Source of the DNA: Candidatus Moraniibacteriota bacterium
GTDB lineage: Bacteria > Patescibacteriota > Minisyncoccia > Moranbacterales > UBA2206
Direction: 5' to 3'
DNA length: 37,271 nucleotides
Assembly (NCBI GenBank): GCA_013334765.1
Contig: JAAXWW010000008.1
Location: 1-37,271 of the forward strand
Of this stretch, positions 1 to 37,271 are shown piece after piece. Made by a program: the position numbers and the translations under genes. The notes beneath the pieces are model-generated. The model ran no database searches. It worked only from the letters and a program-made list of their open reading frames with translations, and had not been told where the DNA came from. Every line of letters begins with the position of its first letter. Within the stretch, counting starts at the first letter, position 1.

Positions 1-51
1 GGATAGGTTGAGTTCGGCAATGAGGTAATACCCGATTTCTTTGGCTTTCAT
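1..51 (-). CDS. possible 5' end of a gene leaving the window
   Basis: An ATG at 51 on the minus strand opens 17 codons (beginning MKAKEIGYYLIAEL) that stay open to the window edge. The composition looks protein-like, but there is too little to name a family. No good SD precedes it. It lies downstream of the terminator that closes the two small Cys/His genes, so it would be a separate transcription unit. Confidence 0.3.
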   Translation of the reverse strand, partial: MKAKEIGYYLIAELNLS

Positions 52-128
52 GGGAGAGATAGATATTGGTTAATTCGACTCCCTAGCCTAGCATAGGGGT
101 GTCCAATATGTATCTCATCTTATTCAAC

Positions 129-163
129 AAAAAAGGGAGGGGGTTCGTTTGAACCCTCCTCCC
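129..163 (-). terminator. rho-independent terminator of the twin small genes
   Basis: A GC-rich hairpin (arms around 135-146 and 151-163) is followed in minus orientation by six U residues (129-134). It sits 12 bp after the stop codon of the 56-residue protein. Confidence 0.75.
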
Positions 164-174
164 GTTGACAACAG

Positions 175-345
175 CTACGCCGCGACCATCTGCCTATTGT
201 CCCGCATCAAGACCGGCGTGTCCTTGGTGCATGAAGAATGATGTTTCCCGTTATGACCGCCGCAAACTACGCAATAATCATCCCTCTCCTTCGCGCACAA
301 TTCGCAAAAACCAGAATTGCCATGCTTGCAATATTCAGTAGACAT
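175..345 (-). CDS. small Cys/His-rich (putative zinc-binding) protein, copy 1
   Basis: A 56-residue protein. I chose the ATG at 345 over an upstream in-frame ATG because AAGGAGGGAG lies just before it (349-358), one of the few strong SD sites in the window. It has two Cys clusters: CKHGNSGFCELC and CVVCGGHNGKHHSSC. The second shares the pattern CxxCxxxNG[KR]HxxSC with the product of the gene immediately upstream, so the two are paralogs. Such a spacing of Cys and His suggests a metal-binding knuckle. The function is unknown. The two genes are 17 bp apart and share a terminator, so they are probably one bicistronic unit. The strong SD differs from most genes here and may point to acquisition. 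Confidence 0.7.
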   Translation of the reverse strand: MSTEYCKHGNSGFCELCAKERDDYCVVCGGHNGKHHSSCTKDTPVLMRDNRQMVAA

Positions 346-362
346 AACTCCCTCCTTGAGGT

Positions 363-560
363 TTAGTGACAATTATGCTGATGATTGGATTGAGAACATG
401 ATGCGCTATGCCGTCCGTTCGGCATTCGGCATTCCGGACATCGCTCTTCTCCGATGGGAGGATGCGTTATAGGCAGCCGTTCTCCATCTAAATCATCAGG
501 GTGGCACCTAACCCTTGGACGCATCAACCCAAGGCTTTCAGGACCAGAATAATCCCCCAT
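363..560 (-). CDS. small Cys/His-rich (putative zinc-binding) protein, copy 2
   Basis: A 65-residue protein. Its ATG at 560 is preceded by GGGAGG at about 9 nt, which supports the start. The N-terminal half is Pro/Arg-rich. The C-terminal half holds CPECRMPNGRHSASC, matching copy 1 in the pattern CxxCxxxNG[KR]HxxSC, followed by a His-rich tail. It has no signal peptide or membrane segment. It is the first gene of the probable two-gene unit. I do not recognise the family. Single-knuckle metal binding, or pairing with copy 1 into a bipartite site, is an inference from the residues only. Confidence 0.6.
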   Translation of the reverse strand: MGDYSGPESLGLMRPRVRCHPDDLDGERLPITHPPIGEERCPECRMPNGRHSASCSQSNHQHNCH

Positions 561-885
561 GATACCCTGCCTCCCGCAACTGAAAGTTATTATCCGGCGC
601 TTGCTTTTTTACAAAGAACGATTAACCCTTCTTAAGATCATCTTTCTGTTTTCTATTCATTCTGAAAGCAGGAAGATATCCTTAAAATCCTAGATTTCTA
701 CATATGGAAGAACTGAATAAAAAGACCACCCTCGGCGAGGGTGGTCTTGGCATTTTCTAAATTCTTTTTCCTAGAATGAAACGCTCAAAGCCATCCTCGA
801 TCGAGGGTTATTATCATTGCGGTTATTATTCTGTATTTGGATGGCTGTTTTCATAAGGCTATTTAATCAGATCACGATAAAAATG
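561..885. other. intergenic stretch with terminator and palindromes
   Basis: I see no gene here. Contents: the leader of the twin small genes (a weak -10-like GATAAT near 580-590 on the minus strand), the terminator at 719-748, a perfect 12-bp palindrome CCTCGATCGAGG near 795-806, and an 8-bp inverted repeat AGCCATCC (789-796) / GGATGGCT (839-846). The palindromes have no assigned role. Confidence 0.5.
719..748 (-). terminator. strong intrinsic terminator
   Basis: A perfect 12-bp stem (722-733 with 737-748, loop GGC) is followed on the minus strand by U5 at 719-723. It terminates transcripts from the Phd-nuclease fusion gene upstream. Confidence 0.85.
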
Positions 886-1656
886 TCAACAGGGATATTC
901 CGGTATCTTTTTCGAAGCCTGGCGGCCTGATTTTTTCCACAAAGCGAATTTCGGGAATTTCTCATAATCAATACTGGATATCTTTTCGAATACCTTGCCA
1001 GCCTTCGCCGTACGGGAATAATAGACCAGGAATTTAGGCTTCTCTCTCCAAGAAACGGCTTCGGCAATGTCATACAGATCCGAAACGACTTCGTCCATAT
1101 TCTTCTCATACGTGTCGAATCCGGATACTTCGAAAATGACTCTGACATCACCTTCCCTGTTCCCCGCGATAATGTCGGCTTCGATATATTTATTTCCGAC
1201 CTGGCTCTTTCGCTGCACATACCTGCCAAGCTCGATAAGCTTCAGCGGATATCCGTATTTATCAATGAGTTCGATGAAAAGGACTGACTTTATGTATCCT
1301 TCTTCTTGGAGCCGCTGGTCCTCTTCGGCCAGCGTTTCGACATGATCATGCGGTCCGTCGCGCAGCACAGTGACTTTGGGAATCATAACCGGCCTTTTCG
1401 AGGAATATCTCTTTTCAGCCCCATCGAAAATCAAAGACCCGGCAGAAGCTGGTATTTCCTGCAGGTTCATGAAATCGATTATCTCGTCCGCTTTCTTCTT
1501 CATCAGCGCCTCGAATCTCTCAGCAGATAATATGACCGCTCTTGGGATTCCCCTTTCCGTAACCGTGTAATACACCTTCGGATCCTTTATTTCCTTCATG
1601 ATAGCGAATATTTTCTTCCTGGCTGAAGAGACCGGAAGAGTGTTCGATATTTTCAT
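886..1656 (-). CDS. Phd/YefM antitoxin-like domain fused to a nuclease-like domain
   Basis: A 256-residue protein from the ATG at 1656 (a TTG five codons upstream is possible). Residues 1-55 look like a Phd/YefM antitoxin fold: MKISNTLPVSSARKKIF, then YYTVTERGIPRAVILSAERFE, the DNA-binding half of type II antitoxins. Residues about 115-230 resemble the N-terminal nuclease module of type I restriction HsdR-like proteins: GYPLKLIELGRYV, then EADII (E159, D161), then a strand ending IFEVSG (E176). A PD-(D/E)xK fold would expect E-x-K; here it is E-V-S, so catalysis may be lost or altered. There is no separate toxin gene next door. The promoter carries an inverted repeat over the -10, as expected for autorepression. 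The antitoxin half is fairly certain, the nuclease half moderately so. Confidence 0.7.
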   Translation of the reverse strand: MKISNTLPVSSARKKIFAIMKEIKDPKVYYTVTERGIPRAVILSAERFEALMKKKADEIIDFMNLQEIPASAGSLIFDGAEKRYSSKRPVMIPKVTVLRDGPHDHVETLAEEDQRLQEEGYIKSVLFIELIDKYGYPLKLIELGRYVQRKSQVGNKYIEADIIAGNREGDVRVIFEVSGFDTYEKNMDEVVSDLYDIAEAVSWREKPKFLVYYSRTAKAGKVFEKISSIDYEKFPKFALWKKSGRQASKKIPEYPC

Positions 1657-1679
1657 AAACCGCTTTTGCAAAAAATTAT

Positions 1680-1713
1680 AAGTACATTATAGCGTACTTC
1701 AAACATAAATCAA
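1680..1713 (-). promoter_or_regulatory. promoter and dyad operator of the Phd-nuclease gene
   Basis: TTGATT (1708-1713), a 16-bp spacer and TATAAT (1686-1691) read toward the gene. A perfect inverted repeat, AAGTAC (1680-1685) / GTACTT (1694-1699), brackets the -10. YefM-type repressors bind GTAC-centred boxes, so this is a plausible autoregulatory operator (inference). Confidence 0.65.
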
Positions 1714-1769
1714 GGCTTTTTTAAGGCAAAAAATTTAACTTTTCTTTATCTAAATTTTATCTCCCCTCG

Positions 1770-1778
1770 TGGTATAAT
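1770..1778 (+). promoter_or_regulatory. radC extended -10 promoter
   Basis: TGGTATAAT at 1770-1778 with no convincing -35. Transcription would start near 1785, about 30 nt before the radC ATG. The same 9-mer precedes ligA, pilD and the gene at 2774-3106. Confidence 0.6.
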
Positions 1779-1815
1779 GAGATGTACATAATAATGCACA
1801 ACTAAAATAAACTCT

Positions 1816-2559
1816 ATGCAAACAAAAACCAGCTACGCCATCAGGGACAATGATATCATCTCGATAGATTCCGAGATGGAAGAGTATGTTATTCGCGTTA
1901 AAGACCTTCCGGACGGAGAAAAGCCGCGGGAGAAACTGATGAAATACGGCCCGGATTCGCTAACCTCAGTCGAGCTTCTTGCAGTCCTTCTGGGAGTCGG
2001 AACCAAGAAGGAAGAAGTCCTTGCCATGGCGGGCAGGATTTTCAGCGAATACGGAGAGAAAGCCATCGCCTTCCAGAAAGATCCCTCGACCCTTCAGAGA
2101 GATTTCGATCTGCCCCTCGCGAAAGCTTGCCAGATCGTCGCTTCCTTCGAACTGGGAAGGCGCTTCTTCCAGAAATCGCGCATCGGACAGGTCACCATAA
2201 GGACTTCGCGGCAAGCATTCGAATACCTGAAAGACATGAGCGATCTTCCCAAGGAACACCTTCGAGGGGTATATCTCAACAGCCATTACAAAGTCATCCA
2301 CGACGAGGTCATTTCCGTCGGAAGCCTCACTGCCAATATCGTCCATCCTCGCGAAGTCTTCCGCCCGGCAATCGAAAGGAACGCGGCGGCTATCCTTATC
2401 GCCCACAACCACCCCTCCGGATCGACCAAGCCGACCCAGTCGGACATCATCGTCACCAAGCAGCTGGCGGAAGCCGGAAAAATCCTCGGCATCGAGCTGC
2501 TTGACCATATCGTTGTCGGAAAAAGGAAATTCTTTTCCATTCCGATCGAAAGAAGATAG
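1816..2559 (+). CDS. radC: RadC family JAB/MPN-domain protein
   Basis: A 247-residue protein. An N-terminal helical part (GEKPREKLMKYGPDSLT, typical of RadC) precedes a JAB/MPN metalloprotease-like domain. Metal-site residues are visible: E164 in HDEVISVGS, the HNHPSG motif at 197-202 and D210. RadC proteins are conserved and once linked to DNA repair, but their biochemical role is unsettled. Length and motif order are normal. The ~20-residue extension before the usual start could be trimmed if M21 is used, although the promoter position fits M1. No SD is visible. It stands alone on the plus strand, divergent from the Phd-nuclease gene. Confidence 0.93.
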   Translation: MQTKTSYAIRDNDIISIDSEMEEYVIRVKDLPDGEKPREKLMKYGPDSLTSVELLAVLLGVGTKKEEVLAMAGRIFSEYGEKAIAFQKDPSTLQRDFDLPLAKACQIVASFELGRRFFQKSRIGQVTIRTSRQAFEYLKDMSDLPKEHLRGVYLNSHYKVIHDEVISVGSLTANIVHPREVFRPAIERNAAAILIAHNHPSGSTKPTQSDIIVTKQLAEAGKILGIELLDHIVVGKRKFFSIPIERR

Positions 2560-2620
2560 CGAAAAAACCGGCAGTTGCCGATCTTTCAGGTTGCGCATAT
2601 GCAAACGCGCGAGTCCGGGA

Positions 2621-2757
2621 TATAATACAAATAGAGAGCCTTCAGAAAGGAGACGCGAAAAATTGGGACCCACCTGGAATTTCAGGGAAAAAATTATTTT
2701 TTTCCGTTACTTTTTTTCAAGGGACCCAGCCGCCCTCCCGCATTGAGGGCTCTTTGC
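2621..2757 (+). ncRNA. candidate structured small RNA downstream of radC
   Basis: A TATAAT at 2621-2626 would start RNA near 2633. The ends pair: AGAGCCTTCA (2635-2644) with TGAGGGCTCT (2744-2753), 10 bp with one G-U. Inside, TGGGACCC (2664-2671) can pair with GGGACCCA (2721-2728) around a single A-A mismatch, and CCTG/CAGG closes a small hairpin (2673-2686). A GAGGGC stem at the 3' end is followed by a U-rich run. It is not tmRNA, SRP RNA or RNase P RNA by their hallmark motifs. The -35 is poor. It may instead be radC 3'UTR structure. Confidence 0.4.
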
Positions 2758-2773
2758 TTATTGAAGAATGCTT

Positions 2774-3106
2774 TTATTGCTGGATGCTTGCCGCTGCCGA
2801 ATCATTGGCGCTTTCTGTAGAGGAACTGTTGGCGGAATCTTTCCCATTATCCTGAACCGTCTTAGCATCCGTATTTTCAGTTGCCGGAGCAGCAGGCTGG
2901 CTGGCTGAGCTATCGGCAGCCGGCTTGGGCTTATCCTTCTTGGTTTTGGAAACTGTGGTCTTGTTTTTCAGGAGCCCCATCCTAGACAGCTTGTTCTTCT
3001 CATATTTAGCGCCGACAAAAAACGCCCCTCCGATAATGATAAGGGTATAGATGACCCCTATCAGAACTTTCTTGTTGTACCCGAACACTTTTCCTTCCAG
3101 ATTCAT
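2774..3106 (-). CDS. small membrane-anchored protein with disordered tail
   Basis: A 110-residue protein. I set the start at the ATG at 3106: a longer frame runs into the tRNA-Asp gene, and an extended -10 (TGGTATAAT, 3135-3143) lies just upstream. Residues ~14-34 (VLIGVIYTLIIIGGAFFVGA) form one membrane segment, followed by a basic stretch (KYEKNKLSRMGLLKNK) and a ~65-residue Lys, then Ser/Ala/Asn-rich low-complexity tail. That fits an N-in anchor with an exposed flexible tail. I do not recognise a family. No SD is present; the leader is about 22 nt and A-rich before the ATG. Confidence 0.65.
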   Translation of the reverse strand: MNLEGKVFGYNKKVLIGVIYTLIIIGGAFFVGAKYEKNKLSRMGLLKNKTTVSKTKKDKPKPAADSSASQPAAPATENTDAKTVQDNGKDSANSSSTESANDSAAASIQQ

Positions 3107-3134
3107 TTTTTTGGAGTTAGTTGATAATAATCGC

Positions 3135-3143
3135 ATTATACCA
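3135..3143 (-). promoter_or_regulatory. extended -10 promoter
   Basis: TGGTATAAT read on the minus strand, giving an expected start near 3128, about 22 nt before the ATG at 3106. Confidence 0.55.
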
Positions 3144-3191
3144 GATAAACTGATTGATGGCGAAAATCCGCTCCGGATCATTTTCATAAAA

Positions 3192-3223
3192 ACAAAAACA
3201 AGGTTACAAAGACCTTGTTTTTT
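3192..3223 (-). terminator. terminator after the tRNA cluster
   Basis: The stem AACAAGGT (3197-3204) pairs with ACCTTGTT (3212-3219), with A/T runs on both sides, so it can work in either direction. It lies just 3' of tRNA-Asp on the minus strand. Confidence 0.7.
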
Positions 3224-3230
3224 GATGATG

Positions 3231-3304
3231 CGGGGACGGCCGGACTCGAACCGGTGACCTACTGCGTGACAGGCAGTCGCTCTAACCAACTGAGCTACGC
3301 CCCC
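3231..3304 (-). tRNA. tRNA-Asp (GTC)
   Basis: A 74-nt cloverleaf: acceptor GGGGGCG/CGTCCCC with discriminator G73, D-arm AGCTCAGTTGGTTAGAGC, anticodon loop CTGTCAC (anticodon GTC) on an ACTGC/GCAGT stem, and TΨC arm CCGG TTCGAGT CCGG. The CCA end is not encoded. It is the last gene of a three-tRNA unit. Confidence 0.95.
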
Positions 3305-3313
3305 ATTTTTCTC

Positions 3314-3357
3314 AAATCCGAAACGTTTCGGATTTCGATATTCGTATTTCGGATTTC
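3314..3357. repeat. palindromic TCCGAAA-type repeat in tRNA spacer
   Basis: A perfect 22-bp palindrome (3314-3335; half-site AAATCCGAAAC) followed by a further TTTCGGATTT copy (3348-3357). It fills most of the spacer between tRNA-Asp and the next tRNA. Confidence 0.6.
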
Positions 3358-3366
3358 AACTTTTCG

Positions 3367-3440
3367 TACCAGGGGAGAGATTCGAACTCTCGACCCCAGG
3401 CTTATGAGTCCTGTGCTCTAACCAACTGAGCTACCCTGGC
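3367..3440 (-). tRNA. tRNA with CAT anticodon (elongator Met or Ile2)
   Basis: A 74-nt cloverleaf with acceptor GCCAGGG/CCCTGGT (a G1-U72 wobble), A73, D-arm AGCTCAGTTGGTTAGAGC, anticodon loop CTCATAA, and T-arm GAGAG TTCGAAT CTCTC. The anticodon is CAT. It lacks initiator features. Elongator Met and lysidine-modified Ile2 cannot be told apart safely by eye. The 31-39 pair (A-G) is mismatched. Confidence 0.88.
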
Positions 3441-3529
3441 AAGCATCATGGAACATGCGTCATAGAACATGGAACAAAAAATACCAGGAACCTTTGTTGC
3501 ATGTTTCGTGTTTCATGTTGCATGACTTG
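3441..3529. repeat. degenerate GGAACATG / CATGTTTC inverted repeats
   Basis: The spacer between the two CAT tRNAs contains repeated GGAACATG-like units in its left half and CATGTTTC/CATGTTGC units in its right half, so the whole spacer is an imperfect inverted repeat built from a short tandem unit. No coding sense is seen. Confidence 0.5.
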
Positions 3530-3603
3530 TTGCGGGGAGAGGATTCGAACCTCTGACCTCGTGGTTATGAGCCACGCGAGCTACCGGACTGCTCCACCCC
3601 GCT
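3530..3603 (-). tRNA. initiator tRNA-fMet (CAT)
   Basis: A 74-nt cloverleaf: GCGGGG/CCCCGC acceptor with an unpaired A1-A72 (the initiator hallmark is a 1-72 mismatch), A73, D-arm GAGCAGTCCGGTAGCTC, anticodon loop CTCATAA, and T-arm AGAGG TTCGAAT CCTCT. The anticodon stem is CGTGG/CCACG, so one of the usual three consecutive G-C pairs (29-41) is U-A. First tRNA of the unit. Confidence 0.93.
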
Positions 3604-3650
3604 ATGAATCGTCTAAATGCGAGTAAACACGCAAAAACAAACTACTCCCT

Positions 3651-3679
3651 ATACTAGAGATAAAAGCGCAAACTGTCAA
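3651..3679 (-). promoter_or_regulatory. strong sigma70-type promoter of the tRNA cluster
   Basis: A perfect TTGACA (3674-3679), a 17-bp spacer and TAGTAT (3651-3656) read toward tRNA-fMet. The expected start is near 3644, about 40 nt before the mature 5' end. Confidence 0.75.
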
Positions 3680-3720
3680 TAAAATCCAGGATTCCCATGA
3701 CATCGCGCCCGATATGCGGC

Positions 3721-4266
3721 CTAAATGGCCTGGTGATATGCAAGGAATTCCTCGAAATGACCGATTATTTCCTCTGTCTCATCCTTGGAAACGGATAGGC
3801 TCTCGTCATGGATTATCCTATTCCTCATCCCGTGAGCCTCCTTCAACTGCTCGATATTCTCGATCTGTCCAGGATTTATGCCATCCAGCTTTTCACCCAG
3901 ATTCTCTCCCTTGTATCCCATCCTGGTTATGATGTCGTCAATGATATTGTCAGCCTCAATGATTGCCACTTTGTATTCCGATTCGTTGCCGCTTGATATC
4001 CTCGCCTTGATGCCATCCCATTTCTTCTTGAATTGACTGTCTTTTTTGATGAATTCATCCGGGATATTCATTCCGTAAAGGGTTTCCCGGAAATCGTTGA
4101 CCACTCCCCTTTGGATGAGCATGAGGACTATATCGACCAGAAGGACTATGGCATATATGCCCAGAATGAATTTTATGAGGGAAAAGGTGAAGGAGCTGAG
4201 AAGCTGGTCGAAAAACCAGCCTGCCGAGAAAACTATATCCGTTATTGAGCTCAAGACGTAGTCCAT
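3721..4266 (-). CDS. membrane-anchored protein with HEPN-like C-terminal motif
   Basis: A 181-residue protein. Its ATG directly follows the gatA stop (TAAATG), which suggests translational coupling. Residues ~5-55 hold one or two membrane segments (SSFTFSLIKFILGIYAIVLL and neighbours). The soluble part, ~65-180, ends with a helical domain containing AHGMRNRIIHDESLS. RNRIIH fits the R-N-x3-H pattern of HEPN domains, many of which are RNases in toxin or defence systems while others are only helical binding modules. I cannot say which applies here. Similar TM + RNxxxH proteins occur in CPR genomes as conserved hypotheticals (from memory). It has no partner antitoxin-like neighbour. Confidence 0.75.
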   Translation of the reverse strand: MDYVLSSITDIVFSAGWFFDQLLSSFTFSLIKFILGIYAIVLLVDIVLMLIQRGVVNDFRETLYGMNIPDEFIKKDSQFKKKWDGIKARISSGNESEYKVAIIEADNIIDDIITRMGYKGENLGEKLDGINPGQIENIEQLKEAHGMRNRIIHDESLSVSKDETEEIIGHFEEFLAYHQAI

Positions 4267-5745
4267 TTATTTGTTTTTCATTTTTTCATAAGCATCCGCG
4301 GCACAAAGTATGCCCTCTTCATCGAACCATTTCCCCATCAGTTGGAAACCGAAGGGCATCCGCCGGCTGGCGGACTTGCCGTCCGTTTCAACCGAAGGAC
4401 CAGGAACCGATATGGCCGGAACGCCGGCGATATTCGCAGTGATAGTGAAAATATCAGCCAGATACATCTGAAGCGGATCGTCCGCCTTTTCCCCTATCCT
4501 GAAAGCAGGAGTCGGAGTTGTCGGAGTCAGAATCATATCAGCTTTTTTGTATGCCTCCTCGAAATCTTTCCGAATGAGAGCCCTGACTTTCTGGGCTTTC
4601 AGGTAATAGGCATCATAATATCCGGCAGAAAGAGCGTAGGTCCCAAGCATGATCCTTCGTTTCACTTCGCTCCCTATGCCGTAGCGCCTGGAATCAAGAT
4701 AAGTTTCAAGAAGGGTGCGCGGCATATCAATGTCTCCGTTTTCAATATCGGTATTCATGTTGTCGTCGATTCGTATTCCGTATTTTATCCCGTCATATCT
4801 AGCCAGGTTGGAACTCACTTCGCATGGCTGAATAATATAATATACTGGCAAAGCGTATTTAGAATGAGGCAACTCGACCTCAACGATTTCCGCGCCAAGG
4901 CTTTTGTAACTGTCAATAACCTTCTCGATTGACTCCCGCATATCACCTGCAAGGTTATCCAGGTACTCCTTCACGATTCCGATCCTGAGCCCCCTTATGT
5001 CTCCAGTCAGGTAATCCTGATACGATTTCGTCCAGCTCCTGGCAGATGTCGCATCGAATTTGTCTTCTCCAGCAATAGCGCTGAGGACGATGGCGGCATC
5101 TTCGACTGTTTTTGCAAATGGCCCGATCTGATCCAAGCTGGATGCCATCGCGATTGCGCCATGCCTCGAAACTCTGCCATACGTAGGTTTAAGCCCTACC
5201 ACTCCGCAAAACGATGCGGGCTGACGGATTGAGCCTCCAGTATCCGTACCAAGCGACCAAACAGCCATATCAGCCGCAACCGACGCAGCCGAACCGCCTG
5301 ACGATCCGCCTGGAACACGACTCGGATCATGCGGATTCTTGGTCACCCCATAGGCGCTATTCTCTGTTGAAGAACCCATCGCGAACTCATCCATGTTAGC
5401 CTTGCCCAAAAACACCGCGCCTTCTTCCCTTAGCCTTTCGATAACTGTCGCATCATAAGGCGCGACGTAGTTATCCAGAATCTTAGAAGCCGCAGTTGCA
5501 CGCACTCCTTTCACAAGTATCATGTCTTTTATCGATCCTGGAATACCTTCAAGCAGCCCTATTTTTTCGCCATTTTTCACCTTTTCATCAACGCGCCTAG
5601 CCTGCTCCAACGCCAAATCCTTAGTTATACTGAGATAAGCGAAAATGTCTTTGTTTTTATCATCAATACGAGACAAATATTCCTCGGTTAATCCGACTGA
5701 GGTTTTCTCACCGCTCATTATTTTTTCATGCAATTCCTTGATCAT
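4267..5745 (-). CDS. gatA: Asp-tRNA(Asn)/Glu-tRNA(Gln) amidotransferase subunit A
   Basis: A 492-residue amidase-signature enzyme that releases ammonia from Gln for GatB to amidate misacylated Glu-tRNA(Gln) or Asp-tRNA(Asn). The catalytic triad is visible: K73 (GIPGSIKDM), S148 (VPGGSSGGSAAS) and S172 (DTGGSIRQPAS). Length and C-terminal LMGKWFDE are normal. Near the C-terminus, residues ~456-464 (GKSASRRMP) are encoded by a GC-rich palindrome that looks like an in-frame insertion before FGFQLMGKW. gatC lies 51 bp upstream; gatB is not in the window. No SD precedes the ATG. The downstream membrane HEPN-like gene is contiguous. Confidence 0.96.
   Translation of the reverse strand: MIKELHEKIMSGEKTSVGLTEEYLSRIDDKNKDIFAYLSITKDLALEQARRVDEKVKNGEKIGLLEGIPGSIKDMILVKGVRATAASKILDNYVAPYDATVIERLREEGAVFLGKANMDEFAMGSSTENSAYGVTKNPHDPSRVPGGSSGGSAASVAADMAVWSLGTDTGGSIRQPASFCGVVGLKPTYGRVSRHGAIAMASSLDQIGPFAKTVEDAAIVLSAIAGEDKFDATSARSWTKSYQDYLTGDIRGLRIGIVKEYLDNLAGDMRESIEKVIDSYKSLGAEIVEVELPHSKYALPVYYIIQPCEVSSNLARYDGIKYGIRIDDNMNTDIENGDIDMPRTLLETYLDSRRYGIGSEVKRRIMLGTYALSAGYYDAYYLKAQKVRALIRKDFEEAYKKADMILTPTTPTPAFRIGEKADDPLQMYLADIFTITANIAGVPAISVPGPSVETDGKSASRRMPFGFQLMGKWFDEEGILCAADAYEKMKNK
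4355..4380. repeat. nested palindrome inside gatA
   Basis: Inner arms TCCGCC (4359-4364) and GGCGGA (4369-4374) with loop GGCT, and outer arms GGCA (4355-4358) and TGCC (4377-4380). It is read in frame as part of GKSASRRMP. Homologous enzymes usually run straight from the Pro/Gly-rich turn into GLQLMG-like sequence. Confidence 0.6.
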
Positions 5746-5796
5746 AAATAAGGGAGGTTTCCTAGTTAAAAATAAGATAGATTGCCCAACCTGAAA

Positions 5797-6078
5797 TCAG
5801 AAAACGCTTTTTACTTTGCCATATCCGCTCTTTTCTTCCGGAAAAAGATCTATAATAGCGCTTTTGTCCGAAAGATGCCTAGCAACATCCTCTCTTGTGA
5901 TATTCACTTCGCCTATCGTATGGGACATTGGAGCAATACCGTCAACATCGACTTCTTCCAATTGTCTTACCCAATCCAAAATCACAGTCAGATCGAGTGA
6001 GAACTTTTCCAAATCACTATCTGACATCCCGATCCTGGCAAGGCTAGCTATATGTTTGACTTCTTCTTTCGACAGCAT
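5797..6078 (-). CDS. gatC: Asp-tRNA(Asn)/Glu-tRNA(Gln) amidotransferase subunit C
   Basis: A 93-residue small subunit that wraps around GatA-GatB and stabilises the complex. The N-terminal helix LSKEEVKHIASLARIGMSD and the acidic middle ILDWVRQLEEVDVDGI, followed by MSHT, are characteristic; LREDxV appears as ITREDVARHL. The length is typical. It is followed 51 bp later by gatA on the same strand, the common gatC-gatA order, and preceded by ligA. No SD is visible. Confidence 0.93.
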   Translation of the reverse strand: MLSKEEVKHIASLARIGMSDSDLEKFSLDLTVILDWVRQLEEVDVDGIAPMSHTIGEVNITREDVARHLSDKSAIIDLFPEEKSGYGKVKSVF

Positions 6079-6220
6079 ATCCGATTAATGCATAAAAATA
6101 GTTAGAATACAAGAAAAGATGAAAAGAGTTTTGTTTTTGGTCAAGGATTCTTCAAAAATCCAAAAAATACAAAATGACAAGAGGTCTCCTATGCAAAAAA
6201 TCAAGAAGCTACCCTTGCGA

Positions 6221-8416
<2,196 letters not shown>

Positions 8417-9244
8417 TCATGATCCCGTGCAAGCACTGCCATTTGGAGCGAATGAACCGCTGACTTTATAATAGAGCGAATCGAGAGAGAACTTTCTATC
8501 ATTCTTGGCTTTGACTATGAAATAGATCGGCCCGCTTATGTCTTTCTTGAAATGGGAAGCATCGACACTTAAAGATACTTCTTCATTAGGATCAGTGCTA
8601 TCTTTGCACTTGTCATTACTGCTATCATCCGAATCGAGAAGCTTCATCCATTTCCCCTTGAAATCGCTGTCACTGTCGTTTCCGTCTGTGGACATCCTAA
8701 TTTCGAGCTTATTATCGGATGCAGACAAGCATTTGAATTTTATGACGGCCCTACATAAAGCTGGATCAGACAATGTTTCATCCACAGACAAGCTGTCTGC
8801 ATCTATCGGATTATATGTCCGATCCATGACCGGAGCAAGAACCGCGCGCTGGGTTCTTGATGTCGATGACTCTCCGTTTCTTTGGACGAAATATATGTCC
8901 TTTGCGAATTTAGTGGGAGACAATTCGTTATCGGTATCTGGTGTTCCATCTCCATTTTTTGGGTAACATTTGCTATCTCCGGTACATATCTTGCTTACCT
9001 GAGTGTTTTCAGGAATGAGCCCATCCGTGTCATGCGCGTCAAGCTTCTGCAGGCTTGTCAAAACATTTTCGACATTCTGGTCTGACCTCTGATAGGCGTT
9101 ATGACTGTCCTTGGAAATGATCCCTATCTGTGTCCCTTGCGAGGAGCGAACAAGAAGCGAGATGGAGATCGCCGAAATCATGAGCATGATGAGAAGGACT
9201 GCGATAAGCATCGACCCTTTTTCGTTTTTGAATTCTGTTTTCAT
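8417..9244 (-). CDS. PilX-like minor prepilin
   Basis: A 275-residue protein, last of four prepilin genes. The N-terminus NEKGSMLIAVLLIMLMISAI is a class III signal: basic residues, a Gly cleavage site, then a ~20-residue hydrophobic helix. It lacks the usual Glu at position 5 of the mature helix, as PilX/GspK-type pilins may. The rest is a Ser/Asp-rich soluble domain with several Cys that could form disulfides. By position (fimT-pilV-pilW-pilX order) it should help build the pilus tip or start assembly. Homology beyond the N-terminus is not obvious. Confidence 0.75.
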   Translation of the reverse strand: MKTEFKNEKGSMLIAVLLIMLMISAISISLLVRSSQGTQIGIISKDSHNAYQRSDQNVENVLTSLQKLDAHDTDGLIPENTQVSKICTGDSKCYPKNGDGTPDTDNELSPTKFAKDIYFVQRNGESSTSRTQRAVLAPVMDRTYNPIDADSLSVDETLSDPALCRAVIKFKCLSASDNKLEIRMSTDGNDSDSDFKGKWMKLLDSDDSSNDKCKDSTDPNEEVSLSVDASHFKKDISGPIYFIVKAKNDRKFSLDSLYYKVSGSFAPNGSACTGS

Positions 9245-9258
9245 TGGAAAATATTTTT

Positions 9259-9813
9259 TTATGGCGTTGTTACATCCTGATATCCTCCGCGCATGGAAAC
9301 GGTAGTCTGCATGACCGTATTGTCCTTTTTTATCATTATGGTTATTCTGGGAACGTTTTTGGCGAAATACGGGTCTCCCTCAGCTGGATTAGGAGGAATT
9401 TGCGCCGTTTTAATACTTGGATAAACATAGAATTCTCCTTTCACGCCGCTGATAATCGTATCGCTATCCTTTTTCAGGTTAGTTCCGTCAAACTCATATT
9501 TATGGGAGATTGTTATCTTGTTATTATCTATGACTTTGATTGACTTTGTAGCACCCGTACTGCCATCTGAAAAACTGCATTTGTCAGAATCTTTTTTAGT
9601 GTCGCAATTGCTCATGCGGATTTCTTTTGCCAGCATATTGAGCGCCAAGGACATCTCTTCGGTGCTATCCTGCGATTTCTTTATGTTCGATCGGCCTTTC
9701 AGATATATGGCAGCGACGCTCATCGCGGCAGTGATGATGATGGTCATGATGAAAATAGCCAACATCAATTCGATCAGCGTCATTCCTTTCTTGTTTTTAT
9801 TTATCTCAATCAT
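9259..9813 (-). CDS. PilW/GspJ-like minor prepilin
   Basis: A 184-residue protein from the ATG at 9813; the longer frame overlaps the previous gene. It has a class III signal peptide: NKNKKG then MTLIELMLAIFIMTIII, with Glu5 present. A globular domain with a beta-rich C-terminal half and two Cys (NCDTKKDSDKC) follows. It is a probable minor pilin cleaved by PilD. It lies 8 bp after the PilV-like gene and 14 bp before the PilX-like gene, consistent with one operon. Assignment to PilW rests mainly on gene order. Confidence 0.8.
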   Translation of the reverse strand: MIEINKNKKGMTLIELMLAIFIMTIIITAAMSVAAIYLKGRSNIKKSQDSTEEMSLALNMLAKEIRMSNCDTKKDSDKCSFSDGSTGATKSIKVIDNNKITISHKYEFDGTNLKKDSDTIISGVKGEFYVYPSIKTAQIPPNPAEGDPYFAKNVPRITIMIKKDNTVMQTTVSMRGGYQDVTTP

Positions 9814-9821
9814 TTTTTTTG

Positions 9822-10376
9822 TTATTGCTTGTCTGCCCAAGGATAGAGAATGTCGCTTACTGTCAAACTTGTATACGATGATGATCCTGAAGGGATCCAA
9901 TAAACCGTGCTGTCTATATTCCTTTTATCCCCATCAGTTTTAATTTTAACTTCTCTTTTGAATTTAGTGACCGTCCCGGAACCGGTCGTATAAAATCCAT
10001 TAGTATCAATATTCAAATTTGACAGACCTTGGCCCATATTGGAACAAGGATGGTTCCCTCTTATATCAACATCTTTATAATCCACCCAATAGCATCCGTT
10101 CACATAGCTATAAGCAAACATAAAAGTTCCGCTGCTGCTGCTATCGAACGCCACATCTCCTTCTTTCCAATTATTGTCCCTTATGTTCCTGACCAATTCG
10201 ATTCCTTCCTGCGCAAGACCGGAGGCGATCGCATAGTCACGGTTCCTGTATTCAGAACTGTATGTTTTTGAAAGGACAGTCATGAAAACCGTGAAAGTCG
10301 TTCCCACAATGAAAACCGCCAGTATGGCTTCCAGTATCAGATATCCTTTTCTGTTTTTGTTTCCGGCTATTTTCAT
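9822..10376 (-). CDS. PilV/GspI-like minor prepilin
   Basis: A 184-residue protein. The prepilin signal is KNRKG then YLILEAILAVFIVG, with Glu5 conserved. The following SGLAQEGIELVRNIRDNNW is the A-x-E-G-I-E-x-x-R stretch typical of PilV/GspI-like pilins. A soluble domain with paired Cys follows. It is a minor component of the T4P, processed by PilD. Close spacing on both sides (9 bp and 8 bp) supports one transcript. Confidence 0.85.
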   Translation of the reverse strand: MKIAGNKNRKGYLILEAILAVFIVGTTFTVFMTVLSKTYSSEYRNRDYAIASGLAQEGIELVRNIRDNNWKEGDVAFDSSSSGTFMFAYSYVNGCYWVDYKDVDIRGNHPCSNMGQGLSNLNIDTNGFYTTGSGTVTKFKREVKIKTDGDKRNIDSTVYWIPSGSSSYTSLTVSDILYPWADKQ

Positions 10377-10385
10377 TTATGAAAT

Positions 10386-10859
10386 CTAGTTGCTATTGCA
10401 GACAGCCTTGAATTTGTCTACATCAACGTGGTATTTGTGTAACGTTCCACAGTTATAATTATTGGTTCCCGATATGCCCCCGCCTGGAACGCTATAATTA
10501 AGATTTACACTATCACAATCAATTCCTCCTTTGATATCATACTTTTCAACCAGGGTACCATCAGCCTTGATATAAATGGATGTTACATTATTACTCCTGG
10601 AAGTAGTGACGTAGAACTTATCAGGAACCTTTCCATCCTTATCAGTCTTCCCTGTCAGCGCATACGTCCTGGTTTTGTTGATATAGCTCGCAAGCTCGTT
10701 ACAAGCGGCTGACTCATTGGCATCCTGCCTGGATTTGGAAAGAGATTCCCAGGATAGAGCCAATAATATCATGGACGCGGCGATGACGACCGTCAATTCC
10801 AGAAGAGTGAACCCCTTCCAGAATGATTTGTTTTTTCTGTTAGTGTTCTTTTGTTTCAT
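10386..10859 (-). CDS. GspH/FimT-like minor prepilin
   Basis: A 157-residue protein. The class III signal is FWKG then FTLLELTVVIAASMILLAL, with Glu5. The next segment (SKSRQDANESAACNELASYI) continues the alpha1 helix, and the rest is a beta-rich, Asn/Tyr/Gly-rich domain with three further Cys. Such pilins sit at the tip or prime pilus assembly. It starts 7 bp after the pilD stop codon and is the first of four minor prepilins, the usual position for FimT. Confidence 0.82.
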   Translation of the reverse strand: MKQKNTNRKNKSFWKGFTLLELTVVIAASMILLALSWESLSKSRQDANESAACNELASYINKTRTYALTGKTDKDGKVPDKFYVTTSRSNNVTSIYIKADGTLVEKYDIKGGIDCDSVNLNYSVPGGGISGTNNYNCGTLHKYHVDVDKFKAVCNSN

Positions 10860-10866
10860 TTTGATG

Positions 10867-11670
10867 CTAGAGATTGAATAGGCCGAGATACCAGTCCATG
10901 ACGGCTTGATAGAAGAAGAGCGTCAAGAGGGTTCCAAGAACCAGGAAAGGCGCGAACGGCAGTTGGCTTTCCATTTTTTTCTTCTTGAACAATATGAGGA
11001 TTATACCACAAATCGCTCCAATAGAGAAGGCAGAGAAAAGGGCGAAGAGGATTTCCGGCCAGCCGACAATGAAGCCGAGCAGGATGACTAGATAGGCATC
11101 CCCCATCCCCATCCATTTTTCTTTGGAAAATTTGGAGAGCGAAAAAAAGAAAGCAAAAGCGGCAGCCGAGGCGGCCAGGCCGGACAAGGTCAGCCCGTTT
11201 GCGAAAGAAAGGAGCTGCCCTTTTTCGATATCGAAAAGGAAGTTGAAAGCCAGCGCAAAAGCTGTCGCCACCCAAAGGACGATGCTTGGGATTTCCATAT
11301 ATAGCATGTCATAGGCGACGATCGATATGAGTGAAGCGGAAATGAAGAAATAGTATCCGGTCAGGAACCAGGAATACATATCATCGAAAGAAAAGAATTT
11401 CGATCCGATTGCGAGGAAGATGATTCCGGTCAGGGCTTCGACCAGAGGATATTGCCAAGAAATCCTCTCTTTGCAATTGCGGCAGCGGAAACGGAGAAGC
11501 ACGAAACTCACTAGCGGGATGTTGTCATACCAAGCGACTTTGTTCCTGCAATGCGGGCAAAAAGACCGCCCCATAATCGACTCGGCCACGCGAAGACGAT
11601 AGACCAGGACATTTATGAAACTCCCGATGGAGAGACCGAGAACGAGGAAGAATAGAGACATGATAATCAT
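10867..11670 (-). CDS. pilD: prepilin peptidase / N-methyltransferase
   Basis: A 267-residue polytopic membrane aspartyl protease that cleaves prepilins after Gly and methylates the new N-terminus. The start is ATG 11670, about 30 nt downstream of a TGGTATAAT promoter. The N-terminal cytoplasmic domain has the zinc tetracysteine CPHC / CRNC. The two catalytic Asp are in AYDMLYMEIP and GMGD (the GxGD motif). Around eight membrane helices are visible. It stands directly before the four minor prepilins. The first nine coding bases and the promoter are duplicated at 12992-13069. Confidence 0.94.
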   Translation of the reverse strand: MIIMSLFFLVLGLSIGSFINVLVYRLRVAESIMGRSFCPHCRNKVAWYDNIPLVSFVLLRFRCRNCKERISWQYPLVEALTGIIFLAIGSKFFSFDDMYSWFLTGYYFFISASLISIVAYDMLYMEIPSIVLWVATAFALAFNFLFDIEKGQLLSFANGLTLSGLAASAAAFAFFFSLSKFSKEKWMGMGDAYLVILLGFIVGWPEILFALFSAFSIGAICGIILILFKKKKMESQLPFAPFLVLGTLLTLFFYQAVMDWYLGLFNL

Positions 11671-11739
11671 TTTGTTTTTTATGTTCGGTTTTTTTCTTAT
11701 GTCCTGATTATACCACAAGTTGGGATGATTTTCACAATG
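11662..11739. repeat. 78-bp direct repeat, copy 1 (pilD start + promoter)
   Basis: Identical to 12992-13069 except for one base. It covers the first 9 bp of pilD, its leader, the TGGTATAAT promoter (11707-11715) and ~25 bp upstream. The repeats bracket the AAA/DUF4143 ATPase unit. Confidence 0.9.
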
Positions 11740-11741
11740 CT

Positions 11742-12866
11742 TCAGACAATAAAATTGCGATAGTTATTCCTGCTAACGACTTCAAACGACGATTGGGGAT
11801 ATGTTTCCAGGAATTTTTTCGGACGCGACACGTTTTCTTTTTTCCATTTGAATTCATATGCATGAAAAACTCCGTCATATTCTTCCACCAGATCCAGCTC
11901 TTTCTGATCATATGTGCGCCAGAAATACCTATTGGAAAACATAGACTCATACGAGCATTTTTTTAGGCGTTCGATAAAAATAAAATTTTCCCACAATGCT
12001 CCCATATCATTGCGGAGAGACGGGTCATTGAACTGTGAAATAATGGCATTCCGCACTCCGGTATCATAGAAATAATATTTCCTTTTGTCGCGGATCTCGT
12101 TGCGCAGATTGCGTTTCAATGCCGAGAGGGAAACAATTACAAATCCCTTTTCCAATATATCGAGATATTTCTCGATAGTGCGCACATTGGCGCTTAATTT
12201 TTGAGCGAGTTCAGTCAAGGAGACTTCGCTTCCGACCTGAAGCGCCAACAGCTTCACGAGATCGACAAGCGTGCGCGATTTTTTCACGTCATCAAGCGCC
12301 AGCACGTCTCTCAGAAGATAGGCATCGACTATTTCGTTAAGAAGGACCGATTTATCCTGTCTTGTTTTCGCAAGAAAAACATCCGGATAAGATCCATACA
12401 CGATGAATTCCTCCAGGCGGTTATCCAAATCGAATGAGTCGTATGTTTTAGCAAGTTCGACTTGGGCGAATGGGAATAATGTAATAGTCCTTTTCCTCCC
12501 CACGAGAGGTTCCCCTACCTGATTGAATAATTCAAAACTAGATGATCCGGTTACCACGATTCTTATTCCCAGTATCTGATCAACGATAATCTTCAATCCC
12601 ATGCCTATATTCGGAATCTGCTGCGCTTCGTCGATGGCTATGAGTTGGTTATCTCCGACGTATTCCTTGATTCTTTCAAAGTCATTGGATCCTAATATTT
12701 CTTGAACTCGGATATTTTCTCCCGAATCGAAACGGAATTTCAATGATGTTTTTTCGAGCAATTCCTTAAGAAGCGTCGTTTTGCCGACTCTTCTTGGTCC
12801 ATAGATGACAAGAACCTTATTAGGCTCCAATAATGGCTCAATGGGGCTGAAAAATCGCTTTATCAT
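11742..12866 (-). CDS. AAA ATPase with C-terminal DUF4143 (nuclease-fold) domain
   Basis: A 374-residue protein from the ATG at 12866. Walker A GPRRVGKT (23-30) and Walker B LIAIDE (75-80), then GSSSFEL (sensor-like). A winged-helix stretch (SLTELAQKLSANVRTIEKYL) precedes the C-terminal DUF4143 region, with ELDLV and YEFKWKK matching the D...ExK core of PD-(D/E)xK folds. The family is very common in CPR and archaea, but its role is not settled; links to mobile or defence functions are speculative. It interrupts the pil operon between pilD and the pilins, is flanked by 78-bp direct repeats, and has its own promoter, dyad operators and an upstream terminator. It therefore looks inserted. Confidence 0.9.
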   Translation of the reverse strand: MIKRFFSPIEPLLEPNKVLVIYGPRRVGKTTLLKELLEKTSLKFRFDSGENIRVQEILGSNDFERIKEYVGDNQLIAIDEAQQIPNIGMGLKIIVDQILGIRIVVTGSSSFELFNQVGEPLVGRKRTITLFPFAQVELAKTYDSFDLDNRLEEFIVYGSYPDVFLAKTRQDKSVLLNEIVDAYLLRDVLALDDVKKSRTLVDLVKLLALQVGSEVSLTELAQKLSANVRTIEKYLDILEKGFVIVSLSALKRNLRNEIRDKRKYYFYDTGVRNAIISQFNDPSLRNDMGALWENFIFIERLKKCSYESMFSNRYFWRTYDQKELDLVEEYDGVFHAYEFKWKKENVSRPKKFLETYPQSSFEVVSRNNYRNFIV

Positions 12867-12867
12867 A

Positions 12868-12927
12868 AATTTGTGTATTTCCAATACATGTTTTTTAGTT
12901 AATTTATGTATTAATTATACACAAATT
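12868..12927 (-). promoter_or_regulatory. promoter and paired dyad operators of the AAA ATPase
   Basis: TATAAT (12914-12919) preceded by TTGCAT at 16 bp. Two TGTAT-ATACA dyads (within 12873-12889 and 12906-12922) make a larger perfect inverted repeat: 12868-12878 and 12883-12889 mirror 12906-12912 and 12917-12927. One dyad covers the -10, the other abuts the start codon. Repression is inferred. Confidence 0.6.
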
Positions 12928-12948
12928 ATCATATTATGCAATAGAAAC

Positions 12949-12977
12949 AAAAAAACGCCTAATTAATGGCATTTTTT
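12949..12977 (-). terminator. terminator between orphan pilD promoter and ATPase promoter
   Basis: GCC/GGC stem extended by A/T runs, with U7 on the minus-strand side. It would stop transcripts from the duplicated pilD promoter after about 80 nt, insulating the ATPase gene. Confidence 0.6.
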
Positions 12978-12991
12978 GAGCTGATATTCCC

Positions 12992-13069
12992 GATAATCAT
13001 TTTGTTTTTTATGTTCGGTTTTTTTCTTATGTCCTGATTATACCACAAGTTGGAATGATTTTCACAATG
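12992..13069. repeat. 78-bp direct repeat, copy 2 (orphan pilD promoter and start)
   Basis: 77 of 78 bases match 11662-11739. It keeps the TGGTATAAT promoter (13037-13045) and the first three pilD codons, now leading into a 13-codon dead-end frame. Confidence 0.9.
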
Positions 13070-13100
13070 TCGTTCTTTATGGAATTCGGTGATATAAGAC

Positions 13101-13131
13101 AACAAAAGCAGACTTTAAGTCTGCTTTTGTT
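13101..13131 (-). terminator. long bidirectional terminator after the major pilins
   Basis: A 15-bp perfect stem (13101-13115 / 13117-13131) rich in A/T at its base. It separates the pilin transcript from the pilD region. Confidence 0.75.
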
Positions 13132-13198
13132 GTTAATTAATACTACACAATTCCAGTTTATTTTAATTTTGATCTACAGAAAATAATCGGATTAGAAA

Positions 13199-13567
13199 CT
13201 AGCAACCAGCAGGAAGGAAATTCGCTCCTGTTAAGCTCGTGGTTGCACTAGTACATGTTGACGTTGCGTATGTCCCACCTGCCGTAGGAGTCACAGTACC
13301 ACCAGTCCAGCTTCCGTCTGAGCTGCAAGTAACCGATGAGAGTGAAAGACCAGCTGGAACAGCAATATTACCAGCCGTATATGTTCCATCATCACACTCT
13401 ATTATAAGAGCAGGAACAATACTCGAAGCAGAAGACTTAAACGCAGCTGTTTTAGCCTTTGCCCTCGCACTGCTCAGGCTGACCAGCACCACTGACGCCA
13501 GGATGCCGATGATGGCGATGACGATCAGGAGCTCGATCAGGGTGAAGCCTTTTTGTGTTTTTTTCAT
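13199..13567 (-). CDS. type IV major-pilin-like protein, copy 1
   Basis: A 122-residue prepilin: MKKTQKG then [20 protein letters not shown] (Glu5 present), cleaved by PilD. The C-terminal domain is small, Thr/Ser/Gly-rich, and has two Cys pairs. The first ~35 residues and the upstream leader are nearly identical in DNA to the next pilin (13629-13997), while the C-terminal parts differ strongly. The leader has GGTG about 6 nt before the ATG, a weak SD. It is followed by a strong terminator, so it ends the pilM-pilin transcript. Which copy is the major subunit cannot be told. Confidence 0.92.
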
Positions 13568-13598
13568 AATTTCACCATCCTTTCCATTTTCAGTTTTT
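13479..13598. repeat. 120-bp direct repeat shared by the two pilin genes, copy 1
   Basis: Matches 13909-14028 at 119 of 120 bases. It spans the leader and the codons for the signal peptide and the N-terminal helix. Confidence 0.9.
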
Positions 13599-13628
13599 TA
13601 TTATTCTTTCTAAATCAATTATTCAGAA

Positions 13629-13997
13629 CTATGGACAAGCTGTGAAATCTGAGCCTGTCTCGGTTACTACAGCTTCAGTACAGGTAGATGGAACTCCGAC
13701 GTTAGGAGACACGGTTACGGAAAAACTTCCGTCAGCTCCACAACCGGATCCATTATCAACTATAGTTGCGACAGATGCCGGCTTATTATTTATCACATTC
13801 GCAACATCACCGTTTGAATCATTGCATTCGTTAACTAAAGCGGACTTTATACTATCGGTTCCTGCTTTGAACTCAGCCTCTCTCGCTTTCTGCCTTGCGC
13901 CAGACAAACTGACCAGCACCACTGACGCCAGGATGCCGATGATGGCGATGACGATCAGGAGCTCGATCAGGGTGAAGCCTTTTTGTGTTTTTTTCAT
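13629..13997 (-). CDS. type IV major-pilin-like protein, copy 2
   Basis: A 122-residue prepilin with the same first ~35 residues as its neighbour ([27 protein letters not shown]) and a different C-terminal domain ([20 protein letters not shown] onward) carrying Cys pairs in other places. It is first of the tandem pair and lies 70 bp after pilC. Equal length with divergent surface parts suggests duplication followed by diversification, with the N-terminus kept alike by recent duplication or gene conversion. Confidence 0.92.
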
Positions 13998-14028
13998 AAT
14001 TTCACCATCCTTTCTATTTTCAGTTTTT
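13909..14028. repeat. 120-bp direct repeat shared by the two pilin genes, copy 2
   Basis: Offset of exactly 430 bp from copy 1, with one mismatch. Confidence 0.9.
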
Positions 14029-14067
14029 GTTTTATTTCTATCCTGTCTTCCAATATTTCCTTTTTTC

Positions 14068-15273
14068 CTACATCTGTCCTGCTATGTTATAGATAGGCAT
14101 CAGGATCGCGACTGCCAGGAACCCGACGGCGATACCGATACAGATCATAAGAACCGGTTCAATCAGGGTCGAAAGGTTCTTGGTCATCGTGTTCACTTCC
14201 TGCTCATAGAAATGGCTGATATGAAGAAGCACCGAATCGATCTGCCCGGATTCCTCGCCGATGCGTATCATATGCGAAACCGTCGGCGGTATAATGGACA
14301 CCCGCTTCAGATATTCGCTCATGTTGCCTCCGACCTTCACCTCTTCGGCGGCGCGCAGGAATATTTCTTCATAGACGCTGTTGCCGATAACGGAACTGAC
14401 GATGGTGAGGGCCTTGATGATAGGGATTCCTCCCGTAAGAAGGATGGAAAGGTTTTCAGCGAATCTGGTTATATATACATAGCGGAAAATGACCCCGACT
14501 ATCGGCAATTTTATCTTGACATGATCGAACTCCTTCTTGCCCTCTTCGGTGTTGAGATAATAGAGCATCCCACCGACGGCGCCAAGAATGACGATGAGGA
14601 CCGCCCACCAATAAGCCGCGAAGAAATCACCCACTCCTATGACGGCAGTCGTATACCAAGGGATGTCGGCATTCATGCTTTTTATCATCGCGGTAAGCTT
14701 CGGAATGATGAAAGTGACGACCAGGAATCCGATAACCAGAAAGACGGTAAAGACTATTATCGGATAGGTCATGGCTGACTTCACGCGGCTCGTGAGTTCG
14801 TAGTTGTGCTCTATGTTATTAGCGACATATTCGACTGATTTCCTCAGATTTCCGGAAGCTTCTCCGGCACGTATGATGTTTATGGACAAGTTCGAGAATA
14901 CCTTGGGATGCTTCTGAAAAGCATCGGAAAGGGTCATACCGTCTTCGATATCGCGGATGACTTCATCCAATACCTTATTGAAGTATTTGTTGCTCATCTG
15001 CTCGCTTATGGCTACGAGCGACCCGACAATCGGAACCTTGGCTTCGATAAGGACAGCAAGCTGACGGAAAAAAACCACCAATTCCTTCTCGGAAACGCGG
15101 TCATAATAGCTCAGGAATATCTTTGAAAACGAATCCTTTTCCTGAGAATCGATCCTCACTGGAAACAGGTTGTTCTTCTGGAGTATGGCGAGCGCGTTTT
15201 CACGGCTCGCCGCTTCCACCACGCCCTCCTTGATCTCTCCGATACTGTTCTTGGCTTTGAAATTGAATCTCAT
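14068..15273 (-). CDS. pilC: type IV pilus inner-membrane platform protein PilC
   Basis: A 401-residue polytopic protein. It has two T2SS-F domains: cytoplasmic segments ~70-165 and ~275-375 ([38 protein letters not shown]), each followed by membrane helices ([40 protein letters not shown]). It couples the PilB/PilT motors to pilin polymerisation. Length and domain duplication are canonical. An internal promoter-like TGCTATAAT (-10 at 15331-15336, minus) lies in the pilT-pilC gap, so pilC and the pilins may be expressed separately from the motor genes. Confidence 0.96.
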
Positions 15274-15330
15274 TTTTTTGTTTTTGCACCTCCGTCAGAT
15301 AACGGATAGTTTTTTGGAATTTGCTTTTTT

Positions 15331-15339
15331 ATTATAGCA
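15331..15339 (-). promoter_or_regulatory. possible internal promoter before pilC
   Basis: An extended -10, TGCTATAAT, just after the pilT stop codon. The start would be near 15324, leaving a ~50-nt leader that contains GGAGGTG, although that is too far from the ATG to be a normal SD. Confidence 0.45.
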
Positions 15340-15345
15340 CATTTT

Positions 15346-16413
15346 TTAGTGCAAGATGTATTGGAAATTTTTCGGATCGGTCGAATATTCCAAGGCGCTC
15401 TCGACGCTTATTTTCCCTTTCCTCACTAAATCGACCAATGCCCTGTCCATGGAAACCATCCCTTCGCTGGAACCGGTTTCTATGACATTGGCGATCTGAT
15501 GGGTTTTCCCCTCGCGGATCAAGCTTTCGATCGCATGATTCTTGACCATGATCTCGACCGCCGGGACCCTTCCTTCTTCTATGCAAGGGATGAGACGCTG
15601 CGAAACGATAGCGATGAGGACATTGGCAAGCTGCGACCTCACTTGGTTCTGCTGGTGCGCCGGAAAGACGTCGATGATCCTATCGATGGTCTGCGCCGCG
15701 CTGTTGGTGTGAAGCGTGCCGAAAATCAGATGGCCGGTTTCAGCCGCAGTAAGAGTCGTCGAAATAGTATCCAAATCCCTCATTTCACCGATAAGAACGA
15801 CATTGGCATCCTCGCGGAACATCGATTTGAGAGCCGCAGGAAAGGATGTAGCATCCTGATATACCTCGCGCTGGTTTATGATCGAGCGGTCCTGTTCGTA
15901 TACGTACTCGATCGGATCCTCGATGGTGAGGATGTGCTTTTCCTGATTATGGTTTATCTCATTGATAAGGGCGGCAAGGGTGGTCGATTTCCCGTGACCG
16001 ACCGGTCCCACCACCAGAACCAGCCCTTGCGATATCTTGGTGAAGTCATAGAGGGAGTCCGGCACGCCAAGCTCTTCAAGCGTCCTGATTTCGTGCGGAA
16101 TGAGACGGAAAGCGACGCTGACATAGCCTTGCTGGTAGAAAGCGTTCACGCGGAACCTGGCCTTGTCCTCGAAATTATATGAGAAATCGACCTGCTTGTC
16201 GTTTTCGAATTTCTTCTTCATTTCCTCGCTGAGGACTGCCGAACATATGTCGCGAAGCATGGCAGGCGTAAGGATCGCTTCCTGAGTGAGCGGATAAAGC
16301 TTCCCGTCGATACGATAGGTCGGATAGCGCCCGACAACCAGATGAAGGTCGGATGCTCCTTGCTGAGCAACCAACCGGAGCATGTTCTTCACTTTCTGTT
16401 CTATGTTTACCAT
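15346..16413 (-). CDS. pilT: twitching/retraction ATPase PilT
   Basis: A 355-residue secretion-type ATPase that depolymerises the pilus. N-terminal PAS-like part (ASDLHLVVGRYPTYRIDG), Walker A GPVGHGKST (136-143), Walker B-like VVLIGEMRD, His box LIFGTLHTNSAAQT, and the PilT-specific AIESLIREG, matching AIxxLIRE. It lacks the PilB tetracysteine. It starts 4 bp after the response regulator stop. Presence of PilT implies retractile pili, useful for twitching, attachment or DNA uptake. Confidence 0.96.
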   Translation of the reverse strand: MVNIEQKVKNMLRLVAQQGASDLHLVVGRYPTYRIDGKLYPLTQEAILTPAMLRDICSAVLSEEMKKKFENDKQVDFSYNFEDKARFRVNAFYQQGYVSVAFRLIPHEIRTLEELGVPDSLYDFTKISQGLVLVVGPVGHGKSTTLAALINEINHNQEKHILTIEDPIEYVYEQDRSIINQREVYQDATSFPAALKSMFREDANVVLIGEMRDLDTISTTLTAAETGHLIFGTLHTNSAAQTIDRIIDVFPAHQQNQVRSQLANVLIAIVSQRLIPCIEEGRVPAVEIMVKNHAIESLIREGKTHQIANVIETGSSEGMVSMDRALVDLVRKGKISVESALEYSTDPKNFQYILH

Positions 16414-16417
16414 ATTC

Positions 16418-16804
16418 TTATTTTTCCTCTGGTTTAAGGTGTTCGTTTATTTTTTCCAACACTTCGGAAGGGGTGAAATGGGATTTTATGAGATAATCGA
16501 CTGCGCCAAGCCCCATAGCCTCGTCTATCTGTTCCTTCTGGCTCAGATTAGTGAGAAGTATGACTGGAATATCCTTGACTCCTTCGATATTCTTGATCTC
16601 GTGCAGGACTTGGAGCCCATCCATATACGGCATCATTATATCCAAAAGGATCATGTCCGGCCGAACACCTTCGTCCCGCAGCTTCTTCACCGCCTCAAGG
16701 CCGTTGACCGCGGATACTACCTCGAATCCGGACGCGCCGAGCTTCGTGTTATAAATGTCCATCACGAAAGGATCGTCCTCGGCTATCATTATCTTTCTTG
16801 CCAT
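16418..16804 (-). CDS. single-domain (CheY-like) response regulator
   Basis: A 128-residue receiver domain with no output domain. The phosphoacceptor is D55 (MILLDIMMP), the acidic pocket D10-D11, the conserved Thr in VILLTNLS and Lys in DYLIKS. It is encoded between pilB and pilT, so it probably tunes motor activity or switching by protein contact, as PilG/PilH-type proteins do elsewhere (inference). No histidine kinase gene lies in the window. It overlaps neither neighbour: 4 bp to pilT and 80 bp from pilB. That 80-bp gap holds a GCAAACT/AGTTTGC hairpin. Confidence 0.93.
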   Translation of the reverse strand: MARKIMIAEDDPFVMDIYNTKLGASGFEVVSAVNGLEAVKKLRDEGVRPDMILLDIMMPYMDGLQVLHEIKNIEGVKDIPVILLTNLSQKEQIDEAMGLGAVDYLIKSHFTPSEVLEKINEHLKPEEK

Positions 16805-16884
16805 AAGATTATTAAGCCAAGAACCTGCAAACTCTCAAATCAAGTTTGCAAACACCCCGGCTTTTAATAACGCGATTTAAAACA

Positions 16885-18555
16885 TCAACCAACCCCCTCT
16901 TCGAGCGTGATTCTCGCTTCAGTAACCCTTTCCACCTCCTCAACTATAGTAAGTCCTGCGATAACTTTCAAGAGGCCGTCTTCTTCTATGGTAATGACTC
17001 CCAGATTGTCCCGTTCCTTTCTTAACAGCTCCTCACTGCCTCTTTTTTCAGCGATGATATCTTTCATGACATCCCCGACCGGTATGACTTCGTAGATGGC
17101 AAGCCTGCCTTTAAGACCGGTTCCTCCGCAGATGTCGCATCCCTTCCCATGATAGAACTTCATATCTTCCCTGGATGCGATCCCATATTTTTCGAATTCT
17201 TCCGAAGAGACATGCGAAAGGGTTTCGGTGACCTTTCTTCTGACCGATTCAGGAACCGATATTTCTTCTTTGCAATTCTCGCATATTCTCCTGACCAACC
17301 TCTGAGCAATCACCATGCGAAGCGATGACGAAAGGAGGAACGGTTCTATGCCCATGTCGATAAGACGGGGGATAGCGCCTATGGCCGTATTTGTGTGCAG
17401 AGTTGAAAACATGAGATGCCCAGTGAGAGCGGCATGCACGGCGAGTTCGGCCGTTTCAGCGTCGCGAATCTCTCCCACCATGATAACATTCGGATCCTGC
17501 CGAAGAATGGTCCTGAGCCCTGACGCGAACGTATACCCGATTTCCGGCTTTATCTGGCTCTGGTTTATACCCTCGATATAATACTCGACAGGATCTTCAA
17601 GCGTGACGATATTGCGGTCATCATCGTTAAGTATCTTAAGAGCCGAGTAGAGGGTGGTCGATTTCCCGCTTCCTGTCGGTCCGGTAATGAGGATCATGCC
17701 GAATGATTCATGAATGACTTTCTTGACGTTTTCAAGCGCAAGACCCAGAAGCCCAAGAGCTTCTATTTTTCCCCCTCCTTCATCTTTATCCAAAATTCTC
17801 ATTACCACTTTCTCACCCTCCACCACAGGAAGGGATGAAACGCGGAAGTCGATCTGCCTTCCTTCGACAGTCATGCGGAATCTCCCGTCCTGAGGTTTTC
17901 TTTTTTCGTCGATTTTCAAGTTGGCCATGATCTTGATACGGGAAACCACGACCGGGCCGATTTCAAGAGGCAGAATAAGGCTGACATGGAGGATCCCGTC
18001 GACCCTGAAACGGACGCGATAATCATTGCCCATCGGTTCTATGTGGACATCGCTCGCTTTCCCATCAACCGCATGAGTCAGGATGACTTCGACAAGCTTA
18101 GCGACCGGAGCATCCTTGAGAGTCTCGATTTCCGTCTTGTTCTTGTTTTCTTTTCTCACGAACGCATCCTCGACATCGTCCCTATTCTTGAAAGACTCGA
18201 CTGCTTCGCGGAGAACTTCCGTAGTCTTAGAATACATTTCGAAAAGATCTTCGAACACGCCAGGAGATACCAGGTATATCTTGGTCTCGGATTTCTCTTT
18301 ATCCGATATGAACCTGAGGGCGTTCAAGGCATTGAGATCTTCCGGATCAACCATCGCCACGCTCACCGATCCAGATTCTCTCTGAAAAGAGAAAATCTTG
18401 TATTTTTCGGATACGTCGCGTGGGATTATATTGACGATTTCACTTGGAATGTTTTCAGGCGCGTTCAAAAGGTACGCTACGCCGAGCTTCTCAGCTTTCC
18501 GCATCACCTCTTCCTTCATGCTATCGTTCTTTTTCTTCTCCTCCTCTTTTGTCAT
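16885..18555 (-). CDS. pilB: type IV pilus assembly ATPase PilB
   Basis: A 556-residue extension motor. An N-terminal MshEN/GspE-N-like domain (~30-110), then HAVDGKASDVHIEP, Walker A GPTGSGKST (292-299), an Asp-rich TLEDPVE, Walker B-like VIMVGEIRDAETA, and a zinc tetracysteine CENC ... CDICGGTG near 425-475, diagnostic for PilB/GspE over PilT. It hydrolyses ATP at the PilC platform to add pilins. It starts 5 bp after the pilO stop. Confidence 0.96.
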   Translation of the reverse strand: MTKEEEKKKNDSMKEEVMRKAEKLGVAYLLNAPENIPSEIVNIIPRDVSEKYKIFSFQRESGSVSVAMVDPEDLNALNALRFISDKEKSETKIYLVSPGVFEDLFEMYSKTTEVLREAVESFKNRDDVEDAFVRKENKNKTEIETLKDAPVAKLVEVILTHAVDGKASDVHIEPMGNDYRVRFRVDGILHVSLILPLEIGPVVVSRIKIMANLKIDEKRKPQDGRFRMTVEGRQIDFRVSSLPVVEGEKVVMRILDKDEGGGKIEALGLLGLALENVKKVIHESFGMILITGPTGSGKSTTLYSALKILNDDDRNIVTLEDPVEYYIEGINQSQIKPEIGYTFASGLRTILRQDPNVIMVGEIRDAETAELAVHAALTGHLMFSTLHTNTAIGAIPRLIDMGIEPFLLSSSLRMVIAQRLVRRICENCKEEISVPESVRRKVTETLSHVSSEEFEKYGIASREDMKFYHGKGCDICGGTGLKGRLAIYEVIPVGDVMKDIIAEKRGSEELLRKERDNLGVITIEEDGLLKVIAGLTIVEEVERVTEARITLEEGVG

Positions 18556-18560
18556 ATTTT

Positions 18561-19397
18561 TTAAGGAGCAAATGGATTGTCTTTGCCAGGCTGCCCTCCG
18601 GTGATCTGTCCGATAGGATTATTTCTTATACTCTTAATGCTGTCGATAGCTTTCGAATCGAAGCTTCCGGAAAGAAATACCGGATTATCGATATCGCCAT
18701 CCGTAAATGAACTGCTCTTCTTGATATAGTCAAAATTGATGATCAAGTCAGCCTTCAGGCTTCCCGTAACATTGTTTTCCTGATCTACGAGCGGCTTGAT
18801 CGAAATGCTATCTAACTGATTGAACCGGTTAAGCCTATACAGGCTCGCCAAAACATTCTTCATGCTCCCATAATCTCCGATTAAGGATACTTTCGCGGAA
18901 ATCACCCGCTTGTCAGCCTTGGAAGGCGGAGATGAGAGAGTCTCTCCAGACATCATCATTGTTAAATCGGTTGCCATGGCCTGCGACTGCGAAACTGTCC
19001 CGTCCGCTATGATACCAGCAGATGAATCCTCGGCTGTTTTCGATGAGTCAGAGATATCTTCTTCGTTAAGCGAAAGGTTGTATACCAAGAGGCTATTGGA
19101 AGAAGCCAGCGAATTGATCCCGTTTATTATCTCTTCTTCCTTGGCAGATCCAGGGATATATTCGAATACCAAATCACTACTCGCTTTGTCTGAAGAAAGG
19201 ACAGAGGCAAGACTGGCCGCATTCTGAGCCCGCTTATCGATCTCGCTTATTTTTTCTTTTTTATTGGCCAATTCTCGGGTTTTTTCGACAATGCCGCTTC
19301 CGTCCACGGGACTGGTGTAGACAGGATAGATATACCATATCAGGAAAATTATAATGAAAGCGACAGACAACGGCGCTATCAGCAATTTTAGTTTCAT
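18561..19397 (-). CDS. PilO-like pilus alignment protein
   Basis: A 278-residue single-pass membrane protein. Membrane helix at ~8-28 (APLSVAFIIIFLIWYIYPVY), a coiled-coil stretch (~35-65, KTRELANKKEKISEIDKRAQ) and a C-terminal ferredoxin-like domain. That layout, with its place between pilN and pilB, identifies it as PilO, partner of PilN in the ring that links PilM to the pilus. Middle residues 110-160 are Ser/Ala-rich and longer than usual. A GC hairpin stands in the 57-bp gap upstream. Confidence 0.82.
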   Translation of the reverse strand: MKLKLLIAPLSVAFIIIFLIWYIYPVYTSPVDGSGIVEKTRELANKKEKISEIDKRAQNAASLASVLSSDKASSDLVFEYIPGSAKEEEIINGINSLASSNSLLVYNLSLNEEDISDSSKTAEDSSAGIIADGTVSQSQAMATDLTMMMSGETLSSPPSKADKRVISAKVSLIGDYGSMKNVLASLYRLNRFNQLDSISIKPLVDQENNVTGSLKADLIINFDYIKKSSSFTDGDIDNPVFLSGSFDSKAIDSIKSIRNNPIGQITGGQPGKDNPFAP

Positions 19398-19408
19398 ATT
19401 TGTTTTTT

Positions 19409-19436
19409 AGGAGCGAACATACGCGCTCCTTTTTTT
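19409..19436 (+). terminator. plus-strand terminator-like hairpin inside the pil operon
   Basis: AGGAGCG (19409-19415) / CGCTCCT (19424-19430) followed by T7 on the plus strand, that is, oriented against the operon. On the operon strand it is a hairpin in the pilN-pilO spacer without a U tract. Confidence 0.6.
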
Positions 19437-19454
19437 ATATTTGGTTTAATATAT

Positions 19455-19982
19455 TTAATTTATCTTAAGCGTAATGGGAAAACTCACTTTATTGGTTTTC
19501 GTATCAAGCGTGCTTTCACCAGCGGAAACTATCGAAAAATAGCTCGATCCCCTGAAACTGAGAATCTGCTTAGCCATGATGTCATAGTTATCAGCCAAGC
19601 AATCAAGCGTTATTGCTCCAGCATCCTTATCATACTCGTATGAAGCGACGTATGACCCGGCGATGATAAGCCTTTCTATTTCGCGAAGATCCAGAACGGA
19701 ATCCCTCTGGCTCTCTGCCGAACTTTTGGCAAAATCAAGCCTGTTCTGAAAATCAAGCACTTCTTTGGCATTCTGGCCTACGAAATCATTGCGTTTTTCC
19801 TGGTATTCGGCGGACACGTTGTCGATGCTTCTGCCAAGATACCCTTTGTACATGACCATGGCTAAATACGCGATGACGACAAGCACCACCAATGCCAGTA
19901 TCCATTTCAATGAAGCCCCTATGATTTCTTTTCTGTCCTCGCCTCTGCCGACCGTACCGGAAGCCAAATTTATATTTTCCAT
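19455..19982 (-). CDS. PilN-like pilus alignment protein
   Basis: A 175-residue protein from the ATG at 19982 (an upstream in-frame start is less likely). It begins MENINLASG, matching the conserved PilN N-terminus (INLLP-like) that docks into PilM, then a membrane helix (WILALVVLVVIAYLAMVMY), a coiled coil (EYQEKRNDFVGQNAKEVLDF) and a small C-terminal domain. Gene order pilM-pilN-pilO confirms it. The leader is A-rich (ACAAAAAT before the ATG) without SD. Confidence 0.85.
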   Translation of the reverse strand: MENINLASGTVGRGEDRKEIIGASLKWILALVVLVVIAYLAMVMYKGYLGRSIDNVSAEYQEKRNDFVGQNAKEVLDFQNRLDFAKSSAESQRDSVLDLREIERLIIAGSYVASYEYDKDAGAITLDCLADNYDIMAKQILSFRGSSYFSIVSAGESTLDTKTNKVSFPITLKIN

Positions 19983-20027
19983 ATTTTTGTATTTTTTTAT
20001 CCAAGCATGACCGCCTGGCAATTTAGT

Positions 20028-21158
20028 TTATTTCTTATTCTTAATGCGCTCTTCGATGCCCTTCAACGCCAAACCGACCGAAACCGAAAAACGGGTTTTG
20101 TTTTCCTGAAGGACCGATTCCACTTTGCTATCACATCCGACTCTTTTGAACGGATCCCCTATGGATGTCGGTATCTTGAGTTTTTCCTGAAAATATTCAG
20201 AAATGCCGGTAAGCTCAGCGGTTCCGCCGGAGAGGATAATGCCATTGACCGAAGCCGTGCCGTCATCCTTGTAGTGAGCCCTTATAGTCCTCGATACTTC
20301 GTTTATGATCGAGTCCAGGGTTGAGAAATTAACATACGAATCCTTGCTGAAAAAGTTATTGCCTGATACCTTCATATCCTCAGCCCTATCATAGTCTATC
20401 TGCATGCTTCTGGATATTATCCTCGTAAGATCCTTTCCGCCGGCATCTATATTCCTGTTGATCTTTATTGATCCTTTTTCCACTAGAACGATATTGCAAG
20501 CCCTCGAGCCTATATCGACTATGACGAAATTCCCTGGATCATTCCCGATCAATGACCTGACCAAGGGAAAAGTTTCGATATCGATCGAGCGGAGATTTAG
20601 ATTGGATGAATTTATGATGCTCTCATAATTAGCCACCCTGCTTTTCGAAGCGGCCACTAGGAGTATCTCCAGCATTTTCGGAGCCTCATTGGATGCGTTA
20701 CCAGCCGCATTGCTGTTCCGCACGAGATTGCTCAGATCAGGAGCATTCCTTTCCCCTCCTTTTTTTCCGACTATATCCCAGCTGATGACAACATCCTCCA
20801 GAGATGTCGGGATATACTTATGCGCTTCGAACTTTATGGCCTGTTCCATATCCTCAGCTGGCATTTCTGGAAAATCGATAAGGGTTATAAGTCCGCCGAA
20901 AGCCGGAATGGAAACATAGGCATCCTTGGATCTGATGCCTGCCTTTGAAAGCATGCTTTTTATGTAGCTTGGAACTATCGGACCGATGAAATTGGCAGTC
21001 GGATCATTCCTCACGGCAGACCCGTCATCAAAAGATGCCCACGCATAATTAGACAGAACCGGAGTCTCCCCTTCCAATCTCAGCTCGACTATCTTGATTG
21101 AGGATGTTCCGATATCTATTCCCAAGACTGGTTTGTTTCCGGATCCGAAACTGAACAT
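20028..21158 (-). CDS. pilM: PilM, actin-like pilus assembly protein
   Basis: A 376-residue cytoplasmic ATP-binding protein of the FtsA/actin fold. Phosphate-1 motif LGIDIGTSSIKIVEL (~15-28), SHS2-like insert (AYVSIPAFGGLITLIDFPEM), phosphate-2 VIVDIGSRACNIVLVEKG and adenosine motif IILSGGTAELTGI. It binds the PilN N-terminus and links to the motor. First gene of the operon: its promoter lies in the 67-bp gap shared with the divergent comFC. Confidence 0.94.
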   Translation of the reverse strand: MFSFGSGNKPVLGIDIGTSSIKIVELRLEGETPVLSNYAWASFDDGSAVRNDPTANFIGPIVPSYIKSMLSKAGIRSKDAYVSIPAFGGLITLIDFPEMPAEDMEQAIKFEAHKYIPTSLEDVVISWDIVGKKGGERNAPDLSNLVRNSNAAGNASNEAPKMLEILLVAASKSRVANYESIINSSNLNLRSIDIETFPLVRSLIGNDPGNFVIVDIGSRACNIVLVEKGSIKINRNIDAGGKDLTRIISRSMQIDYDRAEDMKVSGNNFFSKDSYVNFSTLDSIINEVSRTIRAHYKDDGTASVNGIILSGGTAELTGISEYFQEKLKIPTSIGDPFKRVGCDSKVESVLQENKTRFSVSVGLALKGIEERIKNKK

Positions 21159-21194
21159 TTTTATTTATCGTTATCTTTTTATTTCAATGCGGTA

Positions 21195-21200
21195 ATTATA
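21195..21200 (-). promoter_or_regulatory. -10 of the pilM operon promoter
   Basis: TATAAT on the minus strand, 36 bp before the pilM ATG, in the divergent pilM-comFC intergenic region. The -35 is weak. Confidence 0.5.
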
Positions 21201-21294
21201 ACACACTTTTTGCAATATTGACACAATGCCTGAGTTATCCACATGCGGCAGTTTATCTTTTCTTGAGGCTCGTCTTGATATATTAAAACTGCCT

Positions 21295-22026
21295 ATGACA
21301 CAACATGGTTTCAGAAAAATAATCCTCGACACCCTCTTCCCTCTTTTCTGCCTTGGCTGCGGAAAGGAAGGATTTTGGGTTTGCGAAAGATGTTCTTCAA
21401 AGATAAGGCTCAAGAAGATCCAGATCTGCCCGATTTGCGAGCGGGAGGAAGAACCGTTGGGAAGCATATGCCGGAAATGCCGGGAAAAATACCCGGACAC
21501 GGCATTCAATTCGCTCATCGTCGCAAGCGAATACGATCGCATCGCAAAAATCGTCCATCTTTTCAAATACAAATTCATCCCCGAGCTAGCATCGCCTCTT
21601 GGAAGCATGCTTGTGAAATCTTTCATCGAAAAGAACCTGCCACTGCCCGATTTAATCGTTCCGGTTCCGATTCACAGAAAAAGGCTCCGCTGGCGAGGAT
21701 TCAACCAGTCGGAACTTCTCGGAAAGTTCTTGAGCGAGAATATCGCGCCAGGAATAACCGTGCCTGTCCTTAATGAGTGTGTTATCAGGAAGAGATACGC
21801 TTCGGCACAGATGAAGATCGGAAGCTATCAGGAAAGAATCAATAATATGAAGGATTCTTTCATGCTCAATAGGAAATATCAGGATGTCATCAGGATGAAA
21901 AGAATCCTTCTTGTCGATGATGTCGTAACGACCGGCGCGACGATAGCTGAGTGCGCCAAAGAAATAAGAAAGGCTGAACCGAAAGAAATCCACGTCATGG
22001 CGATTGCGAGGCAAGGGATGGGGTGA
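21295..22026 (+). CDS. comFC: ComF-family phosphoribosyltransferase-like protein
   Basis: A 243-residue protein if started at the ATG at 21295 (MTQHGFRKIILD, close to the family's usual beginning); an in-frame start at 21226 would add 23 residues. N-terminal zinc-ribbon Cys pairs CLGC / CERC / CPIC / CRKC (~16-68), then a PRTase fold with VPVPIHRKRLRWRGFNQ and the PRPP loop ILLVDDVVTTGAT. ComFC is needed for transformation in several bacteria, probably acting on incoming single-stranded DNA. It is divergent from the T4P operon, so a shared DNA-uptake role is plausible. TATATT at about 21277-21282 would give a very short leader for the internal start. Confidence 0.9.
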   Translation: MTQHGFRKIILDTLFPLFCLGCGKEGFWVCERCSSKIRLKKIQICPICEREEEPLGSICRKCREKYPDTAFNSLIVASEYDRIAKIVHLFKYKFIPELASPLGSMLVKSFIEKNLPLPDLIVPVPIHRKRLRWRGFNQSELLGKFLSENIAPGITVPVLNECVIRKRYASAQMKIGSYQERINNMKDSFMLNRKYQDVIRMKRILLVDDVVTTGATIAECAKEIRKAEPKEIHVMAIARQGMG

Positions 22027-22080
22027 ATCGGTCGTTGATGGTCTCCTTTGTCCCGCTAAGACGGGACTATGGCGACCGAT
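22027..22080. repeat. nested palindrome A (3' of tRNA-Pro CGG)
   Basis: Outer arms ATCGGTCG (22027-22034) / CGACCGAT (22073-22080) and inner arms GTCCCG (22050-22055) / CGGGAC (22062-22067). The outer arm begins inside the comFC stop region. It may also terminate the tRNA transcript. Confidence 0.65.
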
Positions 22081-22081
22081 G

Positions 22082-22152
22082 TCGGAGTGCCGGGAATCGA
22101 ACCCGGATTACACGAACCCGAATCGTGCGTAATGCCACTATACCACACTCCG
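22082..22152 (-). tRNA. tRNA-Pro (CGG)
   Basis: A 71-nt cloverleaf: acceptor CGGAGTG/CACTCCG, A73, short D-arm GTATAGTGGCATTAC, anticodon stem CACGA/TCGTG with loop TTCGGGT (anticodon CGG), and T-arm CCGGG TTCGATT CCCGG. No CCA is encoded. Second tRNA of a two-gene Pro unit. Confidence 0.93.
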
Positions 22153-22180
22153 TGGATTGTATTGAAAATTGCGCTAATAT

Positions 22181-22217
22181 GGTCGCCTTCGTTCCGCTAC
22201 GCGGAACTTCAGCGACC
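22181..22217. repeat. nested palindrome B (between the tRNA-Pro genes)
   Basis: Outer arms GGTCGC (22181-22186) / GCGACC (22212-22217) and inner arms GTTCCGC (22191-22197) / GCGGAAC (22201-22207), loop TAC. Same architecture as repeats A and C, different bases. Confidence 0.7.
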
Positions 22218-22221
22218 GCTG

Positions 22222-22292
22222 TCGGGCTGCTGGGAATCGAACCCAGTCTACATCCACCCCATGGACGCGTACTGCCGGTATACTACAGCCCG
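22222..22292 (-). tRNA. tRNA-Pro (GGG)
   Basis: A 71-nt cloverleaf: acceptor CGGGCTG/CAGCCCG, A73, D-arm GTATACCGGCAGTAC, anticodon stem CGTCC/GGATG with loop ATGGGGT (anticodon GGG), and T-arm CTGGG TTCGATT CCCAG. No CCA is encoded. First tRNA of the Pro unit. Confidence 0.92.
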
Positions 22293-22312
22293 AAAAAACA
22301 AACACGCACTTT

Positions 22313-22349
22313 GCCCGCCGAAGTCCCGCTGAGCGGGACGGAGGCGGGC
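22313..22349. repeat. nested palindrome C (5' of tRNA-Pro GGG)
   Basis: Outer arms GCCCGCC (22313-22319) / GGCGGGC (22343-22349) and inner arms GTCCCGCT (22323-22330) / AGCGGGAC (22332-22339), joined by GAA and GGA. All stems are perfect. It lies between the presumed promoter and the first tRNA. Confidence 0.75.
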
Positions 22350-22374
22350 AGCCCGAAAACTGGTTTCAGACTTG

Positions 22375-22380
22375 ATTATA
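22375..22380 (-). promoter_or_regulatory. -10 of the tRNA-Pro unit
   Basis: TATAAT on the minus strand, with the expected start near 22368, upstream of palindrome C and both tRNA-Pro genes. No good -35 is seen. Confidence 0.45.
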
Positions 22381-22481
22381 GCGCAAATGATAAAAAAATA
22401 AAGCCCCGACTCTATTTATCAGAAATCCGGATTATCTAGTCCAATGAAGCGGATATGGCATAGTTCTTGGCAAAAAATTCC

Positions 22482-23057
22482 TTAGCGATTCCGAATATGG
22501 CATTTATTCAGAACTTCGTATCGTGATTTTTTGGGCAAACTATAGAGAGGATTGATTGTGAATATATAGATATTAGCAATTATGAAAACAGTCACCCATA
22601 ACCAAACTGAAGCCGACGCGAATCCGAAAATTATTCCACCCAGAGCCCCGACACAAGATATTGTTCCAAGACCATCAATAACCATCTTGTATCTTAGCAA
22701 ATTAAAAAAATCACCCGCATCAACCATATAGAGCAGCTCGATATATTTCACCACGGATACTGAAAAAAGCAATGCCGCCCATAATGCAAACTTCATCGGA
22801 TTATCGAGATTGAAAGCCAATATTATATATATAATTGCCAATATTGCATCGACCATCCATTGGAACCTGTCAGTCAGAGGGATAATATCGGAAAAAAGCC
22901 TTATAGAAAAAAAGGTATTGAATGTTAAAATCGCATAGAAAATAACCAATGGTAACGATTCCTCAAAATTGTTCGTTTTCCATAAATTAATGATTCCAAG
23001 AATTGTCAATACTGCGGTCATGGATACAGCTTTTTCTTTCGCGTAAGTATTCTTCAT
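22482..23057 (-). CDS. polytopic membrane protein of unknown function
   Basis: A 191-residue protein with about six hydrophobic helices (for example MVDAILAIIYIILAFNL, FASASVWLWVTVFIIANIYI) and a short basic C-terminal tail. There is no recognised motif. It is the last gene of the envelope operon, 18 bp after the GT2 glycosyltransferase, so a role in surface-glycan handling or lipid-linked intermediates is conceivable but unproven. No clear terminator follows. Codon choice is AT-richer than in the pil genes. Confidence 0.75.
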   Translation of the reverse strand: MKNTYAKEKAVSMTAVLTILGIINLWKTNNFEESLPLVIFYAILTFNTFFSIRLFSDIIPLTDRFQWMVDAILAIIYIILAFNLDNPMKFALWAALLFSVSVVKYIELLYMVDAGDFFNLLRYKMVIDGLGTISCVGALGGIIFGFASASVWLWVTVFIIANIYIFTINPLYSLPKKSRYEVLNKCHIRNR

Positions 23058-23075
23058 AAAAAAATTAATCAGCGA

Positions 23076-23780
23076 TTATTCATTCGTATAGGGCTTATGA
23101 AACAGGACTTGCCAAATGAAGTTCGCGGCGTATTTCCAGGAAATCCTAACCATCCCCTGCTCGGAAAAACGCCTGCTGGAGGAATAGACAAAAAAATCCA
23201 TATCGAAAACCGACTTCCCGAATTTTGAAATCCTCCTAGCGACATCAGTGTCTTCTCCATAAAATTCGATATCCGTGTCGAATCCTCCCATTTTTTTGAG
23301 CGCTTCTTTCCTAGCCACGAAGTTGCCGCCAAGTACCATGAACCCGACTATCATATACGCGATTGGCGCTGAAATATTCCAGAGAAACTCCAATATCGTT
23401 TTTTGGTATTTCGATCCGTCATAATACCTATACGGTCCGCTATAACAAACTATGTCATTATTATTGAAAAGTTTTTGCTCGATAATATCGAACCATCCAG
23501 AAGTAATCCGAGTATCGGCATCCAGATAGGCCAGAAATTCACCCCTGGCCTCCTCGAGTCCTCTTTGCCTAGCCCTAGTCAAACCCTTTCTGGCTTCGTC
23601 TACAACTCGCACATCTTCAAAACTGCAGGCAACTTCCTTGGTCTTATCAAAGCTGGCATTATTGATTACGATAATTTCGATCCCATAATCCTTGCCGCTT
23701 GATTCCTCCAAAATAGACCGGAGGCAATCGCCAATGTAATCCTCTTCGTTGTATGCTGGAATGACAAAGCTCAGTTTCAT
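23076..23780 (-). CDS. family 2 glycosyltransferase
   Basis: A 234-residue GT-A fold enzyme. It begins MKLSFVIPAYNEEDYIGDCL and has IEIIVINNASFDKT, the nucleotide-sugar metal motif DAD in FLAYLDADTRI, then GGNFVARKEALKKMGGFD and YGEDTDVARRI (the ED acidic base region). A hydrophobic stretch near 140-160 may associate with the membrane. It would transfer a sugar from an activated donor in envelope or exopolysaccharide synthesis. 10 bp downstream of the GT4 gene. Confidence 0.92.
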   Translation of the reverse strand: MKLSFVIPAYNEEDYIGDCLRSILEESSGKDYGIEIIVINNASFDKTKEVACSFEDVRVVDEARKGLTRARQRGLEEARGEFLAYLDADTRITSGWFDIIEQKLFNNNDIVCYSGPYRYYDGSKYQKTILEFLWNISAPIAYMIVGFMVLGGNFVARKEALKKMGGFDTDIEFYGEDTDVARRISKFGKSVFDMDFFVYSSSRRFSEQGMVRISWKYAANFIWQVLFHKPYTNE

Positions 23781-23790
23781 CCTGATTGGA

Positions 23791-24984
23791 TTATTCGTTA
23801 TGATGATCTTTTATGATTTTTTCATATATCCCTATCCATTTTTTCGCGACCTTCTCCGGAGAAAACTTCCTAGCGGTTTCAATGCCTCCTTGTCCAAGTT
23901 TTTTCCTAAGCTCCGCGCTTTCAAAAAGCTTTATCATTTTTTGGGCGATTCCTTCGTAATCCCCGACTTGAAGCACGAATCCGTTCTTCTTATCGATATA
24001 TTCCGGAAGCGCCCAGGCATCCACTCCGATGACTGGCAATCCGGTTGCCATGGCCTTCATCATGCTGATACACTGCATTTCTGCAGTACTCGCAACCGCG
24101 AAAACATCAGCTGCCTTGTATATCAAGGCGTGATCTTCGGTACTCACTGTTCCGAAAAATTTCACCTTGTCCCCGACTCCGAGTTCTTCTGCCAATTTCT
24201 TAAGTGATCCTTCCGCGCCTCCATGCCCAGTTATCGCAAAATCAGCATTTGGAATATTCTTGCTCGCTGTTGCAAAAGCGCGAATGAGAACATCCACATG
24301 CTTTTCAGCCGCAAGCCTTCCAGCATAAAGAAGAGTGAGTCCCGATAATCCGAATTTATTCTTGAGATCATTCCTCCCTTCCTGAGAAACCGGGGAAAAA
24401 TTTGCAATATCAATTGGATTGGATATGACCATGGAAGGTTTCTTGAAACCATTATCTTTCATCTCGATGAGTATCCCCTTACTAGGAGCCGTAACGAAAT
24501 CGCATCGGTTATAGAACCAGGAAACGAAACCCTTGGCGATTTTTTCAACCAATTTCCCCTTCACCGGACCGTATTTTATGAATTCCGTTATAGGAGTATG
24601 GTTAGTGCCAACCAAGGGAACTTTCAAAAATCTGGAAGCTGCTAGCGCTTCCATGCCGACACCGAAAAAAAGATGAACGTGGATTATGTCCGGCTTGTTT
24701 TCCCTCATCCGCATCCAGCGTAAGGATGTAGGAATGACTATACGTCCCTGTTCAGTCGGCATCGGATATCTCATGGAGAGCAAACGGTGGATCCTTATCT
24801 TTTCCCCTAAATCAATCTCCTTAAATGCAGTGCCCGCTTTCAAAAAATCTTTTTTCGAGTATCTAGGAGCGTATATATCAACGAGGTGGCCCATCTTGGA
24901 AAATTCTTTGGCAGAATCTATTATGGAGTCAGAAATACCGCTCAATTCCGGATAGAAATTATCATTAAATATCGCTATTCTCAT
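23791..24984 (-). CDS. family 4 glycosyltransferase
   Basis: A 397-residue GT-B fold enzyme similar in layout to MgtA/PimB-type lipid glycosyltransferases. N-terminal MRIAIFNDNFYPELSGISDS, acceptor-side HVHLFFGVG and TNHTPITEF, donor-domain YAGRLAAEKHVDVLIRAF, and EMQCISMMKAMATGLPVIG, where the EX7E motif appears as EX7K. Some such enzymes glycosylate diacylglycerol or phosphatidylinositol. Its place beside a GT2 and a DedA protein supports glycolipid or envelope work. Spacing is 16 bp after the DedA gene. Confidence 0.9.
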   Translation of the reverse strand: MRIAIFNDNFYPELSGISDSIIDSAKEFSKMGHLVDIYAPRYSKKDFLKAGTAFKEIDLGEKIRIHRLLSMRYPMPTEQGRIVIPTSLRWMRMRENKPDIIHVHLFFGVGMEALAASRFLKVPLVGTNHTPITEFIKYGPVKGKLVEKIAKGFVSWFYNRCDFVTAPSKGILIEMKDNGFKKPSMVISNPIDIANFSPVSQEGRNDLKNKFGLSGLTLLYAGRLAAEKHVDVLIRAFATASKNIPNADFAITGHGGAEGSLKKLAEELGVGDKVKFFGTVSTEDHALIYKAADVFAVASTAEMQCISMMKAMATGLPVIGVDAWALPEYIDKKNGFVLQVGDYEGIAQKMIKLFESAELRKKLGQGGIETARKFSPEKVAKKWIGIYEKIIKDHHNE

Positions 24985-25000
24985 AGTGTTTCAGTAATGA

Positions 25001-25600
25001 TCATTTGTTGTTTTCCAATCTTTTTGCTAACATAGCGGATAATTTATTATACCCAACATAAATGAGCACCATAATGGCTGCACCGATCGGCAGCGCGATT
25101 GCAATATTGTGAAGATATTCATTTATCCTGTAAGACCTTCCGAAATAGTATCCCAACAGAAGAAAGATAGCAGACTTAGTGAACGTGATTTCGGCGCAAT
25201 AGAAAATGAATTTCTTATAGGAAAGCTTGAGATATCCCGCAAGAATTGATCCGTAAGTAGAAACTACCGGGGTTAATTTGGAAATGACCATCGTTTTGCC
25301 GAAGTGTTTCTCGAACAAGGCCGCTGTATTGGAAATCCTGGAATCATTGAATCCCATCCTAACTCCGATTTTCCTAACGAATGTGCGTTGCCCGAGATAT
25401 CCGAAAAGATAATATATCGTATCAGGAATCAGATCGCCTAGGACGGAAAGCGCATATATGGCAACCGGATTGAAATATCCGAGGGCCGCCGCAAAACCGG
25501 CTGCCGCCGTAGTGACGGGACCTTCTATGCACATAACCAGGAAAATGAAAAAATAGCCGTGCGCTGCTACCCATGAAAAAGCGTCTTGGAAAGTTCCCAT
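25001..25600 (-). CDS. DedA/VTT-domain membrane protein
   Basis: A 199-residue polytopic protein. Typical DedA elements are present: FIFLVMCIEGP near the N-terminus (glutamate within the first membrane helix), PVAIYALSVLGDLIPDTIYYLFGYLG-type second region with conserved Gly/Asp, KLTPVVSTYGSILAGYLKLS (the re-entrant loop, with Thr-Pro where many members have Arg-x-x-Pro) and C-terminal helices. DedA proteins flip undecaprenyl phosphate or phospholipids, which suits an envelope-glycan operon. 18 bp after the M23 gene. Confidence 0.88.
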   Translation of the reverse strand: MGTFQDAFSWVAAHGYFFIFLVMCIEGPVTTAAAGFAAALGYFNPVAIYALSVLGDLIPDTIYYLFGYLGQRTFVRKIGVRMGFNDSRISNTAALFEKHFGKTMVISKLTPVVSTYGSILAGYLKLSYKKFIFYCAEITFTKSAIFLLLGYYFGRSYRINEYLHNIAIALPIGAAIMVLIYVGYNKLSAMLAKRLENNK

Positions 25601-25618
25601 CCTGTTTATTGAAACGGA

Positions 25619-26329
25619 TTATTTGCAAGCATAAAGGCACGGATCGATCCAGTTGGAAAGTTCGGATCGGCTTTGGACATAACCCAGGATATTAACTGCC
25701 GATCCCTTGTGAAATCCCAGATGGAGATGCTTCCGTTCTCCGTCCGTTTCTGAGCTGTATGCCGCCCCCAGGATTCCAAGCCTATCGCCTGCCTTCAGGC
25801 TTTCTCCAACATTAGCAGTTATGCTCGCCAATTTCAAATGACCATAGATGACCATAATCGGACTTCCGTTCAGATCGCAAGCCTCGACTGCTACCCCGCC
25901 ATAGCCTGAAGCATATTCTTTAACCTTGAGCGTCCCGTCGCACACAGCCGAAACCTGGACGTCCTGATTCAGCTCTTCTGGAAAAATCTCAAAATCAGAG
26001 CCGGTGTGATATCCTCTGAATTTTTCAGGGGAAACGGGAGAGTTCTGAGGAGCGATGAATATGCCGAACGGTTTTTTCGTCACCCTTTCGCCCGCTCTCG
26101 AGATCGGAGCGGCGAATCTGCCAGGAACGGACGATCCGGGCGGCTCTCCGGAGCCACTCCCTGCCTGACTGCTAGACCAATCTTGAGATTGCGATTCGGC
26201 CGATCCTTGCGTGCCGGTAAGGACTGGTTGGCTGGAATTGCCATTGTCTGAAACCCTGCCCCTCAGCAACACTAAAACGGCAATGGCTGCTAAGATGAAT
26301 ATAGCTGCTAAGACATATGTCTTCCTCAT
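25619..26329 (-). CDS. membrane-anchored M23 (LytM-like) peptidase
   Basis: A 236-residue protein. N-terminal helix (YVLAAIFILAAIAVLVLL), a Ser/Gly/Gln-rich linker to ~75, then an M23 domain: GYHTGSDFE (H and D zinc ligands), VIYGHL and KHLHLGFH (HxH). All zinc ligands are present, so it may cleave peptidoglycan cross-links, unlike the inactive LytM factors. First gene of the five-gene envelope unit, with a clear promoter 27-55 bp upstream. The ATG at 26329 has no SD. Confidence 0.88.
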   Translation of the reverse strand: MRKTYVLAAIFILAAIAVLVLLRGRVSDNGNSSQPVLTGTQGSAESQSQDWSSSQAGSGSGEPPGSSVPGRFAAPISRAGERVTKKPFGIFIAPQNSPVSPEKFRGYHTGSDFEIFPEELNQDVQVSAVCDGTLKVKEYASGYGGVAVEACDLNGSPIMVIYGHLKLASITANVGESLKAGDRLGILGAAYSSETDGERKHLHLGFHKGSAVNILGYVQSRSELSNWIDPCLYACK

Positions 26330-26355
26330 ATCCGACGGTTACCGCTTACAACCTA

Positions 26356-26384
26356 ATAATACTGGAATATGCGGCTTTTATCAA
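26356..26384 (-). promoter_or_regulatory. promoter of the envelope operon
   Basis: TTGATA (26379-26384), a 17-bp spacer and TATTAT (26356-26361) on the minus strand; start near 26349, ~20 nt before the M23 gene. Confidence 0.65.
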
Positions 26385-26423
26385 AAGAAAAGGATAAGCA
26401 AGTGATTTGAAATTTGAAAATAG

Positions 26424-26464
26424 AAGAGGCCGCGAACTCCTGAATGGAATTCGCGGCCTCGAGC
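26424..26464 (-). terminator. terminator of the GC-rich membrane gene
   Basis: A long GC stem (GAGGCCGCGAA paired with TTCGCGGCCTC) around a ~13-nt loop, followed on the minus strand by TTCTATTTTC. It lies just after the stop at 26475. Confidence 0.75.
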
Positions 26465-26474
26465 ACCCCCTGGA

Positions 26475-27089
26475 TCAGGAGGTGAAGAAATAGGCGGCGG
26501 CCAGTAGCGACCACGTCCCGATCAGCACGACCCAGGTGAACCGCTGCTTGTGCGGTCGGTCGGGATACCATTCCCAGCCGTTCCGTTCCGCCAGCAGCCC
26601 CAGGACGATGTGAGTCCCGGGAACGAAGTGGACCCCCAGAACGAGCGCCACAAGGATCTTATCAAACCTCGTGGCGAACGAACAGAAAAACAGGAGGATC
26701 ACGACCGTTACAACTCCCCACATGTATAACCCATGGAAAAGTCCGGCCATGGTAAGCCTTCCTTTATGAGCATGGGATTCAGGAAGGCCGGTCTTGGTTC
26801 CGACCGTCCACAAGAAAACCATGCCAGCCGTTACAACAAATCCGACCGCCAAAGCAGCAAGCAAGGCTCCGACAGTCCATATATCGGCGTACCGATATAC
26901 AACATATGCCATGAGAGGCGTCAGAAGTGCCATATCGCCCCAGATGCCGAAATGCCAGATGAGAGGGATGCCTTTCGGATATCCTCTTTTCTTCATCTGT
27001 TTTACAGTAAACATCCTGTCTGCGTAAGCAAACAGATACTGGAAAAAAATGAGATACAAGAAGGTAATTACTGCGATAAAGACATACAT
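26475..27089 (-). CDS. GC-rich polytopic membrane protein of unknown function
   Basis: A 204-residue protein with about five or six membrane helices (FIAVITFLYLIFFQYLF, GALLAALAVGFVVTAGMVFL, MWGVVTVVILLFF and others) and conserved-looking loops with several His (ESHAHKGRLTMAGLFHGLY, GVHFVPGTHIVLGL, DRPHKQRF). The ATG at 27089 follows AGGGGG, one of the few real SD sites here. Its DNA is visibly GC-richer than its neighbours, most of all in the last half, and it has its own strong promoter and terminator. These signs point to acquisition. I do not recognise the family; the His residues could bind metal or heme, which is speculation. Confidence 0.8.
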   Translation of the reverse strand: MYVFIAVITFLYLIFFQYLFAYADRMFTVKQMKKRGYPKGIPLIWHFGIWGDMALLTPLMAYVVYRYADIWTVGALLAALAVGFVVTAGMVFLWTVGTKTGLPESHAHKGRLTMAGLFHGLYMWGVVTVVILLFFCSFATRFDKILVALVLGVHFVPGTHIVLGLLAERNGWEWYPDRPHKQRFTWVVLIGTWSLLAAAYFFTS

Positions 27090-27175
27090 GGCAACCCCCT
27101 AGGTTCGCTGTTTATATTCTTTTTGTAAAAAACTGCCTCTTCGACATTACGACTTACATTTTCAGTAAGCCTTTT

Positions 27176-27204
27176 ATTATACTCTTTTTTAAGTAAAAAG
27201 TCAA
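27176..27204 (-). promoter_or_regulatory. near-consensus promoter of the GC-rich membrane gene
   Basis: TTGACT (27199-27204), a 17-bp spacer and TATAAT (27176-27181) on the minus strand, the best promoter in the window by eye. It leaves a ~80-nt leader with a small CTTAC/GTAAG hairpin. Confidence 0.8.
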
Positions 27205-27225
27205 GGAAATGTAGCGCCAGATCCA

Positions 27226-28134
27226 CTATTTCGCGATTATATACGCCTCTATGCCGATATATTCATCGACGAGATGCATGCCGAGACCCTCGAAGAATTT
27301 CTCGCTGCCATAAAGGACATTCCACTTGATGCGATCGAAATCGAAGTGAAGCCTCGCCTTGAGCGCTCCGCCCTCGGCAGCCTCTAGAAGCGCCGGGAAA
27401 CTGATCTCGTGCGTTACGCCCTTGATCGTCATATCAGCGAGCACTTTACAGTGCGGAGAATATTCATCCACCCCTTTCCTCGGAACGATGCTTTTGATCT
27501 TCAGCGAGCTTTCAGGGTATTTTCCGACATCGAAGAAGTCGTCCGACTTGAGATGCTTGATGAGGATCTCATTCCACTTGGGATCTTCAAGATCGGTGTC
27601 CTTGATCGAATTCATGTCGACGACGAACTCGCCGGAAACCGCCTTTCCATTCTCGACTATAAGCTCGCCGCTATTCAGGGCAAGCGTCCCGATATGGCGC
27701 GAATTGACACTGCGAGCCGTCCAATAGATGACACTATCAAAAGTGTCGACAACGTATTTCCTGTCTTCGAGTTTCGGTTTGGGAGGAATGGCGATGTCTT
27801 CGCTCTCAATGTCATATCCAGCCTCTTCCCATTCCTCAAGTCCGCCTTCGAAAAGCATCACGTCGTCATACCCCGCTTCGACGAGCCTTTGGGCTGCAAT
27901 AGAAGCTGCGAGCGATTTCTTCTTCGTCGCATAGACGACTATGGTCAGCAGCGGATCGATGACGAGCTTTTTCATGTTCTCAATAAAAGCTATCTCATAG
28001 ACGCAAGCATTGACCGCTGTCGGAATGTGCTTGTGGTTATAGAATTCGGGTGTCACGACGTCGAGCAAAATGAAAGACACTTTCCTGTCAATCAGCGATT
28101 TGAGTTTCTCAATCGATATTTTTTTCATTTTCAT
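27226..28134 (-). CDS. rhodanese-like domain fused to YceI-like domain
   Basis: A 302-residue protein. Residues ~5-110 are a rhodanese fold (ISFILLDVVTPEFYNHKHIP onward, GGLEEWEEAGYDIE at its end), but the catalytic Cys loop reads VVYATKKKSLAAS, so A69 stands where Cys is expected: no sulfurtransferase activity is likely. Residues ~127-300 are YceI-like (YVVDTFDSVIYWTARS..., KSDDFFDVGKYPESSLKI, ADMTIKGVTHEISFP), a lipocalin-like barrel that binds polyprenoid-type lipids. It has no signal peptide, so it is probably cytoplasmic, although YceI proteins are usually exported. It stands alone on its transcript. Confidence 0.88.
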   Translation of the reverse strand: MKMKKISIEKLKSLIDRKVSFILLDVVTPEFYNHKHIPTAVNACVYEIAFIENMKKLVIDPLLTIVVYATKKKSLAASIAAQRLVEAGYDDVMLFEGGLEEWEEAGYDIESEDIAIPPKPKLEDRKYVVDTFDSVIYWTARSVNSRHIGTLALNSGELIVENGKAVSGEFVVDMNSIKDTDLEDPKWNEILIKHLKSDDFFDVGKYPESSLKIKSIVPRKGVDEYSPHCKVLADMTIKGVTHEISFPALLEAAEGGALKARLHFDFDRIKWNVLYGSEKFFEGLGMHLVDEYIGIEAYIIAK

Positions 28135-28255
28135 ATATTTATTCTGCTGTCAAAAATTATTATCAAGTTCTTGCGATTAACCTGATTATGCCTTTATTTT
28201 AGCAGAAAAACGGGTTGGGTACAAACAGGGCACACCGATCCGCCCTTACTGGAAA

Positions 28256-28282
28256 TTGACATTTGGAACATTATGCTATAGT
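28256..28282 (+). promoter_or_regulatory. promoter of the proS leader
   Basis: TTGACA (28256-28261), a 15-bp spacer and an extended -10 (TG at 28274-28275, TATAGT at 28277-28282). The start would be 28289-28290, at the ATG of the leader ORF (28291). Confidence 0.6.
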
Positions 28283-28290
28283 TTTAACGC

Positions 28291-28374
28291 ATGAAAGGAA
28301 CGGCAATCACAACCAGCTTCCCGCGACCGGCATACCCTAGACCCTTAGGCTGCTTGTGCGTGTCCGGAATATAG
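28291..28374 (+). CDS. putative Pro-rich leader peptide of proS
   Basis: A 27-codon ORF ending in TAG, apparently leaderless. It begins MKGTAITTS, and residues 10-18 read FPRPAYPRP: four Pro codons (CCG, CCG, CCT, CCC at 28321-28344) in eight. It is placed between a good promoter and a terminator before prolyl-tRNA synthetase, exactly where an attenuator would need it. The tail (LGCLCVSGI) is encoded by the 5' arm of the antiterminator. It is too short for a database family; the regulatory role is inferred from position and codons. It could be a chance ORF. Confidence 0.5.
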   Translation: MKGTAITTSFPRPAYPRPLGCLCVSGI

Positions 28375-28424
28375 GAAAAGGATATCTTTGATACCCAGAA
28401 GCAGCCTAGGAAGGGCTGTTTTTT
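28336..28424 (+). promoter_or_regulatory. proS attenuator: antiterminator / terminator switch
   Basis: Terminator: CAGCC (28402-28406) / GGCTG (28414-28418) followed at once by U6 (28419-28424). Antiterminator: TAGGCTGCTT (28346-28355) pairs perfectly with AAGCAGCCTA (28399-28408), using up the terminator's 5' arm. A third pairing, CCTA (28336-28339) / TAGG (28346-28349), could hold the antiterminator arm and lies among the Pro codons. Confidence 0.55.
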
Positions 28425-28491
28425 AGTTCCCGCCTTCCCAAATACCATCGCATATACTACACTTAACATATTAAAATCAAGCAAAACCACC

Positions 28492-29721
28492 ATGAAACAA
28501 TCACAGCTGTTCACCAGAACCCAGAAAGAGATTTCCAAAGACGAAGTGAGCATCAATGCCCAGCTTCTGATCAGGGCCGGATTCATCGACAAGCTGATGG
28601 CCGGAACGTATACGATACTGCCACTCGGTCTTCGGGTGATGAAGAAGATAGAACAGATAATACGCGAAGAAATGAATGCGATCGACGGACAGGAAATTTT
28701 CATGCCGACGCTTCATCCCAAAGAAAACTGGATCAAGACAGGAAGATGGGATTCTATGGATGATTTGTATAAAGTGAAGGATTCGAGCGGCCGCGAGATG
28801 GCTCTCGGACCGACTCATGAAGAGGTCGTCGTTCCGCTCATGAAAAGATTCATCAGCTCATACAAGGACCTGCCTTTCGCCGCATACCAGTTCCAGAACA
28901 AGTTCCGCATGGAACTCCGTTCGAAATCCGGAATCCTCCGGGGACGCGAGTTCATGATGAAGGACCTCTATTCGTTCCATGCCGATGCAGGCGACCTTGA
29001 CGCATATTACGAAAAAGCCAAGCAGGCATATCTCAAAGTGTTCGAAAGAGTCGGACTCAAGAACGAGACCTATCTCACCTATGCTTCCGGCGGATCATTC
29101 TCGAAATATTCCCACGAATTCCAGACACTGACGGAAGCCGGGGAAGACTCGATCTATGTCTGCGAAAGATGTCGCATAGCGATCAACAAGGAAATCATCG
29201 ACGATCTGGAACATAGTTGTCCGGAATGCCATGAGGGCAATCTCGACGAGAAGAAAGCGATTGAGGTCGGAAATATCTTCAAACTGATGACGAAATTCAG
29301 CGCTCCGTTCGATCTCAAGGCAAAGGATGAGAACGGCGAGGATATCGGGATCGTCATGGGATGCTATGGCATCGGATTGGGACGCCTTATGGGAACGATC
29401 GTCGAAGTGCTCCATGATGAAAAAGGCATGATGTGGCCTGAGGCAGTCGCACCTTTCAAGGTTCATCTCCTAAGCCTGGGAGAAAATGAAGAAGCCCAAA
29501 AGATATATCAATCACTCGTTGAAAAAGGAATCGAAGTCCTCTATGACGATCGGGACACCAGCGCCGGAGAGAAATTCGCCGACTCAGATCTCATCGGCAT
29601 CCCCTATCGCGTCGTCGTCAGCAAGAAATCTTTGGCAAGTGGCGGAGTGGAAGTGAAGAGAAGGGACGAGAGCGAAAGCAGGATCGTCAGGACAGAAGAG
29701 CTTTCGAATATTCTGAAATAA
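28492..29721 (+). CDS. proS: prolyl-tRNA synthetase, short form without editing domain
   Basis: A 409-residue class II synthetase that charges tRNA-Pro. Start MKQSQLFTRTQKE; motif 1 region LPLGLRVMKKIEQIIREEM; TLHPKENWIKTGRW; motif 2 FRMELRSKSGILRGREFMMKD-like region; motif 3 MGCYGIGLGRLMG; C-terminal anticodon domain (FKVHLLSLGENEEAQ onward). Bacterial ProS normally carries a ~180-residue editing insert between motifs 2 and 3; here CERC and CPEC, which flank that insert in long forms, are only ~25 residues apart, so the insert is gone. Two tRNA-Pro genes lie ~6 kb away. A leader ORF and hairpins precede it. No SD. Confidence 0.96.
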   Translation: MKQSQLFTRTQKEISKDEVSINAQLLIRAGFIDKLMAGTYTILPLGLRVMKKIEQIIREEMNAIDGQEIFMPTLHPKENWIKTGRWDSMDDLYKVKDSSGREMALGPTHEEVVVPLMKRFISSYKDLPFAAYQFQNKFRMELRSKSGILRGREFMMKDLYSFHADAGDLDAYYEKAKQAYLKVFERVGLKNETYLTYASGGSFSKYSHEFQTLTEAGEDSIYVCERCRIAINKEIIDDLEHSCPECHEGNLDEKKAIEVGNIFKLMTKFSAPFDLKAKDENGEDIGIVMGCYGIGLGRLMGTIVEVLHDEKGMMWPEAVAPFKVHLLSLGENEEAQKIYQSLVEKGIEVLYDDRDTSAGEKFADSDLIGIPYRVVVSKKSLASGGVEVKRRDESESRIVRTEELSNILK

Positions 29722-29738
29722 AACCATTATTTGTAAAT

Positions 29739-29779
29739 AAAAAACGCCCGCAAAAACAGTAGGCGTTTTTATTTTTTTC
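29739..29779. terminator. bidirectional terminator between proS and the RND gene
   Basis: AAAAACGCC (29740-29748) / GGCGTTTTT (29762-29770), with further T on the plus side and A on the other, serving both convergent genes. Confidence 0.85.
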
Positions 29780-29783
29780 TGAC

Positions 29784-32700
29784 CTAGAACCTCTCTTCTT
29801 TCTTGATGAAAGTCATGTACAGCGTCGGGATAATGAAGAGGGTGAAGAATGACGAGATGGTGAGGCCGAAGATGACCGCGCTGCCGAGAGCTGTCCACAT
29901 CGCATTGGAAAGCGTTATCGGGATGAGTCCGGCGATCGTGCAGACCGAGGTGATGAAGATCGCTTCCAGTCTTGATTTTCCGGCATCGATTATGGCATCT
30001 TCGAACGGTATCTTAGCTTCTATATTGAGGTTTATCTTGTCGATAAGGATGATGGCGTTCTTCACTACGATGCCGAAAAGCGCCAGGATCCCGATCAGTC
30101 CCGGGAAACTGAGAGCCACTCCGAAGAGAGCCAGGCCGAAGAATGTCCCGATGAGAGCCAGCGGCAGAGTCACAAGGACGATAGCCGCTTTCTTGAATGA
30201 ATTGAATTGAATAACAAGAGTGGAGATTATGAGAACGAATGCGATAGCCATGGCGCGGATGATCGAAAGCACCGACTCGGCATTCTGTTCGTTCTCCCCT
30301 CCATAGCTTATGGAATAGCCCTGCGGAAGGACATAGTCGGAAGCGACTTTCTTCTGGAATTCCGCGACCACCTGATTCGAGCTCGTCTTCCCTTCCACAT
30401 CGGAAGACAGATAGACGGTCTTCTTCTGATCGAGGCGCGTGATCGATTCGACGGACGGAGTGAGTTCTATCTTCGCGACATCTTTTATGAACACCGGGTT
30501 CTTGTCGGAGTTGAGTATCTGCAGATTCTCAATCGAATCCAGTGTTGGGATATCCTTGTCGCCGAAATCAGCGACCACGTCGACAGTCTTGTTCCCGCGA
30601 ATGACAGTGCTCACTTTGGTTCCGGAAATAGCGGTGCGCAAAGCGCTTCCGATAGTCGAGGCATCAAGTCCGTAGAGCTCCATCTTGGAATAATCCAGCT
30701 TGAAAGTATACTCGGCCGGAGCCTCGCGCAGCGATATGTCACTGTTGACCACTCCCGGAATCGAATCCAGGATCGGCCTCAGATCGGTCGCTATCTTATC
30801 AAGAGCCTGCAGATCGTCTCCCGATATCTGCGCCTGGAAAGCCGCTCCTGAAGGAGGGCCGCCGCGCGGAGATGACACGGTTATGGTTGCGCCTTGTATC
30901 GGAGCAACGTCTTGACGGATGCTTTTGGCGATATCGTCCGAAGTTATCTTCCTCTTTTCCGGATCGGTGAGTTTTATGACAATCGAAGCCGTGTTGGATG
31001 TATCCTGACCTGACCCTCCGATACGATCGGCAGCTCCTGGATTTCCGACAAGCGTCGAGAAATTGACTATTTCCGGATATTTCAAAAGATCATTTTCAAC
31101 CTGGGAGGCGATCTTGTCCATCTCGGAAAGAACCAAGCCGGACGGAGCACGCATGCTGATGTTTATGGTATCCGCGTCCTGCGCCGGAAAGAACTCCGAT
31201 TTGACCACGCCGGTTATCGGCAGCGCGGCGGCAGCCACGAACAGCAGGAAAGCTGACAATATGACTGCCCAGCGCCTTTTTTTCGTTTTAGTCATCATCC
31301 TGAGATACTTCTCATAAACAGGCAGCATGCTATCGAAGTGGATTATGCCGTGAATCAGCTTTCCAGCAAAAGTCGATTCCTCCCTATTCCCCTGCTTCCT
31401 CAGCTTCTCTTTGATCAATTCGTTGTCTTGCCATTCCTTGTCAGAAAGCAGCTTGTTCTCGCTAAGCGCCCTCTTCCCCCTTCCGAAATACCAAAGCATC
31501 ATCCAAACGAGAATGACGAATATTAGGGTTCCGAAAACATATCCCCAAACAGAATGAGTGGCGACTAAGAATATTCCGACAGCCAGGAGCAGGCCTGCTA
31601 TCAGGAAGAAGAAGTTCTTGGTAAGGCGGATACGCTCCAAAACGGCCGCCAGCGGGTGGTTTATCATGAGAGCCACCAGAAGGGACGATACCAGCGTCAC
31701 CGAAACAGTGACCGGAATGGATTTTATGTATTGGCCCATGATACCGGTCGAGAAAAGCAGCGGCAGAAACGCCCACACCGTCGCAAGAGTTGTCGAGGTC
31801 AGCACCACTTTGAAATCGTTGAGCACCAAAAGGACTGCTTCTTCCGGCGTGAATTTTCCGCTTTTCATATATTGCTTGGTAGCGGAAACGACGACGATGG
31901 CATCATCCACCAGAAGCCCGAGCGAAAGAAGGAGCGAGAATATGGAAAGGAAATTGAGCGAGATCCCAGTCGCGAGCATCACTCCGAACGTAACGAAGAA
32001 CACCAGCGGGATTGCCAGCCCGGCCACGAAAGCTTCTTTGAGACCGACGATAAGAAGAAGGATTCCGAATACTAAGATGAAGGTCATGATGAAGTCATGC
32101 ACCAACTGGTTGAAATCCTTATTGATCTCGTCGGCCTGGCTCACTGTGACCTTGTATTCTATGCCGGCAGGAAATGCCTTTATCATCTCGCCGATCTTCT
32201 TTTCAGCCAGATCGACAGTCTCGATGATATTCCCTCCCGTACGCTTTATGACCTGGATAGATACCGCGTTCTCGGGATTTTTCCCCTCAGACGAAAAACG
32301 CGAAAACACCGTTTTCTTGATAGCGCCCTCTTTCACATCGGCAATGTCGCCGAGATAGACTATCGAGCCGTTATCGGCATGTTTGACCGGAATCTTGGCA
32401 AGGGTCGCCGCATCGAAAAAGCGTCCGTCGCTCCTGACTGGATAATTGAATTCGCTCCCTTCGAAATTCCCAGCCGGAATAGCCCTATTGGTAGCCGAGA
32501 TAGCAGAGTTCGCTTGGCCTATCGTTATCTGGAATTCGGCCAGCTTCTTGGGGTCATATGAGACTTCAAACTCGGCCTCATCCCCGCCTGAAATATCGAC
32601 CTGCCTGATGCCTTGGATCTTCTCCAGTTCATCCTGGATATCCTCGGCATAGCGGCGCATATCGAACCCGTTATACGGTCCGGTTATGACGAATGTGACT

Positions 32701-33194
32701 ATCGGCGTGTCATCAAGCGATATCTGAGTGACTTCCGGATCATTGGCGTCTTCCGGGATGTCGTTCTTGATTTTAGAAAGCTGATCCCGAAGGCGCCTCA
32801 CCGCATCGTCGACATCCTGATCGGAAGCGAACTGGACCGTCACCGCGGAAAAAGAGTTGGAGCTAGTGGAAGTTATTTTGTCTATGCCGCTCACTCCGGA
32901 AATATCCGTTTCTATCTTCTTGGTTACCAGCTCCTCCATATCGGACGGAGAGACTCCCGGATACGAATCCGTTATCACTGCCACTGGGATTTTCACTTCC
33001 GGATCGGACTCGCGCGGAAGCTGGAGATAGGAATATATTCCCCAGCCGGAAAGAAGGATGATAAGGAGGACGACCACGCGGAAATTAGTGACAAAAAAAT
33101 TAAGCCACGTCTTTCTCAGTTCCGGCTTGAATTCCAGTCGATCAAGATAGGCTGAGTCGGATGTCTTTGCTGCAGTATTTTTTTCAGTATCCAT
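29784..33194 (-). CDS. RND-family efflux transporter (AcrB/HAE1 type)
   Basis: A 1136-residue inner-membrane pump. TM1 near 30-50 with the following LPRESDPEVKIPVAVI, two large extracytoplasmic porter loops, central TM bundle (GLLVDDAIVVVSATKQYMKS carries the family's proton-relay Asp pair) and a duplicated C-terminal half (SFPGLIGILALFGIVVKNAI, AGKSRLEAIFITS). It is longer than AcrB because of an extended cytoplasmic segment (~575-630) between the halves. With the MFP gene upstream it forms an export pair; no outer-membrane channel is present, as expected in a monoderm. Substrate unknown. Confidence 0.94.
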   Translation of the reverse strand: MDTEKNTAAKTSDSAYLDRLEFKPELRKTWLNFFVTNFRVVVLLIILLSGWGIYSYLQLPRESDPEVKIPVAVITDSYPGVSPSDMEELVTKKIETDISGVSGIDKITSTSSNSFSAVTVQFASDQDVDDAVRRLRDQLSKIKNDIPEDANDPEVTQISLDDTPIVTFVITGPYNGFDMRRYAEDIQDELEKIQGIRQVDISGGDEAEFEVSYDPKKLAEFQITIGQANSAISATNRAIPAGNFEGSEFNYPVRSDGRFFDAATLAKIPVKHADNGSIVYLGDIADVKEGAIKKTVFSRFSSEGKNPENAVSIQVIKRTGGNIIETVDLAEKKIGEMIKAFPAGIEYKVTVSQADEINKDFNQLVHDFIMTFILVFGILLLIVGLKEAFVAGLAIPLVFFVTFGVMLATGISLNFLSIFSLLLSLGLLVDDAIVVVSATKQYMKSGKFTPEEAVLLVLNDFKVVLTSTTLATVWAFLPLLFSTGIMGQYIKSIPVTVSVTLVSSLLVALMINHPLAAVLERIRLTKNFFFLIAGLLLAVGIFLVATHSVWGYVFGTLIFVILVWMMLWYFGRGKRALSENKLLSDKEWQDNELIKEKLRKQGNREESTFAGKLIHGIIHFDSMLPVYEKYLRMMTKTKKRRWAVILSAFLLFVAAAALPITGVVKSEFFPAQDADTINISMRAPSGLVLSEMDKIASQVENDLLKYPEIVNFSTLVGNPGAADRIGGSGQDTSNTASIVIKLTDPEKRKITSDDIAKSIRQDVAPIQGATITVSSPRGGPPSGAAFQAQISGDDLQALDKIATDLRPILDSIPGVVNSDISLREAPAEYTFKLDYSKMELYGLDASTIGSALRTAISGTKVSTVIRGNKTVDVVADFGDKDIPTLDSIENLQILNSDKNPVFIKDVAKIELTPSVESITRLDQKKTVYLSSDVEGKTSSNQVVAEFQKKVASDYVLPQGYSISYGGENEQNAESVLSIIRAMAIAFVLIISTLVIQFNSFKKAAIVLVTLPLALIGTFFGLALFGVALSFPGLIGILALFGIVVKNAIILIDKINLNIEAKIPFEDAIIDAGKSRLEAIFITSVCTIAGLIPITLSNAMWTALGSAVIFGLTISSFFTLFIIPTLYMTFIKKEERF

Positions 33195-33269
33195 TGTTTG
33201 GAAAATTATTTGCGAATATTCGTAATTATGCTGGCACGCTTCGATTGCGCCTTTTCAAAGCCAGGTATT

Positions 33270-34415
33270 TTATTGCTTGACCGCTACTTCCTCTCCGTCT
33301 TTCACCAGCTTGCTTCCGTTCATGATGATACTGGAATCGGCTGGAATATTTCCCTTGACTTCGGCAAATTCGCCGGAAACGCGAATCACCTGCACGACGG
33401 CCTTCTTGGCATGATTGCCGTCGGCGACGAATACATAGCTTTCGTTCTGACCGACGGTTATGACCGAAAGGGGCAGGATGAAATCGGCCGCGTCGGAAAC
33501 GCTCTCGGAAATTCCGAGCGAAACGGAAGCGACCGTGCCGGATGCGAAAGACGATTTGTTGGCGTCCTTAGGAAAGGCCTCGACAAGGAACCTCTTGGTT
33601 TCCGCGTCAGCCGAAGGCGAGATGTTCCTGATGACGGCAGTCTCGCTGTCGCCTGAGTTGTTGGAAACGGTTATTTCCTTCCCCTTGGAAACCGATGATA
33701 ATTGATCATCACTCACGAAGAACTGGAACTTGATGTTTTTCGTCTGGCTTATGGTCGCGATCTCTTGTCCGGCAGAAACATAATCGCCGACAGAAACCAA
33801 GATACTGGTCACATATCCGCTTATGGGACTGGTTGCCAGATGATCATCCAGCGTTCCCTGCAAAGAGACATTGGCGCTGTCGAACTGGATCTCGGCTATC
33901 TGCATCTGCTTTTTGGCGCTGTCCACCTGGGCTTTCGAGACCGTTTTGGCCAGCGAAGAGTCATCCTCCTGCCTGTCATAGGCGTCTTTCAGGTTCTTGT
34001 AGTATTTCTTAGCCTGATCCATGGCCTTCCTGGCTTCGTCTTTCGAAAGCTCGGACTGCTGCACTTGGCTTGAACGGAAAGCGTTCCCTCCTGCCTGGAG
34101 ATTGTTCCCGCTATCGTCTATTTTCGCGACAAGCGCTCCGGCCGAAACGAAACTGCCCACGTTATACGGAGAAAAGGTTGCCGTCCCTGAAGTTCTGGCT
34201 ATTATTTTCGATTCCTGATCGCCCACGACCAAAGATGCGAACTCCAGACTCTTATTTATTTCCTTGCTGTCTTTCGCTTGCTGGAGAGTCACTTCCACCG
34301 GCTTCTTCGGAAGCTCCGTGTCGGCTTGAGGCTTGCTCTTGGAATAGAGAGCGGCGAAAACGAAGGCGGCTGCAAGCAACGCGACCGTCAGTATTTTTTT
34401 CATGGTGTTGTTCAT
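33270..34415 (-). CDS. membrane fusion (HlyD/AcrA-type) adaptor of the RND pump
   Basis: A 381-residue protein. N-terminal membrane helix (ILTVALLAAAFVFAALYS), a lipoyl-like half (KIIARTSGTATFSPYNVGSF, VAKID), a coiled-coil hairpin (~115-185, Lys/Gln/Asp-rich), the second lipoyl half (SPISGYVTSILVSVGDYVSA), then beta-barrel and membrane-proximal domains. No lipobox Cys. It lies between the MarR and RND genes (37 bp and 75 bp gaps) in one operon. An alternative start is the ATG four codons later (34403). Confidence 0.92.
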   Translation of the reverse strand: MNNTMKKILTVALLAAAFVFAALYSKSKPQADTELPKKPVEVTLQQAKDSKEINKSLEFASLVVGDQESKIIARTSGTATFSPYNVGSFVSAGALVAKIDDSGNNLQAGGNAFRSSQVQQSELSKDEARKAMDQAKKYYKNLKDAYDRQEDDSSLAKTVSKAQVDSAKKQMQIAEIQFDSANVSLQGTLDDHLATSPISGYVTSILVSVGDYVSAGQEIATISQTKNIKFQFFVSDDQLSSVSKGKEITVSNNSGDSETAVIRNISPSADAETKRFLVEAFPKDANKSSFASGTVASVSLGISESVSDAADFILPLSVITVGQNESYVFVADGNHAKKAVVQVIRVSGEFAEVKGNIPADSSIIMNGSKLVKDGEEVAVKQ

Positions 34416-34452
34416 GTGGATATCGGATTAATGTCTTATTCGAAACTATGCT

Positions 34453-34920
34453 TTATTTATCGAAGTATTTTTTGGATTCCGACAAATTCAGGATGGAGAT
34501 CATCTTGGAACAGAACCTGGCATTGGCTTCTATTTCTTCTTTGGAGAAATGCGCCCGGAGCGAACGCCGCATCTTATCAAGGCGCTTGGTGACTTCGTTG
34601 AGCACTTCTTCCCCCTGCTTGGTTATCTTTATGACCACTTTCCGCTTGTCCCCTGAGAACTTATCGAATTTCCTCGATATGTATCCCTCCTTTTCCAGAT
34701 AGTTGAGCCTCTGGCTGACATTGGATTTCGTTCCGCCGACCGAATTCATTATGTCAGTCGGGGTAGCAGCCTTGGCATGGGACAGATAGCCCATGATCTT
34801 GACTGACATGAACGAAAGCCGCATTGAGTGGAAAACGTGCCTGTTGGCGGTGACCTCGAGCTTCATGGCCGCAACCAGGATATATTCCTCCGGCGACAAA
34901 GCGCATTTCCTGCATTTCAT
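34453..34920 (-). CDS. MarR-family transcriptional regulator
   Basis: A 155-residue winged-helix protein. The core reads LSFMSVKIMGYLSHAKAATP, TDIMNSVGGTKSNVSQRLNYLEKEGYISRKF (recognition helix), DKRKVVIKITKQGEEVL (wing). It begins MKCRKCALSPEEY: the CxxC at positions 3-6 could bind metal or sense oxidation. First gene of the efflux operon and probably its repressor, as MarR proteins often are. Its promoter holds an imperfect 14-bp dyad. Confidence 0.92.
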   Translation of the reverse strand: MKCRKCALSPEEYILVAAMKLEVTANRHVFHSMRLSFMSVKIMGYLSHAKAATPTDIMNSVGGTKSNVSQRLNYLEKEGYISRKFDKFSGDKRKVVIKITKQGEEVLNEVTKRLDKMRRSLRAHFSKEEIEANARFCSKMISILNLSESKKYFDK

Positions 34921-34948
34921 ATGGGATCATTATTGTTTACGCCTACAT

Positions 34949-34976
34949 AGTTTATCAATTAACCAATATTTGTCAA
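34949..34976 (-). promoter_or_regulatory. efflux operon promoter with candidate MarR operator
   Basis: TTGACA (34971-34976), a 16-bp spacer and TAAACT (34949-34954). GTTAATTGATAAAC (34950-34963, minus) is an imperfect dyad overlapping -10 and spacer; arms GTTAAT and ATAAAC differ from perfect at one base pair. Confidence 0.55.
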
Positions 34977-35018
34977 GCCGCTTCCCCCGGCTGCCGGATA
35001 CCCGCTCCTGCAGATACG

Positions 35019-35045
35019 AAAAAACCGGAACCGCAGCGGTTCCGG
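35019..35045 (-). terminator. terminator of the AI-2E-family gene
   Basis: A perfect 10-bp GC stem (35025-35034 / 35036-35045) followed on the minus strand by U6. Confidence 0.85.
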
Positions 35046-35063
35046 CCGATTATCCGCACAGGG

Positions 35064-36122
35064 TCATTTATTGAACTCGCGAAGCTGCGTTTTGAATTCC
35101 AACGCATAGATATCCCAGAGGGAAACGAAAAGCGACATGATGATCGGCCCTACGATGAATCCGAGAGCGCCGAAAAGCGCGATCCCTCCGAGAGTGGAAA
35201 AAAGAATGAGCAAAGGATGCAACTCCGTATCTTTTCCTATCAATTTAGGGCGAATAAAATTGTCGATTGTACTTATCACCAGTATTCCGAAAAGGAGGAT
35301 GGCAATTCCCGCGCCGACATGGCCGAGAATTATCATCGTAATCCCGACTGGGAACCAGACGAGTCCGGAACCGAGAGGAGGAATGATCGATGTAATCATC
35401 ATAAGCATCCCCAAAAAAATCGGCGAAGACACTCCCGTGAGAAAAAATATGGAGGCGCCGAGAGCTCCTTGAATAATCGCAATGAAAATACCGCCTCTTA
35501 TCGTCGCGCGAGTTATGGAATTGAATCTGGAAATAAGCAAGTGTTCATGCTTATCCTCCAAAGGGCTAAGCTCCATAATCCTTTCGAGCAGTTTTCTGCC
35601 ATCGATAAGAAGATAAAACAGGGTGAAGAACATTATGAAACTCGCGAATGCGAAATACGCTACGCCGGCGTATGTGTTCTGCAATATGAAAAGAATCGCC
35701 TGCGTTGAATTCTTCAAGGCCGAAACCAGCGAGTCCTGATTGATGATTTTCTGCCAATCAACAATCCCGCCGAACGAAAGGGACGCCAGGTGGCTGGATA
35801 TGCCGTCAATGAATCCGCCGACCATGTTCGGGTCCCTGGAAAAAGCACTGATCAGTCCTTGGATTTCTCCGACAGCAAGAGACAGTATGAGTATTACCGG
35901 CAATATTATGATCAGAAGAATCAGTAGGCAAGTGACTGCGGAACTCAGCCACTCTTTCCTAAGAAACGCGAGCAACCTTTCATATATTGGACTGAAGAGC
36001 TGAGCCAAGATAACCGCAATCAGAAAAGGAATGAAAAACGGCCTGAAAAGCATATAAGCCAGAACGGATATTCCGAAAAGGACAGCGAAGAAGAAATATA
36101 TGTTGTAGTTTTTTAGTTTCAT
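35064..36122 (-). CDS. AI-2E/PerM-family membrane transporter
   Basis: A 352-residue polytopic protein with the family's pattern: two or three N-terminal helices (YFFFAVLFGISVLAYMLF, FFIPFLIAVILAQLFSPIYE), a soluble middle, then FITRATIRGGIFIAIIQG-like region and PPLGSGLVWFPVGITMIILG, ending DNFIRPKLIGKDTELHPLLI and FSTLGGIALFGALGFIVGPI. Members include sodium/proton antiporters and proteins linked to export; AI-2 itself is unlikely to be its substrate here. Single-gene unit with its own terminator. Confidence 0.9.
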   Translation of the reverse strand: MKLKNYNIYFFFAVLFGISVLAYMLFRPFFIPFLIAVILAQLFSPIYERLLAFLRKEWLSSAVTCLLILLIIILPVILILSLAVGEIQGLISAFSRDPNMVGGFIDGISSHLASLSFGGIVDWQKIINQDSLVSALKNSTQAILFILQNTYAGVAYFAFASFIMFFTLFYLLIDGRKLLERIMELSPLEDKHEHLLISRFNSITRATIRGGIFIAIIQGALGASIFFLTGVSSPIFLGMLMMITSIIPPLGSGLVWFPVGITMIILGHVGAGIAILLFGILVISTIDNFIRPKLIGKDTELHPLLILFSTLGGIALFGALGFIVGPIIMSLFVSLWDIYALEFKTQLREFNK

Positions 36123-36281
36123 AAATAAGCGCGCTTTTCAATGTATACATCCTATCATTAAGAGCGATATTTCTCAATAGCCTTGACAATCAGCCTTTCT
36201 ATGAGCACATGACCGTTGCTCTGGCAGTCATCTCGGTAGCCACCAGGATCCGCCTCCGGAAAAAATCCGAAGAGGCCGCAT

Positions 36282-36320
36282 AAAAACAAGACCCGGGCTT
36301 GCCGCATGGCAACCCGGGTC
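36282..36320 (-). terminator. terminator of the secreted repeat protein gene
   Basis: A long stem (GACCCGGG...TTGCC with GGCAACCCGGGTC, 36290-36320, one bulged base) followed on the minus strand by TTGTTTTTA. Confidence 0.8.
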
Positions 36321-36339
36321 ATTTTTTCGTTCAATAAGA

Positions 36340-37029
36340 TCAGCCGTCGGTCTTTTTCGTTACCTGATTGGAGAAAGACGAATATCCGCTATCGGATGAT
36401 TTCTTGACGGCCGCCTTGATGGAATATGAGGTGTCCGCGGAAAGTCCCGTCAGGTTTATGGTATAGTTACCGCTCTTATCCAGGGTCTGAGAAAACATCC
36501 TAGTCTCTACCTTATTGGTATCGTTGTTGTATATCCTGACTTTTATCTTGGCTTTCTTCTTCTTGAGACTGGAGGAAGTGAACTTCAGTTTTATGGAAGT
36601 CTTCGACGAATCCTTGAGGCTCAGCTTGGCTGAATAGCTCTTGGCTCCGATCTTGTTCAGCGAAGCCGCTCCAGAATAGTCGGAATAGTCGGTTTCCGAT
36701 GTCTTCCTTATGGCTGCCTGGAAAGAATATTCGGCGCCTTTGGAAAGCCCCGTGACGCTTATCTTGCCCTCCCCTTTCTTATCAAGAGTCTTGCTGTATA
36801 TTTTGGTCTCGACGGTATCGGTGTCTTTGTTCTCGATCCTCACTTTTATCTTCACGCTCTTTTTCTTGAGGCTTGTCGCTGAAATCTTCAAGACAGCAGA
36901 TGTGTCGTTATTGCTGCTGATTGAAAGTTTCGGAGCCGAAGAAGCTAGAACCATAGCAGGAAAGACCAAAGACAGGACTAATGATCCGCCCGCTGCCGAC
37001 AATATTGTTTTTTTCAGTATCGCTTTCAT
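36340..37029 (-). CDS. secreted protein with two FnIII-like repeats
   Basis: A 229-residue protein from the ATG at 37029, the start that puts a signal peptide first: MKAILKKTILSAAGG, hydrophobic core, MVLASSA cleavage region. Two ~90-residue tandem repeats follow, each with LKKKxxKIKVRI, ETKIYSKTLDK or ETRMFSQTLDK, a Gly-rich turn, and YSFQAAIRKTSE or YSIKAAVKKSSD, the spacing of fibronectin type III-like sandwiches. Very Lys/Ser-rich. Likely surface or extracellular; adhesion is a guess. Own promoter (-10 at 37073-37078). Confidence 0.82.
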   Translation of the reverse strand: MKAILKKTILSAAGGSLVLSLVFPAMVLASSAPKLSISSNNDTSAVLKISATSLKKKSVKIKVRIENKDTDTVETKIYSKTLDKKGEGKISVTGLSKGAEYSFQAAIRKTSETDYSDYSGAASLNKIGAKSYSAKLSLKDSSKTSIKLKFTSSSLKKKKAKIKVRIYNNDTNKVETRMFSQTLDKSGNYTINLTGLSADTSYSIKAAVKKSSDSGYSSFSNQVTKKTDG

Positions 37030-37072
37030 TTTTTTATTATGATTAATCATTAAGCATTTCGTCTCATTTACA

Positions 37073-37101
37073 ATTATATCCCTTCCTTGGATTTCGTCCA
37101 G
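37073..37101 (-). promoter_or_regulatory. promoter of the secreted repeat protein
   Basis: TATAAT (37073-37078) with a 4-of-6 -35 (TGGACG) at 16 bp on the minus strand; start near 37066, a ~37-nt leader. Confidence 0.5.
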
Positions 37102-37271
37102 CACCAATGAGACATCCACAAGTGTTGTATTTATTCCATATGAAAAATAGGCATGGATTGTTTACGCTATTAATGTATATGCTATGAATAAATACGATTA
37201 GGCCGTTCATGATTATCTATCCATCGGAAATCTGAAAAATAAAAAAGCGCAAGTCCTGGTTTTCCCGATTG

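Follow-up and report, generated by a model that had tools for sequence, protein, structure and literature searches.

How genes are regulated in the uncultured, genome-reduced, ultrasmall Patescibacteria is poorly known, and the DNA upstream of proS in one Patescibacteria (Moranbacteria-like) bin of 0.97 Mb poses the question in a concrete form: is the prolyl-tRNA synthetase gene controlled by the short proline-rich ORF and the pair of alternative hairpins that lie in front of it? Our analysis indicated that it very likely is, with the leader acting as a ribosome-mediated transcription attenuator of proS that responds to charged tRNA-Pro. This reading is made without transcript, translation, or starvation data.

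A proline-codon leader and two mutually exclusive hairpins precede proS

We refer to the whole stretch of DNA analyzed, 37,271 nt, as the window; the features described here lie on its plus strand unless stated otherwise. Inspection of the sequence and a pattern match identified a promoter at 28256-28282, composed of TTGACA (28256-28261), a 15-nt spacer, and an extended -10 element, (TGC)TATAGT (28277-28282). An ATG 8 nt past the -10 element opens a leader ORF of 27 codons (28291-28374; MKGTAITTSFPRPAYPRPLGCLCVSGI) that is predicted to be leaderless. Four regulatory Pro codons fall within 28321-28344 (CCG at 28321, CCG at 28327, CCT at 28336, and CCC at 28342); among the 417 ORFs in the whole window that begin with ATG and span 15-45 codons, only 4 have at least four Pro per eight codons. 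The presumed regulated gene, proS (28492-29721), encodes a short-form prolyl-tRNA synthetase of 409 aa with tRNA-synt_2b and HGTP_anticodon domains. Because the upstream neighbor, a rhodanese/YceI protein gene on the minus strand (27226-28134), is divergent from proS, and because no second consensus promoter was seen by inspection between the terminator and proS, the gene is probably dependent on the leader. An eight-base likeness between the start of the leader and the start of proS (ATGAAA..CAATCACA) is likely due to chance.

The leader RNA can be divided into four arms. Arm 1 (CCUAG, 28336-28340), supported by RNAalifold and covariation, pairs with 28345-28349, the start of arm 2. Arm 2 (UUAGGCUGCUU, 28345-28355) forms the 5' side of the antiterminator and encodes LGC(L); its assignment rests on covariation with arm 3 and on a comparison of own and cross pairings. 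Arm 3 (AAGCAGCCUAG, 28399-28409) is common to both hairpins, and arm 4 (GGGCUG), together with the U6 that follows it (28413-28424), makes with arm 3 an intrinsic terminator. The antiterminator helix (28345-28355 with 28399-28409) has 10 Watson-Crick pairs and one G-U pair and closes over an inner stem (28357-28398) taken from the minimum free energy fold, whose apical loop holds the stop codon (28372-28374) and whose inner helices covary in 51 sequences. The terminator pairs CAGCC (28402-28406) with GGCUG (28414-28418) and runs directly into U6 (28419-28424). Since arm 3 overlaps the 5' half of the terminator, the two hairpins are mutually exclusive. A first-pass annotation, made from the sequence alone, had proposed this promoter, the 27-codon proline ORF, and the exclusive antiterminator and terminator before proS, and all three were confirmed in the sequence.

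Folded as a single sequence, the leader was unremarkable (z -1.7), and the strength of the case rests on comparison across relatives. When we scanned for the combined architecture of promoter, ORF, and switch, 16 distinct matches were returned from 1.55 Mb against 0 from 1.47 Mb of block-shuffled sequence; the 1.55 Mb counts the fetched loci on both strands, and these loci were enriched for family members.

Homologous proline leaders precede proB and proS in relatives

The nearest genomes available for comparison differ from the source genome at the genus level, and no same-genus relative was included. Searching the DNA of the family returned same-strand matches upstream of proS, with E values from 3e-6 to 5e-4. 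Complete homologous leaders (MNNFKRTNSIPADPHPRQLGCLCVFEING, MNNFKYANSIPADPRPRQLGCLCVFEINR, and MNNFKHVYNFPAAPQPRQLGCLCVFKINF) were each found about 30-40 nt upstream of proB (TIGR01027), and one proB operon behind a Pro leader had the order proB-proC-proA-proS. More broadly, the Pro leaders of Moranbacteria-type relatives precede proB, proB-proS, or a short ORF followed by proS; leaders with Pro codons and the same arms occur upstream of proB or proS in ten other genomes, and their peptides conserve P..P..PR.LGCLCV. A Pro-rich ORF at most 450 nt from proS was not found in about 100 relatives, because most of these have a proS without a leader or carry the leader before proB or before a short ORF further upstream.

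At three loci a 115-aa protein without a Pfam match is encoded between the Pro leader and proS (L179, 1136-1480; L183, 1133-1477; L184, 5130-5474). Judging from its position, this protein is probably proline-regulated as well. In the source genome proB was not detectable, as would be expected if a proB-proS operon had shrunk to leader and proS; we infer that the proS locus probably arose in this way. The proS leader would then be a switch apparently kept after loss of the proline-biosynthesis gene that accompanies it in relatives.

The sensing codons change with the downstream gene

We built covariance models from six leaders (R1) and from fifteen leaders (R2) and ran them on 34 family genomes, 131 order genomes, and 384 class genomes. 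At the order level, a match at E<=0.05 was obtained in 66 of 131 genomes, some of these not being real members. Matches without leader architecture were left uncounted (L186, L187, L188, L190, L191, L193, L235, L243, L245, L249, and L253), as were, for the same reason, part of the class-level matches and reverse-strand echoes of true matches.

Across the family, the codons in the leader switched with the gene behind it. His codons (ILHAHNPLQLGCFCV) were found in a leader upstream of hisG (TIGR00070), Phe/Tyr/Trp codons (FYSFSYFYFWFS) upstream of prephenate dehydratase (pheA), Met codons (MSMMHMMT) upstream of a SAM hydroxide adenosyltransferase-like (SAM_HAT-like) gene, and Arg codons (HPRRRTP; HRRNGRP) upstream of a GNAT acetyltransferase gene, with acetylornithine deacetylase (argE) next in one case. 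Outside the order, an SPVPP leader precedes a proC-like gene, an FFFFF leader precedes an ACT-domain ORF, and an SSWW (Trp) leader precedes trpS with a small ORF in between. At least two Pro codons were present in 11/11 pro-linked leaders versus 2/25 other leaders (Fisher 1.3e-7), a value that is indicative only, as members share ancestry. One leader, G017_gnat, was excluded from the codon statistics and from the ribosome-position folding described below because the automatic terminator finder chose the wrong hairpin.

A single locus often has two different leaders (Arg plus Pro in G012, for instance, or branched-chain plus aromatic in several genomes), so that hitch-hiking is unlikely. In L220, L221, L222, L226, L227, and L230, the leaders stand in tandem, a branched-chain-codon leader being followed about 0.9-1.1 kb further on by an aromatic-codon leader; the aromatic leaders precede hypothetical ORFs and, in several loci, prephenate dehydratase. 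Counting against our reading, several leaders (branched-chain, Asn) lie upstream of genes without known function. At L184 (minus strand, about 4547-4860), we also observed a short ORF, MKKEVYKNSIFWCAFKI, with one Trp codon and a terminator; it precedes a PALP gene resembling tryptophan synthase beta, and the cluster also contains hisG and a gene of the Trp-repressor family.

The source genome itself contains two further members. On the minus strand of the window, a second leader ORF (771-854; MKTAIQIQNNNRNDNNPRSRMALSVSF) with six Asn codons follows TTGACA at 889-884 and is itself followed by a terminator (719-744, minus strand; CCACCCTCG/CGAGGGTGG, then a U-rich run). The covariance-model match spans 719-807 on the minus strand, and the leader as a whole (719-854) lies upstream of small Cys-rich hypothetical ORFs. 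The third member, on contig 4 (20263-20420; L234, 364-521), encodes MKNAIKNNSYLFIFFILWVLETGFDLRIMKKEA with aromatic and aliphatic codons and precedes a 365-aa ORF without a Pfam match.

The alternative hairpins covary across the family

In an alignment of 15 members, the terminator (3:4) was paired in 98% of cells, with two-sided changes at 8 of its 10 pairs. The antiterminator (2:3), to which the alignment was not fitted, was kept in 87.5%, and pairing 1:2 in 89%. For each of the three pairings, the covariation score was reached by 0 of 500 shuffles. Over the larger set (52 members, 51 distinct sequences), the stored structure showed 244 two-sided changes versus 83 in shuffles, and none of 500 shuffles equalled the real data on any measure. 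Arm 2 paired more strongly with its own arm 3 (-17.8 kcal/mol) than with the arm 3 of other members (-11.3 kcal/mol), a difference met by 0 of 10,000 permutations. The shuffle values, like the Fisher value, overstate independence.

The ORF, its Pro codons, the covarying alternative hairpins, and the match of codon to gene across homologues are thus shown computationally. The first-pass annotation would have been refuted had the Pro codons or the pairings been unconserved in relatives; the opposite was found, in ten other genomes and with both pairings covarying. Its proposal of ribosome-mediated attenuation by Pro-tRNA charging is supported by this comparative evidence, with stalling and response still inferred, and the proS case has widened to a whole multi-amino-acid family.

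Predicted effect of ribosome position and a proposed mechanism

To relate the hairpins to translation, we placed a ribosome at each codon in turn and folded the RNA beyond it in an equilibrium calculation. With the ribosome at the stop codon, the terminator formed in 36/36 members; this is a computed result, not a measured one. Relative to the end of the stop codon, arm 2 ends a median of 17.5 nt upstream and arm 3 starts 24 nt downstream, spacings that suggest that the gap is occupied, and the arms are held apart, when a ribosome is at the stop. The fold changed to the terminator a median of two codons upstream of arm 2. In nearly all members the regulatory codons (RRR, HAH, MMHMM, YSFSYFYFW) lay within the antiterminating zone, G012_arg being an exception in this calculation. 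In the proS leader, the first three Pro codons lie within the zone and the fourth is too far downstream to antiterminate. The model thus predicts that, of the four Pro codons noted in the first-pass annotation, the first three do the sensing.

One result counts against the main reading: when no ribosome is present, the proS leader folds at equilibrium into the antiterminator, and termination therefore seems to need leader translation and kinetics. It is possible that co-transcriptional kinetics alter the need for translation to turn proS off.

We propose the following sequence of events, inferring where transcription starts, that the leader is translated, that the ribosome stalls, and which way the response runs (more readthrough on starvation). 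Transcription would begin at or beside the AUG, and a 70S ribosome would translate the 27-codon leader. When Pro-tRNA is ample, the ribosome would reach the stop codon in the antiterminator loop and separate arm 2 from arm 3; with these arms held apart, the 3:4 hairpin with its U6 would form, and transcription would end, yielding an RNA of about 135 nt. Under Pro-tRNA shortage, the ribosome would stall at the first Pro codons and cover arm 1, leaving arm 2 free to pair with arm 3, so that the terminator would be blocked and proS read.

Most leaders are predicted to be leaderless

The AUG of the proS leader lies 8 nt past a promoter-like -10 element, a spacing common to most family leaders and found also before leaderless proS genes of relatives. 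From this promoter spacing, and without 5'-end mapping, we predict that most leaders of the family are leaderless. About a quarter of the members appear to carry a short 5' UTR. By inspection, the hisG, G020 Arg, G007, and source-genome aromatic leaders apparently have 15-25 nt before the ATG; the last of these, the third source-genome member, has its ATG about 20 nt past the -10 element and is not leaderless. As a separate observation, in many Parcubacteria relatives (e.g., L010, L028, L034, L036, L057, and L085) the ATG of proS lies about 35 nt downstream of a TTGAC, a spacing from which we infer a leaderless synthetase mRNA.

Alternative explanations

The region could instead encode a stand-alone small RNA, such as a rod of the SRP or 6S type, or else a functional small protein, its link to proS being incidental. 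The leader region does take a rod-like fold and has a promoter and a terminator of its own, GAAGCAGCC within it is reminiscent of SRP RNA, and Rfam models find no SRP RNA in the source genome. Against this, no Rfam model matched at E<=10 except for chance snoRNA/sRNA matches; the homologues precede amino-acid genes, switch codons with the gene, and sometimes occur as two leaders with different codons at one locus; and the arms differ in sequence yet stay complementary, which is unexpected for SRP RNA, 6S RNA, or a conserved protein. We consider this explanation very unlikely, and an SRP/6S-type RNA was rejected on the absence of an RF00169 or RF01854 match at the leader and on the codon-gene match. 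Separately, SRP RNA was not found by RF00169 in the source genome and 50 other order genomes, nor by RF01854 in the source genome, in a search that was positive in 11/14 control genomes; the SRP RNA of the order genomes is divergent or was missed by the search.

The same terminator switch could also be driven by the peptide, through nascent-chain stalling at FPRPAYPRP that senses EF-P or an antibiotic. Pro-rich nascent chains slow ribosomes, and the hairpin logic would apply equally well. However, the Pro codons of the proS leader are spaced and never form PP, the peptide context varies among homologues, and in homologues that share this RNA the codons are those for His, Arg, Met, or aromatic residues, fitting the downstream gene, which points to tRNA charging; arrest by the peptide is thus also highly improbable. 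Control of proS by a T-box or other riboswitch can be all but excluded. Synthetase genes in Firmicutes are often under T-box control, and sub-threshold T-box matches do occur elsewhere in these genomes, but RF00230 gave no match at E<=10 in 28135-28520, and the nearest match in the source genome is on a different contig; the absence of a T-box at this locus, noted in the first-pass annotation, held. The sub-cut-off matches, of up to 70 bits, include C1:151618-151820 in the source genome and were seen in 32/36 relatives, suggesting that these genomes probably use divergent T-boxes beside attenuators.

Wider implications and comparison with known systems

Attenuation by tRNA charging remains our preferred reading, and a bolder form of it seems probable to us: that Patescibacteria of this class use a dedicated, repeatedly re-targeted attenuator chassis as a main amino-acid sensing system, with Pro, His, Arg, Phe-Tyr-Trp, Ile-Leu-Val, Met, Trp, or Asn codons swapped in. 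Whether the chassis extends to much of the phylum is no more than a possibility. If this reading is true, it would imply tight transcription-translation coupling in Patescibacteria, and leader codons would indicate the amino acid to which a given hypothetical gene responds. Candidates for such codon-based reading are the 115-aa ORF before proS, the ORFs behind aromatic and branched-chain leaders, and the Cys-rich ORFs behind the Asn leader.

Ribosome-mediated attenuation is a textbook mechanism. To our knowledge, no attenuator of proS or proB has been described, and we found no paper on leader-peptide or transcription attenuation in Patescibacteria/CPR in the literature searched. The Rfam amino-acid leaders (Trp, His, Leu, Thr, and Phe) gave no match at E<=10 in 28135-28520 and none at the gathering score in the window. 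The enterobacterial leaders trpL, hisL, and pheL (modeled in PMC1183508) likewise have a short ORF with cognate regulatory codons and arms 1-2-3-4 with the alternatives 1:2, 2:3, and 3:4 and a U-run terminator. Unlike them, the proS family has no sequence match to these leaders, a predicted leaderless AUG in most members, arm 2 within the ORF, the stop codon in the antiterminator loop, and a covarying inner stem; it thus follows the trp/his logic (PMC1183508) with a different geometry. The T-box riboswitch shares the logic by which uncharged tRNA turns on a synthetase or biosynthesis gene, but neither its sequence nor its structure is present at the proS leader.

The novelty first suggested for this locus, attenuation on a leaderless leader peptide in a CPR-type genome, held in part, given that about a quarter of the members are apparently not leaderless and that leaderless attenuation is already known. 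In Sinorhizobium meliloti, the trpL ORF lies at the 5' end of its RNA (rnTrpL), an example of attenuation on a leaderless leader peptide (PMC7298713), and in mycobacteria, leaderless short ORFs with consecutive Cys codons lie upstream of an operon (Canestrari et al., 2020, cited in PMC9031893) and are described as regulating translation of downstream genes in response to Cys (PMC9031893). Leaderlessness alone is therefore not new. S. meliloti trpL, however, senses Trp only, differs in sequence and phylum, and lacks a multi-amino-acid repertoire, and in contrast to the mycobacterial poly-Cys ORFs, the proS family has a covarying intrinsic terminator and antiterminator. What appears to be undescribed is a large family of attenuators in Patescibacteria, re-targetable and mostly leaderless, to which an apparent proS/proB proline attenuator belongs; the variant features of the family are a start predicted to be leaderless in most members, a stop codon inside the antiterminator loop, and a repertoire of many amino acids.
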